Part shown: piece after piece, positions 1 to 40,166 of the stretch
Numbering within the stretch: the stretch's first letter is position 1
How the letters are laid out: every line of letters starts with the position of its first letter
DNA from: Lachnospiraceae bacterium
GTDB lineage: Bacteria; Bacillota; Clostridia; Lachnospirales; Lachnospiraceae
Assembly (NCBI GenBank): GCA_017480565.1
Contig: JAFVAL010000064.1
Location: 1-40,166 of the forward strand
Length of the DNA: 40,166 nucleotides
Reading direction: 5' to 3'
Notes under the pieces: generated by a model
Told to the model about the DNA's origin: nothing
What the model saw: only the letters and a program-made list of their open reading frames with translations
Database searches by the model: none
Position numbers and translations under genes: made by a program

Positions 1-419
1 GATGCGTCTCACCTCCTGAGGGCTGGAAGGCTCGCGCAAGCCTACGAGCGAGGCGAATCGCAACCGGCTGCGGGGTCTCCCCGACAGTCGGCACTTAGCG
101 TGGCGGGACTTCTCGCGGCGATAAACTACAAAAAGGACTTGGAGTTCACAGATCATTACAAGGGGATCGTTCGAGCTTGCTCGTATACGATCCCCTTGTT
201 GATCTGTAGATTGCGTTAGCAATCCTCCAAGTCCGTTCTATTATATTTTATTCGCGGGAGTCACGGCCGCTTACGTGTCCGCTACTGGCGGCGTAAGAAA
301 TTGCTTGCAATTTCGTCGCGAGCGAAACCCGCGAGGTGTCCCCGCACACGGAAAGATTCGACGAGCCCAATACGAAAGTGTTCGTCTCCTCTAATTCGAA
401 ACTGCGACGTTGCGACGTC
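1..419. other. Palindrome-rich non-coding region downstream of gdhA
   Basis: No credible coding frame is visible between the left edge and the gdhA stop codon. Nearly the whole stretch folds into short perfect hairpins. Examples are CGGGG-TCT-CCCCG near 74-86, a large three-way hairpin at 135-234 (listed separately), a multibranch unit closed by TCGCGGG (252-258) with CCCGCGA (328-334), GAAATTGC-TT-GCAATTTC at 297-314, GTGT-CCCCGC-ACAC near 337-350, ACGAA-AGTG-TTCGT near 371-384 and GACGT-TGCG-ACGTC near 405-418. Two GC-rich blocks, at about 91-125 and 265-298, look loosely related to each other (shared CTTA, CGTG and GCGGCG words in the same order). A minus-strand AGGAGGTG at 10-17 could be the ribosome site of a gene beyond the left edge. 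Function is unknown. Confidence 0.6.
135..234 (-). terminator. Branched (three-way) terminator-like hairpin after gdhA
   Basis: A 100-nt element closed by a perfect 10-bp stem (135-144 with 225-234). Inside it are an 8-bp stem (148-155 with 200-207), a 12-bp stem (159-170 with 187-198) and a 5-bp cap (172-176 with 179-183). A separate 5-bp side hairpin, ATTGC-GTTA-GCAAT, sits at 210-223. On the minus strand it is followed directly by TTTTTG, so it may end the gdhA transcript, although it lies about 185 nt past the gdhA stop. The branched shape is unusual for a simple intrinsic terminator. Confidence 0.55.
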
Positions 420-1862
<1,443 letters not shown>

Positions 1863-1875
1863 GAACATCGCTCTT

Positions 1876-1904
1876 ATTATAAAGAATAAACTTCTCGATG
1901 ACAA
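1876..1904 (-). promoter_or_regulatory. gdhA promoter (sigma-A type)
   Basis: On the minus strand, TTGTCA (1899-1904) and TATAAT (1876-1881) are separated by exactly 17 bases. Transcription should begin near 1869, giving a leader of about 118 nt. Confidence 0.75.
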
Positions 1905-1951
1905 GCAAAACTTGATAATTTAACAAGTTAAAGCGAAAAAGCTTCAATAAG

Positions 1952-1989
1952 AAAGCAAAAAAAGTGAACGATTAAGAATCTAATCGTTC
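1952..1989 (-). terminator. Second intrinsic terminator after the cytidylate-kinase-like gene
   Basis: GAACGATTA and TAATCGTTC (1966-1974 and 1981-1989) form a 9-bp stem with a 6-nt loop. On the minus strand the stem is followed by ACTTTTTTT. It lies in tandem behind the terminator at 2002-2032 and insulates the gdhA promoter. Confidence 0.7.
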
Positions 1990-2001
1990 CGCTTAAAAAT
2001 C

Positions 2002-2032
2002 AAAAGTGGAGACAGGATATGCCTCCACTTTT
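2002..2032 (-). terminator. Intrinsic terminator after the cytidylate-kinase-like gene
   Basis: AAAAGTGGAG (2002-2011) pairs with CTCCACTTTT (2023-2032), an 11-nt loop between them, a few bases past the stop codon at 2038. An A/T-rich tail lies on the minus strand. Confidence 0.75.
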
Positions 2033-2037
2033 TAAGC

Positions 2038-2664
2038 TTATTCTTTACAGGACAGTTCGATGAAATCTTTTAAGAGCTCCGCAGTTCTCTCAATGCCAAG
2101 TTCATCGCTTCTGACGCAGAGATGATAATTCGAAGCCGCGCCCCACTTGCTGTTTGCATGATAGTTATAGTAGTTCGCTCTTCTCTTATCGATCTTTAAG
2201 ACGTTCTCTTCTGCCTTGTCAGGGGACATGTTATAATACTTGACGGAGCGTTCAATTCTTGCCTCCAGATCCGCCCAGATGAAGAAATGAAGGACATCGT
2301 CTCTTTCCTTTAACACATAATCTGCACAGCGGCCGATAATCACGCAAGGACCTTCGTCCGCCACGGTACGGATGATCTCCGACTGTGCCAGATAGATGCG
2401 GTCATCCAAAGACAGATGCGCAAATCCATACTCCTGGTTGCCGTAAGCATTCATGCCCATCGCAATGGAGTAGAGCAGGCTGTTGGTCGCCTTCTCTTCT
2501 GCCTTCTCAAAGGCTGCTTCCGCAAAACCGCTCTCTTTCGCCGCACGTGTAATCAGTGCATTGTCATAATATGGAATGTCCAACTGCTTTGCCAGATATT
2601 CCCCGATCTCACGTCCACCGCTGCCATACTGACGGCTGATGGTGATTATCTTATTGCATGCCAT
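2038..2664 (-). CDS. Cytidylate-kinase-like family protein
   Basis: A 208-residue P-loop nucleotide-kinase-like protein of the Cmk-like family (PF13189 type), common in Clostridia as an extra paralogue. The N-terminus has ITISRQYGSGGREIGE, where the glycine-rich loop is GSGGREIG rather than the classical GxxGxGK. It continues with LAKQLDIPYYDNALI, and the middle contains VIIGRCADYVL. The family is expected to bind a nucleotide, but the substrate is not established here, so I do not call it CMP kinase. The start is the ATG ending at 2664, because AGAGG lies about seven bases before it; a TTG five codons upstream is less likely. It starts 11 bases after the iolB stop, so the two form an operon, and it ends at two tandem terminators. 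Confidence 0.85.
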   Translation of the reverse strand: MACNKIITISRQYGSGGREIGEYLAKQLDIPYYDNALITRAAKESGFAEAAFEKAEEKATNSLLYSIAMGMNAYGNQEYGFAHLSLDDRIYLAQSEIIRTVADEGPCVIIGRCADYVLKERDDVLHFFIWADLEARIERSVKYYNMSPDKAEENVLKIDKRRANYYNYHANSKWGAASNYHLCVRSDELGIERTAELLKDFIELSCKE

Positions 2665-2675
2665 GCTCTTACCTC

Positions 2676-3518
2676 TCAAAGTTCATCTTCCCAGGTATCC
2701 GGTCCGCCCGTTCCCTTGCCAAGATAGTTCGCATTCGGATCTAACAGCCACTTCTGTGCAGGCACATCGGTCGGGGTTCCGTACGGATCTCCGTCAAGAT
2801 GACGAATCACCCACAGATACCACATCGCATAGCCAGGCGCTGCCGCCTGTCCGTGCTGCTCTCCGGCAACCATAAAGGTTGCATCGTTGTTCTCGACGCG
2901 GTAAACATCCATGCCAACCTCGGCATGTGCATAACCGGTCTCCGGGAACTTGTAATAATAAATCTCCGGCTGGTTGTGGAAATGCGGCGGATAGCCAGCC
3001 CATTTGCCAGGACGGTTGATGACTTCGCCGACAACCAGGTTGGACCAAGGCGCATTTCTCTTATCAAAGGTCGTGCGGACAAAACGGTTCGCGCATCCGC
3101 CTAAGACATCGCGCAGACGCTCCTCATCCGGCGTGTCATCCGGCACATAAAGTCTTGCTTCAAACTTCGTGTCGTTGTCCGTTCTCATCACGCAGATCTC
3201 GGTCGCCTCCGCAGCACCGGTGAACTTCACGTGCGTTCCGCAAGGAACATGAAGCACATAGTTCTGCTTTTTCCAGACACTGTCTCTGTGAATGGTCTCG
3301 CACTTGTCATCCCACTCAACCTTCACCGTACCAAACATCAGAAGGTACGCGCACTCATTGGCATTGCTGTCCTCTTCCCAGACCTGGCCTTCTGCAAGGC
3401 GCAGGACACCGAAATCCATCAGCATATCCGCATGCGCGCCGCCCATCTCCGTGATGGTGGTGTAACCGAACGGCAACTCGTTCGGGTTCTTCATGTAATG
3501 GCTGCAACTCTCACTCAT
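2676..3518 (-). CDS. iolB: 5-deoxy-glucuronate isomerase
   Basis: A 280-residue IolB protein. The family converts 5-deoxy-glucuronate to 5-dehydro-2-deoxy-gluconate in myo-inositol degradation. Diagnostic stretches are RTTFD, APWSNLVVGEVINRPGKW, the metal-ligand region YPPHFHNQPEIYYYKF, and near the C-terminus AAPGYAMWYLWVIRHLDGDPY. The fold is a double cupin. I use the ATG ending at 3518, which has AGGAGG nine bases upstream; the frame stays open 14 codons further without a good ribosome site. No other iol gene (iolA, C, D, E, G) lies in the window, so the gene is either an orphan or acts with a pathway encoded elsewhere. It has its own promoter and is followed by the cytidylate-kinase-like gene. 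Confidence 0.93.
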   Translation of the reverse strand: MSESCSHYMKNPNELPFGYTTITEMGGAHADMLMDFGVLRLAEGQVWEEDSNANECAYLLMFGTVKVEWDDKCETIHRDSVWKKQNYVLHVPCGTHVKFTGAAEATEICVMRTDNDTKFEARLYVPDDTPDEERLRDVLGGCANRFVRTTFDKRNAPWSNLVVGEVINRPGKWAGYPPHFHNQPEIYYYKFPETGYAHAEVGMDVYRVENNDATFMVAGEQHGQAAAPGYAMWYLWVIRHLDGDPYGTPTDVPAQKWLLDPNANYLGKGTGGPDTWEDEL

Positions 3519-3568
3519 AACAACAAACCTCCTCTTTGGATACCTGTCGGTATATTTCACTAACTAAA

Positions 3569-3597
3569 ATTATAGTCAACATTTCCCTTGCAATCAA
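3569..3597 (-). promoter_or_regulatory. iolB promoter
   Basis: On the minus strand, TTGATT (3592-3597) and TATAAT (3569-3574) have a 17-base spacer. The -35 box overlaps the end of queH. The predicted leader is about 44 nt. Confidence 0.65.
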
Positions 3598-4208
3598 GCT
3601 TTCTTTTTTGAAAAAATGCATCCGCAATAGTCCTGTCGGTACAAATCATGTTCTTTGGATAATTCGATCGATCTGAGATATCCATTTTTCTTCTTAAAAT
3701 CCGAAGGAAGCCATGTGACGTTCGTGTGTTCACAGAGGGCTTCTCCGATCCGGTTTAACCGCTCTACGTCTTTTAACGGGCTGATTGTCAGGGTCGTGGT
3801 CACATAATCAAAGCCGCGCGCATCCGCCTCGCTGACGGCCTTCGATAGACGCAGTTTGAAGCACTCTGTGCAGCGTTCTCCGCCCTCCGGCTCGTCCTCC
3901 AGGCCACGCACCGCCTCGTAAAAGCGCATCGGTTCATAGGCGCCGACTAAGATCTTGACCGGATGGGTAAATGTAACCTCTGAGGCAAAACGCCGTAGCT
4001 CCTCCGTGCGCCTTACATACTCTTCTTTCGGAGAAATGTTCGGATTATAGTAAAACACTGTGATCGCGAAGAACTGGCTTAAATACTCCAGGCAATAACT
4101 GGAACAAGGGGCACAGCAGGCGTGTAAAAACAAGGTGGGAACCTCTTGCTTTTGCTGCTTTTCCTCGATGATATGATCCAGCTCTTTTTGATAATTTCTC
4201 CGGTTCAT
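3594..4208 (-). CDS. queH: Epoxyqueuosine reductase QueH
   Basis: A 204-residue QueH (formerly DUF208), the non-orthologous alternative to QueG that reduces epoxyqueuosine to queuosine in tRNA, the last step of the pathway. The cysteine pattern expected for its metal and Fe-S sites is complete: HACCAPCS at residues 29-36, ERCTECF in the middle, and YCGCIFS at the C-terminus. YYNPNISPKEEY, TTLTISPLKD and DFKKKNGYLRSIELS are further family blocks. The length is typical. Its ATG overlaps the aroD stop codon (ATGA at 4205-4208), so translation is coupled to aroD. The queuosine link is supported by tgt at 24692 in the same window, although the two are not neighbours. Confidence 0.95.
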   Translation of the reverse strand: MNRRNYQKELDHIIEEKQQKQEVPTLFLHACCAPCSSYCLEYLSQFFAITVFYYNPNISPKEEYVRRTEELRRFASEVTFTHPVKILVGAYEPMRFYEAVRGLEDEPEGGERCTECFKLRLSKAVSEADARGFDYVTTTLTISPLKDVERLNRIGEALCEHTNVTWLPSDFKKKNGYLRSIELSKEHDLYRQDYCGCIFSKKKA

Positions 4209-4984
4209 CGCGAAAGACTCCTTAAAATCGCATCCATTTCTTTCACGGGGATCTGTCCCGGTGCGGATGCTTCCGCCTCGCTTGCAAATGTCACCGCAGA
4301 CCCGAAGGTCGCTCCGCTGATGCGGCTAATGACGCCAAGCTTTCCCATCGACATCGTAATGAGAGGCACCTCACATGCTTTATACATGCGCTCTGTCGCA
4401 GATAACAGTGTCAGTACATCCCGCTCCGACTGCGGCATCACGGCAAGCTTCACGATATCAGCTCCGGTTGCTTCCATGCGCTTCATCCTTGCAACGAGCA
4501 CATCTTCGCCCTCAGTTTTTTCAAAATCATGATGCGATATCACCGTAGCACAATGCCCTGCCGCCTCCTTGACAAGCCCGACAGCTTCTTGTTCACCGAC
4601 CGAATACTCAATATCCAGCAGATCCGCAAAACCAGCATGAATGACCTTCTCATTGAGCGTGGCGTAAGCCTGTACGTTAAGATCAGCCAGCCCGCCCTCG
4701 ACGCACCTTCTGCAGGTAAATAACAGCGGAATCCCGGCCGCACTTAGCACCTTTTTTAACTCCGCTCCGGTCTGCAAAACCGCATCGATACAAAGGCTCT
4801 CTTCGTCTTTGCAAATGTCCATGTAATCCACGCGCCATTCCGCGATCTGTGCGGGCGCAGCAAGCTCATTTGCCTGTGCGAGCACTTCCTCAGCGCTTCT
4901 GCCGGTGATCGGCACGCAGATCTTCGGTCTGCCCTCCCCGATGGTCAGATCTCCGACCGTAATCCATTTCTTTTTCATATCCAT
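4205..4984 (-). CDS. aroD: 3-dehydroquinate dehydratase, type I
   Basis: A class I dehydroquinase of about 259 residues, a TIM barrel that converts 3-dehydroquinate to 3-dehydroshikimate through a Schiff base. The catalytic His sits in VISHHDFEKTE and the Schiff-base Lys in IVKLAVMPQS. EWRVDYMD near the N-terminus and MSMGKLGVISRISGATFGSAVTF near the C-terminus are typical. I use the ATG ending at 4984, with GGGG six bases upstream; an ATG two codons later and a TTG four codons earlier are alternatives. It forms an operon with queH (4-base overlap). The remaining aromatic-pathway genes seen here (aroF, tyrA, aroA) are about 24 kb away on the other strand. Confidence 0.93.
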   Translation of the reverse strand: MDMKKKWITVGDLTIGEGRPKICVPITGRSAEEVLAQANELAAPAQIAEWRVDYMDICKDEESLCIDAVLQTGAELKKVLSAAGIPLLFTCRRCVEGGLADLNVQAYATLNEKVIHAGFADLLDIEYSVGEQEAVGLVKEAAGHCATVISHHDFEKTEGEDVLVARMKRMEATGADIVKLAVMPQSERDVLTLLSATERMYKACEVPLITMSMGKLGVISRISGATFGSAVTFASEAEASAPGQIPVKEMDAILRSLSR

Positions 4985-5017
4985 CAAATTCCCCAAAACC
5001 TAACGCAAAACATAGGA

Positions 5018-5050
5018 AAAAGCCGCACACACCATAGGTGCCTGCGGCTT
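5018..5050 (-). terminator. Intrinsic terminator after the LuxR-type gene
   Basis: AAGCCGCA (5020-5027) pairs with TGCGGCTT (5043-5050), with a further CACC/GGTG pair inside. On the minus strand the stem is followed by a short T-run. It separates the HTH gene from aroD. Confidence 0.75.
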
Positions 5051-5068
5051 GCCTGAACAACTTACCAA

Positions 5069-5347
5069 TCAAAAGATATCTTTCTTGCGGAAAGAACCGT
5101 ACTGAATTAACAGATTCGGTCTGGACTTGACACCAAGCTTTTTGTAAATGCCGGTAATGTGGGTGTTGACAGTACAATACTTGATTCCAAGGTTTTCTGC
5201 AGCTTCACTCATGGAATGTCCTTCGAGCAGCTCATAGAAAACGTCCGCCTCACGGGGAGTCAAGGTCGCAACCTTTGCTTCTCTCTCCGCTTTGATCTGT
5301 TTCTGCATAGCAATCTGTGCAGGTGTTAATTTCTTTTTCTCAGCCAT
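5069..5347 (-). CDS. Stand-alone LuxR-type HTH protein
   Basis: A 92-residue protein that is essentially only a GerE/LuxR DNA-binding domain. After a lysine-rich N-terminus of about 25 residues, the HTH runs TLTPREADVFYELLEGHSMSEAAENLGIKYCTVNTHITGIYKKLGVKSR. The LTPRE start, the AENLGI second helix and the TVNTHI recognition helix are the hallmarks. There is no receiver or sensor domain, as in GerE-like single-domain regulators, so its activity is probably controlled by its level or by a partner. The start ATG has AAGG eight bases upstream. It is monocistronic, with its own promoter (5397-5425) and a terminator just after it. Its targets are unknown. Confidence 0.85.
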   Translation of the reverse strand: MAEKKKLTPAQIAMQKQIKAEREAKVATLTPREADVFYELLEGHSMSEAAENLGIKYCTVNTHITGIYKKLGVKSRPNLLIQYGSFRKKDIF

Positions 5348-5396
5348 TTATATAACCTTCCCTTCATGTGAGAATTTTTTTATCAAGTCTAAGAAT

Positions 5397-5425
5397 ACTA
5401 TACCATGAAAGATCGTATTTTGGAA
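5397..5425 (-). promoter_or_regulatory. Promoter of the LuxR-type gene
   Basis: On the minus strand, TTCCAA (5420-5425), a 17-base spacer and TATAGT (5397-5402), with a TG one base before the -10 box (extended -10). Confidence 0.6.
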
Positions 5426-5457
5426 CCACTAATTTCTTAATTTTTAAATTTATTTTA

Positions 5458-6321
5458 TTAATTATGTCCGCATTCGCTGAGGAAGCGTTTCAGCTCATCC
5501 ATTCTCTCGTCCATCAGCCGATATCCCTGGCTATAGAAGGCCAAAAGTTCATGATGATCCGACTCTGTTTTGTCAATCATGTGTCCTGTCGGACGAATCA
5601 CGAAGGCGCGTCCTTGCTCTTCCAGCCAGTCGACCAGATCCATCTCCTCGTTGTACATCAGGTACCGGTCGTCCATCGTCTCGATCAGCTTCGGATATCT
5701 GCGATACACCTTTTCCATCCGCTTCTTGATCCGTCCATTCGCTTTTCTGCGAAATCCTTTTTGCCTCGTCAGAACAATCACAAAACGCGTGCAGCCCTTC
5801 GTCTGCGCTCTCGCCACCGGCACAGAGTCTGCGAGTCCGCCGTCCATATAAGGGACGCCCTCAATTACCGTCTCCGAAGCCAAGAAAGGCAGACTGCACG
5901 AAGCCTTGCACATCTCCATCAAAAGCTCCTTTTTATCCGGGTCACGCTCGCTAAAATACGTCGCCTCGCCGGTCAGACAATTGGTTGCCACCACTTCAAA
6001 CTCTGCCGGATTGGCAAATAACGTCTCAAAGTCCAACGGATACTCTTTGTACGGATAGCTGTCAAAAATCGAGGTCATATCGTAGATGCTGTGCGCTTTT
6101 CTCAGGTTCTTCACCGAGATGATCGTATCTCCCGGTGTCGGAATCATACAGTCTCTCGTGCGCCCAATCTGCTTTGACATAAAACCAATACCGTTGCACG
6201 CGCCCGCAGAGACACCGATCACATAAGGAAAATCGATGCCCTCACGCATCATGCGGTCCAGCACGCCGGAGGTAAAGATCCCTCGCGTGCCGCCACCTTC
6301 TAATACCAACCCTACCTTCAA
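5458..6321 (-). CDS. Patatin-like phospholipase family protein
   Basis: A 287-residue patatin-domain serine hydrolase, probably an acyl hydrolase on lipids. The oxyanion loop is LVLEGGGTRGIFTSGVLD at residues 5-22. The nucleophile elbow is GVSAG (GxSxG), near residue 38. The catalytic Asp of the Ser-Asp dyad lies in YMDGGLADSVPV. There is no signal peptide, so it should be cytoplasmic, as in the RssA/YjjU bacterial group. The start is a TTG codon at 6319-6321, with AAGG about eight bases upstream; no ATG in the right place competes. It follows the lipoprotein gene by 27 bases and is probably co-transcribed with it. Confidence 0.88.
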   Translation of the reverse strand: MKVGLVLEGGGTRGIFTSGVLDRMMREGIDFPYVIGVSAGACNGIGFMSKQIGRTRDCMIPTPGDTIISVKNLRKAHSIYDMTSIFDSYPYKEYPLDFETLFANPAEFEVVATNCLTGEATYFSERDPDKKELLMEMCKASCSLPFLASETVIEGVPYMDGGLADSVPVARAQTKGCTRFVIVLTRQKGFRRKANGRIKKRMEKVYRRYPKLIETMDDRYLMYNEEMDLVDWLEEQGRAFVIRPTGHMIDKTESDHHELLAFYSQGYRLMDERMDELKRFLSECGHN

Positions 6322-6348
6322 ACTGTTTTCCTTCTTTCTGTCATGCGA

Positions 6349-7254
6349 TTAGACGTCAAGTGAATAATCAAGCGACTCATATGAGCCTAGAAGTACCGAA
6401 TACAACGCATCTTCCCCGGATGCTTTGTTCGTTGCAGGATCCACCCAGGAGAGTGTCAGCCACCCCGACGAGCGTGCCTGTGAGATCGAATGCTCGATCA
6501 AATTCTTGTAATCCGCCTCGCCTACCACCTTGCCATCCCCGTCATAATAGACGAAGGAAAGCGTTCCGTCTTCCTTCTCGGTCTGTTCAGAACTCGCGTA
6601 GGTCTGCACCTTTGTGCTTCCCTCTTCCATCCGAAACCGCATCGAGCGAATCACGAGCGTATCCGCCTGATCCTGTGAGCGATCCTCTGCGAGGTAAATG
6701 TGTTTGCCTGCGCTCGAGATATAGAAGCGAAAACTGTCTGCAATCAAAAGATCCGGGCGGTATTCTCCCGAAGAGAGGTCTCCGTCCACGCGCACCAGCC
6801 CGTCGCCGGCTTCATTTACCTCATAGATCACGGTATCGGTTACCAATCCTTCGCTCCCCTCGTTGCAGAAAATGATCTCGAGGCGTCCATTTTCATCCAG
6901 ATCTGACACCGCGTAGCGGCTTCTGCCTTCCGGCAGGCTCTTTGGCAGCCAGGTATCCGCAAATCTAGCCATTACACGAATCTGGTTAGGCACGGTCAGA
7001 CCGCCAAGCGGGGTCTCTTCCGCTGTCGTTACCTCCTCCGTTGTCGTCTCATTCACCGGCTCTGTCGTGGTCTCTTCGGTCGTAGTCTCCGCAGGTGCCT
7101 GCGTCGTGGTCTCCGGCGCTTTTGTCGTTTCTTGTTCTTTCGTTGTCTCTGTCACAACCTGTACGGTCGTCTCCGGTGTCTCCTGCTTCTTCCCACACGC
7201 TGCCATCAAAAGCACCGCAAGCAAAAGCAAGCCTATCCATTGCCCTCGTCTCAT
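6349..7254 (-). CDS. Lipoprotein with Glu/Thr-rich linker
   Basis: A 301-residue predicted lipoprotein. The signal peptide (MRRGQ plus a hydrophobic core) ends in a lipobox, LMAAC, with Cys at residue 20. Residues 25-80 are a low-complexity linker made of ETTT, TTEE and similar units, presumably spanning the cell wall. The remaining 220 residues begin VPNQIRVMARFADTWLPKSL and contain SDLDENGRLEIIFCNEGSEG, which resembles short calcium-loop or FG-GAP-like DxDxNG motifs. I do not recognise a named family. GAGGGGAT before the ATG is a good ribosome site, and a TATAAT-like box lies at 7287-7292. It follows the ABC ATPase gene. Confidence 0.8.
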   Translation of the reverse strand: MRRGQWIGLLLLAVLLMAACGKKQETPETTVQVVTETTKEQETTKAPETTTQAPAETTTEETTTEPVNETTTEEVTTAEETPLGGLTVPNQIRVMARFADTWLPKSLPEGRSRYAVSDLDENGRLEIIFCNEGSEGLVTDTVIYEVNEAGDGLVRVDGDLSSGEYRPDLLIADSFRFYISSAGKHIYLAEDRSQDQADTLVIRSMRFRMEEGSTKVQTYASSEQTEKEDGTLSFVYYDGDGKVVGEADYKNLIEHSISQARSSGWLTLSWVDPATNKASGEDALYSVLLGSYESLDYSLDV

Positions 7255-7320
7255 TGTAATCCCCTCTCAAGCAAATTGCCGGTATCATTATACTACTGAA
7301 TGTCCGGAAAGAAAAGCATT

Positions 7321-7983
7321 TTATAGGAACCGCCCGTCCCGCATCCGGTAACAGACATCCGCTCTTGCACCGATGCTCTCATCGTGCGTCACAATGACAA
7401 TCAGATATCCGTCTTCGTGCGCCAGGTGCCGCAAAATCTCAAAGATCTTCTCGCTGTTTTCTTCATCCAGATTTCCGGTCGGTTCATCTGCCAGAAGCAC
7501 TTTTGTCTCCATCCCAAGCGCTCTTGCAATCGCAACTCTTTGCTGCTCTCCGCCGGATAACATCGCAGGAAAACGATCTTTGGCACTCTCCGGAAGTCCC
7601 ACGCGGGATAAGAGACCCATCGCCCTCTCTTTGGCTTCCTTGGTTTTTACACCCTTTAACTCCATCGGATACATGATATTTTCTGCGACGGTTAAGAGCG
7701 GAAAGAGCCGAAAGTCCTGGTAAATGACCGCCACTTTTTCTCTGCGGTACTGTTCCAGATGCATTTGATCCGTTGACACGCCCTCGCAGAGCACCTTCCC
7801 CTCGGTCGGAATGTCAAGCCCCGCCATCAGGGAAAGCAAGGTCGTCTTTCCACTGCCGGACGCGCCCATGATCGCATAGACTTTTCCCGGATCAAAGCTA
7901 CAGGAAATGCCTCTCACCGCCTCCACGCGCTGATATTGCGTCTGGTAGCAATATTTCACATTCTGAAGTTCAAAAACACTCAT
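7321..7983 (-). CDS. ABC transporter ATP-binding protein (MacB/LolD/FtsE type)
   Basis: A 220-residue ATPase. Walker A is GASGSGKTT near residue 40, the Q-loop lies in VIYQDFRLFPLLTVAEN, the signature is LSGGEQQR, Walker B is VLLADEPTGNLD, and the switch His is in VTHDESIG. The sequence groups with MacB/LolD/FtsE ATPases that partner FtsX-like permeases. It should drive mechanotransmission or export by the adjacent permease. The frame is open 54 codons further upstream, inside the permease gene, but the ATG ending at 7983 has GGGGG six bases ahead and gives the normal family length. It starts 11 bases after the permease stop, so the two are one operon. Confidence 0.93.
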   Translation of the reverse strand: MSVFELQNVKYCYQTQYQRVEAVRGISCSFDPGKVYAIMGASGSGKTTLLSLMAGLDIPTEGKVLCEGVSTDQMHLEQYRREKVAVIYQDFRLFPLLTVAENIMYPMELKGVKTKEAKERAMGLLSRVGLPESAKDRFPAMLSGGEQQRVAIARALGMETKVLLADEPTGNLDEENSEKIFEILRHLAHEDGYLIVIVTHDESIGARADVCYRMRDGRFL

Positions 7984-7994
7984 TTGAGCACCCC

Positions 7995-10900
7995 CTACTC
8001 TCTCACCGCTAAAAGCTCCATAAGCTTCGTGCGTCCGGTCATCAAAATCGAAGCCGCACATCCCAACAGATAAAAACCGACATAGCCAAGCACCGCGATC
8101 ATCTGCATCCGCAAGCCTTGTCTTAAGAAAAGCATCGCAGCGCACCCTAACAATACGCCGGGAAGCATCAACATCATTTGCTCCAGGAAGAAGGAGAAGA
8201 AAATGCGGCCCATCTTTGCACCGAAGCCCCGCATCAGGGCAAACTCCCGCTTTCTGGCGTGAATCATCAGCCAGGAAATGATAAATCCGATCAACACGAT
8301 CACCACGGAAATCATGACCAAAACCACCCGGCCGGTCGCGATGTATTTCTTGAGCGTCTCCGTCAGTTTCAAAAATGCGGCATCCCGCAGCACAATCGTC
8401 GTGCGGTTTTGGGAGAGCCTTCCGACTCTGGAGAAGCCCTTATCCTGCAGATATAATCGCATCTCATCAAGTCTTGCTGCAGATTTTAATGTAAATCTAC
8501 ATGTGGAAAATGTCTGCTGCCGATAATAGTAATAGTCCAGTCTCTCTGCATCGCTCGCTGCGTACCACCACTCCGGCATCGGATGCTCTGCGGGATCATT
8601 TTCGTAAATGCTTCCCCAGGGTGTCGTGAAATAAAGCGGGACATAGATCTGTTCTTTCGTTCCAACCTTCTGATACGCGCCGACCACACGCAGCTGCACC
8701 ACGGATTCAAAGCCTTCGGTCATGCGGTTTTCCAGCCACCAGATGGAAAAGGTGTCCCCCAACGCTAAATCTCGCGCCTTTAACAGGTCTGTACTGACAA
8801 TCGCTGGCACGATATACTCGCTCTCTTGCGGATACATCAGCGCGTCCAGATAAGTCTGGCCGTCCTTTTTAGCAAGGCAGCTCTCATCCCAGCCGTCAAG
8901 CCACGTCACCGTAGGCTCACTGTAGTAGAATTCTTTGGACCCGGCAAGCGCATTGACCGAGACCAGTTCGGGCTGCTTTAAAATCCAGTCCATGCGCGAT
9001 TCCTGCGCAAAAGAGCCCTCGCCAAAATGCGGGATCGAGTCCTCAAACCAGTACGGATAGGTTTTGGAAACATAGACGTCCTCGACATCCTCGATGGCAA
9101 GCAGATCTCTCACCGCATCAATCTGGACAACCAGCCCGGAGTAGTATCGTCCATTGGTGCTGACCACCATGCCGTCCAGCTTTGTGTCGGTCATCGCTCT
9201 GTCAAGCTCCCTTTGCCAGCCTCCAAAGATACCCCCAAGGACAATGACCGCGATCGTCAGCACCAGCGAAACTACGGGAACAACGAGGGATCGCAGGCCC
9301 CCGCGCCGGATCGAAAGCATCGCAAATCGCAGGCTTCCTCTGCCGCTTACCGATGTCTTTCCGGAAGGGATCCGCACGTGGCTTTTTCCACGGTCAAAGG
9401 TTCCGTCGCGAAATGCGCCAGGCATAAACACAAGGCAAAGCACCAAAGAGGCCAGAATCATAAACAGGGCTGCCATCCAAACCGCCCCGGTGTGAAACGC
9501 CGTATCCAGCACAGCCTCTTTGGAAATGCCAAGCACCGTCTCGCTATAGATCGTTAGAATCTCGTCGTTTTTCGACCACATTTGCTCCAAGGCCGCAAAT
9601 ACACGCGGAAGTCCCATTTGACCCAAAACCGCGCCAAGAATCGAAGCGCTCCCGGAGATCATCAGTGCTCCGGCAAGCAGCCAAACCACGATCTGTTTCT
9701 TCTCTGTCCCCAGACAGATCATGGTTTTTACCGTGTCCTTTTGCCGGCTCACAAACAAAAAGCCGAACAAAAACAGGACCGTGAGGGAGCCAAAGATACA
9801 CACCATCAGAATATTGGTGGCAGTCTCTTTCATCGAGGCAAATGGTGCCGCCGCGTCCTGGTAGCCTTGATCTAAAAGCTGTACGCGGACATTTTCCGGC
9901 ATTCTCTCTTGCAGCAAGTCTACCGCGGCAACCGCCTTCGCATTTTCTAAAGAAATGGTTGCGATCTGATAGCCAAAAAATGGCGCTTTTACAGGCGTTC
10001 CAATCACCCAGACCGTTCCCGGATAGGTGTTGATGGCATGTGCAACTCCCGCAACCTTAAGCGAAGTTTTCTCCTCGGCAGGCTGCAGATCAAACCGATC
10101 CTCTTCACTGGAAATCAATGACTGAAGGGAGATCTCATCTCCCGGTTTTACACTTAATTGTGAGGCGATGTCTGCACTGACAATGCACGCACCTTCGTCC
10201 CCTGCGGCAGGCATCTCGCCCTCATCCAGGTACAAGATTCCTTGCTGGAATTCGTAGGTATCCCGAATGTCCTGGGCATAATGCAAGGTCACATAATTGT
10301 TGATAATCTGGTAACGAATCACCTCTTTGGCAAATCTCTCCGGTAACGGATCGCCAGGCGTCACTTCCTGATACGGCTTTGTCTCCGACTCTCCCTCTGC
10401 CTCATCGAAGGCAAGTACCTGGAAGTTAAAGATTCCATTTTCCAGGCCTTCTATCTGGTTTTTATCGATAAACACACCGTGCAGCATGTAGGTCTTGCCC
10501 TTTTCCGGGATAAATCCGCTCGTCCCGGGAAGGATATTGAGCAGAACATCCGGTCTCACAGCAGAACCATAATAAAGCTTGCTGACACGCCCGAAGTAGT
10601 AGAAGACTTCGCTCTGATCCTCCTCATAGTGCCCGGCGTTCGTCTCCTCCGCCCCTTCGTCCTCGACCCAGACCTTATGATACTGCGGATCCGACCAGCC
10701 GCCCACCTCGATCACACCGCGGCTTTCATAGGCGGTCGCCACACTGAGCCGGTGATAGCCCTCGAGATAGCCAAGCGCTTCGCTTGCCATCGTAACACTT
10801 TTTACCCCGGCAACCTTCTCGATACTTTCCGCAGTAATCTGCTCTGCTGCAGCTCTTGCAAATGTATCCGCCACGTCCGGGTTCGGATACTCTGCTCCCA

Positions 10901-11087
10901 TATATTCCACGACCGCGATCGACTGATACTGCTCATCACACTGTCTCAGGACATGATCACAGTATAGTCTGACGCCAAGCGCCAGGATCGTCGCCGTCGT
11001 CAATAACAAAATCAAGATAAAAAACAGAATCGATCTTCCTCTGGCACGCAGATTAGAACGAATACCGCCTCGCACAAAGAGTTTCAT
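7995..11087 (-). CDS. Large FtsX-domain ABC permease
   Basis: A 1030-residue permease with two FtsX repeats. The first membrane helix is at about residues 17-40, then comes a large external domain to about residue 420. Three helices follow near 420-445, 470-500 and 530-560. A second-half helix starts near 600, then a second external domain of about 280 residues, and three final helices from about 915 to the end. The HARKREFALMRGFGAKMGRI stretch after helix 915-940 is the typical FtsX coupling region. Proteins of this architecture in Firmicutes act as exporters, antimicrobial-peptide detoxifiers or cell-wall signalling devices; the substrate cannot be read from the sequence. The start ATG ending at 11087 has GGAGG six bases upstream. 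A perfect TATAAT lies at 11128-11133. Confidence 0.88.
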   Translation of the reverse strand: MKLFVRGGIRSNLRARGRSILFFILILLLTTATILALGVRLYCDHVLRQCDEQYQSIAVVEYMGAEYPNPDVADTFARAAAEQITAESIEKVAGVKSVTMASEALGYLEGYHRLSVATAYESRGVIEVGGWSDPQYHKVWVEDEGAEETNAGHYEEDQSEVFYYFGRVSKLYYGSAVRPDVLLNILPGTSGFIPEKGKTYMLHGVFIDKNQIEGLENGIFNFQVLAFDEAEGESETKPYQEVTPGDPLPERFAKEVIRYQIINNYVTLHYAQDIRDTYEFQQGILYLDEGEMPAAGDEGACIVSADIASQLSVKPGDEISLQSLISSEEDRFDLQPAEEKTSLKVAGVAHAINTYPGTVWVIGTPVKAPFFGYQIATISLENAKAVAAVDLLQERMPENVRVQLLDQGYQDAAAPFASMKETATNILMVCIFGSLTVLFLFGFLFVSRQKDTVKTMICLGTEKKQIVVWLLAGALMISGSASILGAVLGQMGLPRVFAALEQMWSKNDEILTIYSETVLGISKEAVLDTAFHTGAVWMAALFMILASLVLCLVFMPGAFRDGTFDRGKSHVRIPSGKTSVSGRGSLRFAMLSIRRGGLRSLVVPVVSLVLTIAVIVLGGIFGGWQRELDRAMTDTKLDGMVVSTNGRYYSGLVVQIDAVRDLLAIEDVEDVYVSKTYPYWFEDSIPHFGEGSFAQESRMDWILKQPELVSVNALAGSKEFYYSEPTVTWLDGWDESCLAKKDGQTYLDALMYPQESEYIVPAIVSTDLLKARDLALGDTFSIWWLENRMTEGFESVVQLRVVGAYQKVGTKEQIYVPLYFTTPWGSIYENDPAEHPMPEWWYAASDAERLDYYYYRQQTFSTCRFTLKSAARLDEMRLYLQDKGFSRVGRLSQNRTTIVLRDAAFLKLTETLKKYIATGRVVLVMISVVIVLIGFIISWLMIHARKREFALMRGFGAKMGRIFFSFFLEQMMLMLPGVLLGCAAMLFLRQGLRMQMIAVLGYVGFYLLGCAASILMTGRTKLMELLAVRE

Positions 11088-11127
11088 GCTTTGCCTCCAT
11101 GAAATGGCAGAGCCATTGATGCACTTC

Positions 11128-11133
11128 ATTATA
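11128..11133 (-). promoter_or_regulatory. -10 box for the ABC permease operon
   Basis: A perfect TATAAT on the minus strand, 41 bases before the permease start. The -35 at 17 bases is weak (TTTTAA). It lies just past the terminator at 11153-11193, which suggests that the operon starts here rather than by read-through. Confidence 0.5.
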
Positions 11134-11149
11134 CCGGAAACTTTATCAT

Positions 11150-11326
11150 TTTAAAAGAACAAAGAGACCCCACATCCAAAGATATGAGGCCTCCGAGTAA
11201 GGGGATCAAACAGCCGAAACAAAGATTGCCTCGGCTGTTCAGGTAAAGGGTACCCCAGATTTTTCGTTCCGACAATAGGCAATTCTCGGAAAATGTCCAT
11301 TTCCCGCAAATCTTAAGAATTTCCGA
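11150..11326 (-). ncRNA. Candidate small RNA, about 175 nt, of unknown class
   Basis: A transcript unit is suggested on the minus strand. It starts near 11324, behind a TGCTAAAAT extended -10 box (11331-11336). A hairpin AACAGCCGA/TCGGCTGTT (11209-11217 with 11231-11239) lies in the middle. It ends with a 13-bp stem (11164-11176 with 11181-11193) and TTTGTTCTTTT. Three pairs in the final stem are G-U on the minus transcript but A-C mismatches on the plus transcript, so the minus strand is the transcribed one. The permease has its own TATAAT after this terminator, so the unit may be an independent RNA. A terminator-attenuated leader of the permease operon is the alternative. I could not match it to 6S RNA, a T-box or a named riboswitch. 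Confidence 0.45.
11153..11193 (-). terminator. Intrinsic terminator of the candidate small RNA
   Basis: A 13-bp stem with a CAAA/TTTG loop (11164-11193), followed on the minus strand by TTTGTTCTTTT. Wobble pairing is compatible only with minus-strand RNA. Confidence 0.7.
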
Positions 11327-11363
11327 CCTCATTTTAGCAGATCGAAAACCCAAAAACACAGAC

Positions 11364-11392
11364 TAGACAAATGAATCTGTCACGGGTAAAAT
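11364..11392 (+). promoter_or_regulatory. mscS promoter
   Basis: TAGACA (11364-11369), a 17-base spacer and TAAAAT (11387-11392). The predicted transcript begins near 11399, 47 bases before the mscS start. It diverges from the minus-strand -10 box at 11331-11336. Confidence 0.7.
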
Positions 11393-11445
11393 GATAGTAA
11401 CCGGAAACGAAATCAAACGTTACATTTCAGAAAGGAAGGGTTTTT

Positions 11446-12255
11446 ATGGAACAATTTTTAAAGACCATGATTGAACTTGTCACCACCTACGGCGGCAAGA
11501 TTCTACTTGCACTGCTTCTTCTGATCATCGGCTCCTTTGTCGTAAAGGGACTGACCAAGGCGGCCGGCAAGGCGATCGACAAGACCAAGCTCGATGCAAC
11601 GGTAAAGCAGGTTGCGAAGAACGCTGCAAAGCTTCTTCTCAATGTGATCTTAGTCATCGCTGTGATCCAGATCCTGGGCGTGAATATGTCCAGTGTCATC
11701 GCGATCTTAGCTTCCTGCGGACTGGCTGTCGGCCTCGCACTGCAGGGTGCGTTAAGCAATCTGGCAGGCGGTCTGATGATCTTAATCTTCAAGCCGTTTA
11801 AAGTCGGTGATTACATCGATTCCACAGGCGCGCAGGGCGTTGTCAACGACATCAGCATGTTCTACACCAAGATCATGACCGTCGACAACAAGCAAATCTT
11901 CGTCCCGAACGGCGATCTGATGAATGCAAACATCACCAACTACTCCTATGCACCGAACCGTCGTGTCGATATCGATTTTAAGATCACCAACGACATCGAT
12001 CCTGAGTTCGTAAAGGGTGTCCTGTTGACTGCCGCAAAGGCAACCACCGGTGTCCTTGAAGATCCGGCTCCGTTTGCCCGCTTAACCGGCGTAGATGATG
12101 ATACGTTTATCTTTACCGTACGTGCATGGTGCGAAACGGCAAGTTACTGGGATGTCTATTTCGATCTGATTGAGAACTGCAGCAAGAGCCTTGCTTACTA
12201 CAACATCGACGATCCGGAAGAGCGCATCGCAGTCCGCATTGTCAAGGAAGATTAA
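11446..12255 (+). CDS. mscS: Small-conductance mechanosensitive channel, MscS family
   Basis: A 269-residue MscS channel of minimal size. Transmembrane helices lie near residues 18-38 and 58-80. The pore-lining TM3, SSVIAILASCGLAVGLALQGALSNLAGGLMILIF, is at about residues 84-117, with the Gly/Ala packing pattern and the kink expected in the family. FKPFKVGDYID then opens the beta domain, with FVPNGDLMNANITNYS, and an alpha/beta C-terminal domain follows. The protein relieves turgor on osmotic downshock. GGAAGGG five bases before the ATG is the ribosome site. The gene is monocistronic, with a dedicated promoter and a shared bidirectional terminator. Confidence 0.95.
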   Translation: MEQFLKTMIELVTTYGGKILLALLLLIIGSFVVKGLTKAAGKAIDKTKLDATVKQVAKNAAKLLLNVILVIAVIQILGVNMSSVIAILASCGLAVGLALQGALSNLAGGLMILIFKPFKVGDYIDSTGAQGVVNDISMFYTKIMTVDNKQIFVPNGDLMNANITNYSYAPNRRVDIDFKITNDIDPEFVKGVLLTAAKATTGVLEDPAPFARLTGVDDDTFIFTVRAWCETASYWDVYFDLIENCSKSLAYYNIDDPEERIAVRIVKED

Positions 12256-12274
12256 TCTTAGTTTCACTCAGTAT

Positions 12275-12306
12275 AAAGGCTGCGAGGTTATCCCCGCAGC
12301 CTTTTC
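12275..12306. terminator. Bidirectional terminator between mscS and the padR gene
   Basis: AAGGCTGCG (12276-12284) pairs with CGCAGCCTT (12295-12303). There are Ts after the stem on the plus strand (TTTT) and a T-run on the minus strand, so it can serve both convergent genes. Confidence 0.8.
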
Positions 12307-12632
12307 TAATCCGTATCTTTTTTTGGGGCAAATGTCTCCGCTCCGTCCGAGAGCATTTGCTTGAGCCTCTCGACTTCTTCCTCTAGCATGAGACGCCCTT
12401 TTTCGGTCACAACATACCACTTCTGGCGCTTCTCCTGCCTGGTCTGACGAATCATCCCGCTGCTCTCAAACTTCGGAAGCATCGCGTAGAGCGTCCCTGG
12501 TCCGACTGAGATCCGCCCATGGGAGATCCGCGCCACTTCATCCATGATATCGACGCCGCAGCGCTCCTCAAGAAGCGCAAGCAAGATATAATACATCGGC
12601 TCCGATAACGTCTGAAACTGTTCTCTTGCCAT
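12306..12632 (-). CDS. PadR-family transcriptional regulator
   Basis: A 108-residue PadR repressor. The winged HTH spans about residues 10-80: EPMYYILLALLEERCGVDIMDEVARISHGRISVGPGTLYAMLPKFESSGMI, followed by the wing and WYVVTEKGR. A short C-terminal helix for dimerisation follows. The GxLYAMLxxFExxGxI pattern is diagnostic. It starts three bases after the stop of the DUF2812 gene, with AGGTGA as ribosome site inside that gene's end, so the two are co-translated. The upstream promoter carries two copies of a TATCGA-N3-TCGATR palindrome, consistent with self-repression. Confidence 0.92.
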   Translation of the reverse strand: MAREQFQTLSEPMYYILLALLEERCGVDIMDEVARISHGRISVGPGTLYAMLPKFESSGMIRQTRQEKRQKWYVVTEKGRLMLEEEVERLKQMLSDGAETFAPKKDTD

Positions 12633-12635
12633 ACT

Positions 12636-13898
12636 TCACCTGTCGCTACTTTCTGCAAGGCCAAGCTCCCTTTTGATCAGAAGAACTTCCTCTGCGGTTG
12701 GTTCTTTGCTGGTGTGAAGCCGGAGAACAAAGTCATATCCCAGCACATACTGATAGCTCTCTCTATCGGCGACATACGAAACCGTCGGCACGTTCCACTG
12801 CGCATTGTCTTCGATCGCATTCTCTTTCACGTACCGCGTATTGCTACGCCATACCATGTGAATCACCCACGGATACTTGCTCCGGTACAGCTCATAATCT
12901 AAAAATGTCTTCCCGGATGACTCCACGTCATAGGCCCACATTTCCCCCAACAGGCTCTTAGAATGGTAAATGTCATTGACCTTAATCTCATCTGTCGTTC
13001 CCGGAAATTCTGCGATCGTCAGAGGCATCTCGCTCTCTTCTTTCACCACTCTTTTTGACGGTCCACTCATCACCACGGCAAGCGCAACGATGAAAATCAC
13101 AAATACGAAGGCCAAGCTGCCACCAATCTGGATGGCCCAGTTTTCAGAGCGAGAAGGTCTCCCCTCACCGATTGCCAGAATAAAAACGGCGATCAAAACG
13201 ATCGAAACCCATACGACTGGTTGATTCCAGAAGCTGACAATCAGTGCAAACAAGCAAAAGGCAGCCTCCAGATAGCGAACTTTCGGATAGACCTTTTGCC
13301 AGAAAGATCCCCTGCAGGAAACCTCCCCAAAGACCGCAAGCTCTTTCTTCTTATCCACATGCCAGCCAAACAGGGTCAGCAATCTGATCGCATCGATCAA
13401 AAACGTGACCGCAGCCACGACAAGCAGCCACGGCAGGTATCTTTGAAAGAGCCAGATGCGCGGATTCATATATGCCTGGAAAAACAGATTCGCTGTGACG
13501 ATCAGATTCGTCCCAAGATCGCTGAGTTGTTTCTTGCGCTCCGCCTGAAAAACATTTGCAAGCTTCTCTTCCTGGGTCACGATCGGCACTGAATCCTCTT
13601 TGATTCTACGAAATACCACAAATCTTCGGGAACTGTCCACCATCTCCCAGCCGGCTGCTGCACAGTACTCCGCAAACTCTTCCGTATCAGGCTCCGGCGC
13701 GGTGTCCATCTCCGAATTCTTTAAAAAGACCTGCACATCGTAAACTTCTTCCGACGGCTCCGTTCGCTCAAAGCAAAGCCCCAGCCCAAAAGAAGCAAAC
13801 TTCCATCCCTTCCTGGCCATCTCGGTCAGATAATCCGCAAATTCATCGCACTGTGTATAAGAATAACCACGAAACACGCGTTTCTTGTCTCTCAACAT
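12636..13898 (-). CDS. DUF2812 membrane protein co-transcribed with PadR
   Basis: A 420-residue protein with an N-terminal DUF2812 domain (about residues 1-115). Its typical start is RGYSYTQCDEFADYLTEMARKGWKF, followed by AEYCAAAGWEMVDSSRRFVVFR. Hydrophobic helices then lie at about residues 155-190, 215-250 and 260-290, and an extracytoplasmic C-terminal domain follows. DUF2812 proteins are regularly paired with PadR regulators; their biochemical role is not established. The start ATG ending at 13898 has GGAGG five bases upstream; a TTG four codons earlier is less likely. The order is inverted relative to many such pairs, with the regulator second. The operon promoter is at 13946-13974. Confidence 0.85.
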   Translation of the reverse strand: MLRDKKRVFRGYSYTQCDEFADYLTEMARKGWKFASFGLGLCFERTEPSEEVYDVQVFLKNSEMDTAPEPDTEEFAEYCAAAGWEMVDSSRRFVVFRRIKEDSVPIVTQEEKLANVFQAERKKQLSDLGTNLIVTANLFFQAYMNPRIWLFQRYLPWLLVVAAVTFLIDAIRLLTLFGWHVDKKKELAVFGEVSCRGSFWQKVYPKVRYLEAAFCLFALIVSFWNQPVVWVSIVLIAVFILAIGEGRPSRSENWAIQIGGSLAFVFVIFIVALAVVMSGPSKRVVKEESEMPLTIAEFPGTTDEIKVNDIYHSKSLLGEMWAYDVESSGKTFLDYELYRSKYPWVIHMVWRSNTRYVKENAIEDNAQWNVPTVSYVADRESYQYVLGYDFVLRLHTSKEPTAEEVLLIKRELGLAESSDR

Positions 13899-13916
13899 CC
13901 CCACCTCCAAACATAT

Positions 13917-13931
13917 TATCGAGACTCGATA
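13917..13931. promoter_or_regulatory. PadR operator, proximal copy
   Basis: The sequence TATCGAGACTCGATA is a perfect dyad (TATCGA-N3-TCGATA). It lies just after the predicted transcript start, near +10 to +25, and 36 bases before the second copy (centre to centre). Confidence 0.7.
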
Positions 13932-13945
13932 TTGTTTCTGTCATC

Positions 13946-13974
13946 ATAGTAACATCGAGTATCGATATTGTCAA
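13946..13974 (-). promoter_or_regulatory. DUF2812-padR operon promoter with operator in the spacer
   Basis: TTGACA (13969-13974), a 17-base spacer and TACTAT (13946-13951) on the minus strand. The spacer contains TATCGATACTCGATG (13953-13967), a near-identical copy of the proximal operator. A repressor bound there would block RNA polymerase directly. Confidence 0.8.
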
Positions 13975-13983
13975 GAGGTGCAA

Positions 13984-14022
13984 ACAAAAAACCTTGACCA
14001 AGTTGCCCAAGCCAAGGTTTGC
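13984..14022 (-). terminator. Terminator after the nitroreductase gene
   Basis: AACCTTG and CAAGGTT (13990-13996 and 14013-14019 on the plus strand) pair around a 16-nt loop. On the minus strand the stem is followed by TTTTTTG. Confidence 0.7.
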
Positions 14023-14038
14023 ATTTGCCAAGATGAAA

Positions 14039-14566
14039 TTATACGTAGGAAATGTGGGTGTTATAATCGTACGTGTGCGGCTCTTTCACGAAATCTTTGT
14101 AACCGATCGCGATCGCAATCTCGTACTCATAGCCCTCGGGGAATGCAAGCTTCTTTGCAAACTCCGCTTCCTTCTCACCGCGCAGCGCATCCTTCACGCA
14201 GCCGATGATCAAAGTTCCCAGCCCAAGCGTCTCCGCTGCCAGAACGATATTCTCGCACGCAATCCCGGCATCCAACGGGCTCCAGAAGAACTTTTTATCC
14301 GCGCTCAAGAAAATCACATGCGGCGCATCAAAATAAAAGTTTCTCGCCGGCACCGCACCCCGCAGGCGGTTCTTCTCCTCCTCAATCTCTGCAAGCACCG
14401 GATTCTCTCGATCCACCACGGTAAAATGTACTTCCTGCTTATTTGCCGCGGTCGGCGCCTGCAATCCTGCCGTCAACACCTGATCCAAAAGCGCTTTTGT
14501 CAGCTTCTCTTCCTGGTATCCTCTCGTCGAGAATCGTTTCGCAAATAACTCCAGATTTTCAGCCAT
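14039..14566 (-). CDS. Nitroreductase family protein
   Basis: A 175-residue flavin-dependent nitroreductase-fold protein. The FMN phosphate region is RFSTRGYQEEKLTKALLDQVLTAGLQAPTAANKQEVHFTVV near the N-terminus; the usual sequence is RRSxRxF...APSxxNxQPW, so the fold is clear although the TANKQE version is a variant. LAAETLGLGTLIIGCV in the second half and EIAIAIGYKD near the end are typical. The physiological electron acceptor is unknown. The preferred start is the ATG ending at 14566 (a GTG one codon earlier is possible), with AGGAGG upstream. It follows the amidase gene by 36 bases and ends at a terminator. Confidence 0.9.
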   Translation of the reverse strand: MAENLELFAKRFSTRGYQEEKLTKALLDQVLTAGLQAPTAANKQEVHFTVVDRENPVLAEIEEEKNRLRGAVPARNFYFDAPHVIFLSADKKFFWSPLDAGIACENIVLAAETLGLGTLIIGCVKDALRGEKEAEFAKKLAFPEGYEYEIAIAIGYKDFVKEPHTYDYNTHISYV

Positions 14567-14602
14567 CACGTTATTCCTCCTATTTCTTTTCAAGGCAACG
14601 CC

Positions 14603-15469
14603 TTAATTTGCACAAAACACATCGATTCCGTTGGCAATGCCTTCGGCGATCTTATCCTGATATTCCTCGGTACCAAGCTTCGCATCTTCCTCCGGATTGC
14701 TCATGTAACCGACCTCCACGATTGTCACCGGCACCGTGCACCAGTTGATTCCGCTCATCGTGTCTGTCTCCCAGACCTTATTCGCACGCGCCCCGGTCGC
14801 TGTAGAAAGCTCATCAAGAATCGCCTTCGAGAGCGCATAGCTCTCTTCATACAGGTCCGCATTCCACGGGTTATTCTTCGTCTGACAAATGGTCATACAT
14901 CCATGCATCGACGTATCTTCCGATCCATCCGCATGAATTCTGACAAATGCATCCGCATTTGCATCATTGGCCATCGCAGCACGCTCCGAGTTTGGAATAT
15001 TTACGTCATGCGTGGTACGCACCATGATCACTTCATAGCCACGCTCTTCCAAAAGCGCCTGCACCTTCTTCGCAAGGATCAGATTCAGCTCGTATTCGTT
15101 CATCTTACTGTACTTGCCGGCAGTGCCGGAGCTGACCTTCTTCTTCGTCTCCTTCGCGCCGGGGCCGATCGGCTCCTTCTCGGAATTGCCCTTCGCCTGA
15201 TGACCCGCATCCAGCACGATCACCTTGCCCGTGCCGATGAGTGTCGTCTCTTCCGTGGTCTCCTCCGTCGTCGTTTCCTCTGTTGTTGTCTCCACGGTCG
15301 TCGTCTCTGTCGTCGTTTCCTTCGTGGTTGTCTCCTCTGTGGTCGTCTCCGTAGAGATCTCCGTCGTTGTCTCAGAGATCGGTGCTTTTCCACCGTCACA
15401 GCCTACGCACGTCGCGATAAATGCAAGCACAAGCATGCACACCAAGAATCGTCTCATCTTACATTTCAT
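14603..15469 (-). CDS. Secreted N-acetylmuramoyl-L-alanine amidase (Amidase_3), lipoprotein
   Basis: A 288-residue cell-wall amidase. The signal peptide ends in a lipobox-like FIATCVGC, with Cys near residue 24. A linker of about 45 residues follows, made almost entirely of ETTT-type repeats. The catalytic domain begins at [11 protein letters not shown] (first Zn ligand His). It continues with a Zn-ligand Glu in [14 protein letters not shown], the third ligand His in FVRIHADGS, and the catalytic Glu in [11 protein letters not shown]. It should cleave the amide bond between MurNAc and the stem peptide. I start at the ATG ending at 15469; an ATG four codons later is an alternative. The promoter at 15523-15551 overlaps the end of the upstream XRE gene. 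Confidence 0.92.
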
Positions 15470-15522
15470 CCTATGATTCCACCTTTTCTTCCAGGTCATT
15501 TCTCAGATCTTCACTGCAAATA

Positions 15523-15551
15523 ACTATACGCTTGCTGGATTGCCCTGTCAA
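15523..15551 (-). promoter_or_regulatory. Promoter of the amidase-nitroreductase operon
   Basis: Consensus TTGACA (15546-15551), a 17-base spacer and TATAGT (15523-15528) on the minus strand. The -35 box lies over the stop codon of the XRE gene, so the promoter is packed into the preceding gene. Confidence 0.75.
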
Positions 15552-15748
15552 GGCTCAGGCTCCCAGAACAACTCATCCAACGTCTTCCCAAGCTCCTTGC
15601 AGATCGCGATACAAAGCTGCAGCGTCGGATTGTAGTCACCCTTCTCAATCGCATTGATCGTCTGCCTCGAAACCCCGACACGCCTCGCAAGCTCCTCCTG
15701 CGAAAGATCCTTCGCGGCACGGGCAGACTTCAGTTTCAGATTCTTCAT
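15548..15748 (-). CDS. XRE-family regulator, 66 residues
   Basis: A small Cro/C1-type repressor consisting of one HTH: MKNLKLKSARAAKDLSQEELARRVGVSRQTINAIEKGDYNPTL, then a short dimerisation tail ending GKTLDELFWEPEP. The LSQEELARRVGVSRQTINAIE core is the classic five-helix XRE signature of the YgzD/YozG kind. GGAG six bases before the ATG fixes the start at 15748; the open frame upstream is inside the previous gene. Its start lies two bases past the stop of the 170-residue membrane protein, so it is the last gene of the four-gene membrane-protein operon and probably regulates it. Confidence 0.92.
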   Translation of the reverse strand: MKNLKLKSARAAKDLSQEELARRVGVSRQTINAIEKGDYNPTLQLCIAICKELGKTLDELFWEPEP

Positions 15749-15749
15749 G

Positions 15750-16262
15750 TTAGTCTCCTGCGTCGCGTGTTCGATCCACCAAAATCTTCGCCAAAATATT
15801 GAGGAACAAAATTGCATGTAAGATAATCAGTAGAACAATAAACCAATGCTCAAGGTTCAATCCATCCTGAAAATAAACCAGCGCAATAAAGAAAATACCG
15901 CTCCACAGGTGCCCATTTAACCCAGACTTGCGATGATCAGAATTGATAAACATTGCATCCTTCCAAATACAATAAATCTGGAAAAACAGATAAACCGCAA
16001 ACCAACCAGCGATAAACCAGGAAATTGCCTGTGTCTGTAATACTGGCCAAAACAAGCATGCAAATGGATAAAGAACAGTGTACACAAAGACTAGTGCAAA
16101 GCAGTACTTGTAAGCTTTTCCTTGTATCAAGATCTGACGCTCGTCAACATAGTCAGGCCTTGCTTCCCCACGTTCCCTGGCTTCTCGATCTAGATATCCA
16201 AGTAGAACTCCACACGCTAAAACAATCGGTGTCAAAATCATAAACGCTATCTTTCCAGCCAT
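15750..16262 (-). CDS. Small membrane protein, third of three tandem relatives
   Basis: A 170-residue protein with about five hydrophobic helices: residues 4-22, 50-75, 80-100, 115-133 and 138-160. It shares with the two upstream genes the PDYVDERQ/EADERQ motif just after the first helix, an IWKD or LWKD motif in the middle, and the overall helix spacing. It is the most diverged of the three. These proteins occur in Firmicutes beside a small XRE repressor, as here. I cannot name a function; a membrane sensor or partner of the regulator is a guess. The AGGAG ribosome site is about ten bases before the ATG. Confidence 0.75.
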   Translation of the reverse strand: MAGKIAFMILTPIVLACGVLLGYLDREARERGEARPDYVDERQILIQGKAYKYCFALVFVYTVLYPFACLFWPVLQTQAISWFIAGWFAVYLFFQIYCIWKDAMFINSDHRKSGLNGHLWSGIFFIALVYFQDGLNLEHWFIVLLIILHAILFLNILAKILVDRTRDAGD

Positions 16263-16269
16263 ATCACTT

Positions 16270-16836
16270 CTACTCCTCCGTCAGATCTTCTTCTGCATCC
16301 TTTTCTTCCTGTTTCCAGTCAAACCACCACTTAAGGGCAATGCTGACCGTGGCAGAGATGCTCAGAATTGCAAACAATCCCACAAACCATAACCCACTTG
16401 AAAAGTATTCCTTCATCGGGTACTTCTCTCCAAAGTAGTTGTAATAATTCACGATGTCTTTTAACAACCACACATGAATTCCGATCATTAGAATTGATCC
16501 GATCAATAAAAGAACAAAACCTTTTTCCTTGCTCTGCTTTGTTGAGAGAGCGGCGTCATTCCAGAGATTATAATGAAACATAACGATTACTGCAATCAAC
16601 ATTCCAGCTGCAATAATATGCATGATGTTATTCATCGGAATCGTACCAACGCGGCACAATACAAATACTGCAATAACAACAAAGTATAAGATATAAAAAC
16701 CAATCTTATATGAGATCAACAGGTGTTTTTGCTGCCGTTCATCAGCCTCACCCTCCGTCTCTTTTCTCCGTTTGCTCCCCCAAAGAGACGAAACAAGTCC
16801 GGTAATAAGCAGAAGCAATAGATATTTCCAGTCCAT
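16270..16836 (-). CDS. Small membrane protein, second of three tandem relatives
   Basis: A 188-residue membrane protein. Its start MDWKYLLLLLITGLV is a short anchor, followed by a basic stretch, then GEADERQQKHLLISYKIGFYILYF and further helices. It ends in STVSIALKWWFDWKQEEKDAEED. The region from ADERQ through YKIGFY and the last 25 residues are almost the same as in the gene at 16880, while the middle is diverged. The last 65 bases of strong similarity are identical in DNA (16286-16350 and 16887-16951). AAGGAG six bases before the ATG is the ribosome site. It lies 43 bases after the upstream gene and 7 before the next. Confidence 0.78.
   Translation of the reverse strand: MDWKYLLLLLITGLVSSLWGSKRRKETEGEADERQQKHLLISYKIGFYILYFVVIAVFVLCRVGTIPMNNIMHIIAAGMLIAVIVMFHYNLWNDAALSTKQSKEKGFVLLLIGSILMIGIHVWLLKDIVNYYNYFGEKYPMKEYFSSGLWFVGLFAILSISATVSIALKWWFDWKQEEKDAEEDLTEE
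16286..16350. repeat. 65-bp exact repeat, copy A
   Basis: Identical base for base to 16887-16951. It encodes the C-terminal VSIALKWWFDWKQEEKDAEE part of the 188-residue protein. Flanking sequence differs at once on both sides. Confidence 0.9.
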
Positions 16837-16879
16837 CTTCTTCTCCTTTAAATTGTTTATCTAGATTATTTGCTTTGTT

Positions 16880-17449
16880 TTATCCCTCTTCTTCTGCATC
16901 CTTTTCTTCCTGTTTCCAGTCAAACCACCACTTAAGGGCAATGCTGACCGTAGATGCAAGCAAGAATACACTCAATAGGACGAGATACCAATCTCCATAC
17001 GAGAAGAACTCATTCCAAGAATACTTAAGATCAAAGTAGTTATAATAATCCACATGATCTCTGATCGTAAAGATGGCGAACCCGATACAACCCATGCTTT
17101 CAATGATGTGCCAAAAAAGCAGCTTTTCCTCTCCTTGCCTTGTAGGATACGTTGCATCCTTCCATAGTTTGTAGTGCTCTACTGCCATATACGTAATGAA
17201 GATCCATATAAGCACAACCAAGGCCACTGCTTTCTGAGATGGCTTCCCCGTAATAAACGCACCGATCACGAAGAAGGCCATACACGATAACATATAAAAG
17301 CCGATCTTATAAGAAAGCAGGCGATATCTTTCCTGCCGCTCATCGGCCTCGCCAACCAATTCCTTTCTTCGGTCTTTGCCAGCGAAGGCCATACCTGCAA
17401 TAATCAGGGCTGTTACAAGTAACAAGCCCCAAGAAACTTGTCCGTCCAT
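16880..17449 (-). CDS. Small membrane protein, first of three tandem relatives
   Basis: A 189-residue membrane protein with helices near residues 7-25, 50-68, 75-95, 115-132 and 150-172. GEADERQERYRLLSYKIGFY follows the first helix. It ends in STVSIALKWWFDWKQEEKDAEEEG, as in its neighbour. The ATG ending at 17449 has GGAG exactly six bases upstream and aligns with the start of the 188-residue relative. The frame runs 22 codons further up, but that part is the hairpin-rich leader. It is the first gene of the operon (three membrane proteins, XRE) behind the promoter at 17638-17666 and a leader of about 180 nt with three hairpins. Confidence 0.78.
   Translation of the reverse strand: MDGQVSWGLLLVTALIIAGMAFAGKDRRKELVGEADERQERYRLLSYKIGFYMLSCMAFFVIGAFITGKPSQKAVALVVLIWIFITYMAVEHYKLWKDATYPTRQGEEKLLFWHIIESMGCIGFAIFTIRDHVDYYNYFDLKYSWNEFFSYGDWYLVLLSVFLLASTVSIALKWWFDWKQEEKDAEEEG
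16887..16951. repeat. 65-bp exact repeat, copy B
   Basis: Identical to 16286-16350. It encodes the same C-terminal segment in the 189-residue protein. Confidence 0.9.
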
Positions 17450-17455
17450 ACTACT

Positions 17456-17590
17456 CTCCATTCCGGAGCGTTTTACGCGACGAGGTGATGAGAAATTGCA
17501 AGTGCAATTTCTCATCTGCCATCAGGTCTATTTGTGACGCTCCGGCACAAATAGACAGTGACGAAAAATGCATATCAATGCATTTTTCAC
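17456..17590 (-). promoter_or_regulatory. Three-hairpin leader with possible pseudoknot at the ribosome site
   Basis: In minus-strand order the leader has: an 11-bp hairpin (17563-17573 with 17578-17588); an 11-bp hairpin GTCTATTTGTG/CACAAATAGAC (17526-17536 with 17546-17556); a 14-bp hairpin (17487-17500 with 17503-17516); then the segment 17463-17471, then the GGAG ribosome site (17456-17459). The nine loop bases of the second hairpin, 17537-17545, are the exact complement of 17463-17471. That same segment contains CTCC, which can pair with the GGAG ribosome site across five bases. Loop pairing and ribosome-site pairing would exclude each other, which looks like a translational switch. All pairings are read directly; the function is inferred. 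Confidence 0.6.
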
Positions 17591-17637
17591 ACTTCCCTCC
17601 CACACAGTTTCATATCACATTCGAAGCTTCTATCTAT

Positions 17638-17666
17638 ATACTATCTTTTGCCTTACATTTTGTCAA
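17638..17666 (-). promoter_or_regulatory. Promoter of the membrane-protein/XRE operon
   Basis: Consensus TTGACA (17661-17666), a 17-base spacer and TAGTAT (17638-17643) on the minus strand. The predicted start is near 17630. Confidence 0.7.
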
Positions 17667-17685
17667 TTATATTTTACATTTTGTC
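17653..17685. promoter_or_regulatory. Paired direct repeats, candidate XRE operators
   Basis: TTACATTTTGTC occurs at 17653-17664 and again at 17674-17685, exactly 21 bases apart, or two helical turns. The first copy overlaps the -35 box. Same-face direct repeats over a -35 box are a common layout for a repressor site. The likely binder is the XRE protein at 15548. Confidence 0.5.
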
Positions 17686-17690
17686 GATGC

Positions 17691-18166
17691 CTATGGTTTT
17701 CTCATCTAATCTTTTTCTCACGATTTTTCTAAACTTGATCCACATTCCACAATTTCGAGACGTCAGATCAAGTCGTCTCACGCTTGCTTAAGCTTGTTTT
17801 ATCTAAGAGGTCATATTCTTTAAAACAGGATCAAAGCCGCTTTGCGCGGCTTGATCCTGTTTTAAGAAAAACTATTCTGTTGGATAAACAAGCCCTCTCA
17901 GACTATACTCTAGCTTTATCTTTACAGGACGTTTTAGTGAAAAAGATCAATTTCGCCAAACACACTGCGACAAGATTGATCCAAAAGAACAAAACCACGC
18001 CAACAAGATAAAAAAGCCTCAGAGGACGCCCCATCACACAGCAAGTACGCCCAAAGGATGCCCCCACCCACAGCCAATAATCCCAAAGAAACCTCAAAAC
18101 CGAGGCCAAAAGCCCCCACGCAAAAAGAGCACCTTGCCCTCACGAACAAGATGCCCTCTTCACTTT
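17691..18166. other. Intergenic region without a confident gene
   Basis: This stretch holds a 20-bp hairpin (17820-17865, listed separately), a GAGACG/CGTCTC dyad near 17755-17777 and a G-rich minus strand. Two overlapping minus-strand frames (17903-18109 and 17934-18203) are hydrophobic but start from TTG or GTG-like codons without a ribosome site and have unusual Cys/Trp/Phe-rich composition. I do not accept them as genes. A decayed membrane-protein gene is possible. Confidence 0.5.
17820..17865. terminator. Long hairpin, probable bidirectional terminator
   Basis: A 15-bp perfect stem (17820-17834 with 17851-17865), one bulged A, a further 5 bp (GCCGC/GCGGC) and a 5-nt loop. The outer stem starts with TTAAAA and ends TTTTAA, so either strand reads a GC core followed by T-rich bases. 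It lies 300 nt past the 60-residue gene. Confidence 0.6.
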
Positions 18167-18349
18167 CTACATCCCTGTAATAAACATCACAAGCATCCAC
18201 CACAAGAAAAGCGTCAACAAAAGCACTGCAATTCCCAAAGCCGTATACTTGCTTTCCTCCGTCTTTGCGCCTTTCATAAAAAGATAGATGCTAAGAAACA
18301 CCAACGCCACGGTCACCGGAATGACCACAATAGCCATAAAGCCTACCAT
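18167..18349 (-). CDS. 60-residue membrane protein
   Basis: A tiny protein with two hydrophobic helices, residues 5-26 and 36-57, separated by a short charged loop KGAKTEESKY. It starts with an ATG that has GGAGG seven bases upstream, three bases past the stop of the XRE gene. This spacing and ribosome site, in an operon with an XRE regulator and a DUF2975 protein, are the main reasons for calling it. No family is recognised. Confidence 0.65.
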   Translation of the reverse strand: MVGFMAIVVIPVTVALVFLSIYLFMKGAKTEESKYTALGIAVLLLTLFLWWMLVMFITGM

Positions 18350-18352
18350 GCA

Positions 18353-18580
18353 TCAACCTCCGTTTTCGTCTACCGTGCGGTATTCCAGCAAGTCTCCCGG
18401 CTGGCACTCTAAAGCTTCACAGAGTTTCTCAAGTGTTGTCACTTTCACTGCCTTGGCTTTTCCGTTTTTTAAGATTGACATGTTCGCCAATGTAATTCCC
18501 ACCTTATCTGCGAGCTCGGAGACGCTCATCTTGCGTTTCGCAAGCATCACATCGATATTGAAAATAATCTCACCCTTCAT
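18353..18580 (-). CDS. XRE-family regulator (DUF2975-associated type)
   Basis: A 75-residue Cro/C1-type HTH protein. The core is IDVMLAKRKMSVSELADKVGITLANMSILKNGKAKAVKVTTLEKLCEALECQPGDLLEY. The form with ITxANxSxLKNGKAKAVxxxTLxxxCxxLxCQPGDLLEY is characteristic of the small regulators found next to DUF2975 membrane proteins (YozG-like). The ATG ending at 18580 has GGGGGT seven bases upstream. It begins 18 bases after the DUF2975 stop and is probably the repressor of this operon. Confidence 0.93.
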   Translation of the reverse strand: MKGEIIFNIDVMLAKRKMSVSELADKVGITLANMSILKNGKAKAVKVTTLEKLCEALECQPGDLLEYRTVDENGG

Positions 18581-18598
18581 CACGATCACCCCCACCAG

Positions 18599-19078
18599 TT
18601 AAATGGTCAGATCGCTCTGGTCTTGCAGCTCTGCGGCCTTGCCGACCAGATACGAGAGTGCTGCTGCCATGATCGCAATCGCGGCACCGATGAGTGACAC
18701 AAAAAGGCTCATAAGCAGAACGCCCGGATGACTCATGCTAAGAAATCCCAAGACAAAATTGCCGACGAAGAAGAATGCCGCATCTCCCGCTGCCAGCCAG
18801 GAAATCCAAGAAAGATGCTTCGCATTCTCTCTGGTAAATGCAAGGTCCTTCCCGATACTATCCACAACCTGCCAAGCATGCACTAACGCAATGTAGCAAG
18901 GAATCGCCGTGAGCGAAATAAAGATCAGCCAAGGCCAGAAGCAATATGCAAACTCCGGATTTGCCTCTGCAATCTCCTTACCTAACTCTGGCACTGCATA
19001 ACAGTAGACAAATGCACCGATGAGCGCAACGCCAACCAAAATTACCTTTAACCATCTGGAAAATGTTTTCTGTTTCAC
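18599..19078 (-). CDS. DUF2975 membrane protein
   Basis: A protein of about 159 residues with four membrane helices, at about 10-30, 45-68, 95-117 and 123-148 (SWISWLAAGDAAFFFVGNFVLGFL and HPGVLLMSLFVSLIGAAIAIMAAALSYLVGKAAELQDQSDLTI). The ending GKAAELQDQSDLTI, with ENDLTI-like residues, is typical of DUF2975. Function is unknown; members are nearly always followed by a small XRE regulator, as here. GGAGG lies seven bases before a GTG ending at 19078, and only one base before an ATG ending at 19084, so the GTG is the better start despite being less common. Confidence 0.88.
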   Translation of the reverse strand: MKQKTFSRWLKVILVGVALIGAFVYCYAVPELGKEIAEANPEFAYCFWPWLIFISLTAIPCYIALVHAWQVVDSIGKDLAFTRENAKHLSWISWLAAGDAAFFFVGNFVLGFLSMSHPGVLLMSLFVSLIGAAIAIMAAALSYLVGKAAELQDQSDLTI

Positions 19079-19132
19079 AAACATACCTCCCAACCAAGTG
19101 TGTTTTGATTTGTAACTCTCTGTTACGCTCTG

Positions 19133-19161
19133 ATCATAACACGCCCCATCATAAAATGCAA
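19133..19161 (-). promoter_or_regulatory. Promoter of the DUF2975 operon
   Basis: On the minus strand, TATGAT (19133-19138) with an upstream TG (extended -10), a 17-base spacer and a weak -35, TTGCAT (19156-19161). The -35 falls inside the long palindrome at 19154-19200. Confidence 0.5.
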
Positions 19162-19200
19162 CAATTATTTATCGTTTTTCGATAAATAATTGTTGCATTT
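19154..19200. repeat. Perfect 21-bp inverted repeat with 5-nt spacer
   Basis: The arms at 19154-19174 and 19180-19200 are exact reverse complements around TTTTT. They are A/T-rich with CGATAAATAATTGTTGCAT as core. It lies 16 bases past the nucleoside-kinase stop and over the -35 of the DUF2975 promoter, so it may be both a terminator and an operator. Confidence 0.75.
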
Positions 19201-19216
19201 AAATAATTCTTAAGAT

Positions 19217-20869
19217 TCACCCCACTGGGAAGATGCTTCCGCCGATAAACTCGCGTACCAGGCTGTTTCTTGGCACATCTTCGCACGAAAGTCCAAGGAA
19301 ATATTCCAGAAACTTTAGAAGCCTCTTTGCCTCCGGATATTCCGGAGCATCGGTCGGGATCGCGAACAACAACGGTTCTGCAAATGTCTTTAGCACCGCC
19401 AGTTCATAGAGCGAAGCTGAGTTAAACATCACGTCCGCTTCTTCCTGGAACGGGAAGATGTGTCTCTCCTCGCCGCGGCGCACCGACTGCCATCTGGCAA
19501 TGGTTTCCTGCGCAGAGATGCCTCGTGTTCTTGCATCGCGCACCATGCGCCGGATCTCACGGTTATCTGTGGTCGGAATGCGGTTGTGCTCATCGATGTT
19601 GAGCGCAGTCACAGCACTGATATAGACCTTAAAATTATCTTCCGCCGGAATCGCGTAGGAAAGCTTGTCGTTCAGTCCGTGAATGCCTTCCATGACCAAG
19701 ACATCGCCTTTTCCCATCGCCAGAGAATTGCCGTGGAATTCCTGCTTTCCGATCTTGAAATTAAACGTCGGCATCTTAACGCGCTCGCCGCGAAGCAGGC
19801 GTACCATATGGTCGTTGAATTCTTCAATGTCAAGCGCTTCCAGGCACTCAAAATCATACTCTCCGTTCTCATCCTTCGGCGTAAGCTCGCGGTCCAGGAA
19901 ATAATTATCGATCGCGATCGGATGTGCCTTCAGGCCCACATTGCCCAGCTGAATCGAGAGTCGGTGCGAGAACGAAGTCTTACCGGACGAGGAAGGCCCC
20001 GCGATCATCACGATCCTGCGGTTTTCTTCCTTGATCTGCCTGGCAATCTCACCGATGAGATGCTCCTGATAGGCCTCGGAGGCAAGGATGATGTCCCGTC
20101 CCTCCCCGCGGGTGATCGCATCATTTAGCGCTGCCACGGTCGGTACACCGATGTTCTTGCCCCACTCATTGCTGCGCTCCATCGTGGCAAATAACTTCTG
20201 CGGTACGTTCAGTTCTCCTGGCACCGTCGGATCCGTTCTCTTCGGCAAAAGAAGCATCACGCCGCGCTCCATTTTCACCAAATCAAACACAGAGACCTGC
20301 CCCGCACTCGCGGGCATATACCCATAAAAATAATCGACATAATTTCCCAGACGGTACATATTTGTCGTCGAAGATCGCCGGTAATGGAAGAGCCGCTCCT
20401 TATCCACCATCCGGTGATGGTGAAACAGTTCGATCACCTCATCCGTGGACATCTTGGACTTGCCAAACAGCTCATCCTCGCGGACGTACCGCTCCATCGT
20501 TGCTTTCACCTGCGCAACGTTCTCTTCGGTCAGCTCCTCCGGCTTCTCCACCGAGAAATAAAGCCCATCGCCCAGAGAATACTCAAGCTTGACCACGCCA
20601 AGCTTTCTCCCGTAGACGTGCACCAGCGCACGAAGTAGCATCATCGTCGCGCCGCGCTCATAGGTCTTTCGCCCGTCCGGATCCAAAATCGTAAGGAAAG
20701 ACAGCTCCCCGTCCATCTTCACTTTTTTATTTAGCTCCACCAGCTTCTGACCCACCTTTGCCAGCAAGATCGGGGCCGGGTACTGATGCTGTACCTGCTC
20801 CGCCAGGCAGCGATAATTCATGCCATCCGGGACTTCCCAGGGCTCCCCTTGATATGTTAAATGAACCAT
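19217..20869 (-). CDS. TGS-domain nucleoside (uridine-kinase-like) kinase
   Basis: A 550-residue fusion found widely in Clostridia. Residues 1-65 form a TGS domain of the threonyl-tRNA synthetase kind. Residues 70-270 match the synthetase's second N-terminal domain, with RALVHVYGRKLGVVKLEYSLGDGLYFSVE and ELFHHHRMVDKERLFHYRRSST. The C-terminal 260 residues are a uridine-kinase/phosphoribulokinase P-loop kinase: VMIAGPSSSGKTSFSHRLSIQL (Walker A), IAIDNYFLDRE, LVMEGIHGLND, and SAVTALNIDEHNRIPTTDNREIRRMVRD. No aminoacylation core is present. The substrate is presumably a nucleoside. GGAGG lies six bases before the ATG. It is the last gene of the trmK operon, 11 bases past the Nif3-like gene. Confidence 0.93.
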   Translation of the reverse strand: MVHLTYQGEPWEVPDGMNYRCLAEQVQHQYPAPILLAKVGQKLVELNKKVKMDGELSFLTILDPDGRKTYERGATMMLLRALVHVYGRKLGVVKLEYSLGDGLYFSVEKPEELTEENVAQVKATMERYVREDELFGKSKMSTDEVIELFHHHRMVDKERLFHYRRSSTTNMYRLGNYVDYFYGYMPASAGQVSVFDLVKMERGVMLLLPKRTDPTVPGELNVPQKLFATMERSNEWGKNIGVPTVAALNDAITRGEGRDIILASEAYQEHLIGEIARQIKEENRRIVMIAGPSSSGKTSFSHRLSIQLGNVGLKAHPIAIDNYFLDRELTPKDENGEYDFECLEALDIEEFNDHMVRLLRGERVKMPTFNFKIGKQEFHGNSLAMGKGDVLVMEGIHGLNDKLSYAIPAEDNFKVYISAVTALNIDEHNRIPTTDNREIRRMVRDARTRGISAQETIARWQSVRRGEERHIFPFQEEADVMFNSASLYELAVLKTFAEPLLFAIPTDAPEYPEAKRLLKFLEYFLGLSCEDVPRNSLVREFIGGSIFPVG

Positions 20870-20879
20870 ACTCGCCTCC

Positions 20880-21662
20880 TCAAATGTATTGATAAGGGCT
20901 CTTCTCCTGAGCCACCTTCACTTCCAGTTCAAGCGATGCAAGCGCATTCGCGAGCGTATACGCCACAAATCGCTCAGTCCCGTAATGCCCCGCGTCGATC
21001 AAAGCAAGCCCTTCGTCCAGCGCATCGATGACACAGTGATGATCGAGATCACCGGAAATGAGTACCTCGCTGCCGGCTCTCTTCGCGAACTTCACCATGC
21101 TCTTGCCGGAACCGGTCGAGAGCGCCGCGCGCGTTACTCTCTGCTCCGGGTCTCCGATTAGCCGCACGGTATCGATCGCAAATGCTTCCTTCACCAGCTC
21201 GCAGAGCTCCCGCAGCGTCATTTCCCGCGCCAGGATGCCCGCTCTTCCGATCCCGCAAGGTGCTCCTTCAGGACCTGCCGCCGGGCTCTCCTCTAACATC
21301 ACAGTCTCCGTTAAACCAATCTTATCTGCCGCTTCCTCCGCCATCACGCAGGCATCACAGTTGGTATGCATGGCAAAATAAGAAATGTCTGCGCGAATCA
21401 ATTTGATGATCTTATGTCCAACCAGTTCTTCCCAGACCACACGCTTCACTGGCGAGAAAATCATCGGATGGTGCGTCACCAAAAGATCTGCGCCCCAGGC
21501 GATCGCCTGATCGATCACGCCTTCCGTGGCATCAAGCGCGGTCATGACCTTCAGCACATCCTTGTCCTCGCGCCCCACCAGAAGACCGACGTTATCCCAA
21601 CTCTGTGCGGTCGCCTCCGGCGCAAGCTCCCGCAGAAACTCCATCACTTCTCTACATTTCAT
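20880..21662 (-). CDS. Nif3-like dinuclear metal centre protein
   Basis: A 260-residue Nif3/YqfO-family protein, the short form without a PII-like insert. The metal-ligand blocks are WDNVGLLVGRED near residue 20, LLVTHHPMIFSPVKRV near 65 (the HH pair), FAMHTNCD near 100, and a C-terminal DAGHYGTERFV (His and Glu ligands). Despite the frequent annotation as GTP cyclohydrolase, the role of the family is unproven. The start ATG ending at 21662 overlaps the end of trmK by 11 bases; GGAGG lies about 12 bases before it. The trmK-nif3 pairing is a standard Firmicute gene order. Confidence 0.93.
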   Translation of the reverse strand: MKCREVMEFLRELAPEATAQSWDNVGLLVGREDKDVLKVMTALDATEGVIDQAIAWGADLLVTHHPMIFSPVKRVVWEELVGHKIIKLIRADISYFAMHTNCDACVMAEEAADKIGLTETVMLEESPAAGPEGAPCGIGRAGILAREMTLRELCELVKEAFAIDTVRLIGDPEQRVTRAALSTGSGKSMVKFAKRAGSEVLISGDLDHHCVIDALDEGLALIDAGHYGTERFVAYTLANALASLELEVKVAQEKSPYQYI

Positions 21663-22380
21663 AATACGATAACGCCTCCCTTCGGTATGCCTGCTCTCTC
21701 TCAAGTTCTATGATTCTCTCCTCGTGGCCGCCCTTTGCATGCAGCGCAGAGAGGATGTCTTCAAACTTCTGATACTCTCTTTCCAAAAATGCTTTCAGCA
21801 CCGGATTGTGCTCAAAAAGCAAAAATCTACCATATCGATACTCGGTCGGATTCTCCCATGCGGCTCTGGTAAATGCGTCATTATCACTTGGTTCTACACA
21901 TGTCGTAAGATTTCTACAGGAAAACATCATATAATGCTTCCCGTCATCAAGCACCATATCCTCTGCGTCGATTGCAAAGCCTAATGAGAAGATCTCCTCC
22001 CGCACCCTTGCAACCTCCGACTGCGGCTGCAGAACGAGCTGATCGCACGCTTCTAACACTTCCGGGTGTTCTTTCAAAATTCGAAGCATCAGATCCCCGC
22101 CCATGCCGGCAATCACCACCGCCTGAACTTCCCCGGGCGCAAGTCCCTCCAGTCCGTCTGAGAGTCTCGTCTCAATCTTCTCAGATAGCCCTTCTTCGCA
22201 AATGTTTTCCCTCGCGCAAGACAACGGCCCCGGCCGCACATCCATCGCGATCACGTGCTTTGCAACATTCCTCTTTACCAGATCGATCGAGACATAGCCG
22301 TGATCACAGCCGACATCCGCCAGGCAGTCCACCTCACGAACCAACGCAGACACCGCCTGCATTCGCAACGATAAGTTCAT
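21652..22380 (-). CDS. trmK: tRNA (adenine-22-N1)-methyltransferase
   Basis: A 242-residue SAM-dependent methyltransferase of the TrmK family, which makes m1A22 in tRNA. The SAM motif is LADVGCDHGYVSIDLV (residues 20-35), followed by AMDVRPGPLSCARENI, the ISDGL-like RLSDGLEGL, and the catalytic loop AVVIAGMGGDLMLRIL. LVLQPQSEVARVREEI is also diagnostic. The C-terminal helices carry a coiled segment, the usual tRNA-binding arm. It is translationally coupled to the Nif3-like gene downstream. Confidence 0.95.
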   Translation of the reverse strand: MNLSLRMQAVSALVREVDCLADVGCDHGYVSIDLVKRNVAKHVIAMDVRPGPLSCARENICEEGLSEKIETRLSDGLEGLAPGEVQAVVIAGMGGDLMLRILKEHPEVLEACDQLVLQPQSEVARVREEIFSLGFAIDAEDMVLDDGKHYMMFSCRNLTTCVEPSDNDAFTRAAWENPTEYRYGRFLLFEHNPVLKAFLEREYQKFEDILSALHAKGGHEERIIELEREQAYRREALSYYEM

Positions 22381-22434
22381 TTCTCTGATTCCTATTACCT
22401 ATCAAATGTATGATTTCACCAAACAGGGAATTCT

Positions 22435-23475
22435 TCAGTCACTGCCAACCACTGTAAAAGAGCCGCCAGAATAACTGATAATGTCCTTCAGCCCTTCCGT
22501 GATCGTCACACTACCATCATCTTCGATCCAAATGGCCTGAAATTCTGAGGCATGTGCCTTCCAAATCGACACCCCTTCTTCATAGCCCAGCACAAAAAGT
22601 GCGGTCGAAAGAGCGTCTGCCTTCGTCCCGGACTCTGCGACGATCGTCACCGATGCAAGACTATTATCCACAGGATAGCCCGTCTTTGGATCTAAAATGT
22701 GGATGTAAGTTTTGCCAGCCGCCTCAAAAAGCCTCTCATATCCGCCGGAAGTAATCACGCAGCAATCGTGCACAGACAAGACGATATTCGCCTCCCCGGT
22801 CTGCGGGTCGCGAACTCCGATCTTATAATCGGTTCCGTCCGGCTTCGTTCCCAGCACCTGGATGTTGCCCCCAAGCGAGACGATCCCGGACGTTACACCT
22901 TTCTCGCGGAATATTTCCATCGCACGCTGCGAAGCAAATCCTTTTCCGATGCCGCCAAGGTCAATCTGCTGATTTTCACCGAGCGTCACGGTATCCTCAT
23001 TCACCTTGATTTTGGACGCATCCACCAGAGGAAGTACCACATCGATCTCCTCTTGCGCAGGCACCTGATACTCCTTTTGCGGGAAGCCCCAGAGCTTCAT
23101 AAGCGGATAGATCGTCACATCGAAGGCACCGCCCGTTTCCTCGTAGACTTCCTGCGCCACCCCGATCAGCTCACGCACTTCTTCGGATACCTCTGCACTG
23201 CCCTCGCGGTTTAACTTCGAGACATCACTGTCATCCCGTTCCGCAGAAAGCAGGTTCTCCAGGCGGTTAATCTCCGCCACAGCTGCGTCAACGCCTTCCT
23301 GTCCGTGCTTGCCGTACGCCTTGATCTGCATGACCGTATCCATCGCGAAAATGGTCGTCTCATATTCTTTTTTCGCCTCTGCCCGTTCCTTTCCAAAAAG
23401 GACGTAGAGCACATATCCGAGCAGGATACAAGCCGCCAGTGCCCCTAAAAGGATACTCTTTGTTCGGCGGCTCAT
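22435..23475 (-). CDS. apbE: FAD:protein FMN transferase ApbE
   Basis: A 346-residue ApbE protein with an N-terminal membrane anchor (residues 8-28), so it acts outside the membrane. It attaches FMN to Thr/Ser residues of target proteins such as RnfG or NqrC. Conserved blocks: FAMDTVMQIKAYG, INRLENLLSAERDDSDVSKLNR, GGAFDVTIYPLMKLWGF, IDLGGIGKGFASQ, VSLGGNIQVLGTKPDG, SGGYERLF, HILDPKTGYPVDN, and TKADALSTALFVLG with the metal-site Asp and Thr. AGGTGG is the ribosome site. No Rnf or NADH-quinone genes lie in the window to identify the target. Confidence 0.95.
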   Translation of the reverse strand: MSRRTKSILLGALAACILLGYVLYVLFGKERAEAKKEYETTIFAMDTVMQIKAYGKHGQEGVDAAVAEINRLENLLSAERDDSDVSKLNREGSAEVSEEVRELIGVAQEVYEETGGAFDVTIYPLMKLWGFPQKEYQVPAQEEIDVVLPLVDASKIKVNEDTVTLGENQQIDLGGIGKGFASQRAMEIFREKGVTSGIVSLGGNIQVLGTKPDGTDYKIGVRDPQTGEANIVLSVHDCCVITSGGYERLFEAAGKTYIHILDPKTGYPVDNSLASVTIVAESGTKADALSTALFVLGYEEGVSIWKAHASEFQAIWIEDDGSVTITEGLKDIISYSGGSFTVVGSD

Positions 23476-23517
23476 TTTGCCACCTGATTTCTTCTACTCA
23501 TTTGCACCATCACTTTA

Positions 23518-24186
23518 CTACACCCCTGCATGAATGCCAAGCACACCCATCACAATCAAAAATTCTCCCACCAGATACGTGGCCATCACGGTAAAATGTT
23601 TCTTAAACACCACGTTCGGATGCTTGTAATACCGCACTAAAAACAAGGTACAGTCCGAAATAAAGAACAACACCGCACCGATGTAGGCCACCACCGAAGC
23701 CTCACTCTTTAGCGACAACATTTGCAAAAGCGCAAATAAATTCATCATGCTGTTGCAGAAGAGGTAAAAACGCATCGGTCCGACCATCCTCTTCGGCGTC
23801 GTCGGCGCAGTCAGATGAATGATCCACAGAGCAATCCCGCAATAAAGGAAGGCCGCAGGGATTATGATCGCCCAAGGCACCTGCGAGATCTCGAAATTGC
23901 GCACATACACCAGAATAAAGAAAATGTGCGAAAAGATAAAACTGATCCCGCCAAGCGTAAACCACCGATGCCCCGGAAAGATCAAAAGTACGTCTCCAAG
24001 CCAGCTGGCAAAAAGCGCAAGCACCAAAAACAGGCTCGGCTTCGCGGCCGCAATCAGATAATAAACCAGCAAAAACACCAAAAGAAATGGCTTTGTCTTT
24101 GCCCTACGCTTCCTATCATCCCGATAACTATCAATCAAATGAATCAGACTGACGATAAAGTACAGCAGGAGAATTACATTCTGCAT
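23518..24186 (-). CDS. YhhN/TMEM86-family membrane protein (lysoplasmalogenase-like)
   Basis: A protein of about 222 residues with roughly eight hydrophobic helices. The YhhN hallmarks are TKPFLLVFLLVYYL, ALFASWLGDVLLIFPGHRWFTLGGISFIFSHIFFILVYV (the GDxxL...FxxGxxxFxxxHxxY pattern), and GAVLFFISDCTLFLVRYY near the C-terminus. Characterised relatives hydrolyse lysoplasmalogen, which fits an anaerobe that may make plasmalogens; substrate use here is inferred. I start at the ATG ending at 24186, with GGAG six bases upstream; an ATG four codons earlier is possible. It lies just past the yajC terminator and 42 bases before apbE. Confidence 0.9.
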   Translation of the reverse strand: MQNVILLLYFIVSLIHLIDSYRDDRKRRAKTKPFLLVFLLVYYLIAAAKPSLFLVLALFASWLGDVLLIFPGHRWFTLGGISFIFSHIFFILVYVRNFEISQVPWAIIIPAAFLYCGIALWIIHLTAPTTPKRMVGPMRFYLFCNSMMNLFALLQMLSLKSEASVVAYIGAVLFFISDCTLFLVRYYKHPNVVFKKHFTVMATYLVGEFLIVMGVLGIHAGV

Positions 24187-24195
24187 GAGGAACTC

Positions 24196-24243
24196 CATTA
24201 AAAACGAAAAGCTACAGGAACACGTACGAGCCCCCATAGCTTT
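24196..24243 (-). terminator. Terminator after yajC, partly overlapping the next gene's start
   Basis: A 14-bp stem (24208-24221 with 24230-24243), followed on the minus strand by TCGTTTTT. Four pairs are G-U in minus-strand RNA and mismatches in plus-strand RNA, which fixes the strand. Because the next gene starts at 24186, the hairpin may also act as an attenuator for it. Confidence 0.7.
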
Positions 24244-24265
24244 CATGACTTGTAAATCTACAATA

Positions 24266-24574
24266 TCAGTCTTTGTTCGTCTTCTCGACCTGAACGATCG
24301 CAGCCTTCTGCATCGGGATGCGGCAGTTCTTGTTGTTACCAAACTCAACAATCACAACTTCGTCCATCACATCGATGACGACACCGTAAAAGCCACTCGT
24401 GGTTAAGATGCTGTCGCCGACTTCCAGTGTGGACAACATCGCTTCCTGCTCTTTTCTCTGCTTATTCTGCGGACGAATCGCGATAAAGTAGAACAAAGCA
24501 ACGATAAACACGATATATCCAACGGTAAACCAGATGCTGGTTCCTGCAGTCGCAACAGGTAAAAACTGAGTCAT
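24266..24574 (-). CDS. yajC: Preprotein translocase subunit YajC
   Basis: A 102-residue YajC, accessory to SecDF. There is one membrane helix (about residues 14-34, WFTVGYIVFIVALFYFIAIRPQ), followed at once by the family motif RPQNKQRKEQEAMLSTLEVGDSILTTSGFYGVV and a C-terminal beta domain. I start at the ATG ending at 24574. An ATG six codons earlier lies within the GGAGG ribosome site itself and is rejected. It has its own promoter, and tgt is the next gene upstream, the usual Firmicute/proteobacterial neighbour. Confidence 0.95.
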   Translation of the reverse strand: MTQFLPVATAGTSIWFTVGYIVFIVALFYFIAIRPQNKQRKEQEAMLSTLEVGDSILTTSGFYGVVIDVMDEVVIVEFGNNKNCRIPMQKAAIVQVEKTNKD

Positions 24575-24628
24575 AACGATACTCCTCCTCATGATACCGG
24601 GGCGTCCACCCGGCTAAATTCTAAACCT

Positions 24629-24657
24629 ATTTTAACGGATAATGGCATCCTTTTCAA
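24629..24657 (-). promoter_or_regulatory. yajC promoter
   Basis: TTGAAA (24652-24657), a 17-base spacer and TAAAAT (24629-24634) on the minus strand. It lies between the tgt stop and yajC. Confidence 0.7.
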
Positions 24658-24691
24658 CACTTATTTTCTCCTGGAAAAAGCATTCTTACCC

Positions 24692-25885
<1,194 letters not shown>

Positions 25886-25903
25886 TCATCAAACAAAAGC
25901 CAA

Positions 25904-27991
25904 TTATGCTTCTTCCTCTTCTGCCTTCTTCGCTTCCTCAACAACCTTCTGCTGAACGTCGTTCGGTGCCTGCTCGTAACGAGCGAACTCATAGGAGTAC
26001 TCACCGATACCACCGGTCATGGAACGAAGGTCGGTGGAATAACCACAGGTGCTCTCCACAGGGATCTCAGCAACGATCTCAGTCTTGCCGCCTGCAACCG
26101 GGTTCATACCCATGACACGGCCACGTCTCTTGTTCAGATCGCCCATGATATCGCCGGTGAATGCGTTCGGAACAACAACCTTCATCGTAGCGATAGGCTC
26201 AAGCAGAACCGGGTTACCCATCATGAAGCCTTCCTTAAATGCCATCGAAGACGCGGTCTTGAATGCCATTTCAGAAGAGTCAACCGGGTGATAAGAACCA
26301 TCGGTCAGGGTTGCCTTTAAGCCGACAACAGGATAACCGGCAAGCGGTCCCTTCTCCACGGAGTCAGCGATACCCTTTTCAACAGCCGGGAAGTAGTTCT
26401 TCGGAACAGCGCCGCCGAAGACTCTCTCTTCGAAGATGTAAGCCTTCTCGTTATCGCCGGACGGCTCAAACTCCATCGCAACATCACCGTACTGGCCGTG
26501 GCCACCGGACTGCTTCTTATACTTCTTACGGATCTCGACTTTCTTACGAAGGGTCTCACGGTAAGCCACCTTCGGTCTTAAGATGTCGACTTCGACTTTA
26601 TAACGGGAAGCCATCTTGGAGACGACAACGTCAAGCTGCTGCTCGCCGATACCGTAGATCAGAGTCTGACGGTTCTCTTTGTCGTTGACTGCCTTTAAGG
26701 TACGATCCTCGTCCATCAATCTTGCCAGAGCCTGGGATACCTTATCTGCGTCACCTTTGTTCTTGGTCACGTATCTCTGATAGGTGTAAGGGATGGAAGC
26801 TGCCGGAACCTCATAAGCGACCGGAACTGCCTTGGTAGCCAGGGTCTCGCCGGTAGCGGTGTCGGATAACTTACCGATCGCACCGATATCACCTGCGCGA
26901 AGCTCCTTGACTTCGATCTGCTCTTTGCCGCGAAGGACATACAGACGAGATAACTTTTCCTCAGTCTCCTTCTGTACGTTGTAGACAACAGAGTCAGACT
27001 TTAAGATACCTGTGCAAACCTGGATCAGGGAGAAACGTCCGATGAAAGGATCCACCATGGTCTTAAAGACTCTTGCGGTAACAGGCTTGTTCTCATCGAA
27101 ATCGCCCTCGAAAGGCTCGTCGGTCTTGGTGTTGACTGCACCGACTCTTACCTTGGAAGGAGCAGGAATCAGATCCTTCACAAGATCTAAGACTTCCAGC
27201 GCACCAAGTGCATTCACAGAAGAACCGCAGATGACCGGAACAACACTGCCGTCAGCAACGCCAGTCTTCAGGCCGGTAAGCATATCCTCTTCGCCAAGCT
27301 CACCCTCTTCAAAGTACTTCTCCATGAGCTCCTCGCTGGTCTCAGCGATGGTCTCAGTGAGCGCTTCTCTGATCTCTTCGATATAACTCTCAACGTCGCC
27401 AGGGATCGCAGCTTCTGTGGAAGCGCCCTTCGCGCCGTACTTATAACCCTTCTGGGTGATGACATTGGCATAACCGGTGATCTTGCCGCCCTCGCGGATC
27501 GGAACATTGATCGGAGCGATGCCCGTGCCAAAGAGCTCCTGCAGAGAGCTGACAACGCCTGCATAATCTGCTTCTGCGATATCCATATCGGAGATGTAGA
27601 TGATGCGAGGAAGGTTGTTCTTCTCGCAGAACTCCCAAGCCTTCTGTGCGCCAACTTCCACGCCTGCCTTGCCGGCAACGACGATTACAGCACCGTCAGC
27701 GACAGTCAGAGCCTCTTCCACTTCACCAACGAAATCGAAGTAGCCAGGGGTATCCAGAACATTGATCTTCGTGTTCTTGTACTCGAACGGCACTACGGTT
27801 GTGCTGATGGAGAAAAGACGCTTCTGCTCTTCTTTATCGAAATCACTGATTGTGTTGCCATCCTCAACGCGTCCCTGTCTCTGGGTAACGCCGGTTGCAA
27901 ATGCCATCGCCTCAACCAGTGTAGTTTTTCCGCTGCCACCGTGACCCATCAGCACGATATTGCGAATATTCTCTTTGCTGTAAACCTGCAT
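25904..27991 (-). CDS. Elongation factor G-like GTPase (EF-G2/FusA2 type)
   Basis: A 695-residue protein with full EF-G architecture: a GTPase domain with G' insert (residues 1-275), domain II (to about 385), domain III, IV (ESxxR-type YGDVAMEFEPSG region) and V (GDIMGDLNKRRGRVMGM). It is the divergent EF-G2 kind: G1 is GHGGSGKTT (residues 17-25) rather than GHIDAGKTT. G3 is DTPGY, with Tyr84 replacing the catalytic His of EF-G. G4 is SDMD (residues 134-137) in place of NKxD. These changes make normal ribosome-stimulated translocation doubtful; relatives are proposed to act in ribosome or stress roles. AGGAGG upstream of the ATG and a good promoter at 28063-28091 suggest solid expression. Confidence 0.9.
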   Translation of the reverse strand: MQVYSKENIRNIVLMGHGGSGKTTLVEAMAFATGVTQRQGRVEDGNTISDFDKEEQKRLFSISTTVVPFEYKNTKINVLDTPGYFDFVGEVEEALTVADGAVIVVAGKAGVEVGAQKAWEFCEKNNLPRIIYISDMDIAEADYAGVVSSLQELFGTGIAPINVPIREGGKITGYANVITQKGYKYGAKGASTEAAIPGDVESYIEEIREALTETIAETSEELMEKYFEEGELGEEDMLTGLKTGVADGSVVPVICGSSVNALGALEVLDLVKDLIPAPSKVRVGAVNTKTDEPFEGDFDENKPVTARVFKTMVDPFIGRFSLIQVCTGILKSDSVVYNVQKETEEKLSRLYVLRGKEQIEVKELRAGDIGAIGKLSDTATGETLATKAVPVAYEVPAASIPYTYQRYVTKNKGDADKVSQALARLMDEDRTLKAVNDKENRQTLIYGIGEQQLDVVVSKMASRYKVEVDILRPKVAYRETLRKKVEIRKKYKKQSGGHGQYGDVAMEFEPSGDNEKAYIFEERVFGGAVPKNYFPAVEKGIADSVEKGPLAGYPVVGLKATLTDGSYHPVDSSEMAFKTASSMAFKEGFMMGNPVLLEPIATMKVVVPNAFTGDIMGDLNKRRGRVMGMNPVAGGKTEIVAEIPVESTCGYSTDLRSMTGGIGEYSYEFARYEQAPNDVQQKVVEEAKKAEEEEA

Positions 27992-28062
27992 AATGATGCT
28001 TCCTCCTAAATATAATTACGCTCATCGGTCTGGTAAATGAGTCCAGACGACGCTATGAAAAC

Positions 28063-28091
28063 ATCATATCAAAAATATAGAAGCTTTTCAA
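28063..28091 (-). promoter_or_regulatory. Promoter of the EF-G-like gene
   Basis: TTGAAA (28086-28091), a 17-base spacer and TATGAT (28063-28068) on the minus strand. Confidence 0.7.
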
Positions 28092-28160
28092 GGACTTTTC
28101 TATCAAGTTTGCTTTCATGCGTTAACACTTTAAACTGTAACGCTTTTAAGCGCCAGAGTA

Positions 28161-28188
28161 TTGACAATCTTTATTTTCATGGTAAGAT
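28161..28188 (+). promoter_or_regulatory. Promoter of the aroF-tyrA-aroA operon
   Basis: Consensus TTGACA (28161-28166), a 16-base spacer and TAAGAT (28183-28188). The predicted start is near 28195, followed by a folded leader of about 70 nt. Confidence 0.7.
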
Positions 28189-28195
28189 AAGAAAC

Positions 28196-28242
28196 GTGCC
28201 CCTTGGGGGCAAATGGATCGGCTGCGCGAATGCATTTGCGCA
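28196..28242 (+). promoter_or_regulatory. Two hairpins in the aroF leader
   Basis: TGCCCC-TT-GGGGGCA near 28197-28213 is followed by CTGCGC(GAATGCATTT)GCGCAG at about 28221-28242. The latter is a near-perfect 22-base dyad. They occupy the start of the transcript before GGGAGAA. No T-run follows, so they are not a plain terminator; a stability or translational role is possible. Confidence 0.45.
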
Positions 28243-28266
28243 GTGAAAAAGGGAGAATATATTTTT

Positions 28267-29283
28267 ATGATTATTGTAATGCGGCAGGGCGCTTCGCCCT
28301 CTTCTGTTCAGAATATTGTCGATTTTATCGAGGGGAATGGTCTTCGTGCCCATCTCTCACAGGGCGATCAGGTTACCATCATCGGTGTGGTCGGTGACAA
28401 GTCCCGGATCATGGATCAGAACATCGAGATCATGGAGGATGTCGAGCGCATCGTCCCTGTGACCGAAAGCTATAAACTAAGCAATGTCAAGTTCCACCCG
28501 GAACCGACCATCGTCACGCTTTCTAACGGTGCTGCCGTCGGCGGTGGATATTTCTCTGTGATGTCCGGCCCTTGTGCGGTGGAGAGCGAAGAACAGATCT
28601 TTGAGACCGCGAAGGCGATCCGCGCTTCCGGCGCGAAGATCCTGCGTGGCGGCGCGTATAAACCGAGAACCTCTCCGTATTCCTTCCAGGGCATGGAGGA
28701 GGCAGGTCTTAAGCTGATGCGAGAGGCAGCTGATGCGAATGATCTCGCGGTGGTCTCGGAAGTGACCAGTGAACGAGCGCTCGAAGCCGCGATCCCTTAC
28801 GTTGACATTTTACAGATCGGCGCGCGCAACATGCAGAACTTTTATCTGCTCAAGGAGGCCGGCAAAACCCATCTTCCGGTCCTCTTAAAGCGTGGTCTTT
28901 CCGCGACAATCGATGAATGGCTCAACGCCGCAGAGTACATCATGGCTGAGGGAAATGAACAGGTCGTCCTCTGCGAGCGAGGCATCCGCACGTTTGAGAC
29001 CTCCACAAGAAATACGCTGGATATCAGTGCGGTCCCTGTCATCCGCACGAAGAGCCATCTGCCGATCATCATCGACCCGAGCCACTCCACCGGGGTGCGC
29101 TCCTACGTTGCCCCGATCGCCCGTGCTGCGGTGGCGGTTGGCTGTGACGGTCTGATGATCGAGACGCATCCGAACCCGGCCAAAGCCCTCTCCGACGGGC
29201 CGCAGTCACTCACCTTCCCGCAGTTTGAAGCACTGATGAAAGAACTTGCCCCGTTCCTCTCCCTCATGGGAAAGACGTTATAA
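28267..29283 (+). CDS. aroF: 3-deoxy-7-phosphoheptulonate synthase (DAHP synthase)
   Basis: A 338-residue class I-beta DAHP synthase that joins PEP and erythrose-4-phosphate at the entry of the shikimate pathway. Residues 1-70 form a ferredoxin-like regulatory domain (MIIVMRQGASPSSVQNIVDFIEGNGL...VTIIGVVGDK), as in the Thermotoga enzyme, suggesting feedback by Tyr/Phe. The barrel follows, with MSGPCAVES, ILRGGAYKPRTSPYSFQG (PEP/E4P binding), QIGARNMQN, PVLLKRG and DPSHSTG (metal ligands). The start is the ATG at 28267, preceded by GGGAG; the frame extends 18 codons into the leader without a ribosome site. It is the first gene of the operon. Confidence 0.95.
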   Translation: MIIVMRQGASPSSVQNIVDFIEGNGLRAHLSQGDQVTIIGVVGDKSRIMDQNIEIMEDVERIVPVTESYKLSNVKFHPEPTIVTLSNGAAVGGGYFSVMSGPCAVESEEQIFETAKAIRASGAKILRGGAYKPRTSPYSFQGMEEAGLKLMREAADANDLAVVSEVTSERALEAAIPYVDILQIGARNMQNFYLLKEAGKTHLPVLLKRGLSATIDEWLNAAEYIMAEGNEQVVLCERGIRTFETSTRNTLDISAVPVIRTKSHLPIIIDPSHSTGVRSYVAPIARAAVAVGCDGLMIETHPNPAKALSDGPQSLTFPQFEALMKELAPFLSLMGKTL

Positions 29284-29287
29284 AAAG

Positions 29288-30397
29288 ATGATGTTACAGA
29301 CAACAACGATTGGCTACATTGACCTAGGTTTGATCGGCGGCTCGATTGCCCGCGCGATGCGGGAGATTCGTCCGGATGCCAGACAGATCGTCTTCTGCAG
29401 GCATGAGGCAGCACCGAATGGTCTTCTTCTCGCGAAAAAAGAAGGTGTAATCGATGAGATCGTGTTCACACTCGAACCCTTTGCGGCCTGCGACCTCATT
29501 TTCCTGTGTGCCCCAGTGCTAGATAACGATATCTACCTTACGAAACTGGCCACAATTATTCCGGAGACCACGATCCTCACGGATGTCGGCAGCGTCAAGG
29601 AAGAAATCGTGACAAAAGCCGAGGCGCTTGGGATTTCCCACCACTTCATTGGTGGACATCCGATGACGGGCTCTGAGAAGACCGGCTATGCAAACTCTTC
29701 TATGCGCCTTTTGGAAAATGCGTATTACATCTTAACGCCCGGCAAGGATACGCCTGCCTCTCTTGTAGAGGAGATGACCGCGCTGGTGCGCGAGATGAAA
29801 GCCCTGCCCGTAACACTTGTCCCGGCGGAGCATGACCGGATCGTCGCATCTATCAGCCATCTGCCGCATTTGATCGCCTCGTCTTTGGTCAACCATGTGC
29901 GCGACAAAGAAGATGAACGTGAGCTTTATAAGAACCTTGCCGCGGGCGGCTTTAAGGACATTACACGTATTGCCTCCTCTTCTCCTGAGATGTGGGAGAG
30001 CATTTGCCTGTCCAACAAAAAAAGCATTCTCTCCGTGCTAGGCGACTACATCGCATCTTTGCAGGACATTTATCAAGAGATCTCTTTGGAAAATGGTTCC
30101 GCGATCTATGAGATGTTTGCAACCTCCAGAGAATACCGCGGTCAGATCCCGCAGCGCAAAGCCAGCACGCTTGAGCGCATGATCGACCTTTACGTCGATA
30201 TTCCGGATGAAACCGGCGCGATCGCGATTCTGGCATCGATGCTTGCCGCCAACGCGATCAACATCAAAAACATCGGCATCATCCACAACCGCGAGTTTGC
30301 GGAAGGGTGCCTGCACGTTGAACTCTACGACGAAGAATCCCGGGAGAAAGCGATTGCAATCCTGGAAAATCATCGGTATACTCTTTATAGACGATGA
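29288..30397 (+). CDS. tyrA: Prephenate dehydrogenase with ACT domain
   Basis: A TyrA of about 369 residues, which oxidises prephenate to 4-hydroxyphenylpyruvate. The N-terminal Rossmann domain begins TTTIGYIDLGLIGGSIARAM. The conserved fingerprint GxGxxG is here DLGLIG, with Asp at residue 12 in place of the first glycine. LTDVGSVKEEIV, FIGGHPMTGSEKTGY (catalytic His) and ISHLPHLIASSLV are intact. The last 70 residues are an ACT domain (IDLYVDIPDETGAIAILASMLAANAINIKNIGIIHNRE), expected to bind tyrosine for feedback. It starts four bases after the aroF stop at ATG-ATG; the ribosome site is weak, so translational coupling is likely. Confidence 0.93.
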   Translation: MMLQTTTIGYIDLGLIGGSIARAMREIRPDARQIVFCRHEAAPNGLLLAKKEGVIDEIVFTLEPFAACDLIFLCAPVLDNDIYLTKLATIIPETTILTDVGSVKEEIVTKAEALGISHHFIGGHPMTGSEKTGYANSSMRLLENAYYILTPGKDTPASLVEEMTALVREMKALPVTLVPAEHDRIVASISHLPHLIASSLVNHVRDKEDERELYKNLAAGGFKDITRIASSSPEMWESICLSNKKSILSVLGDYIASLQDIYQEISLENGSAIYEMFATSREYRGQIPQRKASTLERMIDLYVDIPDETGAIAILASMLAANAINIKNIGIIHNREFAEGCLHVELYDEESREKAIAILENHRYTLYRR

Positions 30398-30419
30398 TTT
30401 TTGTTAGGAGAATTCCGAT

Positions 30420-31718
30420 ATGATACAGCCACATGCGAAAAAACTGGCCGGTGAGATTGCAGTCCCCGGCGATAAATCCATCTCGCACCGCGCGATTATG
30501 CTGGGTTCGATTGCGACCGGGACGACCGAGATCCGCAATTTCTTGCTCAGCGCAGACTGTCTTTCCACCATCGACTGCTTTAAGAAGATGGGCGTGGAGA
30601 TTGTCGGCCGCGGCGAAGTGGGAAAGAACGAACGAATCCTGGTGCGCGGGCGCGGAATGCGAAGCTTAAAAGATCCGCACGAACCACTCTATGTCGGCAA
30701 TTCCGGCACGACGATGCGCCTAATGACCGGCATGCTTGCGCCACAGCGTTTTACCACGAAAGTCGACGGTGATGCTTCGATCCGCAAGCGTCCGATGAAC
30801 CGCATCATTGAACCGCTCTCTCTGATGGGCGGCTCGGTTCAGGCGATCGGCCGAGGAGGATGTGCACCGCTCATGGTTCACGGCAACCCTCTGGTCGGCA
30901 TTCATTATGAATCCCCGATCGCATCCGCTCAGGTGAAGTCTTGCGTACTGCTTGCAGGCCTTTATGCGGACGGTGAGACCGTGGTCACAGAACCCGCACT
31001 CTCTCGCAACCACACGGAACTGATGTTACGCTACTTTGGCCAGCCGGTCACCACTTCCGGCACCACGATCACCCTGCGCCCGGAGTATCATCTGACGGGC
31101 GGTGAGATCGTCGTTCCCGGGGACATCTCTTCGGCGGCTTACTTCATCGCGGCGGGTCTTCTGGTGCGCGGCAGTGAGGTCATTTTAAAAAATGTCGGCG
31201 TCAACCCGACACGTGACGGCTTCCTTCGCATTTGTGAGGAAATGGGTGCGAAGATCAAGCGTGAGAACGAGCGCACCTCTGGTGGAGAACCTGTTGCCGA
31301 CCTCATCGTCAAGAGCTCTTCTCTGCACGGTGTGACGATCGGCGGGGAGATCATCCCGACCCTCATCGATGAACTGCCGATCCTGGCCGTCATGGCTTGC
31401 TTTGCGAGCGGCACGACGGTGATCAAGGACGCGGCGGAATTAAAGGTCAAGGAGTCCAACCGGATCGATGTGATGACCGAGAATCTGCGCAAGATGGGCG
31501 CGGACGTGGAAGCCACCGACGACGGTATGATCATTCACGGCGGCAAGCCCTTACGCGGCTGCACGGTCAATCCTCACATGGATCACCGTATCGCGATGTC
31601 CTGCGCGGTCGCAGGTCTTTTAACCAACGGCGATCTGGACATCGATAACGCGGACTGCGCCCAGATCTCGTATCCGAAGTTCTACGAGGATTTAAAGAGC
31701 CTGATCGTGGATGAATAA
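30420..31718 (+). CDS. aroA: 3-phosphoshikimate 1-carboxyvinyltransferase (EPSP synthase)
   Basis: A 432-residue EPSP synthase. Motifs in order: VPGDKSISHRAIMLGSIATGTTEIRNFL (Lys and Ser for S3P/PEP), LYVGNSGTTMRLMTGML (GNSGTxxR, where many enzymes have GNAGTAxR), IRKRPMNRIIEPL, SAQVKSCVLLAGLYADG, VPGDISSAAYFIAAG, LIDELPILAVMACFASGTT (catalytic Asp-Glu) and ELKVKESNRIDVM. The Ser in GNSGTT and the SISHR wording are features of the class II-like bacterial enzymes. AGGAG nine bases before the ATG is clear. It closes the aroF-tyrA-aroA operon and ends at a strong terminator. Confidence 0.96.
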   Translation: MIQPHAKKLAGEIAVPGDKSISHRAIMLGSIATGTTEIRNFLLSADCLSTIDCFKKMGVEIVGRGEVGKNERILVRGRGMRSLKDPHEPLYVGNSGTTMRLMTGMLAPQRFTTKVDGDASIRKRPMNRIIEPLSLMGGSVQAIGRGGCAPLMVHGNPLVGIHYESPIASAQVKSCVLLAGLYADGETVVTEPALSRNHTELMLRYFGQPVTTSGTTITLRPEYHLTGGEIVVPGDISSAAYFIAAGLLVRGSEVILKNVGVNPTRDGFLRICEEMGAKIKRENERTSGGEPVADLIVKSSSLHGVTIGGEIIPTLIDELPILAVMACFASGTTVIKDAAELKVKESNRIDVMTENLRKMGADVEATDDGMIIHGGKPLRGCTVNPHMDHRIAMSCAVAGLLTNGDLDIDNADCAQISYPKFYEDLKSLIVDE

Positions 31719-31727
31719 TTGCATTTT

Positions 31728-31772
31728 AAAAGGCATTGCCAAAGTGGGGTTTCCCACCGGCAATGCCTTTTT
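31728..31772. terminator. Bidirectional terminator between aroA and glnA
   Basis: AAAGGCATTGCC (31728?-31740 region) pairs over 12 bases with GGCAATGCCTTT (31759-31770), with TGGG/CCCA inside. TTTTT follows on the plus strand, and AAAA before the stem gives Ts on the minus strand. Confidence 0.85.
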
Positions 31773-31791
31773 CATGTGATTCCACGTCCAT

Positions 31792-33216
31792 TTAACTGTT
31801 ATAATACCGCTCAAACTCTGCCGGTGTCGGAATCTTTGCGATCTCCGCACATTCAGCCTTTTTCAGGCGAATGAAGTTATCAATCAATTCCTCCGGGAAG
31901 ACCCCGCCCACGGTCAGATAATCGTGATCCTTCTCCAGTGCTGCAAGCGCTTCTTCTAAACTTGTCGGCAGGCCCTTTAACTTCTTTTTCTCTTCTTCCG
32001 ACAAATGATACAGATTCATATCGTACGGTCCCCAGCCATTCGCGTGGGGATCGATTTCATTTGCAACACCGTCAAGACCCGCCATCAGAATCGCTGCGTA
32101 CGCAAAGTATGGATTGCAGGTGGCGTCAGGATTACGAAGCTCAAAACGCCGCAAATTCGGTGTCTTTGCGTAGGCTGGGATGCGGATCACCGCACTGCGG
32201 TTTGAGGTCGCGTAGCCCACGGTCACCGGCGCTTCAAAGCCCGGCACCAAGCGCTTAAAGGAGTTTGTGCTCGGATTGGTGATCGCGCAAAGGGAAGCGA
32301 TGTGTTTTAGCAGTCCGCCCATGAAGTAATGCGCGGTCTTGCTTAAGTGCGAATAACCTGCATCGTCTGAGAAGACAGGCTCATCGCCTTTCATGAGGAG
32401 CATATGCACATGCATGCCGCTGCCTGCCTCGCCATAGACCGGTTTCGGCATGAAGGTTGCACTCATCCCGTACTCCTGCGCGGTGTTTTTGATGATGTAC
32501 TTGATCATCACCGAAGCATCCGCCATCTTAGACATCTCACCAAGCATCGGCTCAATCTCAAACTGTCCGCTCGCGGCCACCTCAGGGTGGTGATATTTCA
32601 CAGGAATCCCTGCCTCCTCCATACGAAGCACCATCTGGCTTCTGCAGTCATACGTCGTATCCTGAGGCTTTGCTACGTGGTAATTCTTCTGGTAAGCGAC
32701 CACATTTCCCGAGCCTTCCTGATTACTGTTTAAGTAGGACTGGTTGTTGCCCACATGAATCTCCTGATGATCGCTCTTTACCTCCCAGCCGGCATCATCG
32801 AAAAGATAAAACTCAAACTCCGGCAAGATGATCATCTGATCCGCGATCCCGGTCTGCTTCATGTACTCATTGGCCGCACGCACGATATTGCGCGGATACT
32901 GCGCAAGTGGACGGTTGTGCGGGTAATCGATGATCATCGCATCGCCCGTCATGGACAAGGTCTTGATCTCGCAGAATGGATCGATCATTGCGGTCGTCAC
33001 ATCCGGGATAAAGATCATATCGCTCTTCTCCACGACCGCATAGCCGTAGTTGGAAGCGTCAAATCCGACACCGTCAACGAGCGTCGTCTCGGAAAATGAA
33101 GACGCAGGGATCGTCACGTGGCGATAATTGCCAGCGATATCTATCATCTTAAAATCTACCATCTTCACATCTTCTTCTTTGATGTAGCGCATCACTTCAT
33201 CTGCATTTTTGAACAT
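31792..33216 (-). CDS. glnA: Glutamine synthetase, type I (beta-like C-terminus)
   Basis: A 474-residue GSI that makes glutamine from glutamate, ammonia and ATP. The beta-grasp start is VMRYIKEEDVKMVDFKMIDIAGNYRHVTIPASSF. Then come EFEFYLFDDA (metal Glu), KYHHPEVAASGQFEIEP, GSGMHVHMLLMKGDEPVF, and NRSAVIRIPAYAKTPNLRRFELRNPDATCNPYFAYAAIL. The C-terminus reads DMNLYHLSEEEK...PTPAEFERYYNS, very like the E. coli GSI-beta tail, with a Tyr near residue 403 at the same distance from the end as the adenylylated Tyr of E. coli. AAGGAG is the ribosome site. The terminator of the upstream adenosyltransferase gene precedes it. Confidence 0.95.
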   Translation of the reverse strand: MFKNADEVMRYIKEEDVKMVDFKMIDIAGNYRHVTIPASSFSETTLVDGVGFDASNYGYAVVEKSDMIFIPDVTTAMIDPFCEIKTLSMTGDAMIIDYPHNRPLAQYPRNIVRAANEYMKQTGIADQMIILPEFEFYLFDDAGWEVKSDHQEIHVGNNQSYLNSNQEGSGNVVAYQKNYHVAKPQDTTYDCRSQMVLRMEEAGIPVKYHHPEVAASGQFEIEPMLGEMSKMADASVMIKYIIKNTAQEYGMSATFMPKPVYGEAGSGMHVHMLLMKGDEPVFSDDAGYSHLSKTAHYFMGGLLKHIASLCAITNPSTNSFKRLVPGFEAPVTVGYATSNRSAVIRIPAYAKTPNLRRFELRNPDATCNPYFAYAAILMAGLDGVANEIDPHANGWGPYDMNLYHLSEEEKKKLKGLPTSLEEALAALEKDHDYLTVGGVFPEELIDNFIRLKKAECAEIAKIPTPAEFERYYNS

Positions 33217-33250
33217 GTCTCTCTCCTTCAATAATCACAATTTGGGAAAG

Positions 33251-33296
33251 AAAAAGGGCTTCGCAAATATGACGGTCGCACGCCTTGCAATGCCCT
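33251..33296 (-). terminator. Terminator after the corrinoid adenosyltransferase gene
   Basis: AGGGC/GCCCT at the base (33255-33259 with 33292-33296), plus a TTGCAA/TTTGCGA second part with one mismatch, then TTTTTCTTT on the minus strand, before glnA. Confidence 0.7.
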
Positions 33297-33307
33297 ATCA
33301 AACCCCA

Positions 33308-33796
33308 TCAAATCTTTACTAACTCAAACCTGGTTGCAATGTCGGCAAGTGGAAGAATCTCTTCCGGACAATTCATGCCGGTCATTACAAGCGAACAGTT
33401 GCCGCGGCAGACCTCGATGATATTCTTTAAATCCTCGGTCGTGATGATGCCAAGCTCCACCATCCCAAGCGCCTCATCTAACACCAAAAGATCACACTCT
33501 CCGATCTCGGCCACCTTCATCGCATAATGAATGCCATTCTTCAGATGTCCCTTCTCTTCTGCCTGCTCTTCCTCGCTCAAATCGTTATAAAACTTCGCAA
33601 ACTTCTCAAAACAAAACAACCTCACGTTGTCTTCAAACCGTTCGAGACAGCGCAGTGCGTCGGTGTCGCGCCCCTTCAAAAACTGAATGATAATCACCTG
33701 CGAATCCTCGCTGATGGCGCGCACGCACTGGCCGATCGCTGCATTGGTCTTACCGCGGCCGGGACCGTAGTAGACCTGAACACAATAGTCAGCCAT
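33308..33796 (-). CDS. cobO: Corrinoid (cob(I)yrinic acid a,c-diamide) adenosyltransferase
   Basis: A 162-residue BtuR/CobO/CobP-type ATP:corrinoid adenosyltransferase. The P-loop is YYGPGRGKTNAAIGQCVRA (residues 9-27), a G-x-G-x-GKT form typical of the family. QVIIIQFLKGRDTDALRCLERF follows, then the Walker B-like CDLLVLDEALGMVELGII and the C-terminal LVMTGMNCPEEILPLADIATRFELVK. It adenosylates cob(I)alamin for B12 synthesis or salvage. It is slightly short compared with the usual 170-200 residues because the N-terminal lid is reduced. The ATG ending at 33796 has GAGGAAGGG upstream. No other cob genes are nearby. Confidence 0.92.
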   Translation of the reverse strand: MADYCVQVYYGPGRGKTNAAIGQCVRAISEDSQVIIIQFLKGRDTDALRCLERFEDNVRLFCFEKFAKFYNDLSEEEQAEEKGHLKNGIHYAMKVAEIGECDLLVLDEALGMVELGIITTEDLKNIIEVCRGNCSLVMTGMNCPEEILPLADIATRFELVKI

Positions 33797-33890
33797 AACC
33801 CTTCCTCTATCTTTCCTACTCAAACACGCAAGTGTTCTGTGTAAAATAGATTATACCATGATCCTCATTTGTTGTACAGTAAACATTTTG

Positions 33891-34241
33891 TTACAGAATG
33901 CAAATAGATTGTGGCTGACCTACTTCTAGTGGCTCGTCTAGTTGAATCCAGGAAGAGTCTGCCACTGCCTGTTCAAATCTTTCTTTTGCATTCTCCTTGA
34001 TTACACGATGATGCCTGATACTAGAAAAACACAAAGCAAACAGACAGACAGCTACAAGAAGTACAACCTAGAGAATGGTCAGTAATATCTTTGCTATCAC
34101 TGACCGATCTGAGAAAAACAACAGAACAATACGTATAATGATCAGCGCAATCAAGATAAAGTTGCTGAAAAAGAATACATTTGATCGGTCAAGCACCAGA
34201 TGAAATAAGCCAACTGCCACAAAGTCAAAGAAACAGTACAT
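33891..34241 (-). pseudogene. Small membrane-protein gene interrupted by one amber codon
   Basis: On the minus strand a frame begins at ATG 34241-34239 (MYCFFDFVAVGLFHLVLDRS), runs through hydrophobic helices (FFFSNFILIALIIIRIVLLFF), and meets TAG at codon 58 (34068-34070). The same frame then continues without a stop, as another helix (VVLLVAVCLFALCF) and a charged tail (RHHRVIKENAKERFEQAVADSS), to a TAA at 33891-33893, 116 codons in all. The frame can be followed upstream of the ATG for some 20 codons too. The continuity of helix-helix-tail across the TAG argues for one gene with a nonsense mutation. It lies next to the toxin-immunity pair, shares its AT-rich composition, and may have been part of the same cassette. 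Confidence 0.5.
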
Positions 34242-34333
34242 CCAATTAGGACTGTCAAGAAAACATGATGATATGGCTTTTGTTTGCTCCCCTCCATCAG
34301 AGGTCCCCTTGCAGATTTACCTCAAACTTTCAT

Positions 34334-34975
34334 CTATTGAAAAAGCATTTCTCTATTTTTCATTATATTATTATTTAATTCTTCTTGAATTTCATGATAA
34401 ACTCGATTATTAAGCAATTCTCTCAAATGCTTCATCTCTTGCTTGTAAGATGTGCGAACTTGCTCTCCATAAATATTCACTTGGTCCAGAACTGATAAGA
34501 ACTGGTCTATCGCTAATTCTGCATTCTTGTATTCCTTACTTCTTAGTGCCTTGTACACCATCCATCTAAGCAGTTGTTCTTCACTGCAAAACAAAAGTTT
34601 TTTATTATGCCATTTTGGGATAACTTCCTTCAAGTTGCTAAAATCACCAATAAATGATATTTCCTGAAAGAAAGGGTCTATCATGTTTGTCAACGCAACT
34701 GCAGTTCGATCTATCCATGTATTCACATCCCCTATAGCTGAAATATTTAACGTTTGTATCCGATTCCCGTATGTATATTCTATATACCCACGATACGGTA
34801 TGTACAGCGGTATCACACACGCAGTAAGATACAATATTTCTGAAGGAACATCTATCGCTATCACACATGCGGTTTCATCATAGATTTTATAGTAATAATT
34901 CTTTTTTTGCTTAAATCCCTGTTGTTTTAGGAAAACGGACAAGGATTTCTTTATTTCATGCTTTGTCGTTTTCAT
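34334..34975 (-). CDS. Candidate immunity protein for the Rhs toxin tip
   Basis: A 213-residue soluble protein, Lys/Tyr/Asn-rich, with no signal peptide. The N-terminus, MKTTKHEIKKSLSVFLKQQGFKQKKNYYYKIYDETACVIAIDV, resembles the start of DUF4304-like proteins, which are common as immunity proteins in polymorphic-toxin loci; this similarity is by eye only. WYHN-like and FCSEEQLLRWMVYKALRSKEYKNAE helices follow. It begins one base after the toxin stop codon, with no clear Shine-Dalgarno site, so translational coupling to the toxin gene is likely. Its position directly after a toxin tip and its AT-rich composition are the main evidence. Confidence 0.6.
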   Translation of the reverse strand: MKTTKHEIKKSLSVFLKQQGFKQKKNYYYKIYDETACVIAIDVPSEILYLTACVIPLYIPYRGYIEYTYGNRIQTLNISAIGDVNTWIDRTAVALTNMIDPFFQEISFIGDFSNLKEVIPKWHNKKLLFCSEEQLLRWMVYKALRSKEYKNAELAIDQFLSVLDQVNIYGEQVRTSYKQEMKHLRELLNNRVYHEIQEELNNNIMKNREMLFQ

Positions 34976-34976
34976 T

Positions 34977-36209
34977 TTATTTAATCATTTTAATAGGGAT
35001 ATTCAGTCCCGATTTAAGATGCATAAGACTGATTCTTGAATTTGTAAGTATAGCATTCCCCGTTTTAAAATCCCATGCATTAATGGGTACTCCTCTTCCA
35101 TTATATTGGATAACATCGAATCTGATACTTCCTTTGGTCCCATAAGGCACTTCTACACCATTCATATATGAGACCTCCGTTCTTAAAGAATCGTTATTTA
35201 ATTCGTTTACATTCTTTGCAAACTCAACATGTTTTGCAGTACCAGCTTGCGAGCCGTTGCCATCTATTGCACTATTTGCAGCATCTGCACATCCCTGTAA
35301 TTCTGCTTCTAAATTAGTTTTTGTACCAATTTCAGTAATTGGTGTATAACCCAAATATGCGCTGATATTATAGTAGAGTGCATAAGCAGATTCTCCCAAC
35401 GTATAGACTAATGCAAACCCCGCAGCTCCTGCACTTAATGAGTTCATTATGATTGTTTCGATATCTCTGCCTTGCTTGTACAGTTGATAACCAGTTGTTG
35501 CGGCACATCCTACACCAATAAGTATTGATCCTACGAGGATTATTGTTTCAATAGTTACGCTTCCTGATTGATCCTGATGTTTCACAGAATTATTCAAGCA
35601 ATAAGCAAAAAGATTAAAACTTATAAACTCTCGATTAGCTCCTGCATAGGCAAATGAATCTGCATTCACAAACCTGCAGATCTCCGGATCATAGTACCTG
35701 CTTCTCAGATAGTAGAACCCTGTCTCATCATCAAAGTAATAGCCCCTGTAACGGATTGGATTGGCCTGCGCGATCGTTCCGGTGATACTTGTCGCCTTGC
35801 CCCAGGCATCATAGACATAGCTGCCTACGACTGTTCCAGAGTCATTGATGATACTTGTTACGTCTCCCTGCAGGTTCGTCACATAGAAGTACAGGTTCCA
35901 GCTTCCGCTTCCCTGTTTGTACCAGAATCCTTTGGCATTCCCGCTCTCATCGTAGAGAAACTCAAAGGTGGTTCCGTCGTTCTGGTAAGTGGAGAAGAGC
36001 TTATCACCAACCCAGTTATACTTCGTGGTAACGGTTCCTACGGTCTTTTGCAGTCTTCTTCCGTCCGTATAGTACTGGTAGCTGATGTTGGTTCCGGTTC
36101 CGCTGTTTGTGATTCCTGTTAACTGTCTTCCGTTACTCCAGGTAAAGGTGCTCCCGTCATACCAGCCGGTCGGATTTCCGATCGTATCATAGGTGATGGT
36201 TTTCCCGTT
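34977..36209 (-). pseudogene. Rhs/WapA C-terminal part with nuclease-like toxin tip (separated by TAA)
   Basis: This is 410 codons in the same frame as the large gene to the right, separated from it only by TAA at 36210-36212. It starts NGKTITYDTIGNPTGWYDG, the normal continuation of a YD repeat. It carries the Rhs core end YLRSRYYDPEICRFVNADSF, then AT-rich variable sequence: two membrane-seeking helices (VTIETIILVGSILIGVGCAATTG and SLSAGAAGFALVYTLGESAYALYY), and a tip with GSIRFDVIQYNGRGVPINAWDFKTGNA. The tip shows D...(D)xK spacing like PD-(D/E)XK nucleases. The internal GTG at 35880-35882 is a Val of the repeat, not a real start. The part is untranslated unless the TAA is read through, corrected or a sequencing error. 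Confidence 0.7.
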
Positions 36210-36212
36210 TTA
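36210..36212 (-). other. In-frame TAA splitting the Rhs gene
   Basis: The sequence reads ...KDLLTA-stop-NGKTITYD... with open frame on both sides for more than 400 codons. Rhs repeats at this place commonly read W..LLT.YNG..I.YD, so a TAC or TAT Tyr codon to TAA change explains it. It removes the toxin tip from the product. Confidence 0.85.
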
Positions 36213-39200
36213 CGCGGTAAGAAGATCCTTCCACTCACTGTTCCCGTAGGTGTAGGTATCTGTGACACTTCCCTTGGTTTTGCTTAAGATGTTGCCTGCA
36301 GCATCATAGCTGTAGGTAGTGGTGATTCCTCCTTTGGTTTCACTTGTCAGCTGGTTTTGGCTGTCATAAACATAAGTAGCACTTTCACTTCCCGATACAG
36401 CCGTGATATTCCCGTTGTTATCGTAAGTATAGTTATAGCTGCTTACCGTGTTATTGCTGCCATCTTTGTTGGTAACACTAGCCACCAGGAAACTGGTTTC
36501 ATTCGTGTTTGCTCCCGGTACATAGGTATAGCTTCTGGTCAGAAGGGTATTGTTATCCTTTATCAGGGTCTGGTTCTGCAGTCTCTTTAAGCCTTCATAG
36601 CTGTAGTTGATCTCAAAGTAGCTGTTTTTCAGCTTTGTAAGACTGCCGTCCTGACTGGAGTACGTATACTGATTATACCGTGGTCCGGTTGCGCTGGTGC
36701 CTCCGGAATAGGTGGATTTATATCTCCACTCCGTGACTCTTCCCGCGTCATCATAAGAATAATGGCTCTGTGAGATCGCTTCATTGCCTGAAGTGGTAAA
36801 CTCTCTCTGAGTTACCAGTCTTCCCGCGGTGTCATAGTCGAGCGTCTCAATTCTTCCTGCCTGGTTATCCTTCTTCTCTACGACCTGGCCGCTTCCGCCG
36901 TAGATGTAGGTGAGTACCGGTGTGCTGCTTCCATTATACGATACTTTTGTCACTCTTTCCAGCAGATCATAGGTATAGTTCGTTACAAACCCGTTTCCTA
37001 AGGTACTGGAGGCAAGGGTACCGTTCTTTGTGTTATAGCTGTTTGTGACAAGGGTTCTGGTACCTACCTTTACCGATGTCGGATTACCAAAGGCATCATA
37101 GGAAAGGTTGTAAGTCTGTCCGGAGCTGTCACTCCCAAGAATCCTTACAAGACTTGTGAGTTTTCCTGCTGTATACCCGTAGGTCAGCTTCACCACCCCG
37201 TTAATCTTGCTCTCTGTGACTCTACCATTGTTTGCCTGATAAGTTGTCTGATAGACCGTTCCCTTCGGTGTCGTAGTCTTTGTGGGTGCTCCTAAGAGCT
37301 TACTGACTGTGGTCTCGTAGGCAAGGGTGATCTGCTTTCCTCTCGCGTCCTTCGTTGTGAGGAGTCTGTTCTTATCCTCATAGGTCGCTGAGGTCACAAT
37401 CTTGCTTGCGTTTGTAGTATTCGTCAGTGATGTTGCGCTGGTATTTCCCGCAGCATCATAGGTCACATTCATACTCAGGGTATCATTCTGTGCCTTTGTG
37501 ACCCTGTGATTGGAATCATAGGTATAAGTGAACGTTCCGTTTCCCGGGGAGAAGTACTGTGTTAAGTCTGCACCACTGTAGGTATAGCTCTGGTTTCCGG
37601 TTTCGCTCTTTACCGCTGTTAAGTTGCCGTTATCATCATAGGTATAAGACGCCGCATCTTCTTTTAACAGTGCAAACCCGGTAAAGTCCGCATGGTTCGG
37701 ATTCGCTGTAAAGGCTGCTTCCACACGGATGGTATTTACTGTCTTTGTTGTCTGTTTTGGCACCACAGGAAGCACCAGGTACTGCCATTCGGTACTGTCC
37801 GCGAAGAAACTCTTATTCTGCGTTTCTGTGGTATTATCGGTATAGGTGATCACAGCTCGAAGCTCATACGCTCTTCCCGCAGTTAAGACTACAGAGTCTG
37901 CCTTTGCCCATCCGGATAACAGATAGGTCTGTGTTCCCGGACTCTTTACCGTAACCGTCTGATACGCCTTTCTCTCCGCGGACTGATCTCCGGTCATCCG
38001 GATGACACTGCTAAACGGTGCGCTTCCGTTGCTGCTAAAGACGACGTTACTGTCTGAGAAAGTCCAGCCTCCCTGGCTTGCCAAGGTATTTCCGTTCTTT
38101 AAGAGGTTGACACTGCTCTTTCCACCGCTCTCTGCGTAGACACTCTTTTCTAACTGCAGATCATCAAAGGATACACTTCCAGTCATTCCTTTGACTTTCA
38201 GTTTCAGGTTCACAGAAGTTTGGGAAGACCCGGTCTGGAATCTGACCGAGATTCTCTCCCACCAGCCAGAGTTTCCCCAGAAGGTTCTCTCTCCTTCTAT
38301 GTCCCCAGCCATCAGAACCGGACCGGATGCGCCGTTTGCGGCAGAGGATCCGCTGGTGGTACGGACGTATGCACTAAAGACATACCAGGTGTTTGCAGTA
38401 AGACCACTGACTGGGATAGTAAGGACAGAATCTGCATCACTGGTACTGCTTCTGGTAATCAGAACAGATTTTTCTCCGGTACGTGGAAGTGTCGCAGAGA
38501 TGCTTGCACTGCCTCCTCCGCTAAAGCTCCAGCCGGAAGGCAGACTGCTTAGACCTTCCAGGCCTGAGTTTGCAAGAAGGTTCTCTGCAGGATATCCTGT
38601 GGCACCGTAGGTTGTCAGCCTGTTGTTCTTTTTACTGGTTTCACTGTTCTCAGAATACGCTGCCGCATCCGCACTGTAGATCACCTTTCCGTCTGCACTG
38701 GTCGTGTAGGTGGTGATCGTTCTTCCAAAGTAATCAAAGACACAGTTTGTGATCAGGTCATCACTGTTACCCCAGGTACGGTCTTTGCCGCAGTAACGGT
38801 AAGAAGTCAGTCCTTCATCTCCTGTGACAGAGACAGAGACGCCTGCCAGACTTCCACCCGTTTCAGAGTAACCGTTAACTCTTAAATCATCTCCGTATGT
38901 CCAGCTGACTTTATAGCCGCTTTCGTTATCCTTCGCGGAGGTCATACGGTTGCTGTCATAGGTATATGAAACCGTAGTAGCGTCCGGATGGGTGACGGTT
39001 GATAACTGGTTAGAAGAAGAGTACGCAAACGAAGTAGACCTCGATGCACTGTCCGTAACCGAAGTCAGATATCCGCTGCTGTTATAGGCAAAGGTTGCGA
39101 TCGTCTCAGCTGAACCGCCATTCATAGTCCGGGTTACGGTTGTGATCTGTTTGGAACTGTTGTACGTGATCGAGAGCTTGTTCCCGCTCTGATCTACGAT

Positions 39201-40166
39201 CTCATAGAGCAGACCGTTACTGTTAAACTTGTACTGATTGTTCTTCTGATCTTTTAAGGTATAAGCACTGCTTAACCCGGTGATGGTAAGTCCCAGACCG
39301 TCTTCGTCCTGATACTCCGTACTTCCGGACGGTTTCTTAAAATAGTGCACGGTACCGTCTGCGTCGAGGTATCTTAAGTAGTCTCCTTCAGCCGTGATGG
39401 TCTGCTGAAGGGACAGTTTCCAGCCTTTGCCGCACTTCATTGAAGAATAGTTCGAGGCGGTTGGAGTCGCGTCACACAGGTTGTTGGATCCATAAGCAGA
39501 GTTATAGATCATGGAGATGCTTACCGGAAAGGCAGTACTTGCTTTCCCGGCTACTTCGTTGACCAAAGTCAGATGTCTCGTCAGATCTGTGACATAGGCA
39601 GTTCCTGCACGGTCAATGCCCATGCTCTGCGCTGTGTAATAGCCTTCCAACCCCACTGCAATCCGGTAATCCAGGTAAAAGATCGGCTGCTGAGAGACGT
39701 AAGCGTTCTGATAAGCACGGAAGGTTAAGGACACCTTGTCATTTAGATAATCCGCATAGTTAATCAGGCGGAAACGCAGAATCGGGAGATTCGAAGAATC
39801 CGCATACCAGGAACGAAGTGCCCTTGTGATATCGAAGTCCTTCCAGGTACTTACTGTAGAAGAGCTTAAGGTTTGATAATCTAGAACAGAGTTAACGATA
39901 GCAGGGGTATTATTCCAGGTGCGCGAGAAGATCCAGTTTCTCATGGTCTGGCCGCCGAGGTTTGCGTTTTGAACCGCATACATACCAAGTTTTGCCGTTG
40001 TACCGGTTCCATACGCGCTCCAGGAGACATGATACATCCGCAGAAGTGCTGCATCGATCACCGCGTTATCCGGGATGGTCGGAAGGTACCACAAACCCAT
40101 CACAATCTCATGTTCCAGGTTGTTGTTATTATAACCGGTATAGATTAAACCCTGTTTTCCTTTTGC
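36210..40166 (-). CDS. WapA-like wall protein: DNRLRE, carbohydrate-binding-like and YD-repeat regions (partial)
   Basis: At least 1318 codons; the frame is open to the right edge (residues before 40103 read GLIYTGYNNNNLEHEIV), so the signal peptide and N-terminus are outside. Domains in order: a DNRLRE domain (about 150 residues: VIDAALLRMYHVSWSAYG, TRTWNNTPAIVNSVLDYQTL, DITRALRSWYADSSNLPILRFR); an Rhs N-terminal block (GKGWKLSLQQTITAEGDYLRYLDADGTVHYF); YD repeats; two jelly-roll, carbohydrate-binding-like modules (NLLANSGLEG...SFDDLQLEKS and a second ending HADFTGFALLKED); and many more YD repeats. Such proteins are secreted, wall-bound shells that carry a C-terminal toxin for contact-dependent inhibition. 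Translation stops at TAA 36210-36212, where related repeats have a Tyr (LLTAYNGKTITYD). Confidence 0.88.
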   Translation of the reverse strand, partial: AKGKQGLIYTGYNNNNLEHEIVMGLWYLPTIPDNAVIDAALLRMYHVSWSAYGTGTTAKLGMYAVQNANLGGQTMRNWIFSRTWNNTPAIVNSVLDYQTLSSSTVSTWKDFDITRALRSWYADSSNLPILRFRLINYADYLNDKVSLTFRAYQNAYVSQQPIFYLDYRIAVGLEGYYTAQSMGIDRAGTAYVTDLTRHLTLVNEVAGKASTAFPVSISMIYNSAYGSNNLCDATPTASNYSSMKCGKGWKLSLQQTITAEGDYLRYLDADGTVHYFKKPSGSTEYQDEDGLGLTITGLSSAYTLKDQKNNQYKFNSNGLLYEIVDQSGNKLSITYNSSKQITTVTRTMNGGSAETIATFAYNSSGYLTSVTDSASRSTSFAYSSSNQLSTVTHPDATTVSYTYDSNRMTSAKDNESGYKVSWTYGDDLRVNGYSETGGSLAGVSVSVTGDEGLTSYRYCGKDRTWGNSDDLITNCVFDYFGRTITTYTTSADGKVIYSADAAAYSENSETSKKNNRLTTYGATGYPAENLLANSGLEGLSSLPSGWSFSGGGSASISATLPRTGEKSVLITRSSTSDADSVLTIPVSGLTANTWYVFSAYVRTTSGSSAANGASGPVLMAGDIEGERTFWGNSGWWERISVRFQTGSSQTSVNLKLKVKGMTGSVSFDDLQLEKSVYAESGGKSSVNLLKNGNTLASQGGWTFSDSNVVFSSNGSAPFSSVIRMTGDQSAERKAYQTVTVKSPGTQTYLLSGWAKADSVVLTAGRAYELRAVITYTDNTTETQNKSFFADSTEWQYLVLPVVPKQTTKTVNTIRVEAAFTANPNHADFTGFALLKEDAASYTYDDNGNLTAVKSETGNQSYTYSGADLTQYFSPGNGTFTYTYDSNHRVTKAQNDTLSMNVTYDAAGNTSATSLTNTTNASKIVTSATYEDKNRLLTTKDARGKQITLAYETTVSKLLGAPTKTTTPKGTVYQTTYQANNGRVTESKINGVVKLTYGYTAGKLTSLVRILGSDSSGQTYNLSYDAFGNPTSVKVGTRTLVTNSYNTKNGTLASSTLGNGFVTNYTYDLLERVTKVSYNGSSTPVLTYIYGGSGQVVEKKDNQAGRIETLDYDTAGRLVTQREFTTSGNEAISQSHYSYDDAGRVTEWRYKSTYSGGTSATGPRYNQYTYSSQDGSLTKLKNSYFEINYSYEGLKRLQNQTLIKDNNTLLTRSYTYVPGANTNETSFLVASVTNKDGSNNTVSSYNYTYDNNGNITAVSGSESATYVYDSQNQLTSETKGGITTTYSYDAAGNILSKTKGSVTDTYTYGNSEWKDLLTA

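Follow-up and report, generated by a model that had tools for sequence, protein, structure and literature searches.

The three-hairpin leader upstream of a membrane protein gene in the window (the whole 40,166-nucleotide stretch of Lachnospiraceae DNA that was analysed) belongs to a dispersed, apparently undescribed repeat family of gut Lachnospiraceae. The repeat is probably, though far from certainly, a non-autonomous mobile and structured 5'-UTR element of this family and a neighbouring one, aimed at ribosome sites. Its copies have sense orientation and occupy the short gap that separates the ribosome site of a gene from the start codon. Since the element's own 3' end is a ribosome site, normally spaced from the ATG, the gene stays translatable. 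Covariation among copies shows a predicted fold of three hairpins, P1 to P3, in which the 3' strand (of the CGCUCCGG type) can pair either with the loop of P2 or within a fourth hairpin, P4. The copy in the window has the following parts:

17638..17666, minus strand: promoter-like TTGACA-17-TAGTAT (consensus scan only)
17446..17601, minus strand: whole repeat match (model R2, 163.4 bits, E 2.2e-43), from an upstream ribosome-site-like stretch through the start codon
17593..17601, minus strand: GGGAGGGAA, probable older ribosome site upstream of the insertion, as suggested by empty sites elsewhere
17557..17593, minus strand: hairpin P1, 16 pairs as 12+4 with one bulge
17526..17556, minus strand: hairpin P2, 11 pairs (17556-17546 with 17536-17526)
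17537..17545, minus strand: P2 loop CCGGAGCGT, 5' side of the pseudoknot (pairing and covariation)
17487..17516, minus strand: hairpin P3, 13 pairs with a 4-nt loop (covariation)
17463..17483, minus strand: competing hairpin P4 (TCG..GCG / CGC..CGG; covariation), with one T-G pair in this copy
17463..17471, minus strand: 3' strand ACGCTCCGG, which can pair with the P2 loop or form the 3' side of P4 (covariation)
17456..17459, minus strand: GGAG, the repeat's own ribosome site, at its 3' end (sequence and copy alignment)
17447..17449, minus strand: ATG of the DUF6442 membrane protein gene (16880-17449)

The initial annotation described loop 17537-17545 as the exact complement of 17463-17471, beside GGAG and ATG, and these coordinates hold on the minus strand. 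By hand estimate, a complement matching all nine bases would arise by chance in the roughly 70 nt downstream about 3 times in 10,000. The flanking hairpins were given 11 and 14 pairs; an 11-pair stem exists but belongs to the middle hairpin P2, and P3 reaches 14 pairs only if a 2-nt loop is allowed. The leader has a folding energy of -77.4 kcal/mol against -50.9 kcal/mol for shuffled sequences (z -6.41), and none of 200 shuffles is as low.

If the promoter-like site at 17666-17638 is used, the three-hairpin segment would be a 5' UTR; the consensus scan that found it gives 11 sites in the region against 6.6 expected. A 12-base direct repeat, GACAAAATGTAA, surrounds the -35 box of this site (17655-17690, minus strand) and is a possible operator. 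A long perfect palindrome around AAAACAGGATCAA...TTGATCCTGTTTT (17817-17866) lies between a small HTH/membrane gene pair and the leader, and is probably a two-way terminator. Downstream, the DUF6442 gene is followed by two small membrane-type ORFs, which match no Pfam family above cut-off, and then by an HTH_3 regulator. The membrane protein genes at 16270-16836 and 16880-17449 (minus strand) share the near-identical C-terminus TVSIALKWWFDWKQEEKDAEE and therefore look like a tandem duplication.

A search with the leader as query finds nine copies of a repeat of about 140 nt in the same genome: the window copy, seven others that are 86-94% identical to it, and a diverged one with 83% identity over 100 bases. 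The common unit ends like CGCTCCGGAATGGAGATTA directly before ATG. A covariance model built from these nine copies (R1) finds the repeat in 43 of the 299 genomes of the family, own genome counted; scoring covered at most ten places in each genome, a ceiling that many genomes reached. A second model (R2), built from 92 copies, detects it in 33 of the 392 genomes of the order: five belong to a second family and the other 28 to the same family. One genome of the same genus gives no blastn match, yet has five matches to R1. The P2 pattern occurs in at least 118 stretches of named species genomes; among the matches listed are records of Lachnospiraceae, Acetatifactor, Roseburia, Eisenbergiella, Lachnospira, Eubacterium and others. 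Copy number can be high: two Eisenbergiella genomes each give 38 matches to a one-copy query, including fragments and a few flank matches, and R1 finds 28 copies in the 248 kb examined of genome G306. Plasmid and phage records contain no blastn match to the window copy at E 0.1, and viral contigs contain no exact match to the P2 core.

The copy sets used below were assembled in steps. From 111 matches, 84 were kept, after removal of one duplicate and of 26 scoring under 36 bits, most of which were antisense shadows of palindromes. From a further 78 matches, 52 were added by hand, leaving out duplicates already included, weak matches and most copies cut by contig ends, and the combined set holds 135 distinct copies. 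The set of 204 copies was reached after 75 more had been dropped for want of a clear P1 or anchor. The alignment A3 comprises 86 chosen loci at E <=1e-14, in 92 rows.

Several loci show variations on the repeat. Tandem copies, in which one element starts right after the ribosome site of another, are found at L088, L093 and L061. In Eisenbergiella genome G302, two element sequence classes lie 13 kb apart on L250 (1830-1979 and near 14947-15121), with the 3' strands CGCTTCGG and CGCTCCGG. At L192, L169, L182 and L125 there is an extra hairpin between or inside P1-P4; the element thus tolerates added hairpins. G306 also carries a second dispersed repeat of about 135 bases (L302:8071-8209), hairpin-rich and terminator-like, with about 20 places in its relative G307 at 88-99% identity to the L302 query.

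Placement was examined on copies picked by the P2 core alone, which avoids the bias of models that include the 3' end. P2 cores with 260 nt readable downstream number 109, and the 3' core is kept in 103. An ATG opening an ORF of at least 40 aa lies 10-14 nt past the 3' core in 84/103, compared with 785/23,600 random positions (3.3%). Some start codon within 8-22 nt is found in 96/103 against 483/2,060 random positions (23%), and is absent from the remaining 7/103. In the genome of the window, eight of the nine copies precede an ORF; at the ninth (contig C74, 16299), an ATG is followed immediately by a stop.

The genes behind the copies are unrelated. Clustering of the 186 downstream proteins behind 204 copies gives 163 clusters, none with more than six members. 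Own-genome downstream genes belong by Pfam to LysR-type HTH, AraC, MFS_2, Flp1_like, DUF4446 and desulfoferrodoxin families, with one lacking a family; elsewhere, the proteins presumably include release factor 1, S-adenosylmethionine synthetase and a tRNA synthetase, which were named by eye. The leader is not dedicated to the membrane-protein/XRE operon to which it was assigned initially; it is one copy of a mobile repeat found before unrelated genes. A same-strand gene ends at most 200 nt before the copy in 139 of 197 cases, so most copies seem to lie inside transcription units; 20 have a divergent neighbour and 38 have neither. At the upstream ribosome site, 39 of 204 copies have no start codon; in 127 the frame opened there meets a stop inside the element, and 38 read through. 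The frames vary greatly in length, so that coding of a leader peptide is not supported.

Mobility is indicated by two clean orthologous empty sites, which show insertion between a native ribosome site and the start codon. In Eisenbergiella G299, the filled site reads GGAAGAGGATA, then the element (GTGTGA...GGAATGGGGATTA), then GAATG; the relative G300 carries GGAAGAGGATGATAGCATG there and has no element, and the flanks are 88-90% identical. Five further genomes have the orthologous gene without the element, with diverged upstream sequence. GGAATGGAGGATTA and TTATG flank the element in G306; the corresponding G307 site, GGAATGGAGGATTAGTATG, is empty, and matching stretches of the two genomes are 94-97% identical. 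What stands at the empty G307 site is the 3' end of an older copy. Three other G306 copies lie in stretches that G307 matches unbroken, two of them aligned base by base. The difference at L302:15009 between these two genomes was rejected as a clean empty site; it is probably a G307 deletion across CAGAA. In G302, the element is upstream of the release factor 1 gene and three relatives lack it, with diverged flanks; one of the three, G305, ends in a stretch resembling a leftover 3' end. In the genus of G585, relatives are too diverged and no empty sites were obtained.

The junction TTA|G recurs in the clean empty-site comparisons. The left-flank stretch often repeats the ribosome site on the right of the element. 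Among 76 copies (drawn from 84, the eight lacking the anchor motif being left out), the longest common substring of a copy's own flanks averages 5.70, against 4.85 in shuffles and a maximum of 5.34 in 500. Within genomes, 36/144 copies have 7-8 of 8 flank letters matching, against 17.0 expected and a maximum of 25. Examples are GAGGCATA (L089), GAGGACA (L096) and GGAGACCA (L320). The two clean empty sites have no exact duplication: the native site is on the left, and the right-hand site resembles that of the subfamily. Over all copies, the right-hand ribosome site follows the element class. Some copies thus look target-duplicated, and others look as if the element brought its ribosome site. 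Strict target duplication is favoured by the flank similarity but weakened by the empty sites, in which the right site seems element-borne.

The ends, read from the copies as GTGTGAAAAA... and ...CGCTCCGGAAT, are not inverted repeats of each other, and no terminal inverted repeats are seen. An HMM scan of 272 copies finds 218 full, 49 lacking 5' positions, one lacking 3' positions and four lacking both. One 5'-short copy, at L164, has AAAAGAGGTTA on both sides. This 5'-skewed truncation is suggestive of reverse transcription; the same skew would result if selection kept the 3' ribosome site and other hairpins replaced P1. No autonomous, ORF-bearing version is seen among 121 P2 cores. A 3' core follows within 260 nt in 108 of these; five of the other 13 end at a locus edge, L127 runs into masked letters and the rest show no inserted ORF by eye.

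Alignment A3 was fitted to R1 and so leans towards the R1 hairpins; the pseudoknot and P4 pairs are absent from that model. Across its 92 copies, 97.4% of the cells of the 40 hairpin pairs are standard pairs. Both sides change in 34/40 pairs (16/16 in P1, 7/11 in P2), and doubly changed cells number 764 against 229.8 in shuffles. RNAalifold's own prediction has 42 pairs, 35 with compensatory changes. Stem cells outside Watson-Crick pairing are G-U in 87 cases, A-C in 36 and other in 56; such an asymmetry of G-U over A-C is expected for sense RNA, and alignment bias may add to it.

The pairing of the P2 loop with the 3' strand covaries, as an annotator working from the window alone had proposed to check. 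Its cells are paired in 93.9% of cases against 84.5% in shuffles, and 76 are doubly changed against 23.1, with 0/500 shuffles as high for either; slid controls are 20-48% paired. Six of its pairs have a double change, a modest excess (44/500 shuffles as high). Free of alignment, the mean loop-partner run is 7.82, against 6.64 and a maximum of 6.92 with shuffled partners. Loop and partner variants include CCGGAGCGT/ACGCTCCGG, CTGAGCGA/TCGCTCAG, CCGAGAACGT/ACGTTCTCGG and others; the loops CCGGAGCGT, CCGGAGCGC, CTGAGCGA, CTGAGCAA, CCGAAGCGT and CCGAGAACGT are all matched by their complement in some copies. In loops of 7-10 nt, complementarity often spans the whole loop, and 10/92 rows have runs of just 4 or 5. 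Pairing of every base in such a loop may still be sterically limited, as the initial annotation cautioned. Conservation of loop and partner in 92 copies excludes chance.

P4, which is mutually exclusive with the pseudoknot, also covaries. Its cells are paired in 87.6% of cases against 78.8% in shuffles, with 58 doubly changed against 20.4 (0/500 as high for both). Five P4 pairs have changes on both sides (17/500 shuffles as high), and the number of P4 pair types is not above shuffles (158/500 as high).

The third pairing, sequestration of GGAG by CTCC as the initial annotation proposed, is not supported. In a fixed register this hairpin has no column covariation, and 499/500 shuffles pair at least as well. 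A register-free comparison of 204 copies gives a weak excess (3.49 against 3.36, maximum of 500 shuffles 3.47) but none within genomes (56/500 shuffles as high). Partner and ribosome-site types do go together: CTCC-type partners carry GGAG or GGAGG in 97/124 copies, and CTCA-type partners carry GAGG in 22/35. In G306 and G307 jointly, GAGG accompanies 8/18 CTCA-type and 0/14 other partners, some of these being shared copies. The calculated energies are -16.9 kcal/mol for the loop duplex before any pseudoknot penalty, -5.3 for P4 and -4.9 for the CUCC:GGAG hairpin; they allow the pseudoknot and P4 to occupy the CUCC-like strand, and do not decide the matter.

In the favoured reading of a mobile element aimed at ribosome sites, the pseudoknot and P4 would each keep the CUCC-like strand off the new ribosome site, leaving that site open. 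Insertion would then be tolerable even before essential genes. This masking idea is weakened by the CUCC:GGAG pairing it guards against, which does not covary. Exchange between P4 and the pseudoknot, or with the weak CUCC:GGAG hairpin, could tune translation, and regulation by the element is possible. An enzyme acting in trans would move the element, possibly through an RNA intermediate.

Among other readings, an ordinary DNA element is a serious candidate that stops short of being probable. A transposase or site-specific recombinase would recognise the folded ends, and the ribosome site would be a mere target motif. Small, strongly folded interspersed repeats are common in bacteria, and the recurrent junction is in keeping with such an enzyme. 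Terminal inverted repeats are nevertheless lacking, G-U exceeds A-C in the stems, and the pseudoknot and P4 both covary, although a DNA end would not need both. Lack of terminal inverted repeats, sense-only placement at ribosome sites, above-chance flank duplication and RNA-like pairing asymmetry would all suit a SINE-like retroposed RNA, whose transcript is reverse-transcribed into targets while its ribosome site pairs with the complement of the target's ribosome site. The 5' positions missing from 49/272 copies (3' positions from one) and the L164 repeat suit it too, but 3'-site selection with P1 replacement would yield the same asymmetry, and the empty sites have no clean duplication; retroposition is a tentative idea on the unlikely side. 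Its fullest version, also speculative and rather doubtful, is a bacterial SINE counterpart: an RNA of about 140 nt, spread by reverse transcription, which would locate targets by base-pairing of its own ribosome site, re-create such a site at the gene it enters and carry a pseudoknot/P4 module able to set translation.

A true translational switch is unlikely. In such a switch, loop pairing would free GGAG and its loss would let CTCC sequester the site in response to a signal, the copies being a spread regulatory module. Two mutually exclusive, covarying pairings and the agreement of partner type with ribosome-site type speak for it, but the sequestration itself does not covary and the downstream genes are unrelated. 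The switch proposed initially survives best in a modified form, as a self-neutralising insertion in which P4/pseudoknot exchange possibly regulates. It is very unlikely that the element is a guide scaffold like omega-RNA or bridge RNA that serves a nuclease or recombinase in trans; the hairpins and pseudoknot beside a site boundary recall such RNAs, and against it there is no Rfam match. Position in a 5' UTR and a conserved fold would also be expected of a riboswitch or regulon leader common to functionally linked genes. The 163 clusters among 186 downstream proteins (largest 6) and the LysR-, AraC-, MFS-, Flp1-like-, DUF4446- and desulfoferrodoxin genes behind own-genome copies make this hardly credible; no such linkage was found.

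The initial annotation knew of no RNA class with this layout, and Rfam release 15 agrees: at gathering score neither the window nor any of six further loci with copies is matched, and a relaxed scan of 17400-17700 gives a single match at chance level (E 3.2). With GTGTG, the 5' end recalls the start of a group II intron; these letters vary among copies with compensatory changes, and no group II intron domain is matched by Rfam in the window or the same six loci. Ribosome sites controlled by pseudoknots are known from ribosomal protein leaders and from SAM-II and preQ1-II riboswitches. The repeat is like these in form, a hairpin loop pairing with a strand at the ribosome site, and loop and 3' strand covary here; unlike them, it has no known conserved ligand pocket or gene class. 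MITEs are likewise short, non-autonomous and dispersed, and the repeat resembles them further in being present or absent between relatives. It differs in having no terminal inverted repeats and in its RNA-level covariation, which includes a pseudoknot.

No description of the repeat family was found in the open-access literature, a body that holds few of the subscription papers and preprints. In a MITE review (PMC10969869), a term search gives no hit for Shine-Dalgarno, ribosome binding, start codon or bcr1. The bcr1-bcr3 repeats of the Bacillus cereus group are described, in the part of the source seen, as high-copy and MITE-like, often in UTRs or intra-operon intergenic regions (PMC3446304). 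By that partial account and by features rather than by sequence comparison, the present repeat differs in lacking terminal inverted repeats, in being aimed at and ending in a ribosome site, and in spanning genera of one family plus a second family. BOX and RUP of Streptococcus pneumoniae appear, in the excerpts available, as short dispersed repeats that fold strongly as RNA and are transcribed together with genes; their terminal inverted repeats pair with each other, whereas here the ends are unpaired and the distance to the start codon is fixed (PMC3049150). Candidate structured RNAs of gut Clostridia, known here from parts of two reports (PMC2864571, PMC8040213), are likewise covarying RNAs in gut bacteria. 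The repeat differs in having no Rfam match; it may be an unnamed entry in the supplementary lists of PMC8040213.

Annotators may mistake the repeat for leader ORFs or N-terminal extensions. A pseudoknot conserved at the ribosome site can be tested directly, and the enzyme that mobilises the element may represent a new system of site-directed insertion. If the element is aimed at ribosome sites, genomes could alter many 5' UTRs, in front of unrelated and even essential genes, and leave those genes intact. Such an element may set expression levels across gut Lachnospiraceae.
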